From contig CACYHX010000017.1 of the NCBI GenBank assembly GCA_902774365.1, positions 27,548 through 91,547 of the forward strand: a stretch of 64,000 nucleotides of DNA, given 5' to 3'. Shown piece by piece: positions 1 to 64,000 of this stretch (its first letter is position 1; the number at the start of each line of letters is the position of its first letter). The stretch is from an uncultured Bacteroidia bacterium (GTDB lineage: Bacteria > Bacteroidota > Bacteroidia > Bacteroidales > F082). The notes below the pieces were generated by a model. The model did not search any database, was not told the origin of the DNA, and worked only from the letters and a program-made list of their open reading frames with translations. The position numbers were made by a program, and so were the translations under genes.

Positions 1-1071
1 AGCCATATATACGCCTGCGCCACGCGCTCCACTATTGTTATAAACCTTACAACCATCATAGATATAAGCTGTTGCTCCATCGGTCACCGTGCCGCCGATA
101 TAGACGCCACCTCCACCGAAGTCACCATGGAAAGAATTGTTCTTGTTGTAAGGCGTGTTATGATGGATATCACTGGTACGTAATTCGATGCCGCCCATGT
201 CAGCCACACAGATGCCATGGCCACCATAGTTCGACTTATTATAGCTGATTTCGGTACCCCCTGTGACTATACAATTGGCACGCAGGAACTCAGAGTAAGC
301 ACCGCCACCGAAAGACACCTCTGCCACATTCTTGTCGGCATCGGAACCACCGATGGTCACACCATTGAGGGTCAACTTGGCGTTACCTGAAGGAACGGCT
401 GCAGACGTACCGCAACGTGTTGCGGTGTTGGCCACCAAGGCACCACCACCTCTGTGATGGGCTATGCACTTGATGATTTTACCACCATTGAGAGTGGCAA
501 CACCACGATTGAACACGGCAATGGCTCCGCCTTGGTCGGCACGGCAGTTCTCGAAATTGCAATTGTTGCAAGTCAGCGTACCTCTCACAAAGATGGCGCC
601 ACCATGAGTGTTATAATCAGTGTCATTCAAAGTAGAAAAAACATGGAGGTAATTGTTTCTGATGGTCACATCGGTAAGTGTGGCCGTTGCTCCTGCATTC
701 ACCACGATGGCAGAATAGCCCGTGTAGTTCGGGCTGGCATTGCACGCATAGCTGCCGTTGTTACCGTTAATGGTGACCTTGTAAGTGCCACCATTAATAA
801 CCAGGGTGGCACCACTCTGGACTTGAAACATGGCAAAGTTTCTTGCACCACGCGTAATGGTACGATTGGCGCCGCTGGCGTTGATGGTTGTCGTACCTCC
901 TGAAATGAGGATACGACCTGTTAACGTCACATTACCAGTAAGGTTAATTGTGGTGTTTGCAGAGATGGTTTGGGCTCCTACTGTTCCAGACCAGTTTACT
1001 GCCCAGGCATTTCCTACCCATCCCAACAGTGCCAGGACAAGCAGCATTCTCAAAGTGTGAAGTTTTTTCAT
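1..1071 (-). CDS. Beta-helix surface protein, N-terminal part (runs off left edge)
   Basis: The reading frame starts at ATG 1071 and stays open for 357 codons to the window edge, so the C-terminus is missing. Residues 1-25 form a signal peptide ending at a NAWA-type cleavage site. The rest is a Thr/Asn/Gly-rich series of right-handed beta-helix rungs with recurring GGA/GGG motifs (GGAIFV near 157, GGAIAV near 183, GGGVYIGG near 321, GAGVYMA at the edge). It is related in style to the larger protein at 1638-7040 and was probably also exported by type IX secretion, but the sorting domain would lie outside the window. An adhesin or surface-layer role is inference. Confidence 0.8.
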   Translation of the reverse strand, partial: MKKLHTLRMLLVLALLGWVGNAWAVNWSGTVGAQTISANTTINLTGNVTLTGRILISGGTTTINASGANRTITRGARNFAMFQVQSGATLVINGGTYKVTINGNNGSYACNASPNYTGYSAIVVNAGATATLTDVTIRNNYLHVFSTLNDTDYNTHGGAIFVRGTLTCNNCNFENCRADQGGAIAVFNRGVATLNGGKIIKCIAHHRGGGALVANTATRCGTSAAVPSGNAKLTLNGVTIGGSDADKNVAEVSFGGGAYSEFLRANCIVTGGTEISYNKSNYGGHGICVADMGGIELRTSDIHHNTPYNKNNSFHGDFGGGGVYIGGTVTDGATAYIYDGCKVYNNSGARGAGVYMA

Positions 1072-1224
1072 TTTCTTCAATTCAATTTTAATATTTTAAT
1101 TCTTTTATCATCAAAAATAGAGCCACACAAAGACAAGTTACCCCATCTTCGTGTAACTAATTACTTGAAAAGCAGTGATTTAAAAACAGACATCCATTAA
1201 AAACGCCCTACTACTCTTCGGGTG

Positions 1225-1232
1225 CAAAAGTA
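1225..1232 (-). promoter_or_regulatory. -7 box (TACTTTTG) for the left-edge surface gene
   Basis: The minus strand reads TACTTTTG, matching the Bacteroidota -7 consensus TAnnTTTG, about 155 nt upstream of ATG 1071. No well-spaced -33 TTTG was found. The remainder of 1072-1346 is AT-rich non-coding sequence and the terminator of the upstream gene. Confidence 0.4.
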
Positions 1233-1270
1233 CAAATAATCTGCAAAAATTATTATTATTAGTTGAAAAA

Positions 1271-1320
1271 ATATAGAAAAATTCGCAATCCAATGATTGT
1301 CAATCATTTAGATTGCGAAT
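1271..1320 (-). terminator. Rho-independent terminator after the small membrane protein gene
   Basis: A near-perfect long hairpin: outer arms ATTCGCAATC (1281-1290) and GATTGCGAAT (1311-1320), inner arms AATGATT and AATCATT around a 3-nt loop. On the minus strand it is followed by a T-rich tract (1271-1280 and beyond). It closes the two-gene unit 7040-1347. Confidence 0.8.
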
Positions 1321-1346
1321 TCTAAAGACAGGTTTTCGTCCTAGAT

Positions 1347-1625
1347 TTATTCCTTTTTTCGGCGTTTGCCGAGCAGGTAGGCACCTCCCAGGGCGGCCAG
1401 CACGGCGATGCCGTCGCCGACGGGCGTGTACCAGTCCACACCCAGGCCGTAGCCCTGTGGCAGGTTGATGAACACCTGCGGGTCCTCCGGCTCGCGGTAG
1501 TTCTCGTCGCCGTCCATCATGAACACCTGCGCCTGCGCCGTCATGGCCATGGCCATCATCAGGACGAGCGCCAAGGCTCTGCGTGTGCTGTGCGTGCCGT
1601 TTGTGCTATGCTTGATTCTTTTCAT
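1347..1625 (-). CDS. Small secreted protein with C-terminal Gly/TM/basic anchor
   Basis: This 92-residue protein has a signal peptide (about 1-33, ending TAQAQ), a short acidic middle, and a C-terminus made of PVGDG, a hydrophobic Ala/Leu/Gly stretch and a KRRKK tail. That tripartite layout resembles the short protein-sorting C-termini (PEP-CTERM-like, notably PID-CTERM) described in Bacteroidota; the assignment is inference. Translation starts behind a strong AAGGAGG site (about 1633-1639) that overlaps the stop of the giant surface gene 13 bp upstream, so the two are co-transcribed and probably translationally coupled. No specific function can be given. Confidence 0.7.
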   Translation of the reverse strand: MKRIKHSTNGTHSTRRALALVLMMAMAMTAQAQVFMMDGDENYREPEDPQVFINLPQGYGLGVDWYTPVGDGIAVLAALGGAYLLGKRRKKE

Positions 1626-1637
1626 TGCCGTTCCTCC

Positions 1638-4600
1638 TTATTTGATGACCATTTTCTGTACCTTGGTTCCCTTGCCGTCGTTGAGGCGCAAGACGTACAC
1701 GCCGGGCGTCATGCCTGCGGTGGACAGGCCGGACGCTTGCGACGCGTCCCTGCTCACCACCACGCGACCCAGCATGTCGACGACCTCCAGGAGGCCTTCA
1801 CCGTCGACGATGATCTCGTCGCCCGATTGATATGCGAAAGTCGGCCCTTCGACAGGCTCAGGGACCTCATTCTCTTCCACGTCCTTCCAGTCGCCGATGA
1901 CGATCTTGAAACGTGACTCGTACTGACTCGGGTCGGCCTCGAAGGCGTAGCTGCTCGTGGCCAGCATGTCGGTCACCCTGCCCGTGATGTTGTCGACGAG
2001 TGTGAGGCTCTCGAACTCCGCGTTCAGCGGCTCCCAACTCAGGGTGTAGGTGCCGGCCTCGTCGGCCTCGAACCACAGCGGCTGGTAGTCTTCCACCTCG
2101 CTACGGAAGAGGATGCCGTAGTTCTCGTTGCCATGGTGCAGGTAGAGCCAGCCCTTGCTGTCGTTGGCTCTCAGCTTCTCGACGCCTTCGTCATTGTCGC
2201 GGCCCAGCTCCAGCACGGCGAAGTCGTTGACGCCTTCGTCGTCGGTCACCGTCAGGTTGATGAGCGGATAGGCGGGTTGCTCGTCGCGGAAGGTGGCGCC
2301 GTTGGCGTCGTTGCTCCGCATGGCGTTGGTGAAGGTCACCGTGGCGGCCGTCGACGTCCGCACGATGAAGCCCTGGTGCATGTTGAGCGTGCCCGTGGCG
2401 GCCTTGGCGCCGCGCGACGTGCCTTCCTTGTATTGTATGTAGCCGCCCATCGCGGCGTCATAGACGGCATAGGTAGGCTCCGTGCCCTTCGCGGCCCACA
2501 GTTCCATGTTCTTCGAGGCGAAGCCGCTGAAGTTGAGGTAGCTCTGGTACGGGTTGCCGATGAGGTTGTAGCCCAGCAGGCCCGCCCATTCGTTGTGGGG
2601 GGTGTAGTCGAGGGTGATGCTCACGTCGCCGTTGTTGAGTGTGCCCTTGTTCTGGAGCAGCTGGTCCTGGTCGATGCTCACCAGATAGCCCTTGCCCGGC
2701 GTCAGCGTCGTCTCGTTCGCGTAGGCGATGGGCACCGTCGTGGCGTTCATGTGCCAGTGGCTGTTGCTGTTGCGCTTCAGGTTGATCCAGTGGTACTCCG
2801 GCTCGTAGAAGCAGTACAGGTCCACCTTATTAATATTGGGCAGGTCGCTCGGGTAGAGCGACTGGTCGTTGTTATTGATGATGGTGACGTTGCAGGGATT
2901 CTCCGCCCAGCTGAAGGGCACCTGCGACGTCGTGCCGTAATTGAACCCGATGCCGCTGTCGCTCAGCGACGAGCTGAGGAAGTGCCAGCCGCGAGGACTG
3001 CCGGGTAGCGTCTGGCTCGTGTAGGCCTCAATAGAAGAGGTTGGAGTGCTTAATCCTACGTCTTGCAACAGCGACACGTTCTCGTCAATGTAGACTACCA
3101 CGCCGCTTCCAGTGCTTGCCGTCGTTATGTCATGGGCATAGAGGTTCACCGTGGTGTTGCTCGTGTGGCGCGTCAGCATGTTGTCGAGGCTGGTGTGGTA
3201 GTCGAGCACCTTGCCGTCGGTGGAGGCCACGCATTTGGTGTTGGCGTATTTGTGCACCGGGAAGTCGCCGTTGATGTTGCCCGCGCCCGTGCTGTAGCCG
3301 CCCGCCGTGGTGCGTTTCCATTCGGCGCCGCTGCCCCTTTGCTGGTTCAGCAGGGCCAGCAGCGCGGTGCCGTTCACCGTGTTGTCGTTCGCCCTGTTGT
3401 AAAGGTAGGGGGCGACGGGGTTGGTGTAGACGCCGTTGCTGCCGCTCGCCGTGGTGCCCGACGGGCCGTAGCAGTTCGTCACCGTGCCGGGCGTCATGGT
3501 GCCCGTGAACGAGGTGGTGCCGCGCACGTAGCAGTTGTCCATCGTGCCGCTGTTGCTGCCGATGAGGCCGCCCACGGTGCCCGAGGTGGTGAGGGTGGCG
3601 TTGGCGAAGCTGTTCTTCAAAGTGCCGCCGGCCAGGCGTCCCACCAGGCCGCCCATCGTGGTGCCGCCGCTCATCACAGGCATCGCGCTGCACGAGTGGA
3701 TCGTGCCCGACGCCTCGCCTGCCAGGCCGCCGATGTAGGTGCCGCTGCCGCCCGTCATCGTCACTGCCGCCTCGCTGTTGGTGATGGTGCCGCTTGTCAT
3801 CTGTCCCACCAAGCCGCCCATGTAGCCCGACGTCGTGCAGTTGAAGTTGCCGCTCACCACGAAGGTGTTCGTGATGGTGCCGCCGTCGACGCAGCCGAAC
3901 ATGCCCACGCAGTCGTAGGGCAGCACGGTCTTGAGGTTGCTGATGGTATAGTATTGTCCATCGTAGTTGCCTTTGAACGTCCGCGTCGTCGTCGTGCTGC
4001 ACGCCACGTCGGAGTAGCCTATGGGCTCCCAGTAATGGGCCGACATGTCGATGTCGGCGGCCTGTTGGATGGTATAGTCGGTATAGTCCGTCCCGTTGTT
4101 CACCTGTTGGGCGATATAGGCCAAGCCTGCGGCATTGAGAACGCTGACTGTGGTGCCGTTGATGCTGACACCATTGGCGTTGGCGTTGTTTTTCCAGGTC
4201 TCGACGAAATAGAGGTTGGTATTCACATAGGGGCTGCTGCTCAGTTGGAACACGCCGTACGAGGCTTGGTCGTCGAAGAAGAAGCGGTTGTCGTAGGCGG
4301 TTTTGCAGTTCGCCGCCGTTCCGGTGACGATTCGTGTGTATTGGGCGTTGTAGCCGTCCGTGCTCGTCTGGTAGTCGTGCGTTTTGGTGACGCCTATCGA
4401 CGAAGTGCAGTTGAGAGTCCCGATGTTCACATATTTCTGGGCTGCATCCGAAGGGATGAACACGTTGTTCTTGGCGCCCGACACGGTGTTGTTGTCGATG
4501 AGCACCGTTCCCTCAACCGTCATGGTGCTATACTTATAAACGCCGCCGCCGCTCGTCGTGGCCGTATTGCTCCGGATGTTGCCCTTGCAGGTGAACGCAC

Positions 4601-7040
4601 CTGCGGCAACGTAGACGCCGCCGCCGTTTGCGGCGCTGTTGTTGTTGATGCTTTTTGAAGCGGGCAGGGTGAAATTGACTTTCGAATACACGCCGCCGCC
4701 ACTTGCGGAAGCCGTGTTGTAGGCTATCGTGCCGTTGGTATAGGTAAACGTGCCGCCGTTGGCGTAGACGCCGCCACCGTTGGCAGCGGAATTGCCTTTA
4801 CCAGATGTACCAATAATTCCATTTGTCAATGTAAAAGCACCACCAGCTATGTAAACTCCACCTCCATTTCTTGTTGCTGTGTTATTTTCAATTGTAGCAG
4901 CATTAGTTACCGTTACTGTGCCTGCATTACCATCATTCAAGGCTATATAGATACCTGCGCCATCATTAGTAGTATTGTTACCATCGATGGTTCCTCCCTT
5001 TAAATTAAACACATTAGAGGCGTTACCTGTCAAGTAAACACCACCGCCATAAGCTGCCGTATTGCCTTCAATAGTACCGCTATTCATTGTTACGGTCTTG
5101 CCATTGGTAATATAAACTCCACCGCCGTTCTTTCGGCCAGTGTCGGGACCCGCCTCATTACCTTTGATTGTGGCTCCCGTTATCGTGCAATTTCCGCCAG
5201 TAACATATATGCCGCCACCATGGCCTGTAGTTGTTGTATTGCCTTGAATGGTGCCATTACATGTAAACGCTCCACTGCCAACATAAACGCCACCGCCATT
5301 AACTGCTGTGTTATAGTTGACCCCCCTGCCGTTAGGCAAAGTAAAAGCCAGATTCATATACACGCCTCCGCCATTAGCAGAAGCCGTGTTGTAGGCTATT
5401 GTGCCACCTGTGAAGGTAAAAGTGCCAGCATTGTAATACACGCCGCCACCATTTTTTGCTTTATTGCCATTTCCAGACGCACCAATATTTCCAGCTTTAA
5501 TCTCGAACGTGCCGTTCCCAATGTAAACACCTCCACCATCACCAGACTCTGCCTTATTTCCAAGTATCTCACCGCCCGCCATAGTGAATGTTCCGTTTGT
5601 ACATAAACCTCCACCGTTGCTAGCCGAGGCAGTATTGCTATTAATCTTGTTGCTTGTTCCGTTCAAATTGAACGTGATATTTGCAGCTACATGAATACCG
5701 CCACCAGTATTACTTGTTGCCGTATTACCAGTAACAGTTAGAGTGGAAGCTGTAACAGTTCCATTAGTTGTATTATCAGACACGCACACACCTCCACCAT
5801 ATGTAGCAGCAGTATTGTTGCTGATAGTTCCTTTCAAGGTAGTATTTTGTTTAGTTTTGATATAAACACCGCCTCCGCTACCTGTAGTAGCTTCATTTTT
5901 GTTGATGGTAATTGTACCATTCGCAGCGGACAAGTTCAGCTTGCCATAGTCAAAAATACCGCCTCCCGCTTTTGCCTTATTGGGATAACTATTTGTTCCT
6001 ATGGTTCCAGCTTTCATAGTGAAACTTCCGTCTGCGGTAACATACACACCACCGCCATTGCCACTAGTTGCAGTATTGCCGCTAATCTCGCCGCCTTCCA
6101 TAGTGAATGTGCCATTGCAATAAATACCGCCTCCACTTCCAGCACTTGCTGTATTGCTTCGAATAATAGCACCATTTTGTATTACCAATTGCGAAGAAGC
6201 TATACCCATATTAATAGCACCTCCTCCGTTTGCTCCAGTAGCCGTGTTGCCACTTATTGTTCCACCGTCAATCGTCAGTTTGGTTTTAGTATGTAAATAA
6301 ATGGCGCCTCCCGTAGGCCCAGAATTACTTTTTATAGTACAGCTCTCGAGAGTCGCCTGACCTCCATCTGAAACAACAATGGCGGCACCACCAAGGTATG
6401 AAGTGTTGTCCGAGAATGTCGTACCAGAAACCGTTACCATATTATTCTGCAAGGTACTTGAAGTACCGGGATTAACATATAATGCCCCGCTCCATGAAGA
6501 GGTTCCATCGTTTTTTGAAAAAGTACAATTTTCTATCTTGTTATTTTTGCCAGCGATAAAGACGGTACCGAAACGACATTTATGTCTTTTGAATGTCACA
6601 CTCGTACACTCAAGAGTACCTGCGGAATATATAGCAGCGCCATCAAGATGATTAGCGATGGAAGGCTGTTTGTTACGGCCATCAATAGTAATGGTATAAT
6701 TGCCATTCTTTATTATTATTAAACGCCCACCCGCCTGTACTTCAAATAATTGGCAACCAGCACCATAAGTAGTCCATTCATAGCCATCCCCTCTTTGCAA
6801 GATTTGGGAACTTCCAGTAGCCTTTATCGTAACTGTGACACCATTTGGAATAACCACCTTTCCAGTCAAAGTGACCGTTCCTGTAACACTAACCGTACGT
6901 GAACTCATCGTCCCACCAGTATTCGTACCTGTCCCCCAAGTATTTTGATTAGCGCCATACCCCCAAGCCTCTCTCATTCCTCCCAGCAGTGCCAACAGCA
7001 GAGCGAGAAATATGATAAAATGTCTTTGTGGTTTCGTCAT
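1638..7040 (-). CDS. Giant beta-helix surface protein with GLUG repeats and T9SS sorting domain
   Basis: This protein has 1800 residues. A signal peptide (1-27) is followed by about 850 residues of polymorphic-membrane-protein-like beta-helix repeats with GGGVY/GGGIY and GNTA motifs. Next come a linker, a GLUG-type repeat block (about 1035-1200, GGLVG and GGLAG motifs), a long beta-rich region, and a C-terminal Por/T9SS type A sorting domain (about 1727-1800: LLEVVDMLGRVVV, then TPGVYVLRL and KMVIK). An approximately 95-residue block is duplicated (nt about 5480-5230 and 4800-4540). The N-terminal half of the gene is AT-richer than the C-terminal half, with the change near 4.8 kb. A PEPVEG hexapeptide is encoded by a dispersed repeat at 1844-1866. 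Likely role: surface-attached adhesin; substrate unknown. Confidence 0.9.
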   Translation of the reverse strand: MTKPQRHFIIFLALLLALLGGMREAWGYGANQNTWGTGTNTGGTMSSRTVSVTGTVTLTGKVVIPNGVTVTIKATGSSQILQRGDGYEWTTYGAGCQLFEVQAGGRLIIIKNGNYTITIDGRNKQPSIANHLDGAAIYSAGTLECTSVTFKRHKCRFGTVFIAGKNNKIENCTFSKNDGTSSWSGALYVNPGTSSTLQNNMVTVSGTTFSDNTSYLGGAAIVVSDGGQATLESCTIKSNSGPTGGAIYLHTKTKLTIDGGTISGNTATGANGGGAINMGIASSQLVIQNGAIIRSNTASAGSGGGIYCNGTFTMEGGEISGNTATSGNGGGVYVTADGSFTMKAGTIGTNSYPNKAKAGGGIFDYGKLNLSAANGTITINKNEATTGSGGGVYIKTKQNTTLKGTISNNTAATYGGGVCVSDNTTNGTVTASTLTVTGNTATSNTGGGIHVAANITFNLNGTSNKINSNTASASNGGGLCTNGTFTMAGGEILGNKAESGDGGGVYIGNGTFEIKAGNIGASGNGNKAKNGGGVYYNAGTFTFTGGTIAYNTASANGGGVYMNLAFTLPNGRGVNYNTAVNGGGVYVGSGAFTCNGTIQGNTTTTGHGGGIYVTGGNCTITGATIKGNEAGPDTGRKNGGGVYITNGKTVTMNSGTIEGNTAAYGGGVYLTGNASNVFNLKGGTIDGNNTTNDGAGIYIALNDGNAGTVTVTNAATIENNTATRNGGGVYIAGGAFTLTNGIIGTSGKGNSAANGGGVYANGGTFTYTNGTIAYNTASASGGGVYSKVNFTLPASKSINNNSAANGGGVYVAAGAFTCKGNIRSNTATTSGGGVYKYSTMTVEGTVLIDNNTVSGAKNNVFIPSDAAQKYVNIGTLNCTSSIGVTKTHDYQTSTDGYNAQYTRIVTGTAANCKTAYDNRFFFDDQASYGVFQLSSSPYVNTNLYFVETWKNNANANGVSINGTTVSVLNAAGLAYIAQQVNNGTDYTDYTIQQAADIDMSAHYWEPIGYSDVACSTTTTRTFKGNYDGQYYTISNLKTVLPYDCVGMFGCVDGGTITNTFVVSGNFNCTTSGYMGGLVGQMTSGTITNSEAAVTMTGGSGTYIGGLAGEASGTIHSCSAMPVMSGGTTMGGLVGRLAGGTLKNSFANATLTTSGTVGGLIGSNSGTMDNCYVRGTTSFTGTMTPGTVTNCYGPSGTTASGSNGVYTNPVAPYLYNRANDNTVNGTALLALLNQQRGSGAEWKRTTAGGYSTGAGNINGDFPVHKYANTKCVASTDGKVLDYHTSLDNMLTRHTSNTTVNLYAHDITTASTGSGVVVYIDENVSLLQDVGLSTPTSSIEAYTSQTLPGSPRGWHFLSSSLSDSGIGFNYGTTSQVPFSWAENPCNVTIINNNDQSLYPSDLPNINKVDLYCFYEPEYHWINLKRNSNSHWHMNATTVPIAYANETTLTPGKGYLVSIDQDQLLQNKGTLNNGDVSITLDYTPHNEWAGLLGYNLIGNPYQSYLNFSGFASKNMELWAAKGTEPTYAVYDAAMGGYIQYKEGTSRGAKAATGTLNMHQGFIVRTSTAATVTFTNAMRSNDANGATFRDEQPAYPLINLTVTDDEGVNDFAVLELGRDNDEGVEKLRANDSKGWLYLHHGNENYGILFRSEVEDYQPLWFEADEAGTYTLSWEPLNAEFESLTLVDNITGRVTDMLATSSYAFEADPSQYESRFKIVIGDWKDVEENEVPEPVEGPTFAYQSGDEIIVDGEGLLEVVDMLGRVVVSRDASQASGLSTAGMTPGVYVLRLNDGKGTKVQKMVIK
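1844..1866. repeat. Short dispersed repeat inside the surface gene (encodes PEPVEG)
   Basis: The plus strand reads GCCCTTCGACAGGCTCAGGG followed by ACC. On the coding (minus) strand it yields PEPVEG just before the sorting domain. From memory this short sequence recurs in many bacterial genomes as an interspersed repeat; only one copy was noticed in this window. Confidence 0.5.
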
Positions 7041-7303
7041 TTTTATCTTCGTTTTGGCGCCGAGGGCGCCTGGTTTGTCATTCCGTTTGGGACATCCCGA
7101 GACGCTGCGGCTCCATCTCGAAGAAGGAAAGGGAAACCATCTTGTTGATATGCAAAAAGATAGAATACCTTTGCAGGCCTTGAGAAATCCGCTGCAAAAG
7201 TAGTAATTTTTTCTTGATAATGAAAGAAGAAAAGAGCGATTATTTTGGGTAAGAAAAATGGGTGGTACGCGAGGGAAAGGTTGGGCAAAGACAAAGGAAG
7301 TTC
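7041..7303. other. Intergenic leader between surface gene and ATPase gene, no gene seen
   Basis: The 412-bp gap 7041-7452 holds no convincing gene. It contains a short GGCGCC inverted repeat (7057-7074), a TGTCATTCCG-type sequence (7077 onward) that looks like a degenerate relative of the repeats found elsewhere, and a minus-strand -7 box TACTTTTG (7195-7202) that may start transcription toward the surface gene. Confidence 0.5.
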
Positions 7304-7391
7304 GGGCGAAATCTATGCGATTTTGGGTAGATTTCGCCCAGAAATGCTGTTTTGTGGGCGAAATCTATGCATTTTTGGGTAGATTTCGCCC
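7304..7391. repeat. Two tandem identical-arm hairpins before the ATPase promoter
   Basis: Two copies of a palindrome lie 52 bp apart. Each has arms GGGCGAAATCT and AGATTTCGCCC (7304-7314/7329-7339 and 7356-7366/7381-7391) and a nearly identical loop (ATGCGATTTTGGGT and ATGCATTTTTGGGT). They end just upstream of the -33 box of the next gene. They could be operators, structured leader elements of the divergent transcript, or a duplicated small repeat. Confidence 0.75.
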
Positions 7392-7397
7392 GAAATG

Positions 7398-7429
7398 TTT
7401 GCGTGATATGTCCAAATGTGGTAATTTTG
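7398..7429 (+). promoter_or_regulatory. Bacteroidota promoter for the AAA ATPase gene
   Basis: TTTG at 7398-7401 and TAATTTTG at 7422-7429 are separated by 20 nt, the canonical Bacteroidota sigma spacing. The start codon follows at 7453, giving a leader of about 17-20 nt. Confidence 0.75.
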
Positions 7430-7452
7430 CGGCATCAAAATAAGGAATCACT

Positions 7453-8877
7453 ATGGAAAAAATCGTTGGAAGAGACGCTGAAATCAGCAAACTGAAATCG
7501 CTTGCAACAAGCGACCGATCAGAGTTCATTGCTCTGTTTGGTCGAAGGCGCGTAGGTAAGACCTTTCTCGTCAACCAGGTCTTCAAAGACCAGTTCGACT
7601 TCAAGATGACTGGTGTCATTGAAGGCTCGCTGAAGGACCAATTCACCGCCTTTTCCGACGCCATGGAAGACTTCGGTTACGACCTCCCCCAACCGCCAAC
7701 GGACTGGATGTCAGCTTTCATTGCGTTGAAAAACGCCTTAAAAGATGTGGCTAAAACCGAGAAACGCTGCATCATCTTCATCGATGAGTTGCCCGCCCTC
7801 GATGCCGAAAACTCAAATGTGGCTGGGGCAATAGGCTATTTTTGGAACCACTGGGCTTCGCTTCAAGGCAATGTCGTCCTCATCATCTGCGGCAGCGCAA
7901 CCAGCTGGATGATCACCCACGTCATCGACAGCAAAGGCGGTTTGCACGACCGCCTCACAGAAGAAATGCCCATCCATCCTTTTACCTTGCACGAAGTGGA
8001 AACCTATCTCAATGAGTACCAATTCGTATGGAACAGACAAATGATGCTCCAGTCGTACATGGTTTTCGGAGGCATCCCCTACTACCTCAGCCTATTAAAC
8101 AACAAGGAAAGCCTGACACAGAATGTTGACCGCCTCTTCTTTAGCAAAGACACTAAGATGCGGCGGGAGTTCAGGCGATTGTTTAACACACTTTACAAAA
8201 GCCCCGAGAAATACATTGAAATTGTCAAAGCATTGGGCAAAAGCCGCCAAGGCATGACTCGCGAGCAACTGGCCAAGGAACTCAAATGCAGCAACAACGG
8301 ACATCTGGGTGACAAGCTAGAAGACCTTGTACAATGCGACCTGATTCGGAAGAACATCGTCCGCGAAAAAGAAATCAAGAGCAAGGACGCTATTTATCAA
8401 CTATGTGACTTCTTCAGTTTGTTTTACTTGACTTTCGTCGACAGGGCCGAGGTTGAGACGGATTATTGGTCGCACCATATCAACACGCCCGAAATGAACA
8501 CATGGATGGGGCTGGCCTATGAGCGGATTTGTATGGCTCACATCCCGCAAATCAAGCGAGCATTGCGCATCGATGGCATTTCAACGCTCAACTACTCATG
8601 GCGAAGTAAGACTTCAAAACCCGCCGTCCAAATCGACATCATCATCGAGCGAGCAGATAATATTGTCAATGTCTGTGAAGTCAAACACAGCCAGGGAGAA
8701 TACGAGCTCAGCAAGGAGGAATACGAGAAAATCAACCGAAGAAGGAACACTTTCATCAATGAGACAGGGCTACGCCACGCCTCTTGGCTCACGATGATTA
8801 CCACCGAAGGCTTGGCCAAGGGGATGTATTCCGAGATGATTCAAAGCCAAGTGACTTTAGACGATCTTTTCACCTAA
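7453..8877 (+). CDS. AAA ATPase with PD-(D/E)XK-like C-terminal region
   Basis: This 474-residue protein matches the 'archaeal-type' ATPase_2/DUF234 architecture common in Bacteroidota. The Walker A is GRRRVGKT (about 30-37) and the Walker B is IIFIDELPAL (about 107-116). After a winged-helix-like middle (about 250-300), the C-terminus has D-x-I...EVKHS (about 395-415), which fits a PD-(D/E)XK nuclease core. The cellular role of this family is not established; mobile-element or defence links have been suggested for relatives. It stands alone under its own promoter and converges with the next gene, whose stop codon overlaps by 3 bp. Confidence 0.85.
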   Translation: MEKIVGRDAEISKLKSLATSDRSEFIALFGRRRVGKTFLVNQVFKDQFDFKMTGVIEGSLKDQFTAFSDAMEDFGYDLPQPPTDWMSAFIALKNALKDVAKTEKRCIIFIDELPALDAENSNVAGAIGYFWNHWASLQGNVVLIICGSATSWMITHVIDSKGGLHDRLTEEMPIHPFTLHEVETYLNEYQFVWNRQMMLQSYMVFGGIPYYLSLLNNKESLTQNVDRLFFSKDTKMRREFRRLFNTLYKSPEKYIEIVKALGKSRQGMTREQLAKELKCSNNGHLGDKLEDLVQCDLIRKNIVREKEIKSKDAIYQLCDFFSLFYLTFVDRAEVETDYWSHHINTPEMNTWMGLAYERICMAHIPQIKRALRIDGISTLNYSWRSKTSKPAVQIDIIIERADNIVNVCEVKHSQGEYELSKEEYEKINRRRNTFINETGLRHASWLTMITTEGLAKGMYSEMIQSQVTLDDLFT

Positions 8878-10529
8878 TTAATAGGGCGAGCATGATGCCC
8901 ATAAAGCAATGCCATGAAAAAGGCAAACAGCGTGGCGCCGGCCTGCGTCTCCAAGGTGTCTTCGGGAAACATCGACAGCAGCATGATGGTGAGGAACACC
9001 ATATATAAATAGGTGTGGTTTCGGCGCGAGGCGCACCATGGATAGAGCAGCACGAAGAGGAAGAAAGCCAAACCCACCAACCCAAAAGCAACGGCGATGG
9101 CGAGGTATTGGTTGTGGGCGCGGAAACGGAATTCTTCCTTCAAGGGGGAGTGCAGCTCGTCGTAAGCCTGGCTGAAAGCCTGCGGCACATCGCCGGTGCC
9201 CACGCCAAACCACGGGTGCTGCCCGATGAGGTGGAACGACGCCCTCGTGTACTCGATGCGTTGCGAGAGCGAGCCGCCGTTGGGGTTGTTGTAACGCCGG
9301 TAGAGGTTGTACTCGAACAAGGTCGACGACAGGCGCGCCCGCAGGCCCGGATGCTTCCAGTTGTTGTAGTTGGCGATGCCTTGCTCTATGTTGCGGATGT
9401 CGTCGTCGGTGAGGGCCATCACGCCTTGGGCGTCCTTATGGAGGCCCTTGGAGGTAAGGTAACGCGCCAAGGTGGCTTCCAGGGTGACATCGAGGGGCAG
9501 AGCGCTGCGTTGGGACCAGGACTCCTGTAGCTCCTTGCGGCAGTAGTACAGGCCCACATATTTGCCGTCTTCGACGGGGTTGTGGATGGTGTCGTGCCAG
9601 TAGTCGTTGCCGAGGGCGGTTTTCTGCTCAAGAGTGGCGAAGTCGACAGGCTCCACCTTCAGCATGGGCTTCACCTGGTGCCATACGGCGAAGAAGGCGA
9701 CGCCTATCATCACCAATGCCGTGGCGCCCACGGCGATGCGCCAGCCCCTACCCTGCTTCCAACGCAGGAAGGCATAGACGGCAGAGACGATGACGACCGC
9801 AGCGAGAATCACGTAGCCCGAGAGGGACTCGAAGATGTAGATCTGGTAGACGAACCAAAGCATCAGCAAAGCCTGAACGCATTTGGTCCACCACGACGAC
9901 TTATAAGTGGCAAGGTAATACCCAATAACTGCAATGCAGAAAACGATGTTGAGGCAGAAGCGGATATGACTGATGAAATGCGAGATCTCGCGGACGTCGT
10001 CGTAGTCGTGGCGCCAATAGGACACACTGCTGAACAGTGTGGCGACGAAGACCGACAGCACATAGACTAACATCACGAAGTCGAAGCGCTTGCGGTCCAG
10101 CGGCTCCATGCCCGACAGCACGAGAGGCATGACGAGGATGGGCAACTTGACGCGGAGGTCTTTCATGGCGTAGTCGAAGTCGGAGGTCCAGAGTAGGCCG
10201 ACGACATGCATGAGGTAGAAGGCGACGAGGAGGACGGCGGCTTTGTTGTGCCAAAAGCGGGAGAGCTTGGACTTGAACCCTCGATCCGTCATGGCGGACA
10301 GCGATCCGCCATCTCCCATGCGATGAGATGAATCCTTGCCCTCAGGAGATTGCGGGTCAGGCCCGCAATGACGGGCAGGGATAAGAGCGTCAATCAACCA
10401 GACGGCGACCAGCCAGAACTGCGACATGCCCATGAGGAAGGGCGAGAGGGTGAGTCCCACCGCCACCATGAGCAGGCCGAGGAGGTAGGCTTGGTTGAGA
10501 TAGGGTCGTATGGTCGTCGGCCAGGTCAT
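8874..10529 (-). CDS. O-antigen ligase/polymerase-like membrane protein (Wzy_C family)
   Basis: This polytopic membrane protein of about 551 residues has the Wzy_C hallmark HPWFGVGTGDVPQAF followed by RAHNQYLAIAVAFG in its C-terminal third, with hydrophobic segments on both sides and a large periplasmic loop. It probably joins or polymerises surface glycan units at the inner membrane. Start: a GTG at 10532 precedes ATG 10529, and ATG forms a TGATG overlap with the upstream S41 peptidase stop, so ATG is preferred. Residues about 52-82 are encoded by an 89-bp palindromic repeat (10286-10374) and interrupt an otherwise hydrophobic N-terminus between two membrane segments. Confidence 0.8.
   Translation of the reverse strand: MTWPTTIRPYLNQAYLLGLLMVAVGLTLSPFLMGMSQFWLVAVWLIDALIPARHCGPDPQSPEGKDSSHRMGDGGSLSAMTDRGFKSKLSRFWHNKAAVLLVAFYLMHVVGLLWTSDFDYAMKDLRVKLPILVMPLVLSGMEPLDRKRFDFVMLVYVLSVFVATLFSSVSYWRHDYDDVREISHFISHIRFCLNIVFCIAVIGYYLATYKSSWWTKCVQALLMLWFVYQIYIFESLSGYVILAAVVIVSAVYAFLRWKQGRGWRIAVGATALVMIGVAFFAVWHQVKPMLKVEPVDFATLEQKTALGNDYWHDTIHNPVEDGKYVGLYYCRKELQESWSQRSALPLDVTLEATLARYLTSKGLHKDAQGVMALTDDDIRNIEQGIANYNNWKHPGLRARLSSTLFEYNLYRRYNNPNGGSLSQRIEYTRASFHLIGQHPWFGVGTGDVPQAFSQAYDELHSPLKEEFRFRAHNQYLAIAVAFGLVGLAFFLFVLLYPWCASRRNHTYLYMVFLTIMLLSMFPEDTLETQAGATLFAFFMALLYGHHARPIN
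10286..10374. repeat. 89-bp double-hairpin palindromic repeat, in-ORF copy
   Basis: Outer arms CCGTCAT/ATGACGG enclose two hairpins (GGCGGA...TCCGCC and TGCGGG...CCCGCA) and inner arms around ATCTCC/GGAGAT. The same 89-bp architecture in the opposite orientation occurs between genes at 27149-27237. Here it is translated as part of the O-antigen ligase-like protein. Confidence 0.85.
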
Positions 10530-12178
10530 CACTTGCCGCCCAGGATGCTGTGGTATTCATCCTTGCCGTTGGTGTTGAGCAGAATCTCGAAGGCGCGCTG
10601 CAGGTCGGGGTCGTCGTTCAAGTTGGCGACGATGCGACCTTTCTGGTAGTAGTAACGTCCCACGATCTCGGAGCGCAGCAGCTCTTCGATGTCCTTGCGG
10701 TTGTTGAGAAGGTCGTTCTCCTTCTCAGCGGCGAAGTTCTTCTCCAACTGGTCGATCTGCGGCTGTATCTTGTCGAGATAGCCTTCGTCCTTGGCGGTTT
10801 TCTTCAGCTTCTCGATGGCTTTCTCGCTCTCGGTGGTGTAGCTGAAGTTCTTGTCCTTCACGAACTTCATGAAGTCCTGGTAGGTGGCTTCGTCGATTTG
10901 GAAGCGGTCGGCCGAGTCGATGCTCTTATGCTCGTGGTAGTATTTGCTGGCGTAGTCGAAGATGAAGTTTTTGGCGTAGAGATAGGCCGTCACCGTGGCA
11001 TAGGGGTCGCGTTTCACCTTCACGTCGGGCATGATGCCGTGGCCTTCGTAGACGGTGCGACCGCCGAGGGTCTGGAAGGGCTTGCCGAGGGTGTCGTTTT
11101 TCACCTGTGTGGTGTCTTTCTTGTGCGAGTAGTCGATCTCTTGGATGCAACGGCCGCTGGGGATGTAATAATGCGCTATGGTGACTTTCATCTGGGTGTT
11201 GTAGCTCAGCGGCAGGATGTTCTGCACCAGACCCTTGCCGAAGGTCCGTTCGCCGATGATGACGGCGCGGTCGTAGTCCTGCAATGCGCCGGCCACGATC
11301 TCGCTGGCCGAGGCGCTGCTGCGGTCGACGAGCACAGCCAGGGGGATGTTCAAGTCGACGGGGTCGTTCATGGTGGGATGCACGCTGTTGGCGTTGGCGG
11401 CCTTGCCTTTCATCGACACGACGGCCTTGCCTTTGGGGATGAATAGGTTGACGATGTCAACGGCCTCGTTCATCAGGCCGCCGCCGTTGCCTCGCAGGTC
11501 GAGGATGAAGCCTTTCAGCTGGCGGTTGTTCTTCATCTCCAGCACCTTCTCCTTCACCTCTCGGGCGGCGTCGCGGGTGAAGCCGCTCAGCTGGAGGTAA
11601 GCGATGCCGTTGTCGAACACCTTATAATAAGGTATGTTTTCGATCTTCACCTTCTCGCGCTTCAGCGTCTTGGTCAGGGGCTTGTCTTCGCCGTAACGTC
11701 TCACCTTGATGGTCACCTCGGTGTTGGGCTGGCCTTTCAGCAGGTCGCTGACCTGTTGGGTGTTTTTCTTCTTGCAGTCGACGCCATTCACCTCGAGGAT
11801 GATGTCGCCGGCGATGAGGCCCGACTTTTGTGCCGGCCAGCCGTAGTAGGGGTCTGAGATACGGGTCCACTCACCGTCGTATTGGATGAGGGCGCCGATG
11901 CCGCCGTATTCTCCCGTGGTCATGAACTTGGCGTTCTCGATGTCGGACTCGGGGATGAAGACGGTGTAGGGGTCGAGGCCGTCGAGCATGGCCTTGATGG
12001 CGGCTTCGTTGAGTTCGCCGGGGTTGATCTCGTCGACATAGTTGAGGTTGAGCTCACGGAGGAGGCTGTTGTAGATGTCGAGGCTCTTGGCGATTTCGAA
12101 GTTGTTCTGCTTCTCTTGGGCGAGGAGGCCTATGGGGAGGAGCAGGGCGAGGATGAGGATGATGTGTATGCGTTTCAT
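10529..12178 (-). CDS. S41 family C-terminal processing peptidase with PDZ domain
   Basis: 549 residues: signal peptide (1-20), N-terminal helical region, PDZ domain (about 85-170, including SGLIAGDIILEVNG), then the S41 tail-specific protease core. ILDLRGNGGG marks the fold, the nucleophile Ser lies in RSSASASEIVAG (about 292), and the general-base Lys lies in GERTFGKG (about 316). The length agrees with CtpA-type proteases of Bacteroidota. It acts in the periplasm on unknown substrates. It sits downstream of yidD and overlaps the O-antigen ligase gene. Confidence 0.92.
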   Translation of the reverse strand: MKRIHIILILALLLPIGLLAQEKQNNFEIAKSLDIYNSLLRELNLNYVDEINPGELNEAAIKAMLDGLDPYTVFIPESDIENAKFMTTGEYGGIGALIQYDGEWTRISDPYYGWPAQKSGLIAGDIILEVNGVDCKKKNTQQVSDLLKGQPNTEVTIKVRRYGEDKPLTKTLKREKVKIENIPYYKVFDNGIAYLQLSGFTRDAAREVKEKVLEMKNNRQLKGFILDLRGNGGGLMNEAVDIVNLFIPKGKAVVSMKGKAANANSVHPTMNDPVDLNIPLAVLVDRSSASASEIVAGALQDYDRAVIIGERTFGKGLVQNILPLSYNTQMKVTIAHYYIPSGRCIQEIDYSHKKDTTQVKNDTLGKPFQTLGGRTVYEGHGIMPDVKVKRDPYATVTAYLYAKNFIFDYASKYYHEHKSIDSADRFQIDEATYQDFMKFVKDKNFSYTTESEKAIEKLKKTAKDEGYLDKIQPQIDQLEKNFAAEKENDLLNNRKDIEELLRSEIVGRYYYQKGRIVANLNDDPDLQRAFEILLNTNGKDEYHSILGGK

Positions 12179-12234
12179 CTTTTACTTTGTTGTTATGCAG
12201 GGACTCACGTCGCCTGTTTACTGATTTGTCGTCC

Positions 12235-12465
12235 CTACGGGACTGGGTCGTAACCGCTGCCGCCCCAAGGGTTGCAGGAGAGGATACGTTTGAAGGTGAG
12301 CCAGCCGCCTTTGAAGAAGCCGTACTTTTGGATGGCTTCGATGCCGTAGTTGGAGCAGGTGGGCGTATAGCGACAGCTCTTCCCTATCCATGGCGACAGC
12401 GTCACCTGGTAGATCCTAATCAACAGGATCAGGAACTTAGCGGGCAGTTTGACTATGTTTTTCAT
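12235..12465 (-). CDS. yidD: Membrane protein insertion efficiency factor YidD
   Basis: 76 residues, full length for the family. An amphipathic N-terminus leads into [20 protein letters not shown] and [13 protein letters not shown], the conserved YidD core with its cysteines. YidD assists YidC-dependent insertion at the inner membrane. The gene overlaps the 3' end of rnpA by 29 bp, the usual rnpA-yidD arrangement. Confidence 0.95.
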
Positions 12466-12847
12466 ATCGTGCGACCAACTCTTTGACGGCTTTCTGCGTC
12501 TTCGTGAACATTTCTTCGTAGCTATGGATCACCGTAGCCGTATACACTAACGCAACATCCACCGAAATATTATCCCTTTCACAGATTTCATACAGCGGAG
12601 CCTTGTTGCGGCGCCAGGCCTCACGCATCAGGCGTTTCACGCGGTTGCGGCTGACGGCATGGTGGAAGCGTTTCTTGGAGACCGACACCAGCAGGCGGAC
12701 GGTAGGGCGACGGCTGTCGTCGTGACGGAAAAGGTAGATGACCCGATAAGGATACGCCGAAACGCCCACGCCCTGCTCGAAAAGCGCCTTGATGTCGTTT
12801 TCCTTGCAGATACGCTCGTACTTCGGTAAACCTTCGGGGGCAACCAT
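12437..12847 (-). CDS. rnpA: Ribonuclease P protein component
   Basis: 136 residues, with the conserved basic helix [24 protein letters not shown] (quoted here only as the [11 protein letters not shown] core) and the preceding RVIYLF and VRLLVSV strands. It is the protein subunit of RNase P, which trims the 5' ends of tRNA precursors. rpmH, the usual upstream partner in many bacteria, is absent; hemD lies upstream instead. yidD follows with an overlap. Confidence 0.93.
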
Positions 12848-12873
12848 AGAATAAAGATTTGTGAGTCAGAGAC

Positions 12874-13638
12874 TTACTTCTTCTTCCCTTTCTTGCTCTC
12901 GGCGACGATGTACTCTTCGATGGCCATGGTCATCGAATGGGCCGTCTGGGTGGGAGCACGGAAGTTGAGTTCGAAGCCCGCGTCGACGATGGCTTGGCAG
13001 GTGGCGTCGCCGAAGCCGCCGATGGCGACTTCCTTCTGCTCAAACTCGGGGAAGTTCACTTTCAGTGACTGGATACCCATGGGGCTGAAGAACACCAGCA
13101 TGTCGTAGTCGCCGATCTTCACCTTGTCTCTCAAGTCGGCGGGCACGGTGCGGAACATCACGGCTTTGGTGAAGTTGAGCTTGGCGGACGTGAGCAAGTC
13201 GAGGGTGGCGTCGGAGCTGATGTCGGAGCAGCAGTAGAGATACTTCTCGTCCTTGTGCTTCTTCATGATGTCGATCAGGTCGTTCAGCGTCTGGCTGCCG
13301 TAGAACACCTTGCGCTTACGGTATTGCACATAGCGTTGCAGATACAGGGCGGTCGACTCGTTGATGCAGAAATACTTCAAGGTCTCGGGCACGTTGTAAC
13401 GCATCTCCTTGGCCACGCGGAAGAAGTGGTCGACAGCGTTGCGGCTGGTGAGGATGATGGCAGTATATTCCGGGAGTTTGATATGCTCTTGGCGAAGTTC
13501 GCTGGCGGTGACATCGTCGAGTTTGATGAATTTCTCGAAAGTGAAATTGACACCGTACTTCTTTATCATGTCGGCAAAAGGCGTCTTCGAGATGTCGGCC
13601 GGCTTGGGTTGCGACACCAAAATGGACTTAATCTTCAT
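12874..13638 (-). CDS. hemD: Uroporphyrinogen-III synthase
   Basis: 254 residues with the two-lobed HemD pattern: KSILVSQPKP at the start, AIILTSRNAVDHFF in lobe 1, and YDMLVFFSPMGIQSL plus IGGFGDATCQAIVDAG in lobe 2. It would close the linear tetrapyrrole (hydroxymethylbilane) to uroporphyrinogen III. The C-terminus is lysine-rich (SKKGKKK). It lies between DUF4271 and rnpA, as expected for the phylum. Sequence conservation in HemD is low, so the call relies on motif order plus neighbourhood. Confidence 0.85.
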   Translation of the reverse strand: MKIKSILVSQPKPADISKTPFADMIKKYGVNFTFEKFIKLDDVTASELRQEHIKLPEYTAIILTSRNAVDHFFRVAKEMRYNVPETLKYFCINESTALYLQRYVQYRKRKVFYGSQTLNDLIDIMKKHKDEKYLYCCSDISSDATLDLLTSAKLNFTKAVMFRTVPADLRDKVKIGDYDMLVFFSPMGIQSLKVNFPEFEQKEVAIGGFGDATCQAIVDAGFELNFRAPTQTAHSMTMAIEEYIVAESKKGKKK

Positions 13639-13704
13639 CTATTTCTCTTGCTTTTAGTGCATGTTTTTTACTCAATTCTCACCGCATCGGACACCCGTAA
13701 CTCA

Positions 13705-14547
13705 TTAAAACACAAAGCCGTTACCAAAGTATCTCATACCTGCCGTCACAAGTGTTGCCACCGGTGCGATTTCGAGGGCGCAAAAATACAAAAAAATATA
13801 AAACGTAGGCACTTTTGTTGAAACTCTCGTTTCAATAATCCCATAAATCAGTCTAAAAACCGCTGCCAGACCTAGTGTTGCAAAGCCTATCCAGATAAAA
13901 TATCTTGTGGGATTGTAAAGCAGCAGCAATGTCACGGGCACCATCGCGAAGAGGGTGAAGATGGACACTGAATACTGCACCGTCATCTGGCGGTCGAGGG
14001 TGTCGTGCGTGTCGAAGAGCCAACTGACGAAACGCAAGGTCAGATGTCGGAGCAGCACCCACCCAGCCGTGGCCGCCGCCAAGATGCTGAACATCCTGAC
14101 CGTGTTGTAGGACAACACGTCGTGGGAGAGCACCACGCAACTTTTTTGCACAAAGAGCGCCATAAGCAGGATGTAACCCAGGGTGAACGACATGCAGATG
14201 AAGCTACGCATGGGGTTCCACTCACGCAACAGCTGGTTGGTGTGGGCCACGCCGCCCGGCACACTCAGCACCTGACGGAATTGGCGGGGATACAGTTGTT
14301 TGTTGAGCACGATGAGCAGCAGCAGCAAGCCCAACAAGGCCAGATTCCAGCCTTCCATGATCTCGTAGCTCATGCGCTCCAAGGGAATCAGCGTGCCGCG
14401 GAATCCCGAGGTGATGAAACTCGGCACCACGCTGTCGCAAACGAGGGTGTCGGTCACCGGAATCGTATCGACAACCGGCACGGTGTCAACAGGTTGAGCC
14501 GTCTCGACGAAGGGGCTGTGATAGAATATGTCGGGGTACTGCGGCAT
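13705..14547 (-). CDS. DUF4271 membrane protein
   Basis: 280 residues. A Pro/Thr/Asp-rich N-terminal segment with repeated VDT/DTIPVTDT is followed by about six to seven transmembrane helices. The overall pattern matches the Bacteroidota family DUF4271, which is typically encoded next to hemD. Its function is unknown. It is divergently transcribed from pta with a 124-bp shared control region. Confidence 0.8.
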   Translation of the reverse strand: MPQYPDIFYHSPFVETAQPVDTVPVVDTIPVTDTLVCDSVVPSFITSGFRGTLIPLERMSYEIMEGWNLALLGLLLLLIVLNKQLYPRQFRQVLSVPGGVAHTNQLLREWNPMRSFICMSFTLGYILLMALFVQKSCVVLSHDVLSYNTVRMFSILAAATAGWVLLRHLTLRFVSWLFDTHDTLDRQMTVQYSVSIFTLFAMVPVTLLLLYNPTRYFIWIGFATLGLAAVFRLIYGIIETRVSTKVPTFYIFLYFCALEIAPVATLVTAGMRYFGNGFVF

Positions 14548-14569
14548 GAAATCTTATCGTTTCGCGCTG

Positions 14570-14577
14570 CAAAAATA
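14570..14577 (-). promoter_or_regulatory. -7 box for the DUF4271-hemD-rnpA-yidD unit
   Basis: The minus strand reads TATTTTTG (TAnnTTTG consensus), 23 nt upstream of ATG 14547. No -33 at ideal spacing was found. Confidence 0.5.
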
Positions 14578-14585
14578 AATGATTA

Positions 14586-14618
14586 TTTGCAAACCGACAC
14601 AAAATCTTTATAACTTTG
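14586..14618 (+). promoter_or_regulatory. Bacteroidota promoter for pta
   Basis: TTTG at 14586-14589 and TAACTTTG at 14611-14618 are separated by 21 nt. The leader to ATG 14672 is A-rich with repeated AACTGAAC/AACAACT units and no Shine-Dalgarno. Confidence 0.75.
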
Positions 14619-14671
14619 CAGTTCAAATTTAACTGAACAACTTAACAACTAATAACTATAAACTGAACAAG

Positions 14672-15682
14672 ATGAACTTAATGCAAGAAATCATTGCCAA
14701 CGCGCAGGCCAACAAGCAGCGCATTGTGCTCCCCGAGGGCGACGAGCCCCGTACCCTGAAAGCCGCCGACCGTCTTCTGGCTGACGGCGTCGCCGACGTC
14801 ATCCTCATCGGTCCCGCCGAGAAGATCAAGGAGATGACCGCTGAGTTCGGTCTCCAAAACATCGGCAAGGCCCGCATCATCGATCCGATGAACAACCCCG
14901 ACCGTCAGAAATATGCCGACCTCCTCTTCGAGATCCGCAAAGCCAAAGGCATGACGCCCGAGCAGGCCTACGACCTGGCCGGCAACTTCATGTACCTCGG
15001 CATCCTGTTGGTGAAAGCCGGTGAGGCCGACGGCCTCGTCAGCGGTGCCCGCAGCACCACGGGCGACATGCTCCGTCCCGCCCTGCAGATCATCAAGACC
15101 GTGCCTGGCGTGAGCTGCGTCAGCGGCGCCTTCACGATGTTCCTGCCCGAAGGTTGTCCTTATGGCACTGATGGCCGCATGGTCTTCGCCGACTGCGCCG
15201 TCACGCCCATGCCGACAGCCGAGCAGCTGGCCGAAATCGCCATCTGCACCGCCGACACCGCCAAGGCCATCGCCAAGATCGACCCCGTCACCGCCATCCT
15301 GAGCTTCTCCACCAAGGGCAGCGCCAAGCATGTGGTCGACAAAGTCATCGAAGCCACCCGTATCGCCAAGGAGCGTCGTCCCGACCTCGTCCTCGACGGC
15401 GAGCTGCAAGCCGACGCCGCCATCGTGCCGTCCGTCGGTTCGAGCAAGGCCCCGGGCAGCCCCGTCGCCGGCAAGGCCAACACCCTCGTGTTCCCCTGCC
15501 TCGAAGTGGGTAACATCGCCTATAAGCTCGTCCAGCGTCTGGCTGGTGCCGAAGCCGTCGGTCCCGTGCTGCAAGGCCTCGCCAAGCCCTGCAACGACCT
15601 CAGCCGCGGCTGCTCCATCGACGACGTCTACAAACTGGTGGCCATCACGTGTAACCAGGCTATCGCACAGAAACAGAAATAA
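14672..15682 (+). CDS. pta: Phosphate acetyltransferase
   Basis: 336 residues, the short Pta form without the N-terminal regulatory domain. Motifs include RIVLPEGDEPRTLKAAD near the N-terminus, GLVSGARSTTGDMLRPALQI in the middle and the PGSPVAGKANTLVFP region toward the C-terminus. It converts acetyl-CoA and phosphate to acetyl phosphate in the cytoplasm, the first step of acetate formation with ATP gain. ackA follows 160 bp downstream, separated by a MITE-like repeat. Confidence 0.96.
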   Translation: MNLMQEIIANAQANKQRIVLPEGDEPRTLKAADRLLADGVADVILIGPAEKIKEMTAEFGLQNIGKARIIDPMNNPDRQKYADLLFEIRKAKGMTPEQAYDLAGNFMYLGILLVKAGEADGLVSGARSTTGDMLRPALQIIKTVPGVSCVSGAFTMFLPEGCPYGTDGRMVFADCAVTPMPTAEQLAEIAICTADTAKAIAKIDPVTAILSFSTKGSAKHVVDKVIEATRIAKERRPDLVLDGELQADAAIVPSVGSSKAPGSPVAGKANTLVFPCLEVGNIAYKLVQRLAGAEAVGPVLQGLAKPCNDLSRGCSIDDVYKLVAITCNQAIAQKQK

Positions 15683-15692
15683 TTATTATGTA

Positions 15693-15811
15693 TTGGGATT
15701 GCTTCGCAAGAAATCGTTCAAAAATCTCTGAAAAATCTCTCAAAATCAGATTTCTAATTGAAAGATTTTGATTTGATTTTTGATAGATTTCTTGGCCGCA
15801 GGCCAATCCCA
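15693..15811 (+). mobile_element. MITE-like repeat, family E copy 1 (between pta and ackA)
   Basis: About 119 bp with terminal inverted repeats TGGGATTGCTTCGCAAGAAA and its imperfect complement ending GGCCAATCCCA. Each end itself folds into a mini-hairpin (TTGC-ttc-GCAA; TTGGCC-gca-GGCCAA). The AT-rich interior has AAAATC/GATTTT inverted motifs. Related copies lie at 40366-40480 and 41065-41290. No coding capacity. Confidence 0.8.
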
Positions 15812-15842
15812 CAAACAACAATTAAACAATCAACAATTCAAC

Positions 15843-16984
<1,142 letters not shown>

Positions 16985-16997
16985 TCAAGACCTTGAA

Positions 16998-17031
16998 CGA
17001 AAAAAGGGCGCCGATGGCGCCCTTTTTTCGT
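16998..17031. terminator. Bidirectional terminator between ackA and the PAS gene
   Basis: An A-tract, the stem GGGCGCC-gat-GGCGCCC and a T-tract lie between the converging genes; it can act in both directions. Confidence 0.9.
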
Positions 17032-17367
17032 TTATCCCCTGTCGTAATGCGGCATCTCCTCGGGTAGGATGATTGAGAATTCAATCAGTCCTCCAACGAC
17101 CTTCTTATCATCGTCCTCATACCAAGGCGTCTGGTAAATCAGTTTCTTCTTGCCTTTCTTGGAAATCGTGTAGACATTGGTGGCGGCATCGTCCAGAAGA
17201 TGCTGGATGATTTGCTGCGAGCGAGGGTTGTGGCACCCCATAAGGTCGCGACCACGGGCGTCGCCGTTCACTTCGATGCTGCTGTCGTTTTGGTAAAGGA
17301 TTTCGCCGTCCTTGGCGCTGATGGTGATGGCTATGTTGAGCCCTTTGAGATAGTCAAGTTGATTCAT
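17032..17367 (-). CDS. Small PAS-domain protein
   Basis: 111 residues consisting of essentially one PAS-like fold: LNIAITISAKDGEILYQND, then GRDLMGCHNPRSQQIIQHLL, a conserved GxDLxxCHxP-type PAS motif seen in stand-alone sensors, and a C-terminal strand. No output domain is present. It may bind a small ligand or cofactor and signal through a partner; this is inference. A minus-strand -7 box TATCTTTG (17387-17394) lies 20 nt upstream of the start. Confidence 0.75.
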   Translation of the reverse strand: MNQLDYLKGLNIAITISAKDGEILYQNDSSIEVNGDARGRDLMGCHNPRSQQIIQHLLDDAATNVYTISKKGKKKLIYQTPWYEDDDKKVVGGLIEFSIILPEEMPHYDRG

Positions 17368-17386
17368 GATGTGCGTATTTTTTCGG

Positions 17387-17394
17387 CAAAGATA
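17387..17394 (-). promoter_or_regulatory. -7 box for the PAS gene
   Basis: The minus strand reads TATCTTTG, a perfect TAnnTTTG match, 20 nt from ATG 17367. No clear -33. Confidence 0.55.
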
Positions 17395-17434
17395 GAAAAA
17401 TCCCCCTTGCCCCCTTAAAAGGGGGAAATTTTTC

Positions 17435-17442
17435 TAAATTTG
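17435..17442 (+). promoter_or_regulatory. -7 box for the LptF/G-glycosyltransferase operon
   Basis: TAAATTTG matches TAnnTTTG and lies 19 nt before ATG 17461. A CCCCCTT...AAGGGGG hairpin sits just upstream (17402-17427). Confidence 0.55.
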
Positions 17443-17460
17443 CAGCGTTTTAATTTCAAA

Positions 17461-18894
17461 ATGAAAAAACTTTACCGCTATATCACCAAGTCGTTTTTGG
17501 GCACTTTCCTCCTCACCTTCTTCATCGTGGTGTTCGTGTGGGTGATGCAATTCGTCTGGCTTTATGTCGACGACTTGGTTGGTAAAGGATTGGAGTTCAA
17601 GATTATAGCAGAGCTGCTTTTCTACACCTCCATCACCGCCATCCCCATGTCGTTGCCCTTGGCCCTGCTGCTGGCCTTACTGATGTGTTTCGGCAACCTG
17701 GGCGAGCACTACGAGTTGGTGGCCATGAAAGCTTCAGGCGTGTCGATGTGGCGATCGATGCGTCCATTGCTTTATTTCTCGTTGATGCTCAGCGTGATGG
17801 CGTTCTTCATCTCCAACAGCCTCATCCCCATCGCCACCTTGAAATGGCGCACCTTGCTCACCGACGTCCAGCGGCAGAAGCTGGCCTTTAATATTAAAGA
17901 AGGTGTGTTTTACAAGGACATCGAGAACTACGTCATCTACGTGGAGAAGAAAGGCAAGGACGGCAGCAGCATCTACGGCGTGAAGATATACGACCACACC
18001 GACCATACCGGCAACACCAAAATCATCTCCGCCGACTCGGGCTACATGGCCATGAGTCCCAACCAACGCAACATCCTCTTCACGCTATACAACGGCTACA
18101 ACTACACCGACATCACCACCGACAACTACAAGGAGACGAGGCCTTTCGAGCGGATGTCGTTCAAGCAGGAACAGATTAAGTTCAGCCTGGCCTCGTTCGA
18201 CCTGACACGCTCGAGCGAGGACATGTACAAGTCGTACCAGCAGATGATGAACATACGGCAGCTGTCAGCCTCGTTGGACTCGTTGGAGCGACGCTTCGAC
18301 AACAAGCAAGACGCCTTCACCACGGGCTTTGAGCGACGATGGGGCAACTACAACAGCCTCAGCATTCCCGAGCCTCGTCCCGACACGACGATGGTGGCAG
18401 TCCCGACACGAGAATTGCGCTGGCCGCTGCTCGAAAACTACGACGGCGAGACGCGTGCCGCCCTCGTCAACATGTCCGTGGGATCGGCGCAAAACGCCAA
18501 GGACAACGTATCCTTCAACAAGTTGGACCTCAGCGCACAGACCGAGAACATCAACAAGCACAAGAAGGAATGGCACAAGAAGTTCACCTTGAGCATCGCC
18601 TGCATCATCTTCTTCTTCATCGGCGCGCCGCTGGGCAGCATCATCCGCAAGGGCGGACTGGGTCTGCCCGTGGTCATCTCGGTGGCCTTCTTCATCATCT
18701 ATCATCTCATCTCCACCATCGCCGAGCGCATGGCCGTGTTTGGCGACCTCAACATGTTCCTCGGCGTCTGGCTCTCGTCCCTTGTGCTGCTGCCCGTCGG
18801 GCTGTTCTTCACCTTCAAGGCCACCACCGACGCCGCCCTCTTCGACGGCGACAGCTGGAAGAAGTTTTTCAAAAGATTATTCAGTAAACAATGA
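17461..18894 (+). CDS. LptF/LptG family (YjgP/YjgQ) permease
   Basis: About 477 residues from ATG 17461, chosen over an upstream ATG because it begins the conserved MKKLYRYITKSFLGTFLLTF segment and follows the -7 box. N-terminal membrane helices (about 10-115), a large periplasmic domain (about 140-380) and three C-terminal helices match LptF/LptG, the permease that extracts lipopolysaccharide for transport to the outer membrane. The periplasmic region contains a helical YKSYQQMMNIRQLSASLDSL segment. The following glycosyltransferase overlaps it by 4 bp, tying it to surface glycan work. Confidence 0.9.
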   Translation: MKKLYRYITKSFLGTFLLTFFIVVFVWVMQFVWLYVDDLVGKGLEFKIIAELLFYTSITAIPMSLPLALLLALLMCFGNLGEHYELVAMKASGVSMWRSMRPLLYFSLMLSVMAFFISNSLIPIATLKWRTLLTDVQRQKLAFNIKEGVFYKDIENYVIYVEKKGKDGSSIYGVKIYDHTDHTGNTKIISADSGYMAMSPNQRNILFTLYNGYNYTDITTDNYKETRPFERMSFKQEQIKFSLASFDLTRSSEDMYKSYQQMMNIRQLSASLDSLERRFDNKQDAFTTGFERRWGNYNSLSIPEPRPDTTMVAVPTRELRWPLLENYDGETRAALVNMSVGSAQNAKDNVSFNKLDLSAQTENINKHKKEWHKKFTLSIACIIFFFIGAPLGSIIRKGGLGLPVVISVAFFIIYHLISTIAERMAVFGDLNMFLGVWLSSLVLLPVGLFFTFKATTDAALFDGDSWKKFFKRLFSKQ

Positions 18895-20108
18895 AGATAC
18901 TACTACTCTGCAACAAGCCTCCCTACCCTGCCTCAGAAGGCGGTCCCATGGCGATGAACAGCATCATCACGGGTCTGCTTGAAGCGGGACATCAGGTCAA
19001 GATATTGGCGATCAACAGCGAGAAATTCAATGTCAAGGAAAGCGACATCCCTGAGGACTACCGACGCAAGACCGGCATCGAGCTCATCGACGTCGACCTG
19101 AGCATCCGCCCCATGAAGGCCTTCTTCAACCTCTTCAGCAAGAAGTCGTACCACGTGGAGCGCTTCATCTCCGACGACTTTAGGATCCGACTGATAGAAG
19201 TGCTCAAGAAAGAGCAGTTCGACGTGGTGCAGCTGGAGATGCTCTTCATGGCGCCCTATGTCGACGACATCCGCGCCCACTCCAAAGCCATGATCGTGTT
19301 GCGCGCCCACAACGTGGAACACAAGATATGGGAACGCATCGCCAAGGAGACCAAGTTCTTCGCCAAACGCTGGTACATCAACCACCTGGCAAGGACCTTG
19401 AAGGAATACGAGTTAAACGCCTTGGAGACCGTCGACGGCATCGCCGCCATCACCCGCAAAGACGCCGCCTTCTTCCGCAAATACTGCTCCAAGCCCATCA
19501 TCGACATCCCGTTTGGCGTTTATCCTGAGGAGTTTACGCCGAAATACGAAATCGAAGGCAAGCCCAAGTTCTACCATATCGGCTCCATGAACTGGATGCC
19601 CAACGAGGAAGGCATACGTTGGTTCATCGACGAGGTGCTGCCCAAGACCGTGGAGAAGGTGTACGACTTCGTCTACCACCTGGCAGGCCGCAATATGCCC
19701 GAATGGCTCAAAGAGATGAAAGACCCCCATGTCGATGTCATCGGCGAGGTGCCCGACGCCAAGGAGTTTGTCGCCAACCACGACGTGGCCATCGTGCCCC
19801 TGCTCTCGGGCAGCGGCATCCGCATCAAGATCATCGAGTCGATGGCCATGGGCAAGACCGTCATCACCACGCGCGTCGGCGCCGAGGGCATCCTCTACGA
19901 CGAGGAAGTCAACCTCATCATCGCCGAGAACGTCGCCAAGATGGTGGAGGCCATCCGCGCCATCAACGAAAACCCGGAGATCGCCGTCAAGATTGGCCAT
20001 GCGGCACGGAAACTCGTCGAAGAGACCTACGACAACCGCAAGATCATCGCCCGTCTGCTGATGTTTTATGAGCAAATCCGTCCAGGAAGTAAGATTAGTT
20101 TCCTTTAA
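18891..20108 (+). CDS. Glycosyltransferase (GT4-type, first of pair)
   Basis: 405 residues. The Rossmann N-terminus KILLLCNKPPYPASEGGPM and the C-terminal GSMNWMPNEEGIRWF...PLLSGSGIRIKIIESMAMGK (only its core quoted) are typical of GT-B family 4 enzymes, with the donor-binding Glu in the last motif. It probably adds a sugar to a lipid-linked or LPS precursor. It overlaps the LptF/G stop by 4 bp (ATGA). The exact donor cannot be read from sequence. Confidence 0.88.
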   Translation: MKILLLCNKPPYPASEGGPMAMNSIITGLLEAGHQVKILAINSEKFNVKESDIPEDYRRKTGIELIDVDLSIRPMKAFFNLFSKKSYHVERFISDDFRIRLIEVLKKEQFDVVQLEMLFMAPYVDDIRAHSKAMIVLRAHNVEHKIWERIAKETKFFAKRWYINHLARTLKEYELNALETVDGIAAITRKDAAFFRKYCSKPIIDIPFGVYPEEFTPKYEIEGKPKFYHIGSMNWMPNEEGIRWFIDEVLPKTVEKVYDFVYHLAGRNMPEWLKEMKDPHVDVIGEVPDAKEFVANHDVAIVPLLSGSGIRIKIIESMAMGKTVITTRVGAEGILYDEEVNLIIAENVAKMVEAIRAINENPEIAVKIGHAARKLVEETYDNRKIIARLLMFYEQIRPGSKISFL

Positions 20109-20113
20109 ATTCT

Positions 20114-20121
20114 TATCTTTG
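20114..20121 (+). promoter_or_regulatory. -7 box for the second glycosyltransferase
   Basis: TATCTTTG lies 19 nt before ATG 20141 in the short intergenic gap; no clear -33. Confidence 0.45.
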
Positions 20122-20140
20122 TACCCTCAATTTCGAGGTA

Positions 20141-21316
20141 ATGAAGATCTTTGTACTCCTGCCCCGCATTCCCTTTCCGCTTGAAAAAGGCGATAAGTTG
20201 CGGGCTTTCAACCAGATAAAACAACTCGCCAAGCGCAACGAAATCGTTCTTTGTGCCTTGAACGACAACCCCAAGGTCAACGAACAGGATGCCTTTCGTG
20301 CCTTGCAACCGTATTGCCAGTCCATCAACTTCATCAAGATCAGCAAGCCACAGATTTTGCTGGGCCTCGTCCGCGCCTTCTGCAAGGGCTTGCCCCTGCA
20401 GTGCGGCTACTTCTACAACCGCAAGGCCGCCCGAAAAATCGACGCCTTGATTGCCAAGCACAAACCCGACATGCTGTTTGGGCAGCTGCTGCGTGTGGCT
20501 GAGTACATCCGTCACAAAGACCTTCCGAAAGCCATTGACTATCAAGACATTTTCTCCTACGGCATGAAACGTCGTGCCGACATCGCCTCATTCATCACAC
20601 GGCCTATATATACTATGGAGTACCATCGCCTTGCTCGTTACGAAGCCGCCATCTTCGACGACTTCGACGTGAAGGCCATCATCAGCGAGCCTGACAGGGC
20701 CTTGTTCCCGCACGAGAAACGCGACGAGATCCTCATCGTGCCCAATGGCGTCGACCATGAGAAATACCATCCGATGGACTGCGAGAAGCGATACGACCTC
20801 GTCTTCACCGGCAACATGAGCTATGCGCCCAACGTGAACGCCGTCGACTACCTAGCCAACGAAATCATGCCCATCGTGTGGAAGACCTTGCCCGAGACCA
20901 AACTCTACATCGCAGGCGCCACCCCTGACCCGAAGGTCAAGAAAGCAGCCTCGGAGCGCATCATCGTCAGCGGCTGGCTCGACGACATCCGCGACGCCTA
21001 CGCCCAGAGCCGCGTGTTCATCGCCCCTATGCGCATTGGTACAGGCCTGCAAAACAAACTGTTGGAGGCCATGTCGATGCGCTTGCCGGCCATCACTTCG
21101 CCTTTGGCCAACGCCTCCTTGGGTGCAAAACCCGATGAAGAGATTTTAGTCGGCAGCAATGCAGAGGAGATGGCACAACACATCATCACCCTCCTGACCG
21201 ACAAGGAGAAGGCAGAACGTCTCGCCCAAGCAGGGTTTGACTTCACGAATCGCGTTTATGATTGGGGCAAGGCGACGGAACGGTTGGAAGAGGCGATGTT
21301 GCAACTGAACAACTGA
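20141..21316 (+). CDS. Glycosyltransferase (GT4-type, second of pair)
   Basis: 391 residues; KIFVLLPRIPFPLEKGDKLR at the start and PMRIGTGLQNKLLEAMSM near 290 mark a GT-B fold family 4 enzyme. It resembles the preceding glycosyltransferase in layout, suggesting an old duplication. A -7 box TATCTTTG (20114-20121) sits in the 32-bp gap, so it may also be transcribed on its own. Donor and acceptor are unknown. Confidence 0.88.
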   Translation: MKIFVLLPRIPFPLEKGDKLRAFNQIKQLAKRNEIVLCALNDNPKVNEQDAFRALQPYCQSINFIKISKPQILLGLVRAFCKGLPLQCGYFYNRKAARKIDALIAKHKPDMLFGQLLRVAEYIRHKDLPKAIDYQDIFSYGMKRRADIASFITRPIYTMEYHRLARYEAAIFDDFDVKAIISEPDRALFPHEKRDEILIVPNGVDHEKYHPMDCEKRYDLVFTGNMSYAPNVNAVDYLANEIMPIVWKTLPETKLYIAGATPDPKVKKAASERIIVSGWLDDIRDAYAQSRVFIAPMRIGTGLQNKLLEAMSMRLPAITSPLANASLGAKPDEEILVGSNAEEMAQHIITLLTDKEKAERLAQAGFDFTNRVYDWGKATERLEEAMLQLNN

Positions 21317-21408
21317 ACACGTAAGATTCAACTCTAGACTGCTTCGTCCCTCGCAGTGACGCAAAGCGGCAACTGATCAACTGAACAACTGAACAACTGA
21401 TAACTGAT
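21317..21408 (+). repeat. Intergenic repeat remnants and CAACTGA leader repeats
   Basis: The gap holds a CTGCTTCGTCCCTCGCAGTG type sequence (about 21339-21358), similar to small interspersed repeats, followed by several CAACTGA/GAACAACT heptamer units up to the ettA start. The leader lacks a Shine-Dalgarno. Confidence 0.5.
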
Positions 21409-23088
21409 ATGGCACAAGTAGACGACAAAAAAATCATCTTCTCGATGGTGGGCGTAAGCAAAATCATCCCGCCGTCGCGACAAATATTGAAAGACATCTA
21501 CCTCTCGTTCTTCTACGGAGCGAAGATCGGAATCATCGGCCTCAACGGAGCCGGTAAATCCACCCTGCTGCGTATCATCGCAGGCAAAGAGAAATCCTAC
21601 AACGGCGAAGTGGTGTTCTCGCCCGGCTATTCGGTCGGCATGCTCGACCAGGAGCCGCAACTCGACGACAACAAAACGGTGAAGCAGGTGGTGGAAGAAG
21701 GCGTGCAGGAAATCGTCGACATCCTCAAGGAATACGAGGAGATCAACAACAAGTTCGCTGAGCCCGACGCCGACTTCGACAAGCTGATTGCCCGTCAGGG
21801 CGAGCTCACCGAACTCATCGAGCAACACGACGCTTGGGAACTCGACAACAAACTGGAGCGCGCCATGGACGCCCTCAACTGTCCCGATGGCGACACGCCC
21901 GTCAAGAACCTCTCGGGAGGCGAACGTCGCCGCGTGGCTTTGTGCCGACTCCTTCTGCAAGAGCCTGACATCCTGCTCCTCGACGAGCCTACCAACCACC
22001 TCGACGCTGAGAGCATCCAATGGTTGGAGAGCCACCTGCAGCAGTACAAGGGCACCGTCATCGCCGTCACCCACGACCGTTACTTCCTCGACCACGTGGC
22101 CGGCTGGATCCTCGAACTCGACCGCGGCGAAGGCATCCCGTGGAAAGGCAACTACTCGTCGTGGCTCGACCAAAAGACTGCCCGCCTCGCCATGGAAGAG
22201 AAGACCGAGAGCAAGCGCCGCAAGACCCTCGAACGCGAGCTGGAATGGGTGCGCATGGCCCCGAAAGCGCGTCACGCCAAGGGCAAGGCACGTCTGGAGT
22301 CGTATGAGAAGATGCTCAACGAGGACGTGAAAGAGAAAGAAGAGAAACTCGAAATCTATATCCCCAACGGCGACCGCCTCGGTTCCAAAGTCATTGAAGC
22401 GCATAACGTCACCAAGGCCTACGGCGACAAGCTCTTGTTTGAGAACCTCAACTTCAGCCTGCCACAAGGCGGCATCGTGGGTGTCATCGGTCCCAACGGC
22501 GCAGGCAAGACCACGCTGTTCCGCCTCATCATGGGCTTGGAACAACCCGACTCAGGCACCTTCGAGGTCGGCGAGACCGTGAAAATCGGCTATGTCGACC
22601 AGCAGCATGCCGACATCGACCCTGAGAAGACCGTCTGGGAGGTCATCAGCGGCGGCAACGAACTCATTCAGCTGGGCAAGCGCAGCATGAACTCGCGCGC
22701 CTATGTCAGCCGCTTCAACTTCGGCGGCAACGACCAGCAGAAGAAAGCCGGCGTGCTGTCGGGCGGTGAGCGCAACCGTATGCACCTCGCCTTGACCTTG
22801 AAGCAAGAAGCCAACGTCCTCCTCTTGGACGAGCCTACCAACGACATCGACGTGAACACGCTCCGCGCCTTGGAAGAAGGCTTGGAGAACTTCGCAGGCT
22901 GCGCCGTCATCATCAGCCACGACCGTTGGTTCCTCGACCGTGTGGCCACCCACATCCTCGCTTTCGAGGGCAACTCGCAGGTCTACTTCTTCGAGGGCAG
23001 CTACTCGGAATACGAAGAAAACAAGATGAAGCGCTTGGGCAACGTGGAGCCTAAACGTTTTCGATATAAAAAGTTGAAAGAAAACTAA
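21409..23088 (+). CDS. ettA: Energy-dependent translational throttle protein (ABC-F)
   Basis: 559 residues with two ABC cassettes. Cassette 1: Walker A GLNGAGKST (about 45-53), signature LSGGERRRV, Walker B ILLLDEPTNHLD. Cassette 2: GPNGAGKTT, LSGGERNRM, LLLDEPTNDID. The linker (about 255-305) is rich in basic and glutamate residues, as in EttA, which binds the ribosomal E site and gates the first elongation step by nucleotide state. Length and the opening KKIIFSMVGVSKI agree with EttA. No membrane segments, so it is not a transporter. Confidence 0.95.
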   Translation: MAQVDDKKIIFSMVGVSKIIPPSRQILKDIYLSFFYGAKIGIIGLNGAGKSTLLRIIAGKEKSYNGEVVFSPGYSVGMLDQEPQLDDNKTVKQVVEEGVQEIVDILKEYEEINNKFAEPDADFDKLIARQGELTELIEQHDAWELDNKLERAMDALNCPDGDTPVKNLSGGERRRVALCRLLLQEPDILLLDEPTNHLDAESIQWLESHLQQYKGTVIAVTHDRYFLDHVAGWILELDRGEGIPWKGNYSSWLDQKTARLAMEEKTESKRRKTLERELEWVRMAPKARHAKGKARLESYEKMLNEDVKEKEEKLEIYIPNGDRLGSKVIEAHNVTKAYGDKLLFENLNFSLPQGGIVGVIGPNGAGKTTLFRLIMGLEQPDSGTFEVGETVKIGYVDQQHADIDPEKTVWEVISGGNELIQLGKRSMNSRAYVSRFNFGGNDQQKKAGVLSGGERNRMHLALTLKQEANVLLLDEPTNDIDVNTLRALEEGLENFAGCAVIISHDRWFLDRVATHILAFEGNSQVYFFEGSYSEYEENKMKRLGNVEPKRFRYKKLKEN

Positions 23089-23103
23089 AAACTATTATAT
23101 TTG
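23074..23103 (+). promoter_or_regulatory. Promoter for the DUF805 gene
   Basis: TTG at 23074-23076, 19 nt spacer, TATATTTG at 23096-23103; the -33 element lies within the 3' end of ettA. Confidence 0.6.
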
Positions 23104-23132
23104 CAGCGTATTAATCCTAAAAAATTACAACT

Positions 23133-23648
23133 ATGAGTTTCGGAGAAGCTATCAAAAGCGTGTTTTCAAAGTATGCTACTTTTTCGGGACGTGCACGCCG
23201 TTCCGAGTTTTGGTATTTCTTTCTGCTCAACTTCATCATCTGCTTCGTGTTAGGGTTTATCCCCTTCCTTTCCTGGGTGTCAGGATTATGGTCCTTGGCC
23301 ATACTGATTCCTTTCGTGGCCGTCACCGTGCGCCGTTTCCACGACATCGGCAAGAGCGGATGGTATTATCTCGTACCTCTCATCCCGGCATTGGCCTACG
23401 TGGGTTATCTGGTCTATTATGTGCTGAAAATCATGAAGGAAATCGATGGCAGCTTCTCTGATACGGATGCCATCATGCAACATATCATGGACAACCCGTC
23501 AGGTATCCTCGCCATCGTCGTCCTTGGACTTCTGACCATTATCACGACGATTATTTGGATTGTCTGGATGGCTAAAGACAGCCAACCTGGCGAAAACAAA
23601 TGGGGTCCCAATCCCAAAGAAATCCAACCTCAAGAAAATGCCTGGTAA
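23133..23648 (+). CDS. DUF805 membrane protein
   Basis: 171 residues with four predicted transmembrane helices and the DUF805 signature: FSGRARRSEFWYF near the N-terminus and TVRRFHDIGKSGWYYL in the middle. DUF805 proteins are small inner-membrane proteins of unknown role, sometimes associated with stress or phage genes. It has its own promoter and a strong terminator. Confidence 0.92.
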   Translation: MSFGEAIKSVFSKYATFSGRARRSEFWYFFLLNFIICFVLGFIPFLSWVSGLWSLAILIPFVAVTVRRFHDIGKSGWYYLVPLIPALAYVGYLVYYVLKIMKEIDGSFSDTDAIMQHIMDNPSGILAIVVLGLLTIITTIIWIVWMAKDSQPGENKWGPNPKEIQPQENAW

Positions 23649-23693
23649 CGAGCCGCAAAACCTCTATTGACTGTAAGTTTACCATCACGACTG

Positions 23694-23732
23694 ACAAGGC
23701 GCTGATATTTTCAGCGCCTTGTTATTTTTTGC
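23694..23732 (+). terminator. Terminator after DUF805
   Basis: Arms CAAGGCGCTGA and its complement TCAGCGCCTTG around a short AT loop, followed by TTATTTTTT. Confidence 0.88.
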
Positions 23733-23765
23733 CCCATCAATGCACCTAAATTGAAATAAAGCATT

Positions 23766-23773
23766 TATCTTTG
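23766..23773 (+). promoter_or_regulatory. -7 box for C10 peptidase 1
   Basis: TATCTTTG lies 32 nt before ATG 23806. No -33 element at standard spacing. Confidence 0.5.
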
Positions 23774-23805
23774 CGCTCCGAAAAACGATAAAAACCAAAT
23801 TAATA

Positions 23806-25848
23806 ATGAGAAAGCTTTATTTTACCTTATGCTTGATGGCTGTCATGGGCAGCCTGATGGCTGGTCCTGTCGACCAACAAAAAGCCCAAAAACTGGGCGC
23901 CAAGTTCTTGGGCACCACAGCCCTCAGCCAGAAAAACGCCAACATCCAATTGGATTTGGTTAGCATGGCTGCCGACCGTGACGCCACCGACTATTACGTC
24001 TTCAATGTCAGCAACGGCGAAGGCTTCGTCGTCATCGCTGGCGACGACCGCGTGAGACCCATCCTCGCTTACTCCACCACGGGTAAGTACAACCCCAACG
24101 ATGTAGCAGATGGTTTCCAATACACCCTCAACGGTTTCCGCGAGGAAATCCAATATGTGCGCGAACATAACCTCAGCGCTACTCCCGACATCGTCGCCGA
24201 ATGGAAGTCGGTGAACGAAACGGGAAGCCTCAACCGCGGTGGTCAAACGCGCGCCGTGGTCGAGCCGCTCTGCCAGACCATCTGGAACCAAAACTATCCT
24301 TGGAACAGCCAATGTCCTCCTTGTGTCGACACCCTCGGCAACGGAGGCCATGTGTTTGCGGGCTGCGCTGCCACAGCCATGGGACAAGTAATGAAGTTCT
24401 GGGACTGGCCAGCCGTCGGTAACGGCTCCCATTCCTACAATCCTGATGGCTTTGATCAGCAAACCGCTAACTTTGGCCAGACCGAATACCACTTTGAGAT
24501 GATGCCCTTGGCGCTTGACTCCACCAGCAGCGAAGAAGAGATCTATCATGTGGCACAACTGCTGTATCATCTCGGCATCGCCCTCGACATGCAATACAGC
24601 GCAGTCGGCAGTGGAGCCAATGCCCTTTCCGTCTACACCGCCTTCCAAAGCTATTTCCGTTATAACAGGGATTTCCCGCAAGTCAACGCAGGCGACCTCA
24701 TCCCCGGCTATGGCTACACCAACGAGGAATGGGCGCAGATGTTGAAGGACGGTGGCCTCGATGAACACCTCCCCATCTTCTACACGGGCTCCGATGACGG
24801 CGGCGCAGGCGGTCATGCCTTCGTGTGCGACGGCTACGACGAGAACGACTACTTCCACTTCAACTGGGGCTGGAGCGGCCGCGACGACGCTTGGTGTCCC
24901 ATAGGCGCTCTTCACACCACGAGATACGACTTCAACCAAACCAACATGTTCCTCGGGCACATCGTCCCGCAAAACGACGAATACTACAGCCGTCCCGACA
25001 GCGTGAGCAAGATGACCGTCCTCGAAGAAGCCTTCGACGCCGTCAGCCTCACCTGGACCAACCCCGACACCGACCTCAACGGCAACGCCCTGACGTCGCT
25101 TGAGTCGGTCACCATCCGCCGCAACTTCGAGGTCATTGCCACCCTCACCGACGTGCAGCCTGGCGTCGACATGGTTTATGAAGACAACGGCCTCGCTCCT
25201 GGACTCTATGAGTATTCCATCTACGTCACCAACGCCGCCGGCATCAGCCGCACCACCTATCGCAAGATCCTCGTCGGCGAGAAGTGCAACCTCGTCTTCA
25301 TGATGCACGACGCAGGCGGCGACGGCTGGAGAGGCGCTGCCATCAGCGTGGCCGACGAAAACGGCAACCGCATTGCCATCGTCACCATGACGGAAGGCTC
25401 GGCCTTGGCCGTCGACCTGCCTCTGCTGAGCGGCAACCTCAGCTTCATCTGGGCACCCGGCTGGTATCATGCTTATCCCGAATACGACACCGACAGTGAG
25501 TGCTCCTTCTCCATCGTCAACGCCGAAGGCGAGACCATCTACACCTCGGCCGAGCTTGAAGAGGGTGTCTTCTTCTCCTACGACCCGTGCAGCGTCGACG
25601 CCGTCGAGGAAACCACGACGAGCAACAATGTCAGCGTCTATCCCAACCCGACCAACGGCATGCTCAACATTGCAGGCCAAGGCACGATGCGCATCAGCGT
25701 CATGAACGTCTTGGGGCAGACCCTCCAAGATACCTGCTCCGAGGGCAACACCACCCTCGACCTGAGCCAATATGAATCAGGTATGTATCTCCTCCGCATC
25801 GAGACAGAAAGCGGAATTGAAGTACAGAAAGTAAGTATTAGAAAGTAA
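23806..25848 (+). CDS. C10 family cysteine peptidase with T9SS sorting domain (first)
   Basis: 680 residues. Signal peptide (1-19), a Spi-type propeptide (about 20-130, YYVFNVSNGEGFVVIAGDD), then the streptopain-like catalytic domain: Cys187 in AGCAATAMGQVMKFWDWP, His337 in GGHAFVCDGYD and FNWGWSG. An Ig/Fn3-like stretch (about 405-480), a beta domain and a Por type A sorting domain (VSVYPNPTNGMLNI ... VQKVSIRK) follow. It is a secreted, probably surface-anchored protease of the PrtT/streptopain/interpain type. A paralogue with different accessory domains lies at 56525-59314. Confidence 0.93.
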   Translation: MRKLYFTLCLMAVMGSLMAGPVDQQKAQKLGAKFLGTTALSQKNANIQLDLVSMAADRDATDYYVFNVSNGEGFVVIAGDDRVRPILAYSTTGKYNPNDVADGFQYTLNGFREEIQYVREHNLSATPDIVAEWKSVNETGSLNRGGQTRAVVEPLCQTIWNQNYPWNSQCPPCVDTLGNGGHVFAGCAATAMGQVMKFWDWPAVGNGSHSYNPDGFDQQTANFGQTEYHFEMMPLALDSTSSEEEIYHVAQLLYHLGIALDMQYSAVGSGANALSVYTAFQSYFRYNRDFPQVNAGDLIPGYGYTNEEWAQMLKDGGLDEHLPIFYTGSDDGGAGGHAFVCDGYDENDYFHFNWGWSGRDDAWCPIGALHTTRYDFNQTNMFLGHIVPQNDEYYSRPDSVSKMTVLEEAFDAVSLTWTNPDTDLNGNALTSLESVTIRRNFEVIATLTDVQPGVDMVYEDNGLAPGLYEYSIYVTNAAGISRTTYRKILVGEKCNLVFMMHDAGGDGWRGAAISVADENGNRIAIVTMTEGSALAVDLPLLSGNLSFIWAPGWYHAYPEYDTDSECSFSIVNAEGETIYTSAELEEGVFFSYDPCSVDAVEETTTSNNVSVYPNPTNGMLNIAGQGTMRISVMNVLGQTLQDTCSEGNTTLDLSQYESGMYLLRIETESGIEVQKVSIRK

Positions 25849-25852
25849 GACA

Positions 25853-25892
25853 ACAAAAAAAATGGGGCGACCAAATCGCCCCATTTTTTTGT
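25853..25892. terminator. Bidirectional terminator between C10 peptidase and PFK
   Basis: A-tract, stem TGGGGCGA/TCGCCCCA, T-tract, positioned between convergent stops. Confidence 0.92.
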
Positions 25893-27109
25893 TACCACTT
25901 CAAGATCTTCCTGAAATCGTATTCCTCCGGATTCGGTAGGTACGCCTTGGCTGCCTCGTAGTCGGCAGGGCTGATGTACTGCAAGCCGTCGTTGAAGATA
26001 AGCTCGGCCTTCGGGCCGTTCAGATTGACCAAGCGCGGCTTGATCTTGCCGTTCTCGTCTTCCACGTCCTTCAGGTACAGCGGCATGATCTCACCCTTCG
26101 GGTTGGTGGTGACCATAGCGCCACTCACGCCCTTGTCGAAGAGTTTCTTCACGCCGTAGCCCAGCAAAGAGCAATAGGTCAGGTCGTAACCGTTAGGCTC
26201 GACGCAACGGATGCCGTAACCGATCTCGACGGGACGGCTCTTCACATTCATGCCCAAAGCCTTCAGACGCTGTTGTAACAAGAGATTGAAGATGTGCGCC
26301 TTACTGACGTTGCCCAGCTCGGGATGGCCGTGCTCGTCATAGGTGAAGGCCACACCCGACTTCTCGATTTCCTCGTCGCTCATGAAATGGAACACACCCT
26401 CGCTGATGATGACCACGCCATAGTTGACGCCCAACAGTTTGCGCTTCACGATGGAACTGACCACCAACTTGATGATGGCGTCGAAAGTCACCTCAGCCTT
26501 GTTGAACATCTCGGGGATGACCACCATCGGGCAGTGGCAGGCCGAAGTCATACCGAATGCCAGATGACCGGCTTCACGACCCATGGCGGAGACCACGAAC
26601 CAGTTGCCGCTGGTGCGGGCATCTTCGTAGATGGTCTGCACCAAATGCACAGCGGCATCCTTGGCAGAGTAGTAGCCGAACGTCGGGCTGCCCTCGGGCA
26701 ACGGCAGGTCGTTGTCGATGGTCTTAGGCACATGGATATTCTGGATGGGGAAACCACTGCTGGCCAAGAACTTGGAGATGCGGTTGGCCGTCGAAGCGGT
26801 GTCGTCGCCGCCGATGGTCACCAACAGCTTGATGTTGTTCTTGACGAAGAACTCGGTGTTGAACTCCTCGTTCTTCGGTTTGTAGCGGCTCATCTTCAAG
26901 GCCGAACCACCTTGTTTGAGGATGGCGTCGGCATAGAGAAAGTCCATCTCGACCACGTTGGGATTGGGCTTGAAGAGGTTCTTGTAGCCTTCGTTAAGGC
27001 CGAGTACGCGATAGCCGTCCTTGAGGAAGGTCTTGGCCACGGTGCTGATGACCGTGTTGATGCCAGGTGCCGGACCGCCGCCGGCCAAAATCACTATTGA
27101 TTCTTTCAT
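25892..27109 (-). CDS. Pyrophosphate-dependent 6-phosphofructokinase
   Basis: 405 residues of the PfkA superfamily. ILAGGGPAPGINTVI opens the fold. The phosphoryl-donor motif is GGDDT (about 98) rather than GGDGS, and the substrate loop reads PKTIDND (about 127) rather than PGTIDND; both are the classic marks of pyrophosphate-using enzymes. MGREAGHLAFG also fits. It interconverts fructose 6-phosphate and fructose 1,6-bisphosphate with PPi in glycolysis/gluconeogenesis. Single gene with a repeat element upstream. Confidence 0.93.
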   Translation of the reverse strand: MKESIVILAGGGPAPGINTVISTVAKTFLKDGYRVLGLNEGYKNLFKPNPNVVEMDFLYADAILKQGGSALKMSRYKPKNEEFNTEFFVKNNIKLLVTIGGDDTASTANRISKFLASSGFPIQNIHVPKTIDNDLPLPEGSPTFGYYSAKDAAVHLVQTIYEDARTSGNWFVVSAMGREAGHLAFGMTSACHCPMVVIPEMFNKAEVTFDAIIKLVVSSIVKRKLLGVNYGVVIISEGVFHFMSDEEIEKSGVAFTYDEHGHPELGNVSKAHIFNLLLQQRLKALGMNVKSRPVEIGYGIRCVEPNGYDLTYCSLLGYGVKKLFDKGVSGAMVTTNPKGEIMPLYLKDVEDENGKIKPRLVNLNGPKAELIFNDGLQYISPADYEAAKAYLPNPEEYDFRKILKW

Positions 27110-27148
27110 TGTTATGTTGTTTAGTTAGTATGTTGTTTCTCTTTTCCA

Positions 27149-27237
27149 TCGTCATCGCGGGCTTGACCCGCGATCTCCTGAGCATTGGGAGTACCCCTTG
27201 CGCTCAGGAGATGGCGGATGTTCCTCCGCCATGACGA
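27149..27237. repeat. 89-bp double-hairpin palindromic repeat, intergenic copy
   Basis: Outer arms TCGTCAT/ATGACGA, hairpin 1 CGCGGG-cttga-CCCGCG, inner arms ATCTCCTGAGC/GCTCAGGAGAT, hairpin 2 GGCGGA...TCCGCC. The single strand could fold as a three-armed cloverleaf. It is the same length and layout as the in-ORF copy at 10286-10374 (reverse orientation), with both terminal thirds nearly identical. Confidence 0.88.
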
Positions 27238-27267
27238 TTATGGGACAGTGTTGTCGTTCCCGGTCTA

Positions 27268-30200
27268 TTATTCAATCACCAACTCATCACAGAAGATCCA
27301 AGCCTTCTGGCCGGCGCCGACATGGCCTTCGGGGCAGGTGCCGATGGTCTTGGCCACCATCTTCACATAACGGGCTGTGGTGCGCGGACGCACTTCCATC
27401 TCTTGGATGAAAGCGCCGTCAGCATCCGCAGGGATGTCGTTCTTCACCTTGCCCACACTGCGGAAGTTCTTGCCGTCGTCGCTGACGAAATACTCCACCT
27501 CGGTAGGCATCCAAATCCAGGAGTAAATCTCCTGCAAGAAGCTGCCCGCCAAGCGGTTGATCTTCTTGGGCTGGGCCAAGTCGACGGTGGCGATGAGGTC
27601 GACGCCATAATAGCCTTGCCACGTGCCCGTGCGGAAATTGTCGTTGCCACGCAGGTGGTCGATGAGCGCCTTGACGCCACCAGCGGAGTATTGTTCGTTG
27701 TACATGTTTTCCAACTTCACGCTGCGGTTGGCGTCGATGAGATAGTATTGGGCGTCGATCACACGGCTCCAGCGGTCGCCTTGCTTGGCGGCGGCACGCA
27801 CCAAGGTGTTTTCCTTCACGCAAAGCGGCTGTTCGTATGGCACTCCGTTTTCCATCGGGTCGCTGCCGTCGATGGTGTAATAGAGTTCCACGCCCTCGAT
27901 GGGATGGCTCAGGCTCACCATCAAGCTGTCGAAGAAAGTGTCGGAGTTGGCGTTGATGGTCGGGACGATGACGATGTCGTAGTCTTTGGCGATACGTACC
28001 ACAGGGCAATTCTCGGGTTGCGTGGCCCAGGTCGAGTTGGGTTGGTCGGTCATGGTGAACTCCAACTTGCCGCCATTGAAGACCTCGTCGAAGGTGATGT
28101 AGCTGCGCTCCAGAGGCTTGCCATTCAGCTTCACCGACTGCACGAAGCAGTTTTTGTCGCTCAAGCCCTTGGCCACCACTTCAAACTGCTTGCCGTTCTC
28201 GAAGGACAGCTTGAGGTTTTGGAAACGCGGCAGACCCAACACATAATAGCCTGAAGCCGGCGTGGCAGGATAAAAGCCCATGGCGGTGAACACGGCCCAT
28301 GCCGACATCTGGCCACAGTCCTCGTTGCCGCAGTAACCGTCGCGGCGGTCGCTGTAGAAGTCGTCCATCACCTGCTTCACATATTTCTGCGTCTTGGTCG
28401 GCTGGCCGACAAAGTTGTACATATACACGGTGTTGTGGCTCGGCTCGTTGCCGTGGGCATACTGTCCGATGAGGCCCGTGATGTCGGGCTGCACACGACC
28501 CGTCAGGTTGGACGGAGCGTTGAAGAGGGCGTCGAGTTTGGCCTCGTATGCCGTCCAGCCGCCCATGAGGTCGATGTGGCCGTTCACATCTTGCGGCACG
28601 AAGAAGCCGTATTGATAGGAGTTGGCCTCGGTCAGCGTGAAGTTGACCTGCGCGGGGTCGAAGGGACGTGCCCAGCCGCCGTTGCGACGGCCTTGGAAGA
28701 ACTGGTTCTCGGGGTTGTAGATGTTCTTATAGGCTTGGGCGCGGGTGTAAAACTCCTTGGCAATCTCGGTCTCGCCCATGTCTTCGGCCATGCGGGCCAC
28801 GCACCAGTCGTCGTAGGCATATTCGAGGGTCTTGGAGACAGCCTCGCCTTCCATTTCAATCGGGATATAACCGTATTTCATGTAAGCGCCCATGCCACGG
28901 AAGTCGTCTTTTTGGCTGGCTACCATAGCCTCCAGTGCCTTCTTCGTGTCGAAGTCGCGGATGCCGGAGAAATAGGCGTCGGCGATGACGGGGATGGCGT
29001 GGTTGCCGATCATGCAGTAGGTCTCGTTGGCGGCCAGTTCCCAAACGGGCAGCATATGGTGCGGGTTGGTCTCGTATTTATTAATAAAGGTGTTGATGAA
29101 GTCTAGGGTGCGCTCACGCTGCATCAAGCTGAAGAGCGGGTGCAGGCTGCGGAAGGTGTCCCACAAAGAGAACACGGTATAAACGGGTCTCTCCGACTTG
29201 TGCACCTTCAGGTCGTGGGCACGATAGCGGCCGTCGGCGTCGCTGAAGAGGTTGGGCGCCACCATGCAGTGGTAGAGTGCCGAATAAAACACCGTCTTGT
29301 TCGATTCGTTAGGGTCGGCCACGGCATAGCGTTTCAACTCGGTGTTCCATTTGTCGTAGGCTTTCTGTTTCAGCGCATCGAAGTCGAAGTCGCCATCGGC
29401 AAGTTCAGCTTTCAGGTTGTTCTTTGCGCCTTCCACGTCGACGGCGGAGAGGGCGATGCGCATCGTGATTTCGCCATTAGACTCAGGAAACATAAAATAG
29501 GCTTTCATAGGCCTGCGATTGGGCAATGGTTTTCCCTCGACAAACGGACCATCATATTGATAACAAATCCATGGTTGAATCTCATCCTCATTAAATACAA
29601 AAGGTTTTGAAAACTCAGCATAGAAATATAGGTATTGTTCATTAGCCCAGTCTTTTGTGCGACGGAAACCACTGATGGCATGGTCATTTTCCACATTCAC
29701 CTTCGCCTCATACACAATTTCGTCATTAACGCCATGAAGCATATCAAGCAACAGGAGCTGTCCGGAATCCTTTGGGTAAGTGCAACGCATCATGCCAACA
29801 CGGTCTCCTGTGGTCAATTCCACTTTCACACTATCATCCAAAATGACAGAATAGTAACCCGCTTGGGCATCCTCATCTTCATGTTTGAAGGTTGCGTTGC
29901 TGTAAACCGAATCATAATACGCATACTTTTCATTCGGCAAGTCACGGTAAAACATAAACTCTCCCGTAAACGGCATAAATCTAAAATCTCCATAGTCGGA
30001 GCAGCCGGTGCCGCTGAGGTGGGTGGTGCTGAAGCCGAGGATGGTGTTGTCGCTGGTGTGGTAGCCCGAGCAGCCGTCCCAGTCGTTCATGCGGGTGTCG
30101 GGGCTAAACTGCACCATGCCGAAGGGCACCGTGGCGCCCGGGAAGGTGTGGCCGTGGCCTCCTGTTCCAATAAAGGGATCGACATATTGGGCCGCGTCGG

Positions 30201-30276
30201 TGACGTAGTCGGCCTTGGGTTGTTGAGTGCATGCTGCAAGACAAAGCAGCAACAAGGGTAAGAATAGTCTTTTCAT
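27268..30276 (-). CDS. GH92 family alpha-mannosidase lipoprotein with chitobiase-like and F5/8 C domains
   Basis: About 1002 residues from ATG 30276 (an upstream ATG would add a 47-residue hydrophobic artefact). The lipobox LLCLAAC indicates a lipoprotein. The N-terminal GH92 sandwich begins YVDPFIGTGGHGHTFPGA and the catalytic toroid carries YCGNEDCGQMSAW, the calcium and acid-residue motif of GH92 exo-mannosidases. Then a chitobiase-like stretch (LYYTIDGSDPMENG) and a terminal discoidin/F5-8 type C domain (about 830-1000), probably carbohydrate binding. It likely trims alpha-mannosides of host or yeast N-glycans in the periplasm or at the surface. No SusC/D pair nearby, so it is not in a typical polysaccharide utilization locus. 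Confidence 0.93.
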   Translation of the reverse strand: MKRLFLPLLLLCLAACTQQPKADYVTDAAQYVDPFIGTGGHGHTFPGATVPFGMVQFSPDTRMNDWDGCSGYHTSDNTILGFSTTHLSGTGCSDYGDFRFMPFTGEFMFYRDLPNEKYAYYDSVYSNATFKHEDEDAQAGYYSVILDDSVKVELTTGDRVGMMRCTYPKDSGQLLLLDMLHGVNDEIVYEAKVNVENDHAISGFRRTKDWANEQYLYFYAEFSKPFVFNEDEIQPWICYQYDGPFVEGKPLPNRRPMKAYFMFPESNGEITMRIALSAVDVEGAKNNLKAELADGDFDFDALKQKAYDKWNTELKRYAVADPNESNKTVFYSALYHCMVAPNLFSDADGRYRAHDLKVHKSERPVYTVFSLWDTFRSLHPLFSLMQRERTLDFINTFINKYETNPHHMLPVWELAANETYCMIGNHAIPVIADAYFSGIRDFDTKKALEAMVASQKDDFRGMGAYMKYGYIPIEMEGEAVSKTLEYAYDDWCVARMAEDMGETEIAKEFYTRAQAYKNIYNPENQFFQGRRNGGWARPFDPAQVNFTLTEANSYQYGFFVPQDVNGHIDLMGGWTAYEAKLDALFNAPSNLTGRVQPDITGLIGQYAHGNEPSHNTVYMYNFVGQPTKTQKYVKQVMDDFYSDRRDGYCGNEDCGQMSAWAVFTAMGFYPATPASGYYVLGLPRFQNLKLSFENGKQFEVVAKGLSDKNCFVQSVKLNGKPLERSYITFDEVFNGGKLEFTMTDQPNSTWATQPENCPVVRIAKDYDIVIVPTINANSDTFFDSLMVSLSHPIEGVELYYTIDGSDPMENGVPYEQPLCVKENTLVRAAAKQGDRWSRVIDAQYYLIDANRSVKLENMYNEQYSAGGVKALIDHLRGNDNFRTGTWQGYYGVDLIATVDLAQPKKINRLAGSFLQEIYSWIWMPTEVEYFVSDDGKNFRSVGKVKNDIPADADGAFIQEMEVRPRTTARYVKMVAKTIGTCPEGHVGAGQKAWIFCDELVIE

Positions 30277-30387
30277 AAAGGTAATAGTTTGAGGCGGTAA
30301 AGATATGATAATTCCTGGCACGAATATTGATAAAATCATTTTTTTGTAAAAAAACATCATTTTATATGTCACTAATTCAAAAATTAT

Positions 30388-30395
30388 TATTTTTG
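30388..30395 (+). promoter_or_regulatory. -7 box for the Asp-box secreted protein
   Basis: TATTTTTG followed by CAG, 68 nt upstream of ATG 30463, in the AT-rich divergent region shared with the GH92 gene. Confidence 0.5.
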
Positions 30396-30462
30396 CAGTC
30401 CAAATACTACAATGCAAACAACATAATGTATTAACTAATTTAATAACCTAAAACTATTTACC

Positions 30463-32526
30463 ATGAAGAAAGTTTTATTCATGTCGCTCGCATTGGCCGT
30501 CGCTATGACCGGCTTTGCGCAAAAGAATGTGGTCGTTAAGGCCCCTCAAAAAACCATGGTGAAATGGGAGCAATACAAAGCTCTTGGCAAAGAGGCTCCC
30601 GTGGAAAGCATCCAATTTACCCCCAATGCTTCTCCTGTCACCGCTTACTATGGCAACCGTTACGAAGACAGAGTCGATTACGATGTCATGGTTTCACAGA
30701 TGGACCTCCAGTCCAACGCCTTTGTAGCCAACCGTATGTGGCGTTATAACGACGGCACCATCGGTGTGGTGAATATGCTTCCCGACAACGGTGCCAACCG
30801 TGGCACGGGTTACAACTACTACGACGGTGAAGAATTCGGTCCCCAACCCGAAGCCCGTATCGAAGGCATCCGTACCGGCTGGCCGAGCTACAGCCAATAT
30901 GGTGCAAACGGTGAAATCGTTGTTGCCCACACTGGTACCGACCTCGTTTACTACACCCGCGCTACCAAGGGCGAAGGCGACTGGGTTGGCCCCAATCACA
31001 TTCCGAACCCCAGCCTCGGCTTCCCGAATGAGGAACTGACTTGGCCCAGAGTGGTCACCTCAGGCCCCAACCACGACATCATCCACGTCATCTGCGCCAC
31101 GCAAGACGATGATAAAATTTCCTATGATTTCTATGCCAAATCCACCGATGGTGAAAACTGGGTGGTGAGCACCGTTCCTACTTTCGGCGACGAGCACTTC
31201 TCGGCCGACAGCTATGCCTTGGCCTCCAATGGCAACACCGTGGTCATGCTTTATTCAGGTGCTTATGCTGAAGACGCCTTCATCATCAAGTCGACCGACA
31301 ACGGTGAAAGCTGGACCCGCACCACGATTTGGGACAACCCCTATTCCGGTATGAACTGGGACGAAGGCGGCGATGTGGAATTCGGTGATGACCACACCAT
31401 GTACTGCCCTGAAAACGGTGCTGTTTGCATCGACAACAACGGTATGGTACACTGCGCTTTCTCCGTGATGGAAATCGCCAACTATGCACCCGAAGGCCAA
31501 GATTGGGGCTGCTACGTGTATTCCGGCTGGGGTATTGACGGTATCTTCTACTGGAACGAAAACATGGGCACCCTGCAACCTCACGACTGGACTTGCCCCG
31601 AAGACGGTTGGGTGTATCCTGCCGACCCGCACGATGTGTTCCGTTTCTGGTATCCCGCCAACCAACCTGGCACCGGCGACGGCAACTATGTGACTCGTAA
31701 CTTCGAACAAAACATCATCGGCTTCATGAACACCAATGTCAGCGACTTTGTCAACGACCTGATGCATCATGAAGATGACTACCGTGCCCACTGGCTGGGC
31801 TGCTCTGCCACTCCCGCCATCTGCGTCGACGAAAGCGGTGTTGTTGCTATTGCCTTCAGCGTTATCGATCCTGAACGTCTTGGCAATATGGCAAGCTCCG
31901 CCAAGTATCCCAGAAGCGTTGTCGTTTCCTACGTCGAGCCTCCTTATGCCATCGGCGATGGTCTTTGGGAAGAAGGTAGCACTACCAACCTCACCGAAGA
32001 GCCTGGCAACTACTTCCTCAACATAGAATACTTACAGGATGTCGAAGACGAGGAGTACGGTTTCATCCACTCCGCTGACGAAGCCATTTGGGTGAACTCC
32101 ATCACCAACACCGTGAACCGCGAGTTCTGGTTTGCCTTCCAAGCCGATGAATTTGTTGGCCTCAACGCCAGCAGCGGCACCCAAGCCTCTCCTTCCGACA
32201 ACACCCTGTGGGTTGTGAAAGTTGTTCCGGATAGCCAAATCATCGATGGTGTCGAGGAAGAATCCGTCAACCCGATGACTGCCGTTCGCGTGTATCCTAA
32301 CCCTGCCAGCGACGTGCTGAACATCGAAGTGAACGCCTCACAGGCTTCCGAGATGAGCATCAACGTCTACAACATCATGGGTCAGAACGTGATGAGCAAG
32401 ACTGCTAGCATCAACACCGGTATCAACCGCCCGAGCATCAGCACGAGCGAACTGAGCAGCGGCATCTACTTTGTCACTGTGAAGGCCAACGGCTTTGAAA
32501 ACACCATGAAGTTCATCGTGAAGTAA
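30463..32526 (+). CDS. Secreted Asp-box (sialidase-like propeller) protein with T9SS sorting domain
   Basis: 687 residues: signal peptide (1-19), a beta-rich body with BNR/Asp-box type motifs such as STDNGESWTRT (about 270) and KSTDGENWVVS (about 225), then a Por type A sorting domain (VRVYPNPASDVLNIEVN ... GIYFVTVKANG ... MKFIVK). Asp-box repeats suggest a beta-propeller like those of sialidases, but no catalytic Arg triad or FRIP motif is evident, so an enzymatic role is not claimed. It is divergently transcribed from the GH92 mannosidase. Confidence 0.82.
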   Translation: MKKVLFMSLALAVAMTGFAQKNVVVKAPQKTMVKWEQYKALGKEAPVESIQFTPNASPVTAYYGNRYEDRVDYDVMVSQMDLQSNAFVANRMWRYNDGTIGVVNMLPDNGANRGTGYNYYDGEEFGPQPEARIEGIRTGWPSYSQYGANGEIVVAHTGTDLVYYTRATKGEGDWVGPNHIPNPSLGFPNEELTWPRVVTSGPNHDIIHVICATQDDDKISYDFYAKSTDGENWVVSTVPTFGDEHFSADSYALASNGNTVVMLYSGAYAEDAFIIKSTDNGESWTRTTIWDNPYSGMNWDEGGDVEFGDDHTMYCPENGAVCIDNNGMVHCAFSVMEIANYAPEGQDWGCYVYSGWGIDGIFYWNENMGTLQPHDWTCPEDGWVYPADPHDVFRFWYPANQPGTGDGNYVTRNFEQNIIGFMNTNVSDFVNDLMHHEDDYRAHWLGCSATPAICVDESGVVAIAFSVIDPERLGNMASSAKYPRSVVVSYVEPPYAIGDGLWEEGSTTNLTEEPGNYFLNIEYLQDVEDEEYGFIHSADEAIWVNSITNTVNREFWFAFQADEFVGLNASSGTQASPSDNTLWVVKVVPDSQIIDGVEEESVNPMTAVRVYPNPASDVLNIEVNASQASEMSINVYNIMGQNVMSKTASINTGINRPSISTSELSSGIYFVTVKANGFENTMKFIVK

Positions 32527-32544
32527 TTCACAAGGACTTCGAAA

Positions 32545-32578
32545 CAAAAAAGGAGGCTCAACGGCCTCCTTTTTTGTT
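32545..32578. terminator. Bidirectional terminator overlapping the pdxA stop codon
   Basis: Stem AAAAAAGGAGGC/GCCTCCTTTTTT. The minus-strand pdxA gene reads through one arm and its stop codon (TGA, 32560-32558) lies in the loop, so the last residues NKKGGR are encoded by the terminator. Confidence 0.9.
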
Positions 32579-33535
32579 TGCTATATCTACCGCGAGATAC
32601 ACGGCCCGTCGGTAAGAATCGGGCACAGCCTTGTTCGTGTTGGCCACATCAAAGGCGGGCCCGTGCATGGGCGCGGCACACACCACAGGCAAGCCTGCCC
32701 AATAGTAGGCACTCCCACCCACCGTCATCATCTTGAGCGGGAACACGCCTTGGTCGTAGTACATGGCCAATACCGCATCGTATTTCTTCCATTGCCCGTT
32801 GACAAACAGCTGCGACGCCGAGAAAGGCCCAAAGGCCAAGATATCCTTGCGCTGCGCCTCCTCGACCGCTTTCAGCACCTTGTCGTCGGCGCCGGAAACA
32901 CCATGAGGGTTGATGCCCATGACGGCGATCTTGGGCGCATTGATGCCGAAGTCCGTCTTCAAGGCAGCTGACAAGGTGGCCATTCTCGTCACCAGCATGC
33001 GCTCGTCGATTTGGGCAAGCGCGGCTTCCAAAGGCATGTCGTCGGTGGCCAACGCAATGCGCATCACGTCGTTCACCATCACACGCAACGGCGCCGCATC
33101 CTTGTAATGCGAGAGCAGAAACTCTTGGTTGTATTGCGCCACCTTAGCGCTGTCGGGAGCCATCACCAAGGCATCGGCAAGGCCGTTGAACACGTCGTCA
33201 AACGCCTTTTTCATCGAAATCACCGACATCTGGGTCGACACCTCCGTGGCAGCACCCGGCTCAATCTTCAACTCATTCTCCACGATGTTGATAATGTTGA
33301 ACTTGTTGACGCCCACCTGACGTACGTCACGTGTCAAGGCATAGTTGGGCGCATCCATGCCGAAGTTCTTCTTGTAGTAGGAAAACGCCTTCGACTGGCC
33401 ATATAAGACCGGCGTCAACATTTCGAACATCCGAGCATCGGCAAAAGTCTTCAACATGATTTCATAGCCGATGCCGTTGAGGTCGCCGTGGCTCAACGCC
33501 ACCTTCGGCAGTGGGTGGGTAGGAGTTTCTTGCAT
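32558..33535 (-). CDS. pdxA: PdxA family 4-hydroxythreonine-4-phosphate dehydrogenase (divergent)
   Basis: About 325 residues from ATG 33535 (MQETPTHPLPKVALSHGDLN); an in-frame start at 33583 would add an unconserved extension. PdxA features: HGDLNGIGYEI, GINPHGVSG, an AGLPVVCAAPMHGPAFDVA region equivalent to the usual PDHGTAFDIA. It should oxidise 4-phosphohydroxy-threonine in pyridoxal phosphate synthesis. Oddities: the usual YHDQG metal-ligand motif reads YYDQG (His to Tyr, about residue 260), and the SGHTE motif is replaced by LSHYKD. The enzyme could therefore be altered in metal use or substrate. Confidence 0.8.
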   Translation of the reverse strand: MQETPTHPLPKVALSHGDLNGIGYEIMLKTFADARMFEMLTPVLYGQSKAFSYYKKNFGMDAPNYALTRDVRQVGVNKFNIINIVENELKIEPGAATEVSTQMSVISMKKAFDDVFNGLADALVMAPDSAKVAQYNQEFLLSHYKDAAPLRVMVNDVMRIALATDDMPLEAALAQIDERMLVTRMATLSAALKTDFGINAPKIAVMGINPHGVSGADDKVLKAVEEAQRKDILAFGPFSASQLFVNGQWKKYDAVLAMYYDQGVFPLKMMTVGGSAYYWAGLPVVCAAPMHGPAFDVANTNKAVPDSYRRAVYLAVDIANKKGGR

Positions 33536-33629
33536 AACGTCAATTTTTAGAATGTTGAATTTCAACATGAAAACAACCTTCAAAAATAGACAATAAAATC
33601 AAGAAAACAAAGAAAAGCGTTGATTTTTA

Positions 33630-34907
33630 TCAAAAAAGTGCCTTTTCGAAGCCTTGCATGATGATTTTGGTCGCCCCAACCTGCGATTTGAGATAGTTTC
33701 GGCAGGTTTCGGAAGCCTGGGCATAGAACGCCTCGTCGTTCATCAAACGGAGGAAAATCGCCTCCAGCTCCGCCGCATCGCGAACGGAGAACGCCCCTTG
33801 CAAGGCCACCAAGTCCACGGCCTCCTTGAAGCTCTTGTGCTTGGGCCCAAACACCACGGGGCAGCCAAAGGTGACCGGCTCCTGGATGTTATGGATGTTG
33901 ACACCAAAACCGCCGCCGATGTAGACAAAGCGGGCGTATTGATAAAGTTGAGAGAGTATACCTATCGTGTTGACCACCAATACTTTATTACCACCCATAG
34001 ATACACTCGGCTGCGCCTCGGTATGACATGGGGGGAGTGCCGACCATTCCGTGTAGAGCGTCGCCTTCGGGAACATCGCCTTGATGCGTTCCACATGGCT
34101 TTCGGAGACGTCGTGAGGGGCGACGATGAGGCAATAGTCGTCGGGCAGCTTGGGAAGGAAGTCGTTCAGCAGGCGTTCGTCGGGCGGCCAGGTGCTACCC
34201 GCGATGATGCATTTGCGCCCATTGATGAAACGCTCCACCTCGGGGAAAGGCTTCGCCTGCTCAGCGATGGCTGCCACACGGTCGAAACGGGTGTCGCCAC
34301 AAAGCGTGACATTGTCGTAGCCCACATTATGCAACAGCGCCACCGTGTCTTCATCCTGCACGAAGAAATGGGTCACCGCATCGAGCTGCCTGCGGAACCA
34401 TTTGCCGTATGGCTTGAAGAAAAACGACTTCTTATCAAGAATCAAAGAGATATAAAACAACGGGACGCCTTCTTTCTTCAAAGCCCGCATGTAGTTGAAC
34501 CAAAACTCATATTTGATGAAAAACGCGGCCACAAAATGATGGTGTCGCACCCATTTGGAGGCATTCCAAGGCATATCGGCGGGCAGATACAGGACCTCGT
34601 CGGCATACGCATAGTTCTTCCGGACTTCATACCCCGACGGGGAAAAGAAAGAAAGCAGGATTTTGTAGTCGGGATGCGCCTGTTTCAGGGCCTCGATGAC
34701 GGGCCGACCTTGTTCAAACTCGCCCAACGAGGCGGCATGAAACCAAACCCACGGCTCGTTAGGCTCGTCGACGGTATCGGGGATGTAAGCCTTTCTTTGT
34801 TGCCATCGGCCTTCTACCCATTGCTTGGCTTTGGGATGGCCCAATAGGGCCGCCAGCAAGATGCCGAGAGTGTATAAGAGAACGCCTAAGGTAAACAGCA
34901 TTTGCAT
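33630..34907 (-). CDS. waaA: 3-deoxy-D-manno-octulosonic acid transferase (KDO transferase)
   Basis: About 425 residues. An N-terminal hydrophobic anchor (1-20), then WFHAASLGEFEQGRPVIEAL (the conserved Ser/Glu motif of WaaA), KYEFWFNY, AGSTWPPDE, and the C-terminal FGVNIHNIQEPVTFGCPVVFGP motif. It adds KDO to lipid A at the inner membrane. ATG 34907 overlaps the stop of the upstream beta-barrel gene (TGATG). Residues about 293-305 (CHTEAQPSVSMGG) come from a palindromic repeat at 33995-34031 and sit between TEWSALPP and the conserved KVLVVNTIG strand. Confidence 0.92.
   Translation of the reverse strand: MQMLFTLGVLLYTLGILLAALLGHPKAKQWVEGRWQQRKAYIPDTVDEPNEPWVWFHAASLGEFEQGRPVIEALKQAHPDYKILLSFFSPSGYEVRKNYAYADEVLYLPADMPWNASKWVRHHHFVAAFFIKYEFWFNYMRALKKEGVPLFYISLILDKKSFFFKPYGKWFRRQLDAVTHFFVQDEDTVALLHNVGYDNVTLCGDTRFDRVAAIAEQAKPFPEVERFINGRKCIIAGSTWPPDERLLNDFLPKLPDDYCLIVAPHDVSESHVERIKAMFPKATLYTEWSALPPCHTEAQPSVSMGGNKVLVVNTIGILSQLYQYARFVYIGGGFGVNIHNIQEPVTFGCPVVFGPKHKSFKEAVDLVALQGAFSVRDAAELEAIFLRLMNDEAFYAQASETCRNYLKSQVGATKIIMQGFEKALF
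33995..34031. repeat. Palindromic repeat embedded in waaA (TGTCATACCGAG family)
   Basis: The coding strand reads CCATGTCATACCGAGGCGCA then GCCGAGTGTATCTATGG; the ends are inverted (CCAT/ATGG; CCGAGG...GCCGAG). A sequence sharing TGTCATACCGAG and GTATCTATG occurs inside malQ at 49919-49957. It adds about 12 residues to WaaA without disturbing the frame. Confidence 0.7.
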
Positions 34908-35749
34908 CAATAATAATAGTAATTATCTGGTTGGCGCTGGTAGGTCGGGATGTTCCACGTGACGCGGATGCCGTAGTAGAGGTCATTATAGTGCGCCTTG
35001 TGGTAGAGAGGGTTATACTTGGGGTCTTGGGGATTGGTGGTTCCCACAGGCTCCATCACTCCCGTCTCGGGGTTGGTGAACACTCGGAAATCATATTCGC
35101 GGAGGTCGCGGGTGCGGGCATAGGTCACTTCAAGGGCGACGGATAGGTTGAGGAGGCGGTTGTCGCTGAGATAGAGGTAGCCCGTCTCGAGATGGAAAGC
35201 CGGACCTCCACGCATGCGGTCGTAGCCATATTGGTAGTCGCCAGCCACCACAAAAGGCTTGTTTAACATCGTTTCCTGGAAATCGGTGCGGATGCGGGTG
35301 CGGAGATAACCCACGCCACCTTGCACGAAGAAACCGCTATTGGGGTTGGGGCGAAACGGGAACAGCTTGCCCACCTCGGCTTGAAAATGGAAGCCTCGCT
35401 GGTCGATCGTCAACTCGGCCATGCTACCGCTGCCGCCGATGATTTCGCCGTCGACGGTGGTGATGCCTTCGCCGAAGATGGAGATACGGTCACCCTTCAC
35501 CCTCTTACCAGTGATGAAGTTACCGTTGGCGGTGAACATCCAGTTGGATCCGGTCTTATAGACAACGCTGCCGCCTATTGAATGGGTGATGCCATACAGA
35601 TCTTTCGTATCCAAAGCGGGCAACTCAAAGGCATAAGTCACCTGAAACATCGCCACGGGAATGGGGTCCTTCATGATGTCCTTGGCAGGCTGTGCAAAAA
35701 TTTGGCACAGGCTCCCAAACAAGAAAAGCGGAATCAGTATTTTGCGCAT
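34907..35749 (-). CDS. Outer-membrane beta-barrel protein of unknown function
   Basis: 280 residues from ATG 35749, which begins a clear signal peptide (MRKILIPLFLFGSLCQIFAQ); a longer in-frame extension is the antisense of the neighbouring peptidase gene and is rejected. Alternating hydrophobic/aromatic strands (QRGFHFQAEVGKLFPF, GGVGYLRTRIRTDF) and a tyrosine-rich C-terminus indicate an 8-12 strand outer-membrane barrel. It is upstream of and overlapping waaA, and divergent from the M16 peptidase gene via a palindromic promoter. Function unknown. Confidence 0.78.
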   Translation of the reverse strand: MRKILIPLFLFGSLCQIFAQPAKDIMKDPIPVAMFQVTYAFELPALDTKDLYGITHSIGGSVVYKTGSNWMFTANGNFITGKRVKGDRISIFGEGITTVDGEIIGGSGSMAELTIDQRGFHFQAEVGKLFPFRPNPNSGFFVQGGVGYLRTRIRTDFQETMLNKPFVVAGDYQYGYDRMRGGPAFHLETGYLYLSDNRLLNLSVALEVTYARTRDLREYDFRVFTNPETGVMEPVGTTNPQDPKYNPLYHKAHYNDLYYGIRVTWNIPTYQRQPDNYYYY

Positions 35750-35798
35750 AATAATTCTTTTTTTATTCAACGAGCAATCGTCGGTTTTAGTATTGCGA

Positions 35799-35820
35799 TG
35801 CAAAAATACGTATTTTTGCA
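35799..35820. promoter_or_regulatory. Palindromic back-to-back -7 boxes (divergent promoters)
   Basis: A 22-nt perfect palindrome, TGCAAAAATAC plus its complement GTATTTTTGCA. It presents TATTTTTG on the plus strand (35811-35818, toward the M16 gene, ATG 35837) and the same box on the minus strand (35808-35801, toward the barrel gene, ATG 35749). The two polymerases would occupy overlapping sites. Confidence 0.65.
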
Positions 35821-35836
35821 CGCAATTAATCGAAAA

Positions 35837-37078
35837 ATGCTGGAAAACAAATATAGTGAAGCCGTCCTCCCTAACGGCATTCGGCTGATACATAAAGAAA
35901 AACACGGCGAAATCGCCCACTTGGTGCTGATGGTGGAGACGGGCACACGCGACGAATTGGCCCACGAAAACGGCCTCGCCCACTTCGTGGAGCACACCAT
36001 CTTCAAAGGCACGCAGAGCCGCAAGGCCTACCATATCCTGAGCTGCCTCGACAACGTGGGCGGCGACCTCAACGCCTTCACCACCAAGGAGGAGACCTGC
36101 ATACAGGCCACCTTCCTCAAGCAACACTACAAGCGGAGCCTTGACCTCTTCGCCGACATCGCCTTCCATTCCACCTTCCCCGAGAACGAGCTGAACAAAG
36201 AGAAAGAAGTCATCCTAGACGAAATCAACTCGTATCTCGACTCACCCTCCGACGAGATCTACGACCTGTTTGAAGAGATGGTCTTCAAGGGGCATCCGTT
36301 GTCGCGCAACATCCTGGGCACCACAGCGTTGGTAAAAGGCTTCCGCCAACAGGACATCCTCGACTTCATGGCGCACAACTACAGCACCGACCAGATGGTG
36401 TTGGCCAGCATCGGCGACATCAGCTTCAAGGAGTTGGAACGGATGGTTATGCACTATTTTGGCAGCCAGCCCGCACACCTTATTAATAAAAAAAGAGAGA
36501 CCTTCGACAGCTACCAGCCTGAAAACCGCAGCGCCAAGCGCAACAACCACCTGAGCCACTGCATCATCGGCGGCTTGGCGCCCGAGTTCAGCAGCCCTAT
36601 GCGCATGCCCATCGTGATGCTCAACAACGTGCTTGGTGGTCCTGCGATGAGTTCGCGCCTCGGATTGAACATCCGCGAGAAATACGGCTTCGCCTACAGC
36701 ATCGAGTCGCAATACACGGCCTACAGCGATGTCGGCCTCATCAACGTCTACATGGGCGTCGACCCCGACTCGTTGGAGCGCGCCATTGAGTTGGTGCACA
36801 AGGAATTGGACAAACTGTGCACGCAGAAGTTGGGTACCTTGCAGTTGCATCACGCCAAGCAGCAACTCATCGGACAGGTGGCCTTGAGTTATGAGAGCGG
36901 CATGAACGAGCTATTGAGTGCCACGCGTTCCCTCCTTATGGGTGAGCCTATCGAATATATGGACGACATCATCCGCAACGTGGAGGCTGTTTCGGCCGAG
37001 GACATCCTGGAGGTGGCCAATCGGGTATTCGATGAAAAGCAGTTGAGCCGGATTGTCTTTGAAGGCGATACCCCGTAG
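35837..37078 (+). CDS. M16 family (insulinase-like) zinc peptidase
   Basis: 413 residues from ATG 35837, just after the -7 box; the longer frame upstream is the shadow of the barrel gene. The inverted zinc motif HFVEH (HFVEHTIFKG, about residue 49) with the downstream Glu (NELNKEKEVILDEI) and the C-terminal GLNIREKYGFAYSIES motif identify a processing-peptidase-like M16B enzyme. No signal peptide, so it is probably cytoplasmic. Confidence 0.93.
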   Translation: MLENKYSEAVLPNGIRLIHKEKHGEIAHLVLMVETGTRDELAHENGLAHFVEHTIFKGTQSRKAYHILSCLDNVGGDLNAFTTKEETCIQATFLKQHYKRSLDLFADIAFHSTFPENELNKEKEVILDEINSYLDSPSDEIYDLFEEMVFKGHPLSRNILGTTALVKGFRQQDILDFMAHNYSTDQMVLASIGDISFKELERMVMHYFGSQPAHLINKKRETFDSYQPENRSAKRNNHLSHCIIGGLAPEFSSPMRMPIVMLNNVLGGPAMSSRLGLNIREKYGFAYSIESQYTAYSDVGLINVYMGVDPDSLERAIELVHKELDKLCTQKLGTLQLHHAKQQLIGQVALSYESGMNELLSATRSLLMGEPIEYMDDIIRNVEAVSAEDILEVANRVFDEKQLSRIVFEGDTP

Positions 37079-37543
37079 GGGTTCCCTCTTCATAATAACA
37101 GCAAAACACCAAAATTCCGTTTTTAAGTGGAATATTTTGATTTAAAGCAGTATTTTTATGGTTTAAAACGATTTTAAGCCTAAAATGTGCATTTTTTATT
37201 TCCCTCACTTACAGCAGCATAGCTCCCCTAACGAAAAATAATTAAAAAAACACTTGACAAAAGTCATTTCAGATTGTAATATTGCAACATGAAACAACAA
37301 AATAACAAACTGAAACGGAAATAATCAATCTGAAATAATTAAAAAACAAAACGGGGTCTGGCCAAAAAACACGACATGAAACTTCATTAACTTCACTTTT
37401 CTTGAAGCCATCCCTCAAAGGAATAAACAGTAAGTGCTTCTTTTCATAATGATTTGGTTTAAGTTGTTTTATTGGGGCGGTGCCAGTACCGCCCCAATTG
37501 AAAAAAGACAAATAAACTTATTACTAACATAAATTTAAAAGCC
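37079..37543 (+). other. AT-rich non-coding leader with candidate promoter and GC hairpin
   Basis: No gene is supported in these 465 bp. A candidate promoter is TTG (37254-37256), 20 nt, TAATATTG (37277-37284, one mismatch), which would give a leader of about 250 nt for the downstream gene. A hairpin GGGGCGGT-gccagt-ACCGCCCC sits at 37474-37495, shortly before the start codon. A long structured leader could be regulatory. Confidence 0.4.
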
Positions 37544-38971
37544 ATGAAAACAAAACTCTACTCTATCCTCACCGGCCTGCTGATGGCCGCCTGCATCACG
37601 AGCCACGGACAGGAAATCGTCGGCACCCTCACCACGCCTGCGACCAGTTTCTATGGCGGCATCGTGGAGACCTCTGATGGCGGATTCCTCATCGGATGCT
37701 GCACCAACCTATACAACAGAGGATACACGGTCTACAAAGTCACCCCCGAAGGTGCCTTCCTCGACAGCGTTCGTTTTACCGGCATCTACGACATGCTGGA
37801 GGTCCCGAGCGAACCCGACCTGACGCTGTTGTATGGTTATGAAATCGAAGCCAACGTCTACCAGCTCACACTCACGCTCATTGACGACGGCCTCAATGTG
37901 GTCAACGAAGCCAGCATCCCCATCGGCGAGTATGACTATGATTTATGGGACGGCTTCGTCTTTGTCTCTCCCAACGGAGAGATCCTTTTCCCCTATAGCG
38001 TTAACATGAATGACGTGTTCCACATCATGCGTATCGCCTTGGACGGCACGATATTGGAGGACAAGGCTTTCGACGAGATTCCCTGCGGCACCTGGGATAG
38101 CGAAGGCACCAACGACTCGATGGTGTATTATTCTGACGTCAACGTCTTTACCGAGTCGCCCTTAACCTACAATTGTCTGGGTATCTACAAGAACACAGAG
38201 AACACGACCATCGTGGTCAACCACCTCATCGACGAGAACCTGAACCTCATCGAAACCATCGAATATGCTTCATACGACCCTGACGCGATTTTCGGTCCAG
38301 AGAGCTTCACCTTCGTCTCCACACTTGGTGCCGAGGCCTCAACACGCAAGACCTACCTTTCCACCTCGATGCGGTCGCACAACATGACAGCATCCACCAT
38401 TATCAGATACGACAGTGACAACCACCCCGATGCCTGGCGAAGATTTGCAAGCAACTCACAACCCGGCTATTTCGTGGCCGAAGAAGAAAACAGTTTATAT
38501 TTCATATATTCAAGCAATTACCGCATTTCTCTCTACCGTTTGGACGGCGACCTCAACAACCTTTGGCACATTACACTGCCCAGTCCGACTTCAGCGAGCA
38601 CCTCCATACACACGATGAAAACCCTGAAAAACGGAGACCTCGTCGTTGGATATAGCATCTACGAGCAAGGCGAGCCTTATTCCAACTACTGCATTGTCAG
38701 TGACAACACCCTGGACGGCATGGACGAACCCATGCACGCCGAAAAGCCTTTCGAACTGTATCCCAACCCGACAAAAGGCACCATAACTCTCCGATTCACG
38801 AAAAGCGAGCCTACAAACGTGGCAGTCTACGATTTCACAGGGCGCACGGTCAGCATGAAGAGCGAAAGCTTGGAAAGCATCGACATGAGCACGATGCCCG
38901 CAGGGGTCTACATGCTGCATGTCACCATGAAAGACGGGGCGAGCTACAACGAGAAAATCATCAAAGAATAG
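37544..38971 (+). CDS. Secreted protein with T9SS sorting domain, unknown function
   Basis: 475 residues: signal peptide (1-22), a beta-rich body with propeller-like repeats (VETSDGGFLIG, GDLVVGYSIY), and a Por type A sorting domain (FELYPNPTKGTITLRF ... GVYMLHVTMKDG ... EKIIKE). The SDGGF type motif is common in surface beta-propellers. No catalytic motif recognised. Single gene with a long leader and a GC-rich hairpin downstream. Confidence 0.8.
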   Translation: MKTKLYSILTGLLMAACITSHGQEIVGTLTTPATSFYGGIVETSDGGFLIGCCTNLYNRGYTVYKVTPEGAFLDSVRFTGIYDMLEVPSEPDLTLLYGYEIEANVYQLTLTLIDDGLNVVNEASIPIGEYDYDLWDGFVFVSPNGEILFPYSVNMNDVFHIMRIALDGTILEDKAFDEIPCGTWDSEGTNDSMVYYSDVNVFTESPLTYNCLGIYKNTENTTIVVNHLIDENLNLIETIEYASYDPDAIFGPESFTFVSTLGAEASTRKTYLSTSMRSHNMTASTIIRYDSDNHPDAWRRFASNSQPGYFVAEEENSLYFIYSSNYRISLYRLDGDLNNLWHITLPSPTSASTSIHTMKTLKNGDLVVGYSIYEQGEPYSNYCIVSDNTLDGMDEPMHAEKPFELYPNPTKGTITLRFTKSEPTNVAVYDFTGRTVSMKSESLESIDMSTMPAGVYMLHVTMKDGASYNEKIIKE

Positions 38972-39008
38972 AGTAAGTACTTTTTAGATTTGACTTTTGT
39001 TTTTGCTT

Positions 39009-39042
39009 GAGGCGGCGCAAATGCGCCGCCTCTGCTGTTTCT
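39009..39042. terminator. Hairpin between the T9SS protein gene and purE
   Basis: GAGGCGGCGCA-aa-TGCGCCGCCTC, followed by TGCTGTTTCTC; it lies between converging stops and probably terminates both. Confidence 0.65.
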
Positions 39043-39049
39043 CGCCAAA

Positions 39050-39556
39050 TCAGTTCGTCTTGAACTTGTACTGCACTAGCTTCAGTTCCTCGTTGGCCTT
39101 GGTGATTTTTTTCTTCAGGTCCGCCTTATAATTGGCGACCTTGGCGGCGACTTCCGCATCGCCCAAAGCCAGCATCTCGGCGGCGAGGATGGCGGCGTTG
39201 AGAGCGCCGTTCACACCCACCGTGGCTACAGGGATGCCAGGGGGCATCTGGATGATGGACAGCATGGCATCGAGGCCGTCGAGCATACCCTTGACCGGCA
39301 CGCCGATGACGGGTAGTGTGGTGTTGGCGGCAATCACGCCCGGCAAGGCGGCAGCCATGCCAGCGGCGGCGATAATCACTTTGATGCCGCGGCCTTGGGC
39401 CTCACGGGCGAAGGTCTCCACCTCTTGCGGGGTGCGGTGTGCGCTAAGGGCGTTCATCTCGAAGGGAATTTCCATCTCATCGAAGAACTGTGCGGCTTTT
39501 TCGAGAACGGGAAGATCGGAAGTGCTTCCCATGATGATGCTTACGATTGGGCTCAT
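39050..39556 (-). CDS. purE: N5-carboxyaminoimidazole ribonucleotide mutase
   Basis: 168 residues from ATG 39556; the frame stays open upstream through a repeat element but that extension is not conserved. IVSIIMGSTSDLPVLEKAAQ and ALSAHRTP are the PurE active-site motifs, and AAGMAAALPGVIAANT and MPPGIPVATVGVNGALNA follow. It converts N5-CAIR to CAIR in purine synthesis. The C-terminal helix is lysine-rich. A MITE-like repeat separates the gene from its probable promoter (-7 at 39732-39725). Confidence 0.96.
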   Translation of the reverse strand: MSPIVSIIMGSTSDLPVLEKAAQFFDEMEIPFEMNALSAHRTPQEVETFAREAQGRGIKVIIAAAGMAAALPGVIAANTTLPVIGVPVKGMLDGLDAMLSIIQMPPGIPVATVGVNGALNAAILAAEMLALGDAEVAAKVANYKADLKKKITKANEELKLVQYKFKTN

Positions 39557-39571
39557 AACGGTCAATTTTTT

Positions 39572-39712
39572 GTCACAAAACCTCCAAAACTTACAAAACC
39601 CATTTGCGGATTTGGGAAAGCAGCCAACTGGCCTGCTTTCCGGCGGCGACACGGTTGTGTAGCCGCCCACGCTTCTCTGTGAAGTTTTGACATGTTTTGT
39701 TAGTTTTGTGAT
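39572..39712. mobile_element. MITE-like repeat, family D copy 1 (purE leader)
   Basis: About 141 bp. Ends GTCACAAAAC...CAAAACTTACAAAAC and GTTTTG...GTTTTGTTAGTTTTGTGA are inverted complements. The centre holds a GGAAAGCAGCCAACTGGCC/TGCTTTCC hairpin. Copy 2 lies at 52233-52370 with the same terminal and central elements. Non-coding; sits in the 5' leader of purE. Confidence 0.75.
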
Positions 39713-39724
39713 TATTAACTCCTG

Positions 39725-39732
39725 CAAAATTA
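39725..39732 (-). promoter_or_regulatory. -7 box for purE upstream of the inserted repeat
   Basis: The minus strand reads TAATTTTG. It lies about 170 nt from ATG 39556, with the family D repeat filling the leader. Confidence 0.5.
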
Positions 39733-39750
39733 GTTTTTTTTCATGTATGA

Positions 39751-39780
39751 TTGACCCAATCGAAGCATTTTGTATATTTG
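39751..39780 (+). promoter_or_regulatory. Promoter for hpt
   Basis: TTG at 39751-39753, 19-nt spacer, TATATTTG at 39773-39780; ATG follows at 39824. Confidence 0.65.
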
Positions 39781-39823
39781 TGTCGCCTAAACAAAAGGGC
39801 AAAAACACTTCAATCCTTTGAAA

Positions 39824-40360
39824 ATGAAGAAAGTAAAGGTTTTAGACAAGGAATTTGGGCTGTACATCCCCCAAGAAAAAATCGAAGCCAACATCCAAAA
39901 CGTGGCCGACCAAATCAACCGCGACTTGGACGGTATGAACCCGTTGTTTCTCGTGATTCTCAACGGCGCCTTCATGTTCGCCTCGGAATTGTTCAAGCGG
40001 CTGACGATACCTTGTGAGATTTCATTCGTCAAGCTGTCGTCGTACGCCGGCACCGAGACCACCAACGTCGTCCGCGAGCTCATCGGCCTCGACCATCCCT
40101 TGGACGGCCGCCATGTGATCATCGTGGAAGACATCGTCGACACGGGCCACACTCTGCGCTACACCACGCAGAAGCTCCGCGACCTGAGAGCCGCCGACGT
40201 GCGCATCGCCACGCTGTTTTTCAAGCCCAACAACTTCCAATACACCTACCCTGTCGACTACATCGGCATGGAGATCGGCAACGAGTTCATCGTAGGCTAC
40301 GGATTGGATTATGACCAACAGGGAAGAAATTTGCCGGATATATATAAAATCATTGAATAA
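39824..40360 (+). CDS. hpt: Hypoxanthine phosphoribosyltransferase
   Basis: 178 residues from ATG 39824 (a TTG 6 nt upstream is less likely). The PRPP-binding motif VIIVEDIVDTGHTL (about residues 102-115) and LFFKPNNF and VGYGLDYDQQGRNLPDIY near the end match Hpt. It salvages hypoxanthine and guanine to IMP and GMP. It lies between purE and adk, so three nucleotide genes are adjacent. Confidence 0.93.
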   Translation: MKKVKVLDKEFGLYIPQEKIEANIQNVADQINRDLDGMNPLFLVILNGAFMFASELFKRLTIPCEISFVKLSSYAGTETTNVVRELIGLDHPLDGRHVIIVEDIVDTGHTLRYTTQKLRDLRAADVRIATLFFKPNNFQYTYPVDYIGMEIGNEFIVGYGLDYDQQGRNLPDIYKIIE

Positions 40361-40365
40361 TAATC

Positions 40366-40480
40366 GTGATTGGCCAAGGCCAAGAAATCTTGAAAAAATC
40401 CATTTCAAAATCATTCAAAATCAAATTATTGAAAGATTTTCCACTCATTTTTGACAGATTTCTTTGCGAAGCAAATCCCA
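40366..40480 (+). mobile_element. MITE-like repeat, family E copy 2 (between hpt and adk)
   Basis: About 115 bp. Left end GATTGGCCAAGGCCAAGAAATC and right end GATTTCTTTGCGAAGCAAATC form terminal inverted repeats, each with a mini-hairpin (GGCC-aa-GGCC; TTTGC-gaa-GCAAA). The AT-rich interior matches copies 1 and 3. It ends 16 bp before the adk start. Confidence 0.78.
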
Positions 40481-40495
40481 TTAAAAACAACCACT

Positions 40496-41065
40496 ATGCT
40501 CAACATCGTACTATTTGGCCCTCCCGGGGCAGGCAAGGGAACGCAGTCGCAGTTCCTGCGCGAGAAATACAACATGACCTACATCTCCACGGGTGAAATC
40601 CTGCGTGAGGAAATCGCCGCCGAAAGCGAATTGGGTCTTCAAGTGAAGGAAATCATCAGCCAAGGCAACCTCGTCTCCGACGAAATCGTGGCTAAGATTA
40701 TCGAGAAGAAACTCTCCGAGAACATGGACTCGGCCGGATTCCTCTTCGACGGCTACCCGCGCACCGTGCGCCAAGCCGAGATCTTGGACGAGATGATGGA
40801 GAAATTCGACATAACGCTGACAGGCGTGCTAAGCCTCGAAGTGCCCGAGGAGCTCCTCATCGAACGCATGCTCGAACGCGGCAAGACCAGCGGTCGCGCC
40901 GACGACAACCTCGACTCCATCAAGCACCGCTTTGTGGAATACGAGGCCAAGACGCGTCCCGTGCTCGACTACTACGAAGACAAGGGCAACCTGCACCCGG
41001 TGAACGGCGTGGGCGAGATTCCGCAGATCTTCGCGAACCTTTGCACGGTCATTGATGCTTTGTAA
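40496..41065 (+). CDS. adk: Adenylate kinase
   Basis: 189 residues from ATG 40496 (MLNIVLFGPPGAGKGTQS); upstream in-frame codons fall in the repeat element. P-loop GPPGAGKGT, the NMP-bind region STGEILREEI, DGYPRTVRQAE and a short lid (RADDNLDSIKHRF), i.e. the short-lid type. It balances ATP, ADP and AMP. Both flanks are family E repeats. Confidence 0.96.
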   Translation: MLNIVLFGPPGAGKGTQSQFLREKYNMTYISTGEILREEIAAESELGLQVKEIISQGNLVSDEIVAKIIEKKLSENMDSAGFLFDGYPRTVRQAEILDEMMEKFDITLTGVLSLEVPEELLIERMLERGKTSGRADDNLDSIKHRFVEYEAKTRPVLDYYEDKGNLHPVNGVGEIPQIFANLCTVIDAL

Positions 41066-41290
41066 TGGAATGCCCTTCGGGCAGAAATCGTTCAAAAATC
41101 TATTATTAAAATCATTCAAAATCGCCTTTGACCATTATGGCAAGGTTATGTAGGGCTGTCGTACAACGGCAGCTGCAAACCGGTTTTTCGATGCGGCTGC
41201 CACAATGTGACAGCCCTACAAATCTAAATAATTGATTTTAGATATTTTGATATGATTTTTGACAGATTTCTTGCCGTTAGGCAATCCCAT
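41065..41290 (+). mobile_element. MITE-like repeat, family E copy 3, with a nested palindrome
   Basis: Left end TGGAATGCCCTTCGGGCAGA and right end GATTTCTTGCCGTTAGGCAA then TCCCA are the family E termini. The interior is split by a 72-bp palindromic element (41149-41220), so the total is 226 bp instead of about 118. This shows one repeat inserted into another. Confidence 0.75.
41149..41220. repeat. 72-bp palindromic element nested in family E copy 3
   Basis: Outer arms TGTAGGGCTGTC and GACAGCCCTACA are perfectly inverted; an inner hairpin pairs GGCAGCTGCA with TGCGGCTGCC. The TGTAGGG/CCCTACA ends resemble the TGTAGAGACG/CGTCTCTACA palindromes in the following genes. Confidence 0.75.
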
Positions 41291-41293
41291 AAA

Positions 41294-41956
41294 CTAATGT
41301 TCCCAGCGGATGTCGTGCTTGAGGACAGTTGGCGGGTTGCCGCCGATGACTTGATGCTCGCCCGTGATGGAGGAAGTCAGCAGCGTGCCTGCCGCCACAA
41401 CAGTATTATTCGGCACCTCGGCACCTTTCAACAGAACGCATTTACAACCCACCCAGACATGGTCACCCACCAGGATGGCCTTGTCGGGGTTGATGCGTTC
41501 GTTTTCTTTATTATACAGCGGGTGCTCGTCGGTGTCCATCACGAGGATGTCCCAACTCAGCAGGCAGTCGCGACCGAAACGGATTTCCTTGGCGCAGACG
41601 ATGGTGCTTTCGGCTGTCATGTTGAAGCCATCGCCCAGACACAGGTTACCCCGCACCGAAACCTTCGATCCATGCCCGATGCTCGCCTTGCCGCCGAAGC
41701 TCACCGTTCCGCTCACCTGCCAGATGCTGCGTGAGCGTTTGCGGTCGTAATGACCCACGTCACCGAAGCCGATTTTCACCATTGCTGTTCCCACCTTTTC
41801 GGGAAGCTCCACCTTGCCGTGCAGCTCGCGCAGATAGGTGCGGTGCGACACGACGACTGGCAGCTTCAATGCCGTCTTCAGCGGAAAATAATGCAGGTTG
41901 AAACGCAGCGTCTTCGGGATGGAGCGGATAATGTTAAAGAAATCGAAAGCGGTCAT
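41294..41956 (-). CDS. Hexapeptide-repeat acyltransferase (LbH family)
   Basis: 220 residues from ATG 41956. The C-terminal half shows left-handed beta-helix hexapeptide spacing (FGGKASIGHGSKVSVRGN, VGDHVWVGCKCVLLKGAEV, VVAAGTLLTSS), typical of sugar O-acetyltransferases of the WcaF/maltose-acetyltransferase type, with a predicted catalytic His region around MDTDEHPLY. Likely modifies a surface polysaccharide. The start is 20 nt downstream of a minus-strand -7 box (TATCTTTG, 41983-41976). Confidence 0.85.
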   Translation of the reverse strand: MTAFDFFNIIRSIPKTLRFNLHYFPLKTALKLPVVVSHRTYLRELHGKVELPEKVGTAMVKIGFGDVGHYDRKRSRSIWQVSGTVSFGGKASIGHGSKVSVRGNLCLGDGFNMTAESTIVCAKEIRFGRDCLLSWDILVMDTDEHPLYNKENERINPDKAILVGDHVWVGCKCVLLKGAEVPNNTVVAAGTLLTSSITGEHQVIGGNPPTVLKHDIRWEH

Positions 41957-41975
41957 AGTGGTCTGATTTATGGCG

Positions 41976-41983
41976 CAAAGATA
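41976..41983 (-). promoter_or_regulatory. -7 box for the acyltransferase gene
   Basis: The minus strand reads TATCTTTG, within the 72-bp divergent gap shared with the TPR regulator gene. Confidence 0.55.
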
Positions 41984-42015
41984 ATCATTTCGCATTCAAC
42001 CGACTGAATTTTGAC

Positions 42016-42023
42016 TAATTTTG
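42016..42023 (+). promoter_or_regulatory. -7 box close to the start of the TPR regulator gene
   Basis: TAATTTTG ends only 5 nt before ATG 42029, so the transcript would have almost no leader. A TTG 13 nt upstream of that ATG overlaps the box and is rejected as a start. Confidence 0.5.
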
Positions 42024-42028
42024 CGGCG

Positions 42029-43861
42029 ATGAAACTGAACAGGATACTAATAGGATGGTTTGTTTTGTTGGCCTTGGCCTCATGCCATGACCCTGTAGAG
42101 ACGCGGCGCGCCACGTCTCTACAACCCGAGGTATCGCCCGAATTGTTGTATATCGACAGCCTAATGTGGTATCATCCAGACAGTGCCTTGATGCACCTGA
42201 TTTATTATTTCAAACCCGATAGCGCGACCATCACCCTCTCCACAAGAACGGAATGCAACCAACGATATGCGCACTTGCTGCTGTCGGAATTGCTGTTTAA
42301 AAATGGTTATCCACAAACCAACCGAGAAAATCTGTTGTGGTCAGTGGATTATTTTGATTCGTCAACAATGGTGAAAATGCACGGGACGGACATACGCGGT
42401 GTGTCCCTACAGACCGAATCGGATTATAGGAACGCATCAAATGCGTCCGCCCAAAACATGTCTCCAAATAATGTATTTTTGTCCGCCCGCGCCCATTATA
42501 TGAATGGCGTTGGCTATCAGGAACACGACAGCATCATCGAGGCCTACAACGAATACATCCGCGCCTTGGAAATCATGGAAACGCATTTCCCAATTGTAGA
42601 GACGTTGCGCGCAACGTCTCAAAACACGACATCAAAAAAGACGTTGCACGCAACGTCTCTACACATCATACCCCACCTTCCCCGTTTCATGATGCTGATC
42701 CATTGCCGTCTCGGCGGCCTGTTTTCCGACCAATTCATGCAGGAACCCGCTATCTATTGCTTCAAAAAGGCACTCGCTTTCAACAGATTGGAACCCATTT
42801 TTCCTGACGATTACTCCAATTCATTATATTTCATAGGGCTTCAATACGATAAACTACAGCAGTGGGACAGTGCACAGTATTATTATGATGAAGCCCTGCG
42901 ACTACTGCCCGACACAAGCGACTGGCTTTTCAAGGTCTTGATATCAAGTAAGGCCAATCTCAACTATGTTTCAAGCGAGGAGGTTGAACCCGCCGTGAGC
43001 GACTTGAAACGCATTGCTGCGCAAACCGATTCCTGCGATAAACCTAGGTGTTTCTTTCTCATCGGACAGATTTATTATGATGCAAATCAATATGATTCGG
43101 CTCTGGTGTATCTAGTCCCAACCTTTGAACAAAGCAAAGGCGTTGCAACCAAAACCCTAACAGCCAAATTCTTGCATGACATATACCAAAATCGAGGCGA
43201 CACGCTGAAGGCGGTGCAATACGCGGTCTATCACGCGGAAAACACAGAACAGGAAAGGGTTATGATGGCGCGAGTTTCATACCTCAACGATTTGTTCCAG
43301 AACCATTTGCAGAAAGAGCAAGAAACCTATTTACTCCGTCAACGTCAAAATAACATCAAAAAGTTGCTTATTATAGCGCTACCTTTGGCCGCAATTTTGG
43401 TGGCCTTTGTGGCCATCATAATACGGCGCAGAAGCAAAAAACGCTTGGCGATACAAGAAGCCGAAAAGCAACGACAATTGAGTGAATTCCATCAAAAGCA
43501 CGATGCTGTGGAACGTGAGCTGCAATCGAAGATAGCGCAGTCCGCAGCGCATACGCGGGAAGTGCTGCAACAGCGCGCCATGACGATTTACCAATCGGGC
43601 AGCGAGAACCGATTGAAACAGATTTTGGCGGAATTTGAGGCCGTCTATCCAAAAGCCTTGTCGGAATTGGCCGTCGCGCATCCCGAGTTGAGCAAAACGG
43701 AGCGCCACATCGCCGTGCTCAATTTCCTCCGTTTCCGCTCGAAGGAAGAGGCCGAACTGATGGGCTTCACCGAATACACAGCCCTGAAATACCGCTCCAA
43801 CCTGAAAAAAAAGGCTGGTTCTGACCCGATTTCAACCTTGTTTGAGGCTGGAAAAATCTGA
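42029..43861 (+). CDS. TPR lipoprotein regulator with TM helix, coiled coil and LuxR-like HTH
   Basis: About 610 residues. Lipobox LALASC (Cys about 19), helical TPR repeats (about 150-420), a transmembrane helix (LLIIALPLAAILVAFVAIII, about 450-470) followed by RRRSKK, a glutamine/glutamate-rich coiled coil, and a C-terminal helix-turn-helix region (HPELSKTERHIAVLNFLRF, then TALKYRSNLKKK) resembling the LuxR-type domain of Bacteroidota TPR regulators. It may sense an envelope signal and control adjacent genes. The N-terminal 210 residues are peppered with short palindromic repeats translated in frame (VETRRATSLQ at 23-32, VETLRATSQ at about 190, KTLHATSLH, plus two related ones). Confidence 0.8.
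   Translation: MKLNRILIGWFVLLALASCHDPVETRRATSLQPEVSPELLYIDSLMWYHPDSALMHLIYYFKPDSATITLSTRTECNQRYAHLLLSELLFKNGYPQTNRENLLWSVDYFDSSTMVKMHGTDIRGVSLQTESDYRNASNASAQNMSPNNVFLSARAHYMNGVGYQEHDSIIEAYNEYIRALEIMETHFPIVETLRATSQNTTSKKTLHATSLHIIPHLPRFMMLIHCRLGGLFSDQFMQEPAIYCFKKALAFNRLEPIFPDDYSNSLYFIGLQYDKLQQWDSAQYYYDEALRLLPDTSDWLFKVLISSKANLNYVSSEEVEPAVSDLKRIAAQTDSCDKPRCFFLIGQIYYDANQYDSALVYLVPTFEQSKGVATKTLTAKFLHDIYQNRGDTLKAVQYAVYHAENTEQERVMMARVSYLNDLFQNHLQKEQETYLLRQRQNNIKKLLIIALPLAAILVAFVAIIIRRRSKKRLAIQEAEKQRQLSEFHQKHDAVERELQSKIAQSAAHTREVLQQRAMTIYQSGSENRLKQILAEFEAVYPKALSELAVAHPELSKTERHIAVLNFLRFRSKEEAELMGFTEYTALKYRSNLKKKAGSDPISTLFEAGKI
42094..42123. repeat. 30-bp palindrome in the TPR gene (family A copy 1)
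   Basis: TGTAGAGACG-cggcgcgcca-CGTCTCTACA. It is exactly 30 bp, perfectly inverted at the ends, and encodes VETRRATSLQ (with edge bases). 28 of 30 bases match copy 2 in malQ (49489-49518). Confidence 0.9.
42384..42448. repeat. Two further imperfect palindromes in the TPR gene
   Basis: GGGACGGACATACGCGGTGT plus GTCCC (42384-42408, ending in the shared GTCCCTACAG) and GGAACGCATCAAATGCGTCC (42429-42448). Both are inverted about their centres and translated; the first encodes RGVSLQ, matching the RATSLQ end of family A. Confidence 0.6.
42595..42663. repeat. Paired family A palindromes in the TPR gene
   Basis: TGTAGAGACGTTGCGCGCAA-CGTCTC (42595-42620) and GACGTTGCACGCAACGTCTC-TACA (42640-42663) sit 19 bp apart. 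Each is missing the outer end that the other keeps. Both are read in the same frame (VETLRATSQ, KTLHATSLH). Confidence 0.85.
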
Positions 43862-43955
43862 ATAGATTTTTTATTAAACACCTGATAGCCAACATTATCG
43901 TATTAAAAAATCTGAATTAGGCATTGAAATTTGGGTATTTGATGGTTTTTGACTA

Positions 43956-43963
43956 TAATTTTG
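43956..43963 (+). promoter_or_regulatory. -7 box for the CarboxypepD/propeller gene 1
   Basis: TAATTTTG with a TTTG 22 nt upstream (43930-43933); ATG follows at 43987. Confidence 0.55.
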
Positions 43964-43986
43964 CAAAAACATCAAACCATAGCACC

Positions 43987-45243
43987 ATGAAAATGAATAA
44001 CGCCTTTACCTTGTTTGCGTTCCTACTGTTGGCAGCCAACATTTACGCCCAAGAACGCCAAATCATCCAAGGCTGCTGCAAAGACGAAAACGACAAAGCC
44101 ATCGAGAACGTGAGCGTGTATGTGCACGACTCGCTGCTTGTTTCCATTACCGACGCCCAAGGTCGCTTCACGTATGGACACGCCAAAGAAGGTGAGAAAC
44201 TCCGCTTTGCCCACATGGTTTTCGAGCAGGCTTACTATACCATCAAAGAAAAAGACATCAACGGCAAGAACCTGACGGTCAAGATGAGAACGAAGAGCCA
44301 TGAATTGCTGGAGGTACAAGTGACCGCTCATGCGCCCCACATCGCTTACGACAACCCCGTGATGACCGTCATCGACTACACCCTCCGCGACGACGGCATC
44401 TATCTGATTGCCTATCGCCGCCGATACTCCACCTTGCTCCATCTCTCTTTTGACATGGACACGCTCCACGAGATGAAAATATCCTCGCGCTACAAGTACA
44501 TCACCAAGGACGCTTTCGGCGACATCTACGCCATCAACGACTACCAAGCCAGCCTGGTTGGCTTCATGGAATTGGAAAACGAGAAGAAACTACTGATGAA
44601 CTTCTACCACTCCATGTCGCGGAAAGAATTTTACGACAAGTTCGCAGCCATTGTGGCTGCCAGCGACAGCGTTTTCGTCACCGGACAACGCCATTTTTTC
44701 AACACAGGATTGGGCTATTACCGATACCATTATGGCCGTGACGAAGAGCCGAAACTGCTCCATTACATCGAGGACGACGAAGCTGCCGGTAGCATCCGGT
44801 GGCACAACGGCCATTACGAAGTCCAACCCGAATTCATCGAGCCGGTTTATGCCCCTATTTATGCCATCGACAACAAGTTCTACATCTTTGCCTACATCGA
44901 CAACGAAACGGTTGTCTTCGATGCGGCAGGCAATGAGTTGGAGCGTCATCCCCTCACCTTCCACGAATACCGAAATTGGAACGGGAAGATGGAACCCGAC
45001 CGCCGCTGGAAGCGGAAAATGCTGGTGGATGCAGCACGGAAAGAGTTCTACACTTTTTTCGTCACCGACGGCGTTTATACTCTGAAGCGCATCGACCTGG
45101 AAACCGGAACGGCCACCTCCGTCATGGACCTCAGCGGCTATCCCTTCGCTGAAAACATGAGGATCCACGATGGGACGCTGTATTTCCTTTATCCCACGGG
45201 GTTCAACCACCGGAAGGCATTGTATCGAGTGAGGATAGAATAA
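43987..45243 (+). CDS. Secreted CarboxypepD-regulatory-like plus beta-propeller protein (first)
   Basis: About 418 residues. Signal peptide (1-20), an N-terminal CarboxypepD_reg-like domain (about 22-110: IIQGCCKDENDKAIENVSVY, ITDAQGRFTYG), then a beta-rich region with repeated bladed segments that fits the '6-bladed propeller' proteins of Bacteroidota, ending in ALYRVRIE. The protein at 47864-49327 has the same two-domain layout and ends GVISRVRIE. Function unknown; the neighbourhood suggests it works with the EreA/ChaN-like proteins. Confidence 0.75.
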   Translation: MKMNNAFTLFAFLLLAANIYAQERQIIQGCCKDENDKAIENVSVYVHDSLLVSITDAQGRFTYGHAKEGEKLRFAHMVFEQAYYTIKEKDINGKNLTVKMRTKSHELLEVQVTAHAPHIAYDNPVMTVIDYTLRDDGIYLIAYRRRYSTLLHLSFDMDTLHEMKISSRYKYITKDAFGDIYAINDYQASLVGFMELENEKKLLMNFYHSMSRKEFYDKFAAIVAASDSVFVTGQRHFFNTGLGYYRYHYGRDEEPKLLHYIEDDEAAGSIRWHNGHYEVQPEFIEPVYAPIYAIDNKFYIFAYIDNETVVFDAAGNELERHPLTFHEYRNWNGKMEPDRRWKRKMLVDAARKEFYTFFVTDGVYTLKRIDLETGTATSVMDLSGYPFAENMRIHDGTLYFLYPTGFNHRKALYRVRIE

Positions 45244-45316
45244 AGCAATTTTTGGAATGATTTTTGCAGTATTTAAACCATATTGTACCCAGTTCAATCC
45301 TTAAAAATCACGTTCC

Positions 45317-46543
45317 ATGAAAAAGATTTACATTCTATTGCTTTTGTCAGCATTAACTTTTCAAAGCGCCGTGGCGCAAAACGAACAGCCCAATCCTTAC
45401 CAAGTGGCTAAAGAAGATGGCTACGGCTATCGCTCGCTCATCAAACTGCTCGATATGGACAGCACCTTTATCGGCTCGAAGTTTGAACATTCCTATCACG
45501 ACCTGTTAGCCATCTTGTGTTCCCGCGTCGGGCGATACAAGGAGGCAAGGCGCGAAGCCGAGGCTTGTGGGACACAATTCCTCGACAATATGAGATTCAA
45601 GAATAGTTATAAGGATGTGAAAGCCATCCCCTTGTCGGAAATAATGGACAGCATCATCGCGAACAACCGCGTCATTATGATGAACGAGAGGCACTTCAAC
45701 CCACATAGTAGGGCTTTCGTTATCAGTTGGTTAGAGAAATGCTATGAAAACGGATATCGTTATCTCGCCGCCGAGACCCTGTTTGCAAAGGATTCCTTGC
45801 TCAACGAGAGGCGCTCGGTGCTGTTGAGCGAAACAGGGTTCTACAGCGACGAGCCTGTCTATGGCGATATGCTCAGGACCGCGCTCAATTTGGGCTATAC
45901 ACTCGTGCCTTACGAAGGCGACGGCTTCGGCGTTGATCGTGAGGTGAACGAAGCCAAAAACCTTGTCGAAAGAATCATCAGCCAAGACCCTGAAGCAAAA
46001 TTCCTGCTTTTAGGCGGCTTCGGGCATATCGCCGACCGCAACGGATGGTACACGATGGGCAGATATTTCAAGGAACAATCCGGCATCGACCCGTTCACGA
46101 TGGATTGCACATTCTTCGACGACCCATACGGCGAAACCGATTCCTTGCAAACCGTTTATTACGACTTGATTGATGCGATGCCCAACCGCGAGCCTATCCT
46201 TCTTTATGACACGGTGAAGCATATCTTCCCTTGCAATTCGGGTATGGATGCCACCTGCTGTCTACCCCGCACACGCTTCATCGAAGACAACATCCCCGAC
46301 TGGAAACTCTACAACGGCAAGGTGCTTTACACTATCGACCGCCGTTTTATCAAAAAGAACGGATTCCCCGAGGGTTGCGTGAGCGCGTTCCTGAAATCGG
46401 AAGGCGAGCAATGCGTCCCCATCGACCAGTATATGTACGGTAAGGACGAGAAGGAATTCATGTTAGCGCTTTACAAGGGCGAGTATCTGTTGCGGTTTGA
46501 CGACGGGAAGGAGTATAAATATGCTACAATCTATGTGAAATAA
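45317..46543 (+). CDS. Secreted EreA/ChaN-like protein
   Basis: 408 residues with a signal peptide (1-20). The core resembles the TraB/ChaN/erythromycin-esterase superfamily: RVIMMNERHFNPHSRAFVIS (equivalent to the GExH motif), YRYLAAETLF, and FLLLGGFGHIADRNG further on. In family members such Glu and His residues line a hydrolytic or metal/heme site. The GE of the first motif reads NE here. The preceding gene is a propeller protein and the next is a second EreA-like lipoprotein. Confidence 0.65.
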   Translation: MKKIYILLLLSALTFQSAVAQNEQPNPYQVAKEDGYGYRSLIKLLDMDSTFIGSKFEHSYHDLLAILCSRVGRYKEARREAEACGTQFLDNMRFKNSYKDVKAIPLSEIMDSIIANNRVIMMNERHFNPHSRAFVISWLEKCYENGYRYLAAETLFAKDSLLNERRSVLLSETGFYSDEPVYGDMLRTALNLGYTLVPYEGDGFGVDREVNEAKNLVERIISQDPEAKFLLLGGFGHIADRNGWYTMGRYFKEQSGIDPFTMDCTFFDDPYGETDSLQTVYYDLIDAMPNREPILLYDTVKHIFPCNSGMDATCCLPRTRFIEDNIPDWKLYNGKVLYTIDRRFIKKNGFPEGCVSAFLKSEGEQCVPIDQYMYGKDEKEFMLALYKGEYLLRFDDGKEYKYATIYVK

Positions 46544-46563
46544 GGAAAATACTGCGTTTTTTG

Positions 46564-46571
46564 TAGTTTTG
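46564..46571 (+). promoter_or_regulatory. -7 box for the EreA-like lipoprotein gene
   Basis: TAGTTTTG, 27 nt before ATG 46599. Each gene of the 42-49 kb cluster except the last has a similar TTTTGCA-type sequence upstream. Confidence 0.45.
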
Positions 46572-46598
46572 CAGAATAGTATTCAAAACCATAACGCC

Positions 46599-47852
46599 AT
46601 GAAAAACATTCGATTTTACACCCTGCTTGTGCTCCTGCTGATGGTGGGAGGTATTTTTGTTTCGTGTGGCACAGAGCCAGCCGAAAAACAAATTGCCGAC
46701 CAATTCACGGATTTTTCAGACGAATCCACCAGCTTTGAACAAATCAAAAACGCCGTCAAGGGCAAGCGCATCGTCATTTTAGGCGAGGCCGGACATGCCG
46801 ACGGAAGAACTTTCGAAATCAAGTCGGAACTGATCGAATATCTCAACGCAGACAAAGAATATGATGTCGTTTTGGAAGGCATGGGGTTCCTTGATGGCGC
46901 TGTTTTGCAAGGCATTTTGCCATCGTTGTGCATCGACAGCAACTATCTTGATGTGGCTAATGCATGGAATCCATTGTGGAGCCAGACAAAAGAAGCATCC
47001 TCTTTGGTGAAAGCCATGCGCAGCGGCAAGGTGAGGTATTGGGGCATGGACTGCCAACCATCCTTAAGCGACTATTTCCTTATTCCTTATTTGTTGGCTT
47101 CTTCACCAAGCGTTTCAAGCGTGTTAGGAGGAAGTGCTTTTGACTCCCTGATGCCCATTCACGACCGTATGATGAGCATGGATACCACTTTGACACATAA
47201 CGAATTGGATTACTTTGATTCGAAGATGAGCCAAGCCCAAAAAGCCTTGGAAGAGGAAACCGATTTGGAAAAGAAGGCCATCCTTGATATGACCATTGAC
47301 AACGCCTTGGCGTTTTCGGGACAGGTGAGATTGGGATTCACTGAGTGGGATGCACAAAACGAAGGCATCAACATCCGCGACCGACAAATGGCCGAGAATG
47401 TGACATGGTACCTGAACCATTTTCCAGAAAGAAAAATCATCATTTGGACCGCCAACTTTCACGGAGCCAAGCAAATCAACCAAATCAATTACGGCAAAGA
47501 GCCTGACCCGGATTTGTACAACAAGTATGTGCTTTGTGGTGAGCATCTTGAAAAGGCATTCCCTGGGCAGTTGTATTCCCTGGCTTTCACTTCGGGTGGT
47601 GGTAGCGAGGGCTATTTCTATGCGAACGACAGCACCGCGATTGTGCCTGATTCAACATCGGTGGAGTTTCAATTGGGACAGCGTGGAATGGAATATGGCT
47701 TTTGCGATTTGAGCCAAAGGAAAGATTGGGCTGACATGGTTTTCAATAGCACCATATTGGGCTATGACTGCAAGCCAGGTAAATGGGCACGGGCTTTCGA
47801 TGGCATCTTTTATATGAAAGAGAATCATAAAGCGCATTTTGTTCAAGATTAA
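46599..47852 (+). CDS. Erythromycin-esterase-like lipoprotein
   Basis: About 417 residues from ATG 46599 (an ATG 30 nt upstream lies in the leader). Lipobox GGIFVSC. GKRIVILGEAGHADGRTFEI is the EreA motif with catalytic Glu and His, followed by YDVVLEGMGF, MRSGKVRYWGMDCQPS and KIIIWTANFHGAKQIN (second His). Erythromycin esterases hydrolyse macrolactones, but most family members in Bacteroidota have no known substrate. It pairs with the divergent relative just upstream. Confidence 0.8.
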   Translation: MKNIRFYTLLVLLLMVGGIFVSCGTEPAEKQIADQFTDFSDESTSFEQIKNAVKGKRIVILGEAGHADGRTFEIKSELIEYLNADKEYDVVLEGMGFLDGAVLQGILPSLCIDSNYLDVANAWNPLWSQTKEASSLVKAMRSGKVRYWGMDCQPSLSDYFLIPYLLASSPSVSSVLGGSAFDSLMPIHDRMMSMDTTLTHNELDYFDSKMSQAQKALEEETDLEKKAILDMTIDNALAFSGQVRLGFTEWDAQNEGINIRDRQMAENVTWYLNHFPERKIIIWTANFHGAKQINQINYGKEPDPDLYNKYVLCGEHLEKAFPGQLYSLAFTSGGGSEGYFYANDSTAIVPDSTSVEFQLGQRGMEYGFCDLSQRKDWADMVFNSTILGYDCKPGKWARAFDGIFYMKENHKAHFVQD

Positions 47853-47863
47853 AACATAATCCT

Positions 47864-49327
47864 ATGGAACACAGAAAAGCTTTCTTGACATTATTGATGG
47901 TTTGCCTTGGCTTTACACTTTTCGCCCAAACCAAAACCATCGTTCACGGCAACCTCGGCGTGGAGAACGTGAACATCAGCATCGTGAACACGCCTTACGG
48001 CACCAGCACCGATGCCAAAGGGCATTACGATCTGCCGCTTTTCGACCGCTCGGAGACCGTCAACCTGTATTATTCCTGCATCGGCTATCAGGATACGGTA
48101 GTGAACCTCACGCCACGACAGTTGCAGCGCGATTCCATCAATGTCAGTTTCCGAATGCGCAAGATGAGATACGACCTTCAGGAAGTTGGCGTTTCGGCAA
48201 GCAAAGACTTTTACCGCTCTGGTTCCAACCGCAACATCGCCGACATCGCGTTTTTGAATGGGAAAATCTACCTTTTGGAGAACAAGCCCAAGACTTCCTC
48301 GATGGTCGTCTTAGACACCGATGGCGTGGAACAAGCCCGCAAGGACTTCGACCAACTCTTTGAAAAGCTTCACATTGACGCTTTCGACGACCTTATTCTT
48401 GTCGGGCAAGACAGTTGCTTGCAGGTATATCTTGATGAAAAACAGGGCATTTTGCCCGTTTCCACCTTCTCGCGCGATGATTACCGCAACAAACTGCTCA
48501 AAATCGTTTGCGAGTACAACGGGGCTTACATCGTTAGGACCATCGTTCACGACCGAGGACTTTACTGGCTCAAATTCAACCACGGCAAAAGCCAAGACTT
48601 CTTGTATGTGAAGAAAGACGGTTCGATGGAAAAACCGCAGTACTTGTGCAGTTTCATTGACACCCTCGGCTATCGTGCATGCCAGTCGCAATGGATGAAG
48701 ATACAAAACGAATACCATCAGGCGATGGCGGAAAACTTCTCCCTCGAGTCCATCTACGATGAGAACGGGGACGGGCATTCGATGCGCGAAGGAGAAAGCA
48801 TAACTTCCATTCGCATCAAAAAAGCGGAACGAGGAAGCCCGGGCATCGACCTCATCAACGAGGGGATATGGGACGGAAACCTGGTTCGTCTGGCAGAAAC
48901 CCCAACCTTGCTTGGAATGATACAATGGTATTGCTCCATCATGGCCAAAAAGGAACTCCAGATTGTCCCCTTGAAAGTCAATGGTTTGCTTCAATTCGTT
49001 GGTCTTGACAACCGCGAAATCGTGGAAATCGGCCCCGACTTCAAAGTGGCAAAGAGGCAGCCTCTGAAAATCACTTCGGGAGAGAAGTTTTTCAAGAACG
49101 AGTTCCTCACCGACAAAGCCACAGGCAAAACCTATGGTCTCTTCGTGGAGAACGGAATGAACCACATCGGTCTCTACGACCCCGAAGCGGGCACAGTCGG
49201 CATGGGACAAAAAGCCAGCAAGAAGATTTATCCAAGGGTATTCAAGGTGCATGGCGGCTATGCGTATAGTGTGTTTTACGATTCGGGGAGCAATCGCGGG
49301 GTGATTAGTCGGGTGAGGATTGAATAA
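47864..49327 (+). CDS. Secreted CarboxypepD-regulatory-like plus beta-propeller protein (second)
   Basis: 487 residues: signal peptide (1-22, ending LFAQ), CarboxypepD_reg-like domain (about 25-110: VHGNLGVENVNISIVNTPYG, STDAKGHYDLPL, LYYSCIGYQDTVVNL), then propeller-like repeats and the terminal SRVRIE. It is a paralogue of the protein at 43987-45243 and follows the EreA-like lipoprotein by 11 bp, indicating a shared transcript. Role unknown. Confidence 0.75.
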   Translation: MEHRKAFLTLLMVCLGFTLFAQTKTIVHGNLGVENVNISIVNTPYGTSTDAKGHYDLPLFDRSETVNLYYSCIGYQDTVVNLTPRQLQRDSINVSFRMRKMRYDLQEVGVSASKDFYRSGSNRNIADIAFLNGKIYLLENKPKTSSMVVLDTDGVEQARKDFDQLFEKLHIDAFDDLILVGQDSCLQVYLDEKQGILPVSTFSRDDYRNKLLKIVCEYNGAYIVRTIVHDRGLYWLKFNHGKSQDFLYVKKDGSMEKPQYLCSFIDTLGYRACQSQWMKIQNEYHQAMAENFSLESIYDENGDGHSMREGESITSIRIKKAERGSPGIDLINEGIWDGNLVRLAETPTLLGMIQWYCSIMAKKELQIVPLKVNGLLQFVGLDNREIVEIGPDFKVAKRQPLKITSGEKFFKNEFLTDKATGKTYGLFVENGMNHIGLYDPEAGTVGMGQKASKKIYPRVFKVHGGYAYSVFYDSGSNRGVISRVRIE

Positions 49328-49345
49328 AATCCTTACCTTTGCTGC

Positions 49346-51358
49346 ATGAAAACCTTATTCAGATTACGATACAACAGCCGCTGGGGCGAGGAATTGTTCC
49401 TCACGGGAAACAGCGATGAATTAGGCAATTGGAATCCAAACAAGGCCGTTCCGATGGATTATGTGGGGCCTGGAATTTGGTCGGTTTCCGTAGAGACGCG
49501 GCGCGCCACATCTCTACAGACCACGGAATACAAATATTTCATCCGCGAAAACGACCAAATCCGTTGGGAGGATGGCCCCAACCGCATCCTGCCCGATGGC
49601 AAAGACCGCGTTTGGGATTGGTTCGGCCTCACCGAAAGGCAAACGATGAAAGGTGTGGCCGTGCCGTTGTTCAGCTTGCGCACGGAAAACGATTTTGGCA
49701 TCGGCGAATATGCCGACCTGCCGAGATTGGGCGACTGGTGCGTGGCCAACGGACTGAAAATCATCCAAATCCTGCCCATCAACGACACGACGGCACATTA
49801 TGATTGGCATGACTCTTATCCTTATAATGCCATCTCGGCTTTTGCGCTGAACCCGATTTATTTGAATGTTGAACAATTGTGGGCTTTCCCACCTATAGAT
49901 TCGCTTCGGATTTTGAAGGCATGTCATACCGAGCCATCAGGCGAAGCGTATCTATGCCTTCAAAATCCTCGGAATGACATAGGTGGAAAAGCTACATCTT
50001 TCAAACGGATGCGGACGATGCTCAACAAGGAGGAATCCGTCAATTACCCCAAAGTGCTGAAAGCCAAATGGAAATATTTCCAAACCGCCTTCGAGCAGCA
50101 ATGGGAATCTTTGAAAAAAACCACTGAATTCCAGCAATTTGTCAAAGAAAACGAAGACTGGCTCAAAGACTATGCCCAATACTGCGCCGAACGCGACGGC
50201 AACGGCACGGAGATCCATCTCTTCCTGCAATACCACTGCGACAAACAGCTGCGCGAGGCAGTCAAAGCCTTACATGACAAGGGATTGCTGCTGAAGGGCG
50301 ACATCCCCATCGGCGTGAATCCCATAGGCGTGGACGTGAAATCTCATCCCGATTTGTTCAACCTCGACGTGCAAGTAGGTGCCCCGCCCGATGACTTTGC
50401 CGCCAAAGGACAAAATTGGGGTTTCCCGTCATACAACTGGGAGGCGATGTCGAAGGACGGCTACGCCTGGTGGCAACGCCGCCTGCAAGTGATGGCGCGT
50501 TATTTCGATGCCTACCGCATCGACCATATCTTGGGCTTCTTCCGCATCTGGGAGATTCCCAAGACGGCCAAATCAGGGCTACTGGGGCACTTCTCTCCCG
50601 CCCTGCCCCTGAGCGAGGAAGAAATTGAAGGCTTCGGTTTCCATTTCATCAAAAGCAAACACTTGAAGAAAGGCCTCGACACCCTCTTCATCCCTGCACC
50701 GAACGAGAAAGACAAGTACATTCCTCGCATCGAACTGCATAAAACCAAAGCCTACCAAACCCTCAGCGTTGACCAAAAACAAGCCATCGATGGCATTTAC
50801 GAGGACTTCTATTTCCACCGTCACAACGACTTCTGGAAGCAGAAAGCCTTGGAGAAACTACCCGCTCTCATCAACGCAACGAAGATGATTGCCTGCGGCG
50901 AAGACCTCGGCATGATTCCCGCCTGCGTGCCCGAAGTGATGCAACGGTTGGGCATCATGAGCCTTGAGGTGCAACGTATGCCTAAAATATTTGGCCATCA
51001 GTTTGTGCAGACTGAAGACCTGCCCGAGAACTGCGTCTACACCACGGGCACCCACGACATGCCTACCTTGCGCGGCTGGTTGGCCGAAGACCGCGTCCGC
51101 ACCCGTCAGTTCCTCGATAGCCTCGACCTCGACGACCGCAAAGTCACCGCCAAGACCCTGAAAAAAATCATGGAAAAGCACCAGGATAGCCCCTCGAAGT
51201 GGAACATCTACCCGCTGCAAGACCTCTTGGACTTGGACGAAAAGAATTGGTCGCCCAACCCTGCCGACGACCAAATCAACGTCCCGGCCAACGCCAAGAA
51301 TCAATGGAAATGGCGGATGAAGACGAATTTGGAGACTTTATTGCAGCCAATCCAATAA
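49346..51358 (+). CDS. malQ: 4-alpha-glucanotransferase with N-terminal starch-binding (CBM20) domain
   Basis: 670 residues. N-terminal CBM20 (about 1-105: FRLRYNSRWGEELFLTGNSD, LGNWNP, EYKYFIREND), then GH77: PLFSLRTENDFGIGEYADL, LPINDTT, the nucleophile Asp in YRIDHILGFFRIWEIP, the acid/base Glu in CGEDLGMIP and the third Asp in TGTHDMPTLRGW. It transfers maltooligosaccharide units. Two repeats are translated in frame: VETRRATSLQ (residues 49-58) inside the CBM20 and a hairpin insert (about residues 181-215) at a loop of GH77. Sequence around both is otherwise conserved. Confidence 0.93.
   Translation: MKTLFRLRYNSRWGEELFLTGNSDELGNWNPNKAVPMDYVGPGIWSVSVETRRATSLQTTEYKYFIRENDQIRWEDGPNRILPDGKDRVWDWFGLTERQTMKGVAVPLFSLRTENDFGIGEYADLPRLGDWCVANGLKIIQILPINDTTAHYDWHDSYPYNAISAFALNPIYLNVEQLWAFPPIDSLRILKACHTEPSGEAYLCLQNPRNDIGGKATSFKRMRTMLNKEESVNYPKVLKAKWKYFQTAFEQQWESLKKTTEFQQFVKENEDWLKDYAQYCAERDGNGTEIHLFLQYHCDKQLREAVKALHDKGLLLKGDIPIGVNPIGVDVKSHPDLFNLDVQVGAPPDDFAAKGQNWGFPSYNWEAMSKDGYAWWQRRLQVMARYFDAYRIDHILGFFRIWEIPKTAKSGLLGHFSPALPLSEEEIEGFGFHFIKSKHLKKGLDTLFIPAPNEKDKYIPRIELHKTKAYQTLSVDQKQAIDGIYEDFYFHRHNDFWKQKALEKLPALINATKMIACGEDLGMIPACVPEVMQRLGIMSLEVQRMPKIFGHQFVQTEDLPENCVYTTGTHDMPTLRGWLAEDRVRTRQFLDSLDLDDRKVTAKTLKKIMEKHQDSPSKWNIYPLQDLLDLDEKNWSPNPADDQINVPANAKNQWKWRMKTNLETLLQPIQ
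49489..49518. repeat. 30-bp palindrome in malQ (family A copy 2)
   Basis: CGTAGAGACG-cggcgcgcca-CATCTCTACA; 28 of 30 positions match the copy at 42094-42123. It is read in the same frame as that copy and encodes the same ten residues, VETRRATSLQ, within the CBM20 domain. Confidence 0.9.
49887..49990. repeat. Long imperfect hairpin insert in malQ
   Basis: The left arm (49887-49923, CCCACCTAT...GGATTTTGAAGGCAT) pairs with the right arm (49953-49990, ATGCCTTCAAAATCC...ATAGGTGG). The centre carries TGTCATACCGAG...GTATCTATG, shared with the waaA repeat. The frame is kept, encoding RILKACHTEPSGEAYLCLQN and flanks. Confidence 0.75.
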
Positions 51359-51393
51359 AAAACCTTACCTTTGAAGCCTAAAATCTTACTACC

Positions 51394-52233
51394 ATGAAAT
51401 TCAAACCCTACAACCATAGCGAAGCCGCGCTCAACGAGCGCATCGCATTGATTCTCAACGAAGAGAAGAAAAAAGGTCACGAAAAAGATGCCCTGCGCAC
51501 CATTTTCCAAAGCATCGACTTCACCACCTTGGAAGCCTTCGACAACGAGGCCAAGATCAAGGACTTCTGCGACAAGGCCTTGGCCTTCCCCAAGCAGAAG
51601 CCCCACCTCAGCGTACCCGCCATCTGCATCTACAGCCCTTTCATCCGTCAGGCCAAGAAGCAACTTGAAGGCAGTGGCATCCGTGTGGCCACGGTGGCCT
51701 GCGCCTTCCCCTCGGGCATGATGCCCTTCGACCTGAAAGTCAAGGAGGTGGAATACTGCGTCAACGAAGGCGCCGACGAGGTCGACATGGTCATCTCGCG
51801 CGGCACGTTCCTCGCTGGACGTTACGATGAAGTCTTCAACGAGATCAAGACCATCAAGGAAACTTGTGGCGACAAGGCGCACTTGAAAGTCATCCTTGAG
51901 ACGGGCGAGCTGAAGACCGTCGAGAACATCCGCAAGGCCAGCGAACTCGCCATCCTCGCTGGTGCCGACTTCATCAAGACCTCGACGGGCAAGGTGCCGG
52001 TGGCCGCCACGCCTTTGGCCGCCATCGTCATGATCGACACCATCAAGGAATACTATGAGGCCACAGGCAAGAAGGTCGGCTTCAAGCCTGCCGGCGGCAT
52101 GAAGGTGCCGGACGACGCCCTCACCTATTATTACCTTGTCAAAAACATCCTCGGCGACGCTTGGCTCAACCCGAACCTCTTCCGCGTAGGCACAAGCCGC
52201 CTCGCTGGACTCATCTTAGAACAAATTCAATAA
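51394..52233 (+). CDS. deoC: Deoxyribose-phosphate aldolase
   Basis: 279 residues. SVPAICIYSPF, VACAFPSG, EGADEVDMVI, LKVILETGEL and the Schiff-base lysine in FIKTSTGK (Lys about 195), then FKPAGGM. It splits 2-deoxyribose 5-phosphate to glyceraldehyde 3-phosphate and acetaldehyde in nucleoside breakdown. It follows malQ by 35 bp; a TACCTTTG -7-like box lies in the gap. Confidence 0.96.
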   Translation: MKFKPYNHSEAALNERIALILNEEKKKGHEKDALRTIFQSIDFTTLEAFDNEAKIKDFCDKALAFPKQKPHLSVPAICIYSPFIRQAKKQLEGSGIRVATVACAFPSGMMPFDLKVKEVEYCVNEGADEVDMVISRGTFLAGRYDEVFNEIKTIKETCGDKAHLKVILETGELKTVENIRKASELAILAGADFIKTSTGKVPVAATPLAAIVMIDTIKEYYEATGKKVGFKPAGGMKVPDDALTYYYLVKNILGDAWLNPNLFRVGTSRLAGLILEQIQ

Positions 52234-52370
52234 TCACAAAACACACAAAACTTACAAAACTATTGTCTTGTTTGAGCGGCACGGCAACCGCCTTGCCGCA
52301 GGGAAGCAGCCAGTTGGCATGCTTCCCAGACTCAATAAAAGGTTTTGAGGGTTTTGCAAGTTTTGTGACA
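52233..52370. mobile_element. MITE-like repeat, family D copy 2 (between deoC and the OsmC gene)
   Basis: About 138 bp with inverted ends ATCACAAAAC...CTTACAAAAC and GGTTTTG...CAAGTTTTGTGAC, plus the central hairpin GGGAAGCAGCCAGTTGGC/TGCTTCCC shared with copy 1 at 39572-39712. It abuts the deoC stop and ends 17 bp before the next ATG. Confidence 0.78.
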
Positions 52371-52386
52371 AAAGACAACAAACAAT

Positions 52387-52797
52387 ATGGCAACAATAAA
52401 AGGAACTTATAAAGGAAATCTCCGTAACGAGATGACCCATGTGCAGTCGGGCAACACCATCCTCACCGACGCTCCCACTGACAACCACGGCAAAGGCGAA
52501 GCCTTCTCGCCCACCGACCTCGCCAGCGCAGCCCTCGCTGGCTGCATGATGACCATCATGGGCATCAGCGCACAAGGCCACAAATTCGACATCGATGGCA
52601 CCACCTACACGGTGAAGAAGACCATGAACGCCGACCCGCGCCGCATCGGGCAGATCGACATCGTGTTCAACTTCCCCGCCAAGGAATACACCGAGAAACA
52701 GAAAGCCTTGCTGTGGGCCGCCGCCGAGAGCTGTCCCGTGGGTCGCTCGCTGCATCCCGACGTCATCGTCAACATCACCATGAACTTCCAAGGCTAA
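52387..52797 (+). CDS. OsmC family peroxiredoxin-like protein
   Basis: 136 residues. The two reactive cysteines lie in the expected contexts: AGCMMTIMG (about 55) and ESCPVGRSLHPD (about 118). SPTDLASAALAGC precedes the first. OsmC/Ohr proteins reduce organic hydroperoxides. The next gene starts at the TAATG overlap. Confidence 0.92.
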   Translation: MATIKGTYKGNLRNEMTHVQSGNTILTDAPTDNHGKGEAFSPTDLASAALAGCMMTIMGISAQGHKFDIDGTTYTVKKTMNADPRRIGQIDIVFNFPAKEYTEKQKALLWAAAESCPVGRSLHPDVIVNITMNFQG

Positions 52798-53045
52798 TGA
52801 GATACACTTACAGAACCCAAGGCACCTGCAGCCAGGCCATCGAATTTGAAATCGAGGACGGCATCGTGAAGAACGTGCAGTTTTACGGAGGCTGCAACGG
52901 CAACACACAAGGCGTCAGCGCCTTGGTGGAAGGCATGAAAGTGGAAGATGTCTTGCAAAGGCTGGAAGGCATTCGCTGTGGCTTTAAGAACACCTCTTGT
53001 CCCGACCAACTATGTCGCGCTATCAGACAAGCGCTAGAGAGTTAA
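52797..53045 (+). CDS. TSCPD domain protein
   Basis: 82 residues from ATG 52797, which overlaps the OsmC stop (TAATG). TCSQAIEFEIEDGIVKNVQF, the GGCNGNTQG motif, and the C-terminal TSCPDQLCRAI signature give the family its name. Related domains occur at the C-terminus of B12-dependent ribonucleotide reductases; the stand-alone form has no settled function. Cysteines suggest metal or redox chemistry. Confidence 0.9.
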   Translation: MRYTYRTQGTCSQAIEFEIEDGIVKNVQFYGGCNGNTQGVSALVEGMKVEDVLQRLEGIRCGFKNTSCPDQLCRAIRQALES

Positions 53046-53123
53046 TAGTTTGCAGTTAACAGTTGTGCTATTGTACAATTTTCAAGGCATCGTAGCGTTA
53101 TAGAACAAATAAAACTAACGAAT

Positions 53124-54224
53124 ATGAAGAAACACTTTTTATCGGTGGTTCTGTTGGCGCTCGTCGTCACCCTCACCACCTTCACGAGTTGCAGGAAACC
53201 CAAGACCGACGACAACACCCCAGCCAAAGAAGGCCTTTATCTGGGCATTGTCGGCTTTAACCAGGAGCTTTACACCATGCCTTTGGGCCTGCTCAACCAA
53301 GAGACCAAGCACGACTTCGAGAGCTTCGTCGACGGCCTCGCCATGCAAGACGGCACCATCCTCTATCATGCCGTCAACACGAGCCTCAACAGCCTGGCCA
53401 AATCCAAGGTGCCGGAGAACCTCATCAATGTCTCGGTGGTGACCTTCACCGACGGCCTCGACCAAGGCTCCATCGCGCTTTCCGACTACAATTCGAGCAG
53501 CGAATACCTCTCGGCGGTCAATTCGAGGATTATGAACGAACTCGTCGGCGGAAACAACATTTCGGCCTATTCCATCGGCGTGCGTGGCTCTGACGTGGTC
53601 AATGTGGAGGACTTCCGCAACAACCTCAACAAGCTTTCGAGCGACCCTGCACATAACGTCTTCGAAGTCAACAACATGAACGAAGCCTCCGAAAAGTTCG
53701 CGCAAATCGCGCAGAAGCTCTACAACCAAAGAACGATCTACAACATCACGTTGAAGATTCCCGTACAAGACCCCAACACCATCATCCGCTTCACCTTCGA
53801 CAACGTGAACGACCCTCAAGCATCTACTTGTTATGTCGAAGGCACCTACATCCGTAGCAATGGAAGAGACATGTTGACCGACCTCCAATTCGTCGGAATG
53901 GAAAGCATGTCGGGCATCGCCGTCACAGCAAAGGTTGAAGGCATCTTCGACCTGTTCTCATTCCAAAACCTGATTGATTTCAACGGCAACCAGGTCTCAA
54001 CCGACTATGTGAAATTCTGGAGCAAGACCTCTGCCGCCGGTGCATGGGAGCCTCACAGCGAGTTTAACTCCTCTGGCAATTCGGAAGTCATCAATGAATA
54101 CAAGAGCGCCATGATCGTGCTCGTGCTCGACTGCTCCAGCTCGCTCGGTGCCGACTTCGTCAACATGAAGACCGCTGCCAATGGCTTTATCGAGACCTTG
54201 AGTGGCAACTACAACGGAAGATAA
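53124..54224 (+). CDS. Lipoprotein with circularly permuted von Willebrand A domain
   Basis: 366 residues. Lipobox FTSC (Cys23). The N-terminal half lacks the first VWA strand but runs in order through strand 2 (LYLGIVGFNQELYTMPL), the GTILYHAVNTSLNSL segment with the second MIDAS threonine, and VVTFTDGLDQGS (third MIDAS Asp, about 110). The missing first strand, MIVLVLDCSSSLGADF with the MIDAS DxSxS (Asp336), appears at the C-terminus, followed by helix 1 (FVNMKTAANGFIETL). A beta domain (about 200-320) lies between. Together this is a complete VWA domain with permuted order. It probably binds protein ligands at the envelope through a divalent metal. Confidence 0.85.
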   Translation: MKKHFLSVVLLALVVTLTTFTSCRKPKTDDNTPAKEGLYLGIVGFNQELYTMPLGLLNQETKHDFESFVDGLAMQDGTILYHAVNTSLNSLAKSKVPENLINVSVVTFTDGLDQGSIALSDYNSSSEYLSAVNSRIMNELVGGNNISAYSIGVRGSDVVNVEDFRNNLNKLSSDPAHNVFEVNNMNEASEKFAQIAQKLYNQRTIYNITLKIPVQDPNTIIRFTFDNVNDPQASTCYVEGTYIRSNGRDMLTDLQFVGMESMSGIAVTAKVEGIFDLFSFQNLIDFNGNQVSTDYVKFWSKTSAAGAWEPHSEFNSSGNSEVINEYKSAMIVLVLDCSSSLGADFVNMKTAANGFIETLSGNYNGR

Positions 54225-54247
54225 GTGCTTCTTGGCAACGACTATTG

Positions 54248-54281
54248 ACAATGACCATGACCTTCGTCATGGTCATTGTTT
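54248..54281 (+). terminator. Terminator after the permuted VWA gene
   Basis: Perfect 14-bp arms ACAATGACCATGAC (54248-54261) and its complement (54266-54279) around CTTC, followed by TTTG. It precedes the next start codon by only 15 bp. Confidence 0.8.
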
Positions 54282-54294
54282 GCACAAACCACCC

Positions 54295-55887
54295 ATGCGC
54301 TGTTACATCATCACGATAGTCCTTTCCTTATGGTTGACCTCCCTTTTTGGTGACAACCACACACAAGACACCTCATTGTGTTTTGGGAAAGCCTATTTCC
54401 CCGTCGTGGAGGCCCCTGCATGTCTTAGGAGCACTGTTGGCGGCAAGGATTTTTTGGTTTTCGTCGAATACAGCGACAGCCTTAGCATCAAGGGGCATTA
54501 CATGAGTTTGGAGGAAAACATGACGGACACCCTACCTTTCCGGTTGGAGGCGCAGGGCCACAATGCCATGCTTTACCACCATGGTGGACAGCAGGCTTTT
54601 ATTCCCCATGTGGTATCCATGGACAGCCTACGCGCAGAAGGGTACGCACAATCGGACGAGTTCGATTCGACCTTTTTTCGGTTCGAAAAGCACAAGACTC
54701 CAGTTTTTCATGACTATGAGAACAGCCGCTACCGCGAAACACTGTTTACCGTGGGAAAAACCAGCGACATCACGTACGGCCGTGCCAGGGGGTTTTGGAC
54801 GGAAATGCCTCAAGAGGTGCCTGCCATCGACAAAATCTCCCAAATCGGCAATGCCATCATCGCAGCCCCTTTGGACCTCCATCTCGACATTTTCCGCCCA
54901 AAAGACGACACCCTGCAAAAGCGTCCGATGATCATGTTCATCCAAGGTGGAGCGTTCTATTTCGGATCAAAAGACGACAAAGCCCCCTCCCGATGGTGCC
55001 AGCACTTTGCCTCACAAGGCTACGTAGCTGTTTCCATAGACTATAGGATTGGCTACCTTCCCACCAGAGCCAGCATTGGCCGAGCGGCTTATCGTGCCGT
55101 ACAGGATGCCCATGCCGCAATGCGTTTCTTGGTAGCGCATCAAGAAGAATATGGCATCGACACCACCATGATGTTCGTAGGCGGTACCAGTTCAGGGGCG
55201 GTCACGGCGCTCAACCTCGCCTTCTTGACCAATGAAATGCGTCCAGGATACACCCACAAAGGCTTCATGAGATCCGAACTCGGTAACATCGACACTAGCG
55301 GCAACGCTATCAAGAGCCCTTTCCGCATCCGTGGCCTCGTCGAAATGTGGGGCGCCCTGCCCGACACCGCCATGATGAGAGGCCGCAACATCCCCATCCT
55401 CGCCATCCATGGCGACGCCGACAAAGTCATGCCCTACGATTACGGCTACCCCTTTGCCATTGCCGACCCCTTAAACACCTTGATCGTCGATAAGATGTAT
55501 GGTGCTACGAGCATCATAGAACAAGCCAACAGATTGGGGTACCAATCCCGTTTGGTCACGTTTAGCGGCTGTAAGCACGCGCTTCATCTGGACCCAAAAA
55601 CAAAAGACTTAAACGACAACTTCTTCGTCATCCAAGACGTGATGTCGGACTTTTTCTACTCTATCATCATGCCTGAAGAACTTGAAATCGTGGAAGAAGG
55701 CACGTCTTATTCCCTCCGTCCGCAACCCATCGCAACAAGTTGGCAAGTGGAAGGCGGCATCATACTCAACGAGAGTGACAACCATGTTGAGGTGCAATGG
55801 ATCAAGAACGCACCCAAGCGCAGCATCACCGCTTCGGCGGCCCTACCCTACGGGCTTGGCTTAAATACGACAAAAACCATCAATTAA
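54295..55887 (+). CDS. Secreted alpha/beta-hydrolase (carboxylesterase-like)
   Basis: About 530 residues from ATG 54295, which begins a signal peptide (MRCYIITIVLSLWLTSLFG); the frame upstream reads through the terminator. The esterase core has the oxyanion motif IQGGAFYFGS (HGG-like), the nucleophile elbow GGTSSGA, HGDADKVMP (Asp) and FSGCKHALHLD (His). The C-terminal 60 residues (ATSWQVEGGIILNESDNHVE) look like the first strands of an Ig/PKD-like domain that ends early, with no T9SS sorting domain, so the C-terminus may be truncated. Substrate unknown. Confidence 0.82.
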   Translation: MRCYIITIVLSLWLTSLFGDNHTQDTSLCFGKAYFPVVEAPACLRSTVGGKDFLVFVEYSDSLSIKGHYMSLEENMTDTLPFRLEAQGHNAMLYHHGGQQAFIPHVVSMDSLRAEGYAQSDEFDSTFFRFEKHKTPVFHDYENSRYRETLFTVGKTSDITYGRARGFWTEMPQEVPAIDKISQIGNAIIAAPLDLHLDIFRPKDDTLQKRPMIMFIQGGAFYFGSKDDKAPSRWCQHFASQGYVAVSIDYRIGYLPTRASIGRAAYRAVQDAHAAMRFLVAHQEEYGIDTTMMFVGGTSSGAVTALNLAFLTNEMRPGYTHKGFMRSELGNIDTSGNAIKSPFRIRGLVEMWGALPDTAMMRGRNIPILAIHGDADKVMPYDYGYPFAIADPLNTLIVDKMYGATSIIEQANRLGYQSRLVTFSGCKHALHLDPKTKDLNDNFFVIQDVMSDFFYSIIMPEELEIVEEGTSYSLRPQPIATSWQVEGGIILNESDNHVEVQWIKNAPKRSITASAALPYGLGLNTTKTIN

Positions 55888-55898
55888 CAATACCCATC

Positions 55899-56423
55899 AT
55901 GGACAAAAAAGAACTACGCGCCCACATCAAGGCCTTGAAGAAACAACATACCAAGGAGCAACTGCTCGAACAATCGGAACAAATCATGGCCAAGCTAGAA
56001 TGTCATCCCGACTTCGTCAAAGCCGATCGGGTGATGCTCTACAGTGCCCTGCCCGACGAGGTGCAAACACAAGCCTTCCTTGAGAAATGGCACCTGAAAA
56101 AGCAAATCATCCTGCCCACCGTCGTCGGCAACGACATCGTCCCCGTGGAATATGGCAAGGACACCGGCTTCGCCGTGGGCGACTTCAACATCCTGGAGCC
56201 ACAAAACGAGCCTTACACGGGCGACTTCGACCTCATCATCGTCCCTGGCGTGGCCTTCGACCGACAAGGCAACCGCATCGGGCGCGGACGTGGCTACTAC
56301 GACCGCTTCCTCTGCCAGCACCTCAATGTGAAACGCATCGGCATCTGCTTCGACTTCCAACTGGTCGACACCGTCCCCACCGAACCATTGGATATCACCA
56401 TGGACGAGGTGATTTCATTATAA
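55899..56423 (+). CDS. 5-formyltetrahydrofolate cyclo-ligase
   Basis: 174 residues from ATG 55899 (MDKKELRAHIKALKKQHTKE). The C-terminal FDRQGNRIGRGRGYYDRFL is the ATP/substrate loop of the YgfA/MTHFS family, and VMLYSALPDEVQT and ILPTVVGNDIVPVEY precede it. It converts 5-formyl-THF to methenyl-THF using ATP. It follows the hydrolase by 11 bp. Confidence 0.95.
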   Translation: MDKKELRAHIKALKKQHTKEQLLEQSEQIMAKLECHPDFVKADRVMLYSALPDEVQTQAFLEKWHLKKQIILPTVVGNDIVPVEYGKDTGFAVGDFNILEPQNEPYTGDFDLIIVPGVAFDRQGNRIGRGRGYYDRFLCQHLNVKRIGICFDFQLVDTVPTEPLDITMDEVISL

Positions 56424-56478
56424 CTGGCTTGAATTAATATCTTTTCCGTTTTTTCACCTCCATGTCGGGAAAAATGCT

Positions 56479-56486
56479 TATCTTTG
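56479..56486 (+). promoter_or_regulatory. -7 box for C10 peptidase 2
   Basis: TATCTTTG, 39 nt before ATG 56525. Confidence 0.5.
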
Positions 56487-56524
56487 AAGCCTCTTTTCAG
56501 AAACATCATAGAAACACACTCATT

Positions 56525-59314
56525 ATGCAAAAACATCTCTTATTCCTCCTCGTTATGCTGCTTGGCATAACCACACTGAACGCCCGTCCCGTCGACGTTG
56601 AACGAGCTAAAGCTATTGGACAGAAATATGTCAGCGCACATTTCAACAACATCCAAAAAGACAACGAATTACAATTGGTCTACACTGGCGTTTCAAGCCG
56701 TGGCGAGGCCTGCTTCTACGCCTTCAACAGCGGCGAAAACGGCTTTGTCATCGTCTCGGCCGACGACCGTTTCCGTCCCATAGTGGGTTATTCCGATGAA
56801 GGCCCGTTTGAAACCGAGAACATGTCGCCCGAACTCGCCTTCTACCTTGATAAGATCATCGAAGCCCGCAACAGCCGTGCCGCCGTTTTAGACGACCGCA
56901 CCCCCGAAGAATGGCAAAGCGTGGCTACCACGGGCATGTTGCTCTCGCGCAACGGAGGACGTGGCGTCGAATACATCTGCCAAACCAAGTGGAACCAAGA
57001 CTCGCCCTACAACCTCTATGCTCCGGAAGCCAGCAACGGCCCTGGCGGCAGATGCTATGCTGGCTGCGTTGCCACGGCTATGAGCCAGGTGATGAAGCGT
57101 TGGGATTATCCGGAACATGGCACTGGCTCACATACGTATGACGCAGGCGGCTGGTGGGGGCCATACTACCCTGACCTCAGTGCCGACTTCGGCTCCACCT
57201 ATTACGACTGGGACAACATGCCCGAAAGAATCACCGGCAACTCGCCTCAGGAGCAAATCGAGGCCATCGCCACGCTGATGTACCACTGCGGCGTGTCGGT
57301 CGACATGGGATTCGCCTACAACGGCAGCGGTGCCAACTCCGAAGACGTGCCCGATGCCATCAAAAACTATTTCTCCTATTCGAATGAAGCCAAAATCAGA
57401 AGCAGAGACAACTATACCCTTACCAACTGGAAGAACCTGCTCAAGGGACAATTCAACATCGGATGGCCCGTCTATTATTCTGGCTATAGCGAAAGTGGCG
57501 GACATGCTTTCGTGTGCGACGGCTACGACGACGACGACCTCTTCCACTACAACTGGGGTTGGGGCGGCTCCAACGACGGCTATTTTGTTATCGACGAAAT
57601 CGACTACGCCGATTGGGCGAGAGCCGTCATCAACTTCGTACCTACTAACGTGTACAACTACATGGCCATGGCACCCACCAACCTCACCGTGGTGCCCAGC
57701 GGCGACTTCGACTATGCCGCCACCCTGCAATGGACCAATCCTTCCAAGAACGTCCACAACAACAACCTGTCGTCCATCGACGAGATGGTGATCACCCGTA
57801 ACGGCGAAATCATCCACACCATCAACAACGTGACGCCTGGCGCCAGCATGACCTATACCGACTACTATATGCCCGCCGTCGTCGACTACGGCGTGTATGC
57901 CGTCTCGCACGACGCCAAAGGTCTAGAGGCTGTCGCTACCGACGTGTTCCTCGGCCCTTCGTGCGATTGGACCATCGAGATGACCTCTTCCAACGCCTCA
58001 GGATGGAACGGCGGCATCCTCACCTTCGTCAACACGGAAGGCACCGAACTGGCGCAAATCACCCTCACCTCCACCAGTGACATCAAGAACGTCCGCCTGC
58101 CCTATGGACACGTTAACATCCGCTGGACCAAGCCCACTCAGGCTGTCGAACAAATGAGTTTCGTTATCAAAAACTCGTCGAGCCATGTCAAAGTCGCCTT
58201 TGAAGGCAGTTCCAACGACATCACACAAGGCTTGTTCTATATCGCCAACAATACCTGCGAAAAAGCCGAAGTCGACCTCACCGGCCCTGAAAACCTGCAT
58301 GCCACGCAGTCAGGCAACAATGTCACACTCGCATGGGACACCTATTACGGCGGTGCCGTCATGCATTATCAGATCTACCGCGACAACCTGTTGTTTGCCA
58401 TCACCAACAACACGAGTTTCAACTACACGGAGACAGAAGAGGCGTTCCACAACTATTACGTGGTTGCCTTCACCGAAGACGGCGAGAGCCATCCTTCTAA
58501 CATCTGCAACCTACAACCCGAAGCCGACCATCTCCCTCCCACCAACCTCCGCTATGAAATGACCACCCCCACCAAGGCTTTGATTTCATGGGACGCCCCT
58601 CAAGCCGAAGGCGTATCCGGGTATATGGTCTACCGTCGTGCCCAAGGCGAAGAATTCAAGCGTATCAAGATGCTCAGCGGAACCTCGTTCACCGACAACC
58701 TCTCCAGTAAAACCGACGAACGCTATGAATACGTCGTACTCGCTTCTTATTCGGGCACACAATACCAATCGAACTTTGCCTCGTCGGCAGCCAATCCCGA
58801 GCTGAACTTCATCGAGGTCAACAAGACCATCATCCCCAAGAACCTGTCGTTCTACATCCACGAAGGCAACGTCGCCCTGCAATGGAAAGAAGCCTCCATG
58901 GCACAGTCCTATAGAATCTACCGCAACAGCGAACTCATCGCCCAAGGCGTGACGGGAAATAGCTTCGTCGACTATGACGCCAACGCGAGCCAGACCTACC
59001 ATTACTTCGTCACTGGCTGCACCGACTTCATCGAGTCAAGCCCCTCTAACGAGGTTTACATCGATTGGACCACTGGCATCAATGAACAGACCCAAAACGT
59101 CAGCCTCTACCCCAACCCTACCGACGGCAAGGTGTACATTGAGACCGAAGGCCTTCGCATGGTGCGTGTCTTCAACCTGATGGGACAAGAAGTGATGAAC
59201 CAAGCCGTTGACGGCAACTTCACGCTCGACCTCTCCTCACAGCCCCAAGGCTGCTATTTCATTGAGACCACGACCGAGCAAGGCAGCACGATTACGAAAA
59301 TCATGAAATACTAA
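56525..59314 (+). CDS. C10 family cysteine peptidase with Fn3 repeats and T9SS sorting domain (second)
   Basis: 929 residues from ATG 56525 (MQKHLLFLLVMLLGITTLNA); an upstream ATG overlaps the -7 box. Spi propeptide (about 20-130, CFYAFNSGENGFVIVSADDR), catalytic Cys181 in AGCVATAMSQVMKRWDYP, His327 in GGHAFVCDGYD, YNWGWGG. A longer C-terminal tail than its paralogue follows: an Ig-like stretch, a beta-sandwich, then at least two fibronectin-III-like modules (ENLHATQSGNNVTLAWDTYY; TNLRYEMTTPTKALISWDA) and a Por sorting domain (VSLYPNPTDGKVYI ... ITKIMKY). Secreted surface protease. Confidence 0.93.
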   Translation: MQKHLLFLLVMLLGITTLNARPVDVERAKAIGQKYVSAHFNNIQKDNELQLVYTGVSSRGEACFYAFNSGENGFVIVSADDRFRPIVGYSDEGPFETENMSPELAFYLDKIIEARNSRAAVLDDRTPEEWQSVATTGMLLSRNGGRGVEYICQTKWNQDSPYNLYAPEASNGPGGRCYAGCVATAMSQVMKRWDYPEHGTGSHTYDAGGWWGPYYPDLSADFGSTYYDWDNMPERITGNSPQEQIEAIATLMYHCGVSVDMGFAYNGSGANSEDVPDAIKNYFSYSNEAKIRSRDNYTLTNWKNLLKGQFNIGWPVYYSGYSESGGHAFVCDGYDDDDLFHYNWGWGGSNDGYFVIDEIDYADWARAVINFVPTNVYNYMAMAPTNLTVVPSGDFDYAATLQWTNPSKNVHNNNLSSIDEMVITRNGEIIHTINNVTPGASMTYTDYYMPAVVDYGVYAVSHDAKGLEAVATDVFLGPSCDWTIEMTSSNASGWNGGILTFVNTEGTELAQITLTSTSDIKNVRLPYGHVNIRWTKPTQAVEQMSFVIKNSSSHVKVAFEGSSNDITQGLFYIANNTCEKAEVDLTGPENLHATQSGNNVTLAWDTYYGGAVMHYQIYRDNLLFAITNNTSFNYTETEEAFHNYYVVAFTEDGESHPSNICNLQPEADHLPPTNLRYEMTTPTKALISWDAPQAEGVSGYMVYRRAQGEEFKRIKMLSGTSFTDNLSSKTDERYEYVVLASYSGTQYQSNFASSAANPELNFIEVNKTIIPKNLSFYIHEGNVALQWKEASMAQSYRIYRNSELIAQGVTGNSFVDYDANASQTYHYFVTGCTDFIESSPSNEVYIDWTTGINEQTQNVSLYPNPTDGKVYIETEGLRMVRVFNLMGQEVMNQAVDGNFTLDLSSQPQGCYFIETTTEQGSTITKIMKY

Positions 59315-59324
59315 CCACAACCCT

Positions 59325-60461
59325 ATGAATAAATTTTTGAGCATGGCAGCTATGGCGCTGCTGTTAGGTTTGGGCACGAGCCTCTTCGCCCAGGAAGCCG
59401 AAGAGAAAGAGCCCGTCTATAAGATTACCGAAACCGTCAACGTGAAACACACGCCCGTCGACAACCAAGGCAGTTCGGGCACGTGTTGGTGCTTCGCTGG
59501 CGTCGGCTTCGTAGAGGCGGAGATCCTGCGCATCTACGGCAAGGAGTTCAACCTCTCGGAGATGTTCGTCGTCCGCAACGCCTGGACCGAGAAGGTGGCG
59601 AAGTTCGTCCGCATGCACGGCAACAATACACTCAGCCAAGGTGGCGAGGTGTGCGACGTGCTCTACATGATCGACAAATACGGCATGATGCCTGAAGCCG
59701 ACTACAGCGGCAAGGTCATCGGCGAGGAACGCCACATGCATGCTGAGATGAACGAAGTAATCAACGGCGTTGCCCGCGCCATCATCAAGAACGGCAACAA
59801 GAAAATCTCGCCCGCCGGCCCTAAGGCGGTGCAAGGCGTCCTGGATGCCTATCTCGGCGAAGCCCCTGAAGAGTTTACCGTTGACGGCAAGAAATACACG
59901 GCCAAGTCGTTTGCGGAACAATATCGCATCGACCCTGCCAACTACATCGAAATCTGCTCCTTCACCACCGAGGAATACAACAAGCCTTGCATGGTCGAAA
60001 TCCCCGACAACTGGACCTGGACCCCTGCCTACAACTTGACCCTCGACAAGCTGATGGAAGCCGTCGACTATGCCCTTGAACACGGCTACACCCTCGGCTG
60101 GGCGCAAGACGTCAGCAACAAGGGCTTCTCGGGAAAGAACGGCTTGGGCATCGTCCCTGAAGACCCCGACAACGAGAAACTGTGGGAAGAGATCGTCGCC
60201 GAAAAGCAGGTGACCGATGAAGACCACCAGAGAGCCTATGACAACTGGGATGCTGGCGACGACCACAGCATGCTCGTCGTGGGTATCGCCAAGGACCAGA
60301 ACGGCACCAAATACTACAAGATCAAGAACTCGTGGGGCAACAGAGGCCCGTACAAAGGCTATTGGTACTGCTCGGAGCAATACCTGCGCCAATACACCAT
60401 CTTCTTCACGCTCCACAAAGACGCCCTCTCAAAGGCCATGCGCAAAGACCTCGGACTCTAA
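59325..60461 (+). CDS. C1 family (papain-like) cysteine peptidase, copy 1
   Basis: 378 residues with a signal peptide (1-23). Papain-fold catalytic set: Gln48 and Cys54 in NQGSSGTCWCFA, His314 in DDHSMLVVGI and Asn335 in KNSWG. The middle insert and the DDHxM spacing resemble aminopeptidase C/bleomycin-hydrolase relatives rather than classic papains. No T9SS tail, so it probably stays in the periplasm. It follows the C10 protease by 10 bp and has a paralogue next door, forming a protease cluster. Confidence 0.93.
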   Translation: MNKFLSMAAMALLLGLGTSLFAQEAEEKEPVYKITETVNVKHTPVDNQGSSGTCWCFAGVGFVEAEILRIYGKEFNLSEMFVVRNAWTEKVAKFVRMHGNNTLSQGGEVCDVLYMIDKYGMMPEADYSGKVIGEERHMHAEMNEVINGVARAIIKNGNKKISPAGPKAVQGVLDAYLGEAPEEFTVDGKKYTAKSFAEQYRIDPANYIEICSFTTEEYNKPCMVEIPDNWTWTPAYNLTLDKLMEAVDYALEHGYTLGWAQDVSNKGFSGKNGLGIVPEDPDNEKLWEEIVAEKQVTDEDHQRAYDNWDAGDDHSMLVVGIAKDQNGTKYYKIKNSWGNRGPYKGYWYCSEQYLRQYTIFFTLHKDALSKAMRKDLGL

Positions 60462-60467
60462 ACCAGT

Positions 60468-60524
60468 TTTGAATCTTTGAATCTTTGAATCTTTAAATCT
60501 TTAAATTTCAAATCTTTAAATAAC
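60468..60524 (+). repeat. TTTGAATC/TTTAAATC tandem repeat in the gap between the C1 peptidases
   Basis: Six to seven tandem copies of an 8-9-nt unit (GAATCTTT, drifting to AAATCTTT) fill the 5' leader of the second C1 gene. Such leaders can vary in copy number by slippage. Confidence 0.8.
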
Positions 60525-60533
60525 AACATTATT

Positions 60534-61766
60534 ATGAAATTCAAACACTTATTAACCGCCACCGCTTTGATGCTCAGCATCAGCGTCGTTGCACAGCCTG
60601 AGGCTAAAAAAGAAGAAGCCAAGGAAGAGGAAGGCTTCAAGTTTACCACGATCAAGGAACTTCCCGTCACCTCCGTGAAAGACCAGAACCAAGCCGGCAC
60701 CTGCTGGTGCTACAGCTCACTGGCATTCTTCGAGGCAGAGCTGCTCCGCATGGGCAAGCCCGAGTATGACTTCTCCGAGATGTACATTGTTTACAAGACC
60801 TACCTCGACCGTGCCGAGGCTGCCATCCGCACCCACGGCGACGTTTCGTTCTCGCAAGGCGGTTCCTTCGGCGACGTGTTGTATGCCATCAAGCACTATG
60901 GCCTCGTCCCCGATGAACTGATGCCTGCCGGCGCCATGCACGGCGACTCACTGTCGAACTTCACCGAGCTCTCCGCCGTCACCGATCCCTTCGTGGAAGG
61001 TATCGTCAAGAGCCGCAAGATCCAGATGGACAAAGACGGCTGCCCGCTGTGGAAGAAAGCTCTCGCTGGCATCTATGACGCCTACCTTGGCGTGCCTCCG
61101 ACCGAGTTCACCTACAACGGCAAGAAATACACGCCCATGACCTTCGCCGAGTCGACAGGCCTCAACATGAACGACTACGTCAACATCACCTCCTTCACGC
61201 ACCATCCTTTCTACGAGCCTTTCGTCATCGAAGTGCAGGATAACTGGCGCTGGGGTCAGGCCTGGAACCTCCCCATCGACGAGATGATGCAGGTGATGGA
61301 CAACGCCATCGACAAAGGTTACCCGATTGCTTGGGGTAGCGACGTCAGCGAGGCTGGCTGGCTCCGTGGCAAGATGGCCGGTGTGGCTGTCCTCCCCGAC
61401 CTCGAAGCCAAAGGCCGCGACCTTCAAGGCAGCGACATGGCCCACTGGCTGGGCATGAGTGCCGCCGACCGTAAGAAGGAAGCCCAAAACGGTCCCACCC
61501 CGCAGAAGTGGGTCACACAGAAGGAACGTCAAATCGCCTACGACAACTACGAGACGGGCGACGACCACGGCATGCTCATCTACGGCACCGCCAAGGACCA
61601 AATGGGTAACGAATACTTCATCGTGAAGAACAGCTGGGGCGACGCTGGACAGTACAAAGGCGTTTGGTACGTCAGCAAGGCCTTCGTGCGCTACAAGACC
61701 ATGAACATCGTGGTGCATAAGGACGCCCTGCCGAAGGACATCGCCAAGAAGCTTGGCATCAAGTAA
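60534..61766 (+). CDS. C1 family (papain-like) cysteine peptidase, copy 2
   Basis: 410 residues, signal peptide (1-21), charged linker, then Gln51 and Cys57 in DQNQAGTCWCYSS, DDHGMLIYGTAKDQMGNEYF (catalytic His) and KNSWGDAG (Asn). Homologous to copy 1 along its whole length, with an extra loop around 290-325. Tandem duplication is the likely origin. Downstream is a strong terminator. Confidence 0.93.
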   Translation: MKFKHLLTATALMLSISVVAQPEAKKEEAKEEEGFKFTTIKELPVTSVKDQNQAGTCWCYSSLAFFEAELLRMGKPEYDFSEMYIVYKTYLDRAEAAIRTHGDVSFSQGGSFGDVLYAIKHYGLVPDELMPAGAMHGDSLSNFTELSAVTDPFVEGIVKSRKIQMDKDGCPLWKKALAGIYDAYLGVPPTEFTYNGKKYTPMTFAESTGLNMNDYVNITSFTHHPFYEPFVIEVQDNWRWGQAWNLPIDEMMQVMDNAIDKGYPIAWGSDVSEAGWLRGKMAGVAVLPDLEAKGRDLQGSDMAHWLGMSAADRKKEAQNGPTPQKWVTQKERQIAYDNYETGDDHGMLIYGTAKDQMGNEYFIVKNSWGDAGQYKGVWYVSKAFVRYKTMNIVVHKDALPKDIAKKLGIK

Positions 61767-61785
61767 ATCAAGTCTGATTGAACAC

Positions 61786-61817
61786 GAAAAAAGGAAGCCG
61801 ATGGCTTCCTTTTTTCA
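61786..61817. terminator. Bidirectional terminator between C1 peptidase and YitT genes
   Basis: A-tract, stem GGAAGCC-gat-GGCTTCC, T-tract; converging genes end on each side. Confidence 0.92.
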
Positions 61818-61818
61818 T

Positions 61819-63240
61819 TTATCGCTTTATCTGCTCAAAACCCTTACCGTAAGCTCCCATCACCGTATTCATTGTCATGAAAGCCTTGGGGTCTTCTTCT
61901 TTCACGATACGAAGAATCATCTGCGACTCGCGCTTATGGGCGACCACCATCAAAATGGGGCCTTCGTTCTTTGTGTACCATCCCGTGCCGTTGATCATAG
62001 TCACACCACGTTTCATCTCGTTGGCGATGCGATCGGCAACTTTTTCAGGCTCTGAGGTAAAGATGAAGGCTTGGACGGTTTGTTTGTTGCCCGTCAGCAC
62101 CAGGTCGATGCAATAGCTGCAAACGCCCATCACCACACAGCTGTAGATGAAGTCCTCAACAGTGTTACCCACGACGAAACCGCAGGCGATGATGATAATA
62201 TCGAGGATAAGGATGACGCGTCCTTGCGAGATGTTTCGGTATTTGCACACAATCATGGCGATGATGTCGGTGCCACCCGTGCTACCGCCTTGTGTAAAGG
62301 CAACCCCAATGCTCAAGCCCGCCAAGCCGCCACCGAGGATAGCCGCGAGGAAATGGTCACTGACGAAAGGTTGCATCGTGCCAGCCATCATCGGATCAGT
62401 GATGAAATGCTGCAGCAACGACATAAACACCGAAGCCATGATAATAGAATAGGCCGTCTTGATGCCAAAGCCCACACCTATGATCTTCAAGGCAATGAGT
62501 AGCAGAATGGCATTAATGACGAACACGGTGATACCCGTGGAGATGCCCGTGCCCCAATACACCAAAGCCGCAATACCGCTCACGCCGCCGCCCATGGCAG
62601 GGCTCTTGCCTCTCTTGCCGTCGGGATCGTCGGGATCGAACTCCTCTTCCTCCGGGGGTGGTCCCATGGGGGGCCGGGGCTCGGTCCAGGAGTTGGGCTC
62701 GCCGGTACTCATGTCCATGCAGATGAGAAGCCGCAGGAACCGCCACTCGCCGTTCTCATAGACGAAGTCGCCGCCGTACTTCTCCCACATCCAGGCCACA
62801 TCCGCCGTGCCCTTGACATAGTCATGCCGCAGGGCAAAGCCCGGGGTGTACCACAGGCCCTTGGCGCTCATGCCGTCCTCGGCGATCTCGATCACCGGGG
62901 AAGCCAGCACGTGCACGGGCATCTCCGCCAGAGCGCGGCCGTCCAGGTCCTTAATCGCCTCTTCCATTTCGGGATGGGCGCGGATGATCTTGGACTTCAG
63001 CCACTCGGCGTCGGTGTACTTGTTGTCGCCGGCATACATGGGATAGAGCTTCTTCCGAAGGCCCTGCCAGCGTCCGAAATTCTGGCTCCAGATGACCTCG
63101 GCTTCCCGCTCCTGACTCCAGCAGTTGTCCAGCTCCTCGCGGTTCATGTCCGCGGCGTGATAATAGCTGTGAAGGGCCATCAGGTTTTCGATGGCGCCCA
63201 CGGCTTCGATCTTATGGGCTCTGAGTTCCAGTTCTGTCAT
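61819..63240 (-). CDS. SnoaL-like domain fused to a truncated YitT membrane protein (probable chimera)
   Basis: A frame of about 473 codons from ATG 63240. Residues about 1-180 are a SnoaL/NTF2-like domain with an acidic proline-rich tail (PPPEEEEFDPDD). From GGGVSGIAALVYWGTG on, the sequence is a YitT protein (membrane helices, then the DUF2179 domain: QAFIFTSEPEKVADRIANE, ILMVVAHKRES), but the first transmembrane helix that YitT proteins normally have is missing. The composition and translation signals change at the same point (about 62,590-62,640): the left part is Bacteroidales-like, the right part is GC-rich with AAGGAGG sites. The join is most simply an assembly error between two organisms; a real fusion after transfer is the alternative. 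Confidence 0.7.
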   Translation of the reverse strand: MTELELRAHKIEAVGAIENLMALHSYYHAADMNREELDNCWSQEREAEVIWSQNFGRWQGLRKKLYPMYAGDNKYTDAEWLKSKIIRAHPEMEEAIKDLDGRALAEMPVHVLASPVIEIAEDGMSAKGLWYTPGFALRHDYVKGTADVAWMWEKYGGDFVYENGEWRFLRLLICMDMSTGEPNSWTEPRPPMGPPPEEEEFDPDDPDGKRGKSPAMGGGVSGIAALVYWGTGISTGITVFVINAILLLIALKIIGVGFGIKTAYSIIMASVFMSLLQHFITDPMMAGTMQPFVSDHFLAAILGGGLAGLSIGVAFTQGGSTGGTDIIAMIVCKYRNISQGRVILILDIIIIACGFVVGNTVEDFIYSCVVMGVCSYCIDLVLTGNKQTVQAFIFTSEPEKVADRIANEMKRGVTMINGTGWYTKNEGPILMVVAHKRESQMILRIVKEEDPKAFMTMNTVMGAYGKGFEQIKR

Positions 63241-63241
63241 C

Positions 63242-63928
63242 TTATTCACCCTCCTTCATGAAAGGCTCGGGGCCGTAGCTGATCTCCGGGGTCCAGGTCT
63301 CATAGGGCACCGGCCAGTGGGGATACTGGCTCCAGTTGTAGCGGCTGGTGTACAGGCCGGGAATCCGCATGACGCCGTACTGGGGCGGCCGCTTGGGGGC
63401 GGGGCCCATCTGGCGCTCTTCATACTTGGTGCCGGCGGAGAAGGAGAAGTCAGTACCCACGAAGAAGTGCCAGATCTTCCACTCGCCGTCCTCCTTGATG
63501 AAGTCGATGGCGTAGCGCTCGTACATCCACTGGCCGTCCAGGGGCGCGTCGTCGGGATCCATGGGGCCGCCGTGGCCGCAGATGTAGCCCGGGGTGTACC
63601 ACATGGCCTGAGCGGTCTGTCCGTCCCCGGCGATCTCGATGAGCGGGGTGGTCAGGGTGTGCATTTGGCCGTCGCCGGGCTTGGGGCCGTGGCCGATGTG
63701 GGGCTTGACGTAGAAATTCCACACCACATCCCGGCCGACCTGGAAGCCGCCGGAGTTGCCCCAGGAGATGTTGGGCGCTTTGTGGGCCCAGCAGATCTCC
63801 ATCTCGATGTCATGGCGGTTGCAGGCGTGGAGATACGCGTGACGGCCCATGACGTTCTTGATCTGAATCATATCATACGCCCGCTGGATCTTCTCCTCCG
63901 GCGTAAACTCTCTGATGTTCTTAGGCAT
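63242..63928 (-). CDS. SnoaL/NTF2-like protein
   Basis: 228 residues. HAYLHACNRHDIEMEICWAH, the WYTPGYICGHGGP region and DGEWKIWHFFVGTDF fit a SnoaL-like (NTF2 fold) domain. It is homologous to the N-terminal domain of the neighbouring fused gene. AAGGAGGT lies 7-8 nt before ATG 63928. The protein's last codons carry the AAGGAGG site of the next gene, suggesting translational coupling. Such proteins act as cyclases, dehydratases or isomerases of small molecules, but the substrate cannot be stated. Confidence 0.8.
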   Translation of the reverse strand: MPKNIREFTPEEKIQRAYDMIQIKNVMGRHAYLHACNRHDIEMEICWAHKAPNISWGNSGGFQVGRDVVWNFYVKPHIGHGPKPGDGQMHTLTTPLIEIAGDGQTAQAMWYTPGYICGHGGPMDPDDAPLDGQWMYERYAIDFIKEDGEWKIWHFFVGTDFSFSAGTKYEERQMGPAPKRPPQYGVMRIPGLYTSRYNWSQYPHWPVPYETWTPEISYGPEPFMKEGE

Positions 63929-63942
63929 TACTTCGCACCTCC

Positions 63943-64000
63943 TTAATAGCTGAACGTGTTTGCAAAGGTGTCATAGGGCTCCGGAATCCGTGGTGCGGCC
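63943..64000 (-). CDS. C-terminal tail of a further protein upstream of the SnoaL pair (partial)
   Basis: The minus strand from the window edge reads APRIPEPYDTFANTFSY and stops at TAA 63945-63943, which overlaps the AAGGAGG site of the next gene. The proline-rich end is similar in style to the tail of the adjacent SnoaL-like protein, so it is probably a third member of the tandem family, cut by the window. Confidence 0.5.
   Translation of the reverse strand, partial: AAPRIPEPYDTFANTFSY

Follow-up and report, generated by a model that had tools for sequence, protein, structure and literature searches.

The window analyzed here, a stretch of 64,000 nucleotides from an uncultured Bacteroidia bacterium, contains a TPR lipoprotein or regulator gene and, further along the same strand, malQ; both genes carry palindromic repeats that are read in frame (Table 1).

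Table 1. Genes and repeat elements of the window discussed in the text (positions are those of the whole stretch; assignment to REP elements is putative).
Feature	Positions	Strand
TPR lipoprotein/regulator gene, three palindromes inside	42029..43861	+
Putative double-foot REP, core CGGCGCGCCA, frame 0 (VETRRATSLQ), in the TPR protein	42094..42123	+
Putative doublet of REP palindromes, both cores of TTGC type and both outer arms intact, reads VETLRATSQNTTSKKTLHATSL in frame 0	42595..42662	+
malQ, 4-alpha-glucanotransferase (CBM20 + GH77)	49346..51358	+
Putative double-foot REP, core CGGCGCGCCA, frame 0, loop preceding the EYKYF strand of the MalQ CBM20	49489..49518	+
Second, unrelated in-frame hairpin repeat in malQ, ~107 nt (CACCTATAG...ATAGGTG)	49884..49990	+

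An earlier sequence-only reading had described a 30-bp palindrome shared by the TPR gene and the CBM20 part of malQ, identical at 28 of 30 bases and encoding VETRRATSLQ in both, and this was confirmed. The first copy in the TPR gene had the arms TGTAGAGACG-N10-CGTCTCTACA and one mismatched pair in the core, and the copy lies just after what is presumably the lipobox-like Cys. The two shortened copies that had been reported in the same frame of the TPR gene were also present; these partial copies (42595–42624 and approximately 42635–42662) jointly form one 68-bp double hairpin, and doublets built in the same manner were found in malQ of four relatives (L078, L097, L099 and L100). The MalQ protein matched PF00686 at residues 3–82, with the palindrome starting at residue 49 (Pfam), and alignment to solved CBM20 structures placed the copy in the turn before the EYKY strand. 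The window contained three matches to the palindrome (no more than three mismatches), as against a mean of 0.01 in shuffled sequence.

It should be noted that other hairpins occur in the same two genes. The second malQ hairpin was absent or shorter or different at that site in most of the orthologues read (different or shorter versions in L077, L079, L085, L087 and L099; L078 resembles the window), and stretches related to it were dispersed in genomes G000, G003, G019 and G024, often in stop-containing frames. In the TPR gene, two more in-frame hairpin-like stretches, RGTDIRGVSLQ and RNASNASAQN, were recognized by eye at 42389–42470, and the loop after the lipobox in TPR relatives of the genus contained other repeat-like peptides (PLSEGEG).

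The repeats belong to a family with constant 9-bp arms, GTAGAGACG and CGTCTCTAC, around an exchangeable palindromic core (GTAGAGACG-N10-CGTCTCTAC). Its members are 28–30 bp long with GTAG at both ends, and have neither a CGTC terminus nor the length of RPE-1. The ten central bases form varied palindromes or near-palindromes recurring across species, including CGATTAATCG, GTGTGCACAC, CGCCATGGCA, CAAAATTTTG, CACGGCCGTG, CGGCGCGCCA and TTGCGCGCAA. A genome-wide search, which had been proposed by the sequence-only reading, identified a dispersed repeat: the 2.8-Mb genome containing the window (hereafter, own genome) had 87 places matching the pattern, versus one for the reversed pattern (no more than three mismatches, core left open), and CGATTAATCG was the commonest core in the exact list. 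With one mismatch allowed, the family was detected in 44 of 60 genomes, namely, the own genome, all 35 sampled genomes of the genus (2 to 75 copies each) and eight of 24 genomes from other families of the order. Named genomes, when scanned, yielded at least 115 stretches with the palindrome. Among the matches listed were Bacteroidales, many of them assemblies from rumen or abomasum, and numerous filamentous Cyanobacteria (Scytonema, Calothrix, Nostoc, Iningainema), along with a small number of records from Chloroflexi, Acidobacteria, Spirochaetia, Brocadiaceae and other groups. No constant target duplication was apparent by eye in the flanks of the copies, and no transposase was recognized by eye among the genes between neighboring copies at L004, L023 and L060. 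The palindrome was also present in 109 stretches of viral contigs (L311–L419; 145 exact copies), where the commonest cores were CAAAATCTTG (25), CAAAATATTG (20) and CGATTAATCG (16), and in these stretches no HUH-motif frame of at least 60 aa was found.

The reading frame of the copies was assessed in 55 distinct copies read out of the 87 places in the own genome, with a stop-to-stop frame of at least 200 aa as a proxy for a gene. Such frames contained 29 of the 55 copies (24 in frame 0, five in frame 2 and none in frame 1), and 26 copies lay outside any 200-aa frame, whereas 81% of random positions in the same loci fell inside frames of this size; thus, the copies are depleted from genes, yet far from absent. 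Since stop-to-stop frames may be spurious, Pfam matches were used as anchors. The scan covered 49 proteins, that is, two RAYTs and 47 of 62 listed host-gene frames, the latter being long frames picked by hand, of which the other 15 were left out. In 17 of the 47 host genes the copy lay within a Pfam match. Frame 0 was used in 12 of these, namely, the MalQ CBM20, T9SS tails (L063, L066, L219, L226 and L243), AlkZ-like L065, HATPase L232, SIR2 L238, EPSP synthase L302, kinase L292 and trypsin-like L279, and frame 2 in five, namely, AcrB-type L037, T9SS tail L039, HsdR L220 and ChlH of two cyanobacteria (L294 and L297); the matches of L039 and L238 were below the Pfam cut-off, the site is the same in L294 and L297, and L063 is a paralogue of L066. 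In seven more hosts the copy lay between two Pfam matches (frame 0 in L045, L025, L222, L303, L197 and L262, frame 2 in Mfd, L257), with one flanking match below the cut-off in each of L025 and L197. The remaining 23 scanned host genes had no anchored frame. The anchored ratio of frames 0, 2 and 1 was consequently 18:6:0, and the excess of frame 0 corresponded to a two-sided binomial value of about 0.02 (hand arithmetic), so frame 0 is a preference in host genes, not a rule.

The expectation that the unit enters genes without a frameshift and is then read in frame was borne out by these host-gene tallies, and in-frame insertion was seen in unrelated genes. The statement that a single frame is used was true of all four copies of the window and is valid there only, because both stop-free frames are used elsewhere (frames 0, 2 and 1 at 24:5:0 in the own genome, 18:6:0 in Pfam-anchored genes and 27:28:0 in RAYT genes). 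Even use of all three frames, stops included, which had been named as counter-evidence, did not occur: frame 1, in which the TAG of GTAG is a stop, was empty in every tally. Relatives of the TPR gene contained decayed copies in which full palindromy was lost and the frame was still open, and these are read as old copies. REP elements are mostly treated as intergenic, and the present family is one whose copies are read within well-known genes (MalQ, T9SS tails, ChlH, Mfd, AcrB type and EPSP synthase). At least five T9SS-tailed genes of the own genome, including L063, L066, L069 and L070, carried CGATTAATCG copies at one and the same position in their C-terminal sorting domains, which is probably due to gene duplication.

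The palindrome was also found inside RAYT genes. All six frames of at least 100 aa with the HUH motif MPNHIH in the at least 115 named stretches contained the palindrome in frame, although its presence had been the criterion for retrieving these stretches. Further copies with the same core were found inside or flanking five of these frames. The right subclass was reached solely through a protein query from such a palindrome-holding RAYT (L300), which matched in 135 of 295 genomes of the order and gave five matches at four places in the own genome. Fold modeling of L300 (five sequences, mean pLDDT 70.6) gave a structure whose best match was the REP-bound TnpAREP 4er8 (E = 6.6 × 10−7, TM = 0.49/0.55), and the embedded residues 101–110 (hand count) lay in a low-confidence linker (residues 99–117, pLDDT < 50). 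L300 scored below the Pfam cut-off, and L441 had no Pfam match. Of 67 RAYT frames, most of them obtained with L300 and L441 as protein queries, 44 contained a copy located after the HUH motif and before WQ/Y (no more than four mismatches of 18 in the arms) and 23 did not; the 55 embedded copies were in frame 0 (27) or frame 2 (28) and never in frame 1. The NHxH and WQ motifs were observed, as was YIxNN, with either P or, in many of the Bacteroidales rows, V in the next position. Embedded copies were present in two RAYTs of the own genome, L441 (CGATTCATCG type) and L470 (GTGCRYGCAC type), and copies of this kind were absent from L471 and L472. None of these four RAYTs, in an assembly 82.6% complete, had the window core CGGCGCGCCA; of the RAYTs read, the nearest to that core was L450 of another family (CGGCGCGCCG).

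Genes detected with the Pfam model Y1_Tnp (PF01797) were considered as candidate mobilizers and rejected, as this model finds other RAYTs in the genus and none of the 32 loci (L016, L017 and L166–L195) was flanked by the palindrome. This includes L016 and L017, the first genes detected with the model; the locus L194 had one copy approximately 1.2 kb away. Among 20 further matches (L420–L439), there was one copy with one mismatch, about 420 bp from the match (L430), and the copies with four mismatches at L429, L431 and L432 were taken as chance.

The segment between the embedded copy and WQ varied with the core (Table 2). The correspondence had exceptions, FGPQSKNL being paired also with CAATGCATTG (L463) and CCATGCATGG (L231), so the core does not fit one segment strictly.

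Table 2. RAYT segments and the cores of the copies embedded beside them.
Segment after the embedded copy	Core
(K)FGPQSKNLASIIRGFK	CAAAATTTTG
GGITGxxNPML	CGATTAATCG
MQxIANxQGxLS	CGCCATGGCA
RFQNQGKN	AGGCATGCCT
RWKxxxVDxxMQxIS	GTGCATGCAC/GTGTGCACAC
SPKxGSL	TTGC/TAGC types

In 36 of the 44 embedded-copy RAYTs retained after dereplication, core distance was correlated with the distance of the post-copy segment (Mantel r = 0.60, p = 0.0001; 0.585 when controlled for the N-terminal part). The correlation with the N-terminal part was 0.15 (p = 0.002) and fell to −0.03 (p = 0.67) when the segment was controlled for, and that with the part from WQ on was 0.09 (p = 0.03). Thus, the N-terminal part adds nothing to core prediction once the segment is controlled for. 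Part of the correlation may reflect linkage, because core and segment sit in one gene; the flanking copies and the genome-wide counts agree with it. Flanking copies, mostly situated outside the gene, were present at 28 of the 44 RAYT loci and absent from 16; of 52 such copies, 47 had the same core as the embedded one (shuffle mean 9, maximum 25), and most RAYTs with surrounding copies showed a single core. In a hold-out set, comprising the 12 of 30 additional RAYTs that had copies nearby, the nearest segment predicted the best nearby core to a mean of 2.6 differences in ten, versus 6.1 at random (p = 0.0002); predictions were far off for two of the 12 (L305 and L458) and middling for L455 and L476, and three (L491, L494 and L512) were easy cases close to the training set. 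Five genomes of the genus with a close (77–100% identical) CGATTAATCG-type RAYT contained 26, 10, 16, 22 and 4 CGATTAATCG copies, while the other 55 genomes contained 0 to 10, with 31 zeros (p = 6.6 × 10−5). This correspondence between a hairpin core and a segment of 20–30 residues makes RAYT specificity directly testable.

The same site was found to be occupied by different cores. The CBM20 loop was read in MalQ orthologues of the genus, for which 60 genomes were searched and 46 gave a match. The MalQ tree comprised 22 sequences, 14 with the palindrome (L089 counted as a decayed copy) and eight without it (WSVETDVTPMAEYKYF and similar); L094 (cut off), L097 and L100 (doublets) and L101 (no copy) were outside the tree. 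The 14 palindrome-bearing sequences had six core types, counting the doublet as one, all in frame 0, and the core residues at this single site were RRAT, VCTP, HGRA or QNFA. Strong support was obtained for four of 19 inner branches, and the cores did not cluster on the tree beyond shuffles (8 changes versus a shuffle mean of 8.6); therefore, only sister pairs serve as evidence. Three well-supported pairs differed, namely, L081 (GTGTGCACAC) from L082 (CACGGCCGTG), L096 (CAAGATTTTG) from L099 (doublet) and L085 (filled) from L093 (empty). L076 and L079 had different cores with one difference in the 14 nearest flanking bases. The empty forms of malQ were only 12–18 bp shorter than the single-copy forms, and a few bases beside the copy varied as well, which contradicts the claim that the unit adds exactly ten codons; an empty site differing by exactly 28–30 bp was not found among the malQ orthologues and the compared flanks.

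For the flank comparison, 87 copies not selected for that purpose were used. In a leader between two genes of G000, G021 and G020 (L060, L038 and L032, respectively), three genomes had three cores, with the 5′ flank matching up to the arm in all three; L060 and L038 were 89% identical over 528 bp through the masked copy, and in L032 the 3′ flank differed for about 20 bp beside the copy. Two cores were also found at L040 and L043, where, apart from the bases adjoining the arms, both flanks diverged within about 20 bp of the copy, and at two sites between tandem lipoprotein-like paralogues (L004 and L023), for which orthology is less sure. One core was kept at the shared site of L026 and L055 and at that of L007 and L044, and L034 and L051 had the 3′ flank alone in common. 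It appears that the sites often persist while the cores turn over, and, because flanks are largely kept around differing cores, these alignments suggest exchange of the core in place. Assembly error as the source of the core changes was judged unlikely by reasoning only, the 9-bp arms being shorter than assembly words.

Taken together, the palindrome is very probably a non-autonomous double-foot REP of TnpAREP subclass 2.4 (RAYT group 4) mobilized in trans by a Y1 HUH transposase; the embedded, flanking and genome-wide copies point to a cognate RAYT as the agent of spread. The transposase would recognize the folded single strand and, by analogy with published enzymes of other groups, would cut at the GTAG feet and insert copies; cleavage of a folded single strand at the foot has been shown for other RAYTs (PMC8266576). 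Copies in genes would be translated as VETxxxxSLQ or CRDxxxxVST and would persist solely in one of the two frames free of stops and, where this is visible, in loops or linkers such as the MalQ CBM20 loop, the site after the lipobox and the RAYT linker. Their tolerance may thus be explained by small size, two open frames and loop sites. The core goes with the RAYT lineage, and after insertion the arms would generally persist, with the core changing from one species to another.

The opposite assumption, that both protein stretches go back to inheritance or convergence of a functional VETxxxxSLQ peptide and that palindromy of the DNA is incidental, appears very improbable. The prevalence of frame 0 over frame 2 in host genes (18:6) and the open frames of decayed copies in TPR relatives are in its favor, but the core residues at one site are unrelated, which was the reason for rejecting it; moreover, some orthologues have no copy, frame 2 yields another peptide, nearly half of the own-genome copies (26 of 55) lie in no 200-aa frame, some copies of the family are in leaders, and noncoding copies keeping the palindrome were seen. 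An element similar to RPE, having no dedicated transposase and multiplying through slippage in replication or the action of some unrelated enzyme, would agree with the known CGTC REPs, including RPE-4/6, for which no transposase is known according to the available part of the source (PMC3733652), and with the copy-bearing genomes of the genus in which the RAYT query had no match, e.g., G032 with 24 copies. Nevertheless, it is improbable, given that copies with matching cores flank and sit inside RAYT genes and that CGATTAATCG counts track the RAYT of that type.

How cores come to differ at one site within a putatively RAYT-mobilized family is less certain. Exchange could proceed through RAYT action at the shared feet or through a template switch at the 9-bp arms, although repeated insertion at a strict target could mimic it. 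Independent insertion into a preferred target, with no exchange within a resident copy, is quite possible, though not favored: bases beside the malQ copy vary too (6 bp 5′ of it and 5–11 bp 3′ of it), the core is unclustered on the malQ tree, and the 3′ flank of L032 and the partly shared flanks of L034/L051 fit as well. It is opposed by the leader of L060, L038 and L032, where the 5′ flank matches to the arm across three cores, and by L076/L079 of malQ, with one of 14 nearest bases changed and yet different cores. In-place exchange can be extended, tentatively and with slightly less than even confidence, to a scheme in which the arms serve as a docking frame while the core is an identity tag that can be swapped: resident cores would be exchanged, in coding and noncoding copies alike, by RAYTs or through a template switch within the arms, and each RAYT would hold its own tag in frame beside its reader segment, so that tag and reader could move between RAYTs as one module. 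Sites fixed in place with a changing core provide a natural record of REP movement, which is still poorly understood.

The sequence-only reading had compared the element with Rickettsia palindromic elements and knew of no description of this sequence in Bacteroidales. The first comparison stood as regards a dispersed mobile palindrome that enters unrelated genes in frame and is translated; it failed as regards the type of element, a GTAG double-foot REP with RAYTs of its own, whereas RPEs have a terminal CGTC (RPE-4/6, PMC3733652) or are longer (RPE-1) and occur in another host group. As to the second, a 2018 paper (PMC6006769) already describes the class in Bacteroidetes and Cyanobacteria, and the family is not peculiar to Bacteroidales. 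According to the accessible text of Quentin et al. (2018; PMC6006769), subclass 2.4 comprises double-foot REPs with GT[AG]G...C[TC]AC ends of a long stem in Bacteroidetes, Cyanobacteria and scattered phyla; copies flank the RAYT gene and are inserted in frame inside it, between HuH and Y, the proteins have NH[IFV]H, WQ and YIxNNP motifs (here P or V) and the HUH fold, and REPs in unrelated genes are noted. All of this resembles the present family; the host-gene copies of this particular family, the core–segment correspondence and the turnover of cores at one site go beyond the portion of that account available. Di Nocera et al. (2013; PMC3733652) reported REPs of the GTAG and CGTC types within genes, with RPE-4/6 among the CGTC ones, and the GTAG families are similar in their GTAG terminus, short stem and dispersed copies, some in frame inside ORFs, but differ in having the tag at one end, with no Bacteroidetes named for them in the available part of the article. 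The very small mobile SDR repeats of cyanobacterial Nostoc (Elhai et al., 2008, via PMC4390886) are similar in their small size, their mobility and their occurrence in cyanobacteria (SDR5 compared by description only). Corneloup et al. (2021; PMC8266576) tested the specificity of three RAYT/REP pairs, and the accessible text of that work does not use the terms “double foot” and “subclass 2.4”. In the open-licence literature, no account was found of core exchange at fixed sites or of segment–core correspondence for this group, and the matches listed in a literature search with the string GTAGAGACG were all unrelated by title; prediction of the core by the RAYT segment after the embedded copy and the same site with differing cores were likewise not found in print there.

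Other palindromes were observed near related enzymes. The Y1 transposases L169, L174 and L176 of the genus had nearby palindromes of their own (GGATG or CATCC type), unrelated to the family described here. RAYTs of the same subclass with other repeat-like peptides in that linker were also found, namely, GLSYHGSR (L472 of the own genome, L488 and L517), VETPYYDVST (L444, L455, L476 and L508) and DARGASLQ (L454, L507, L509 and L515), and these peptides perhaps represent other REP families.
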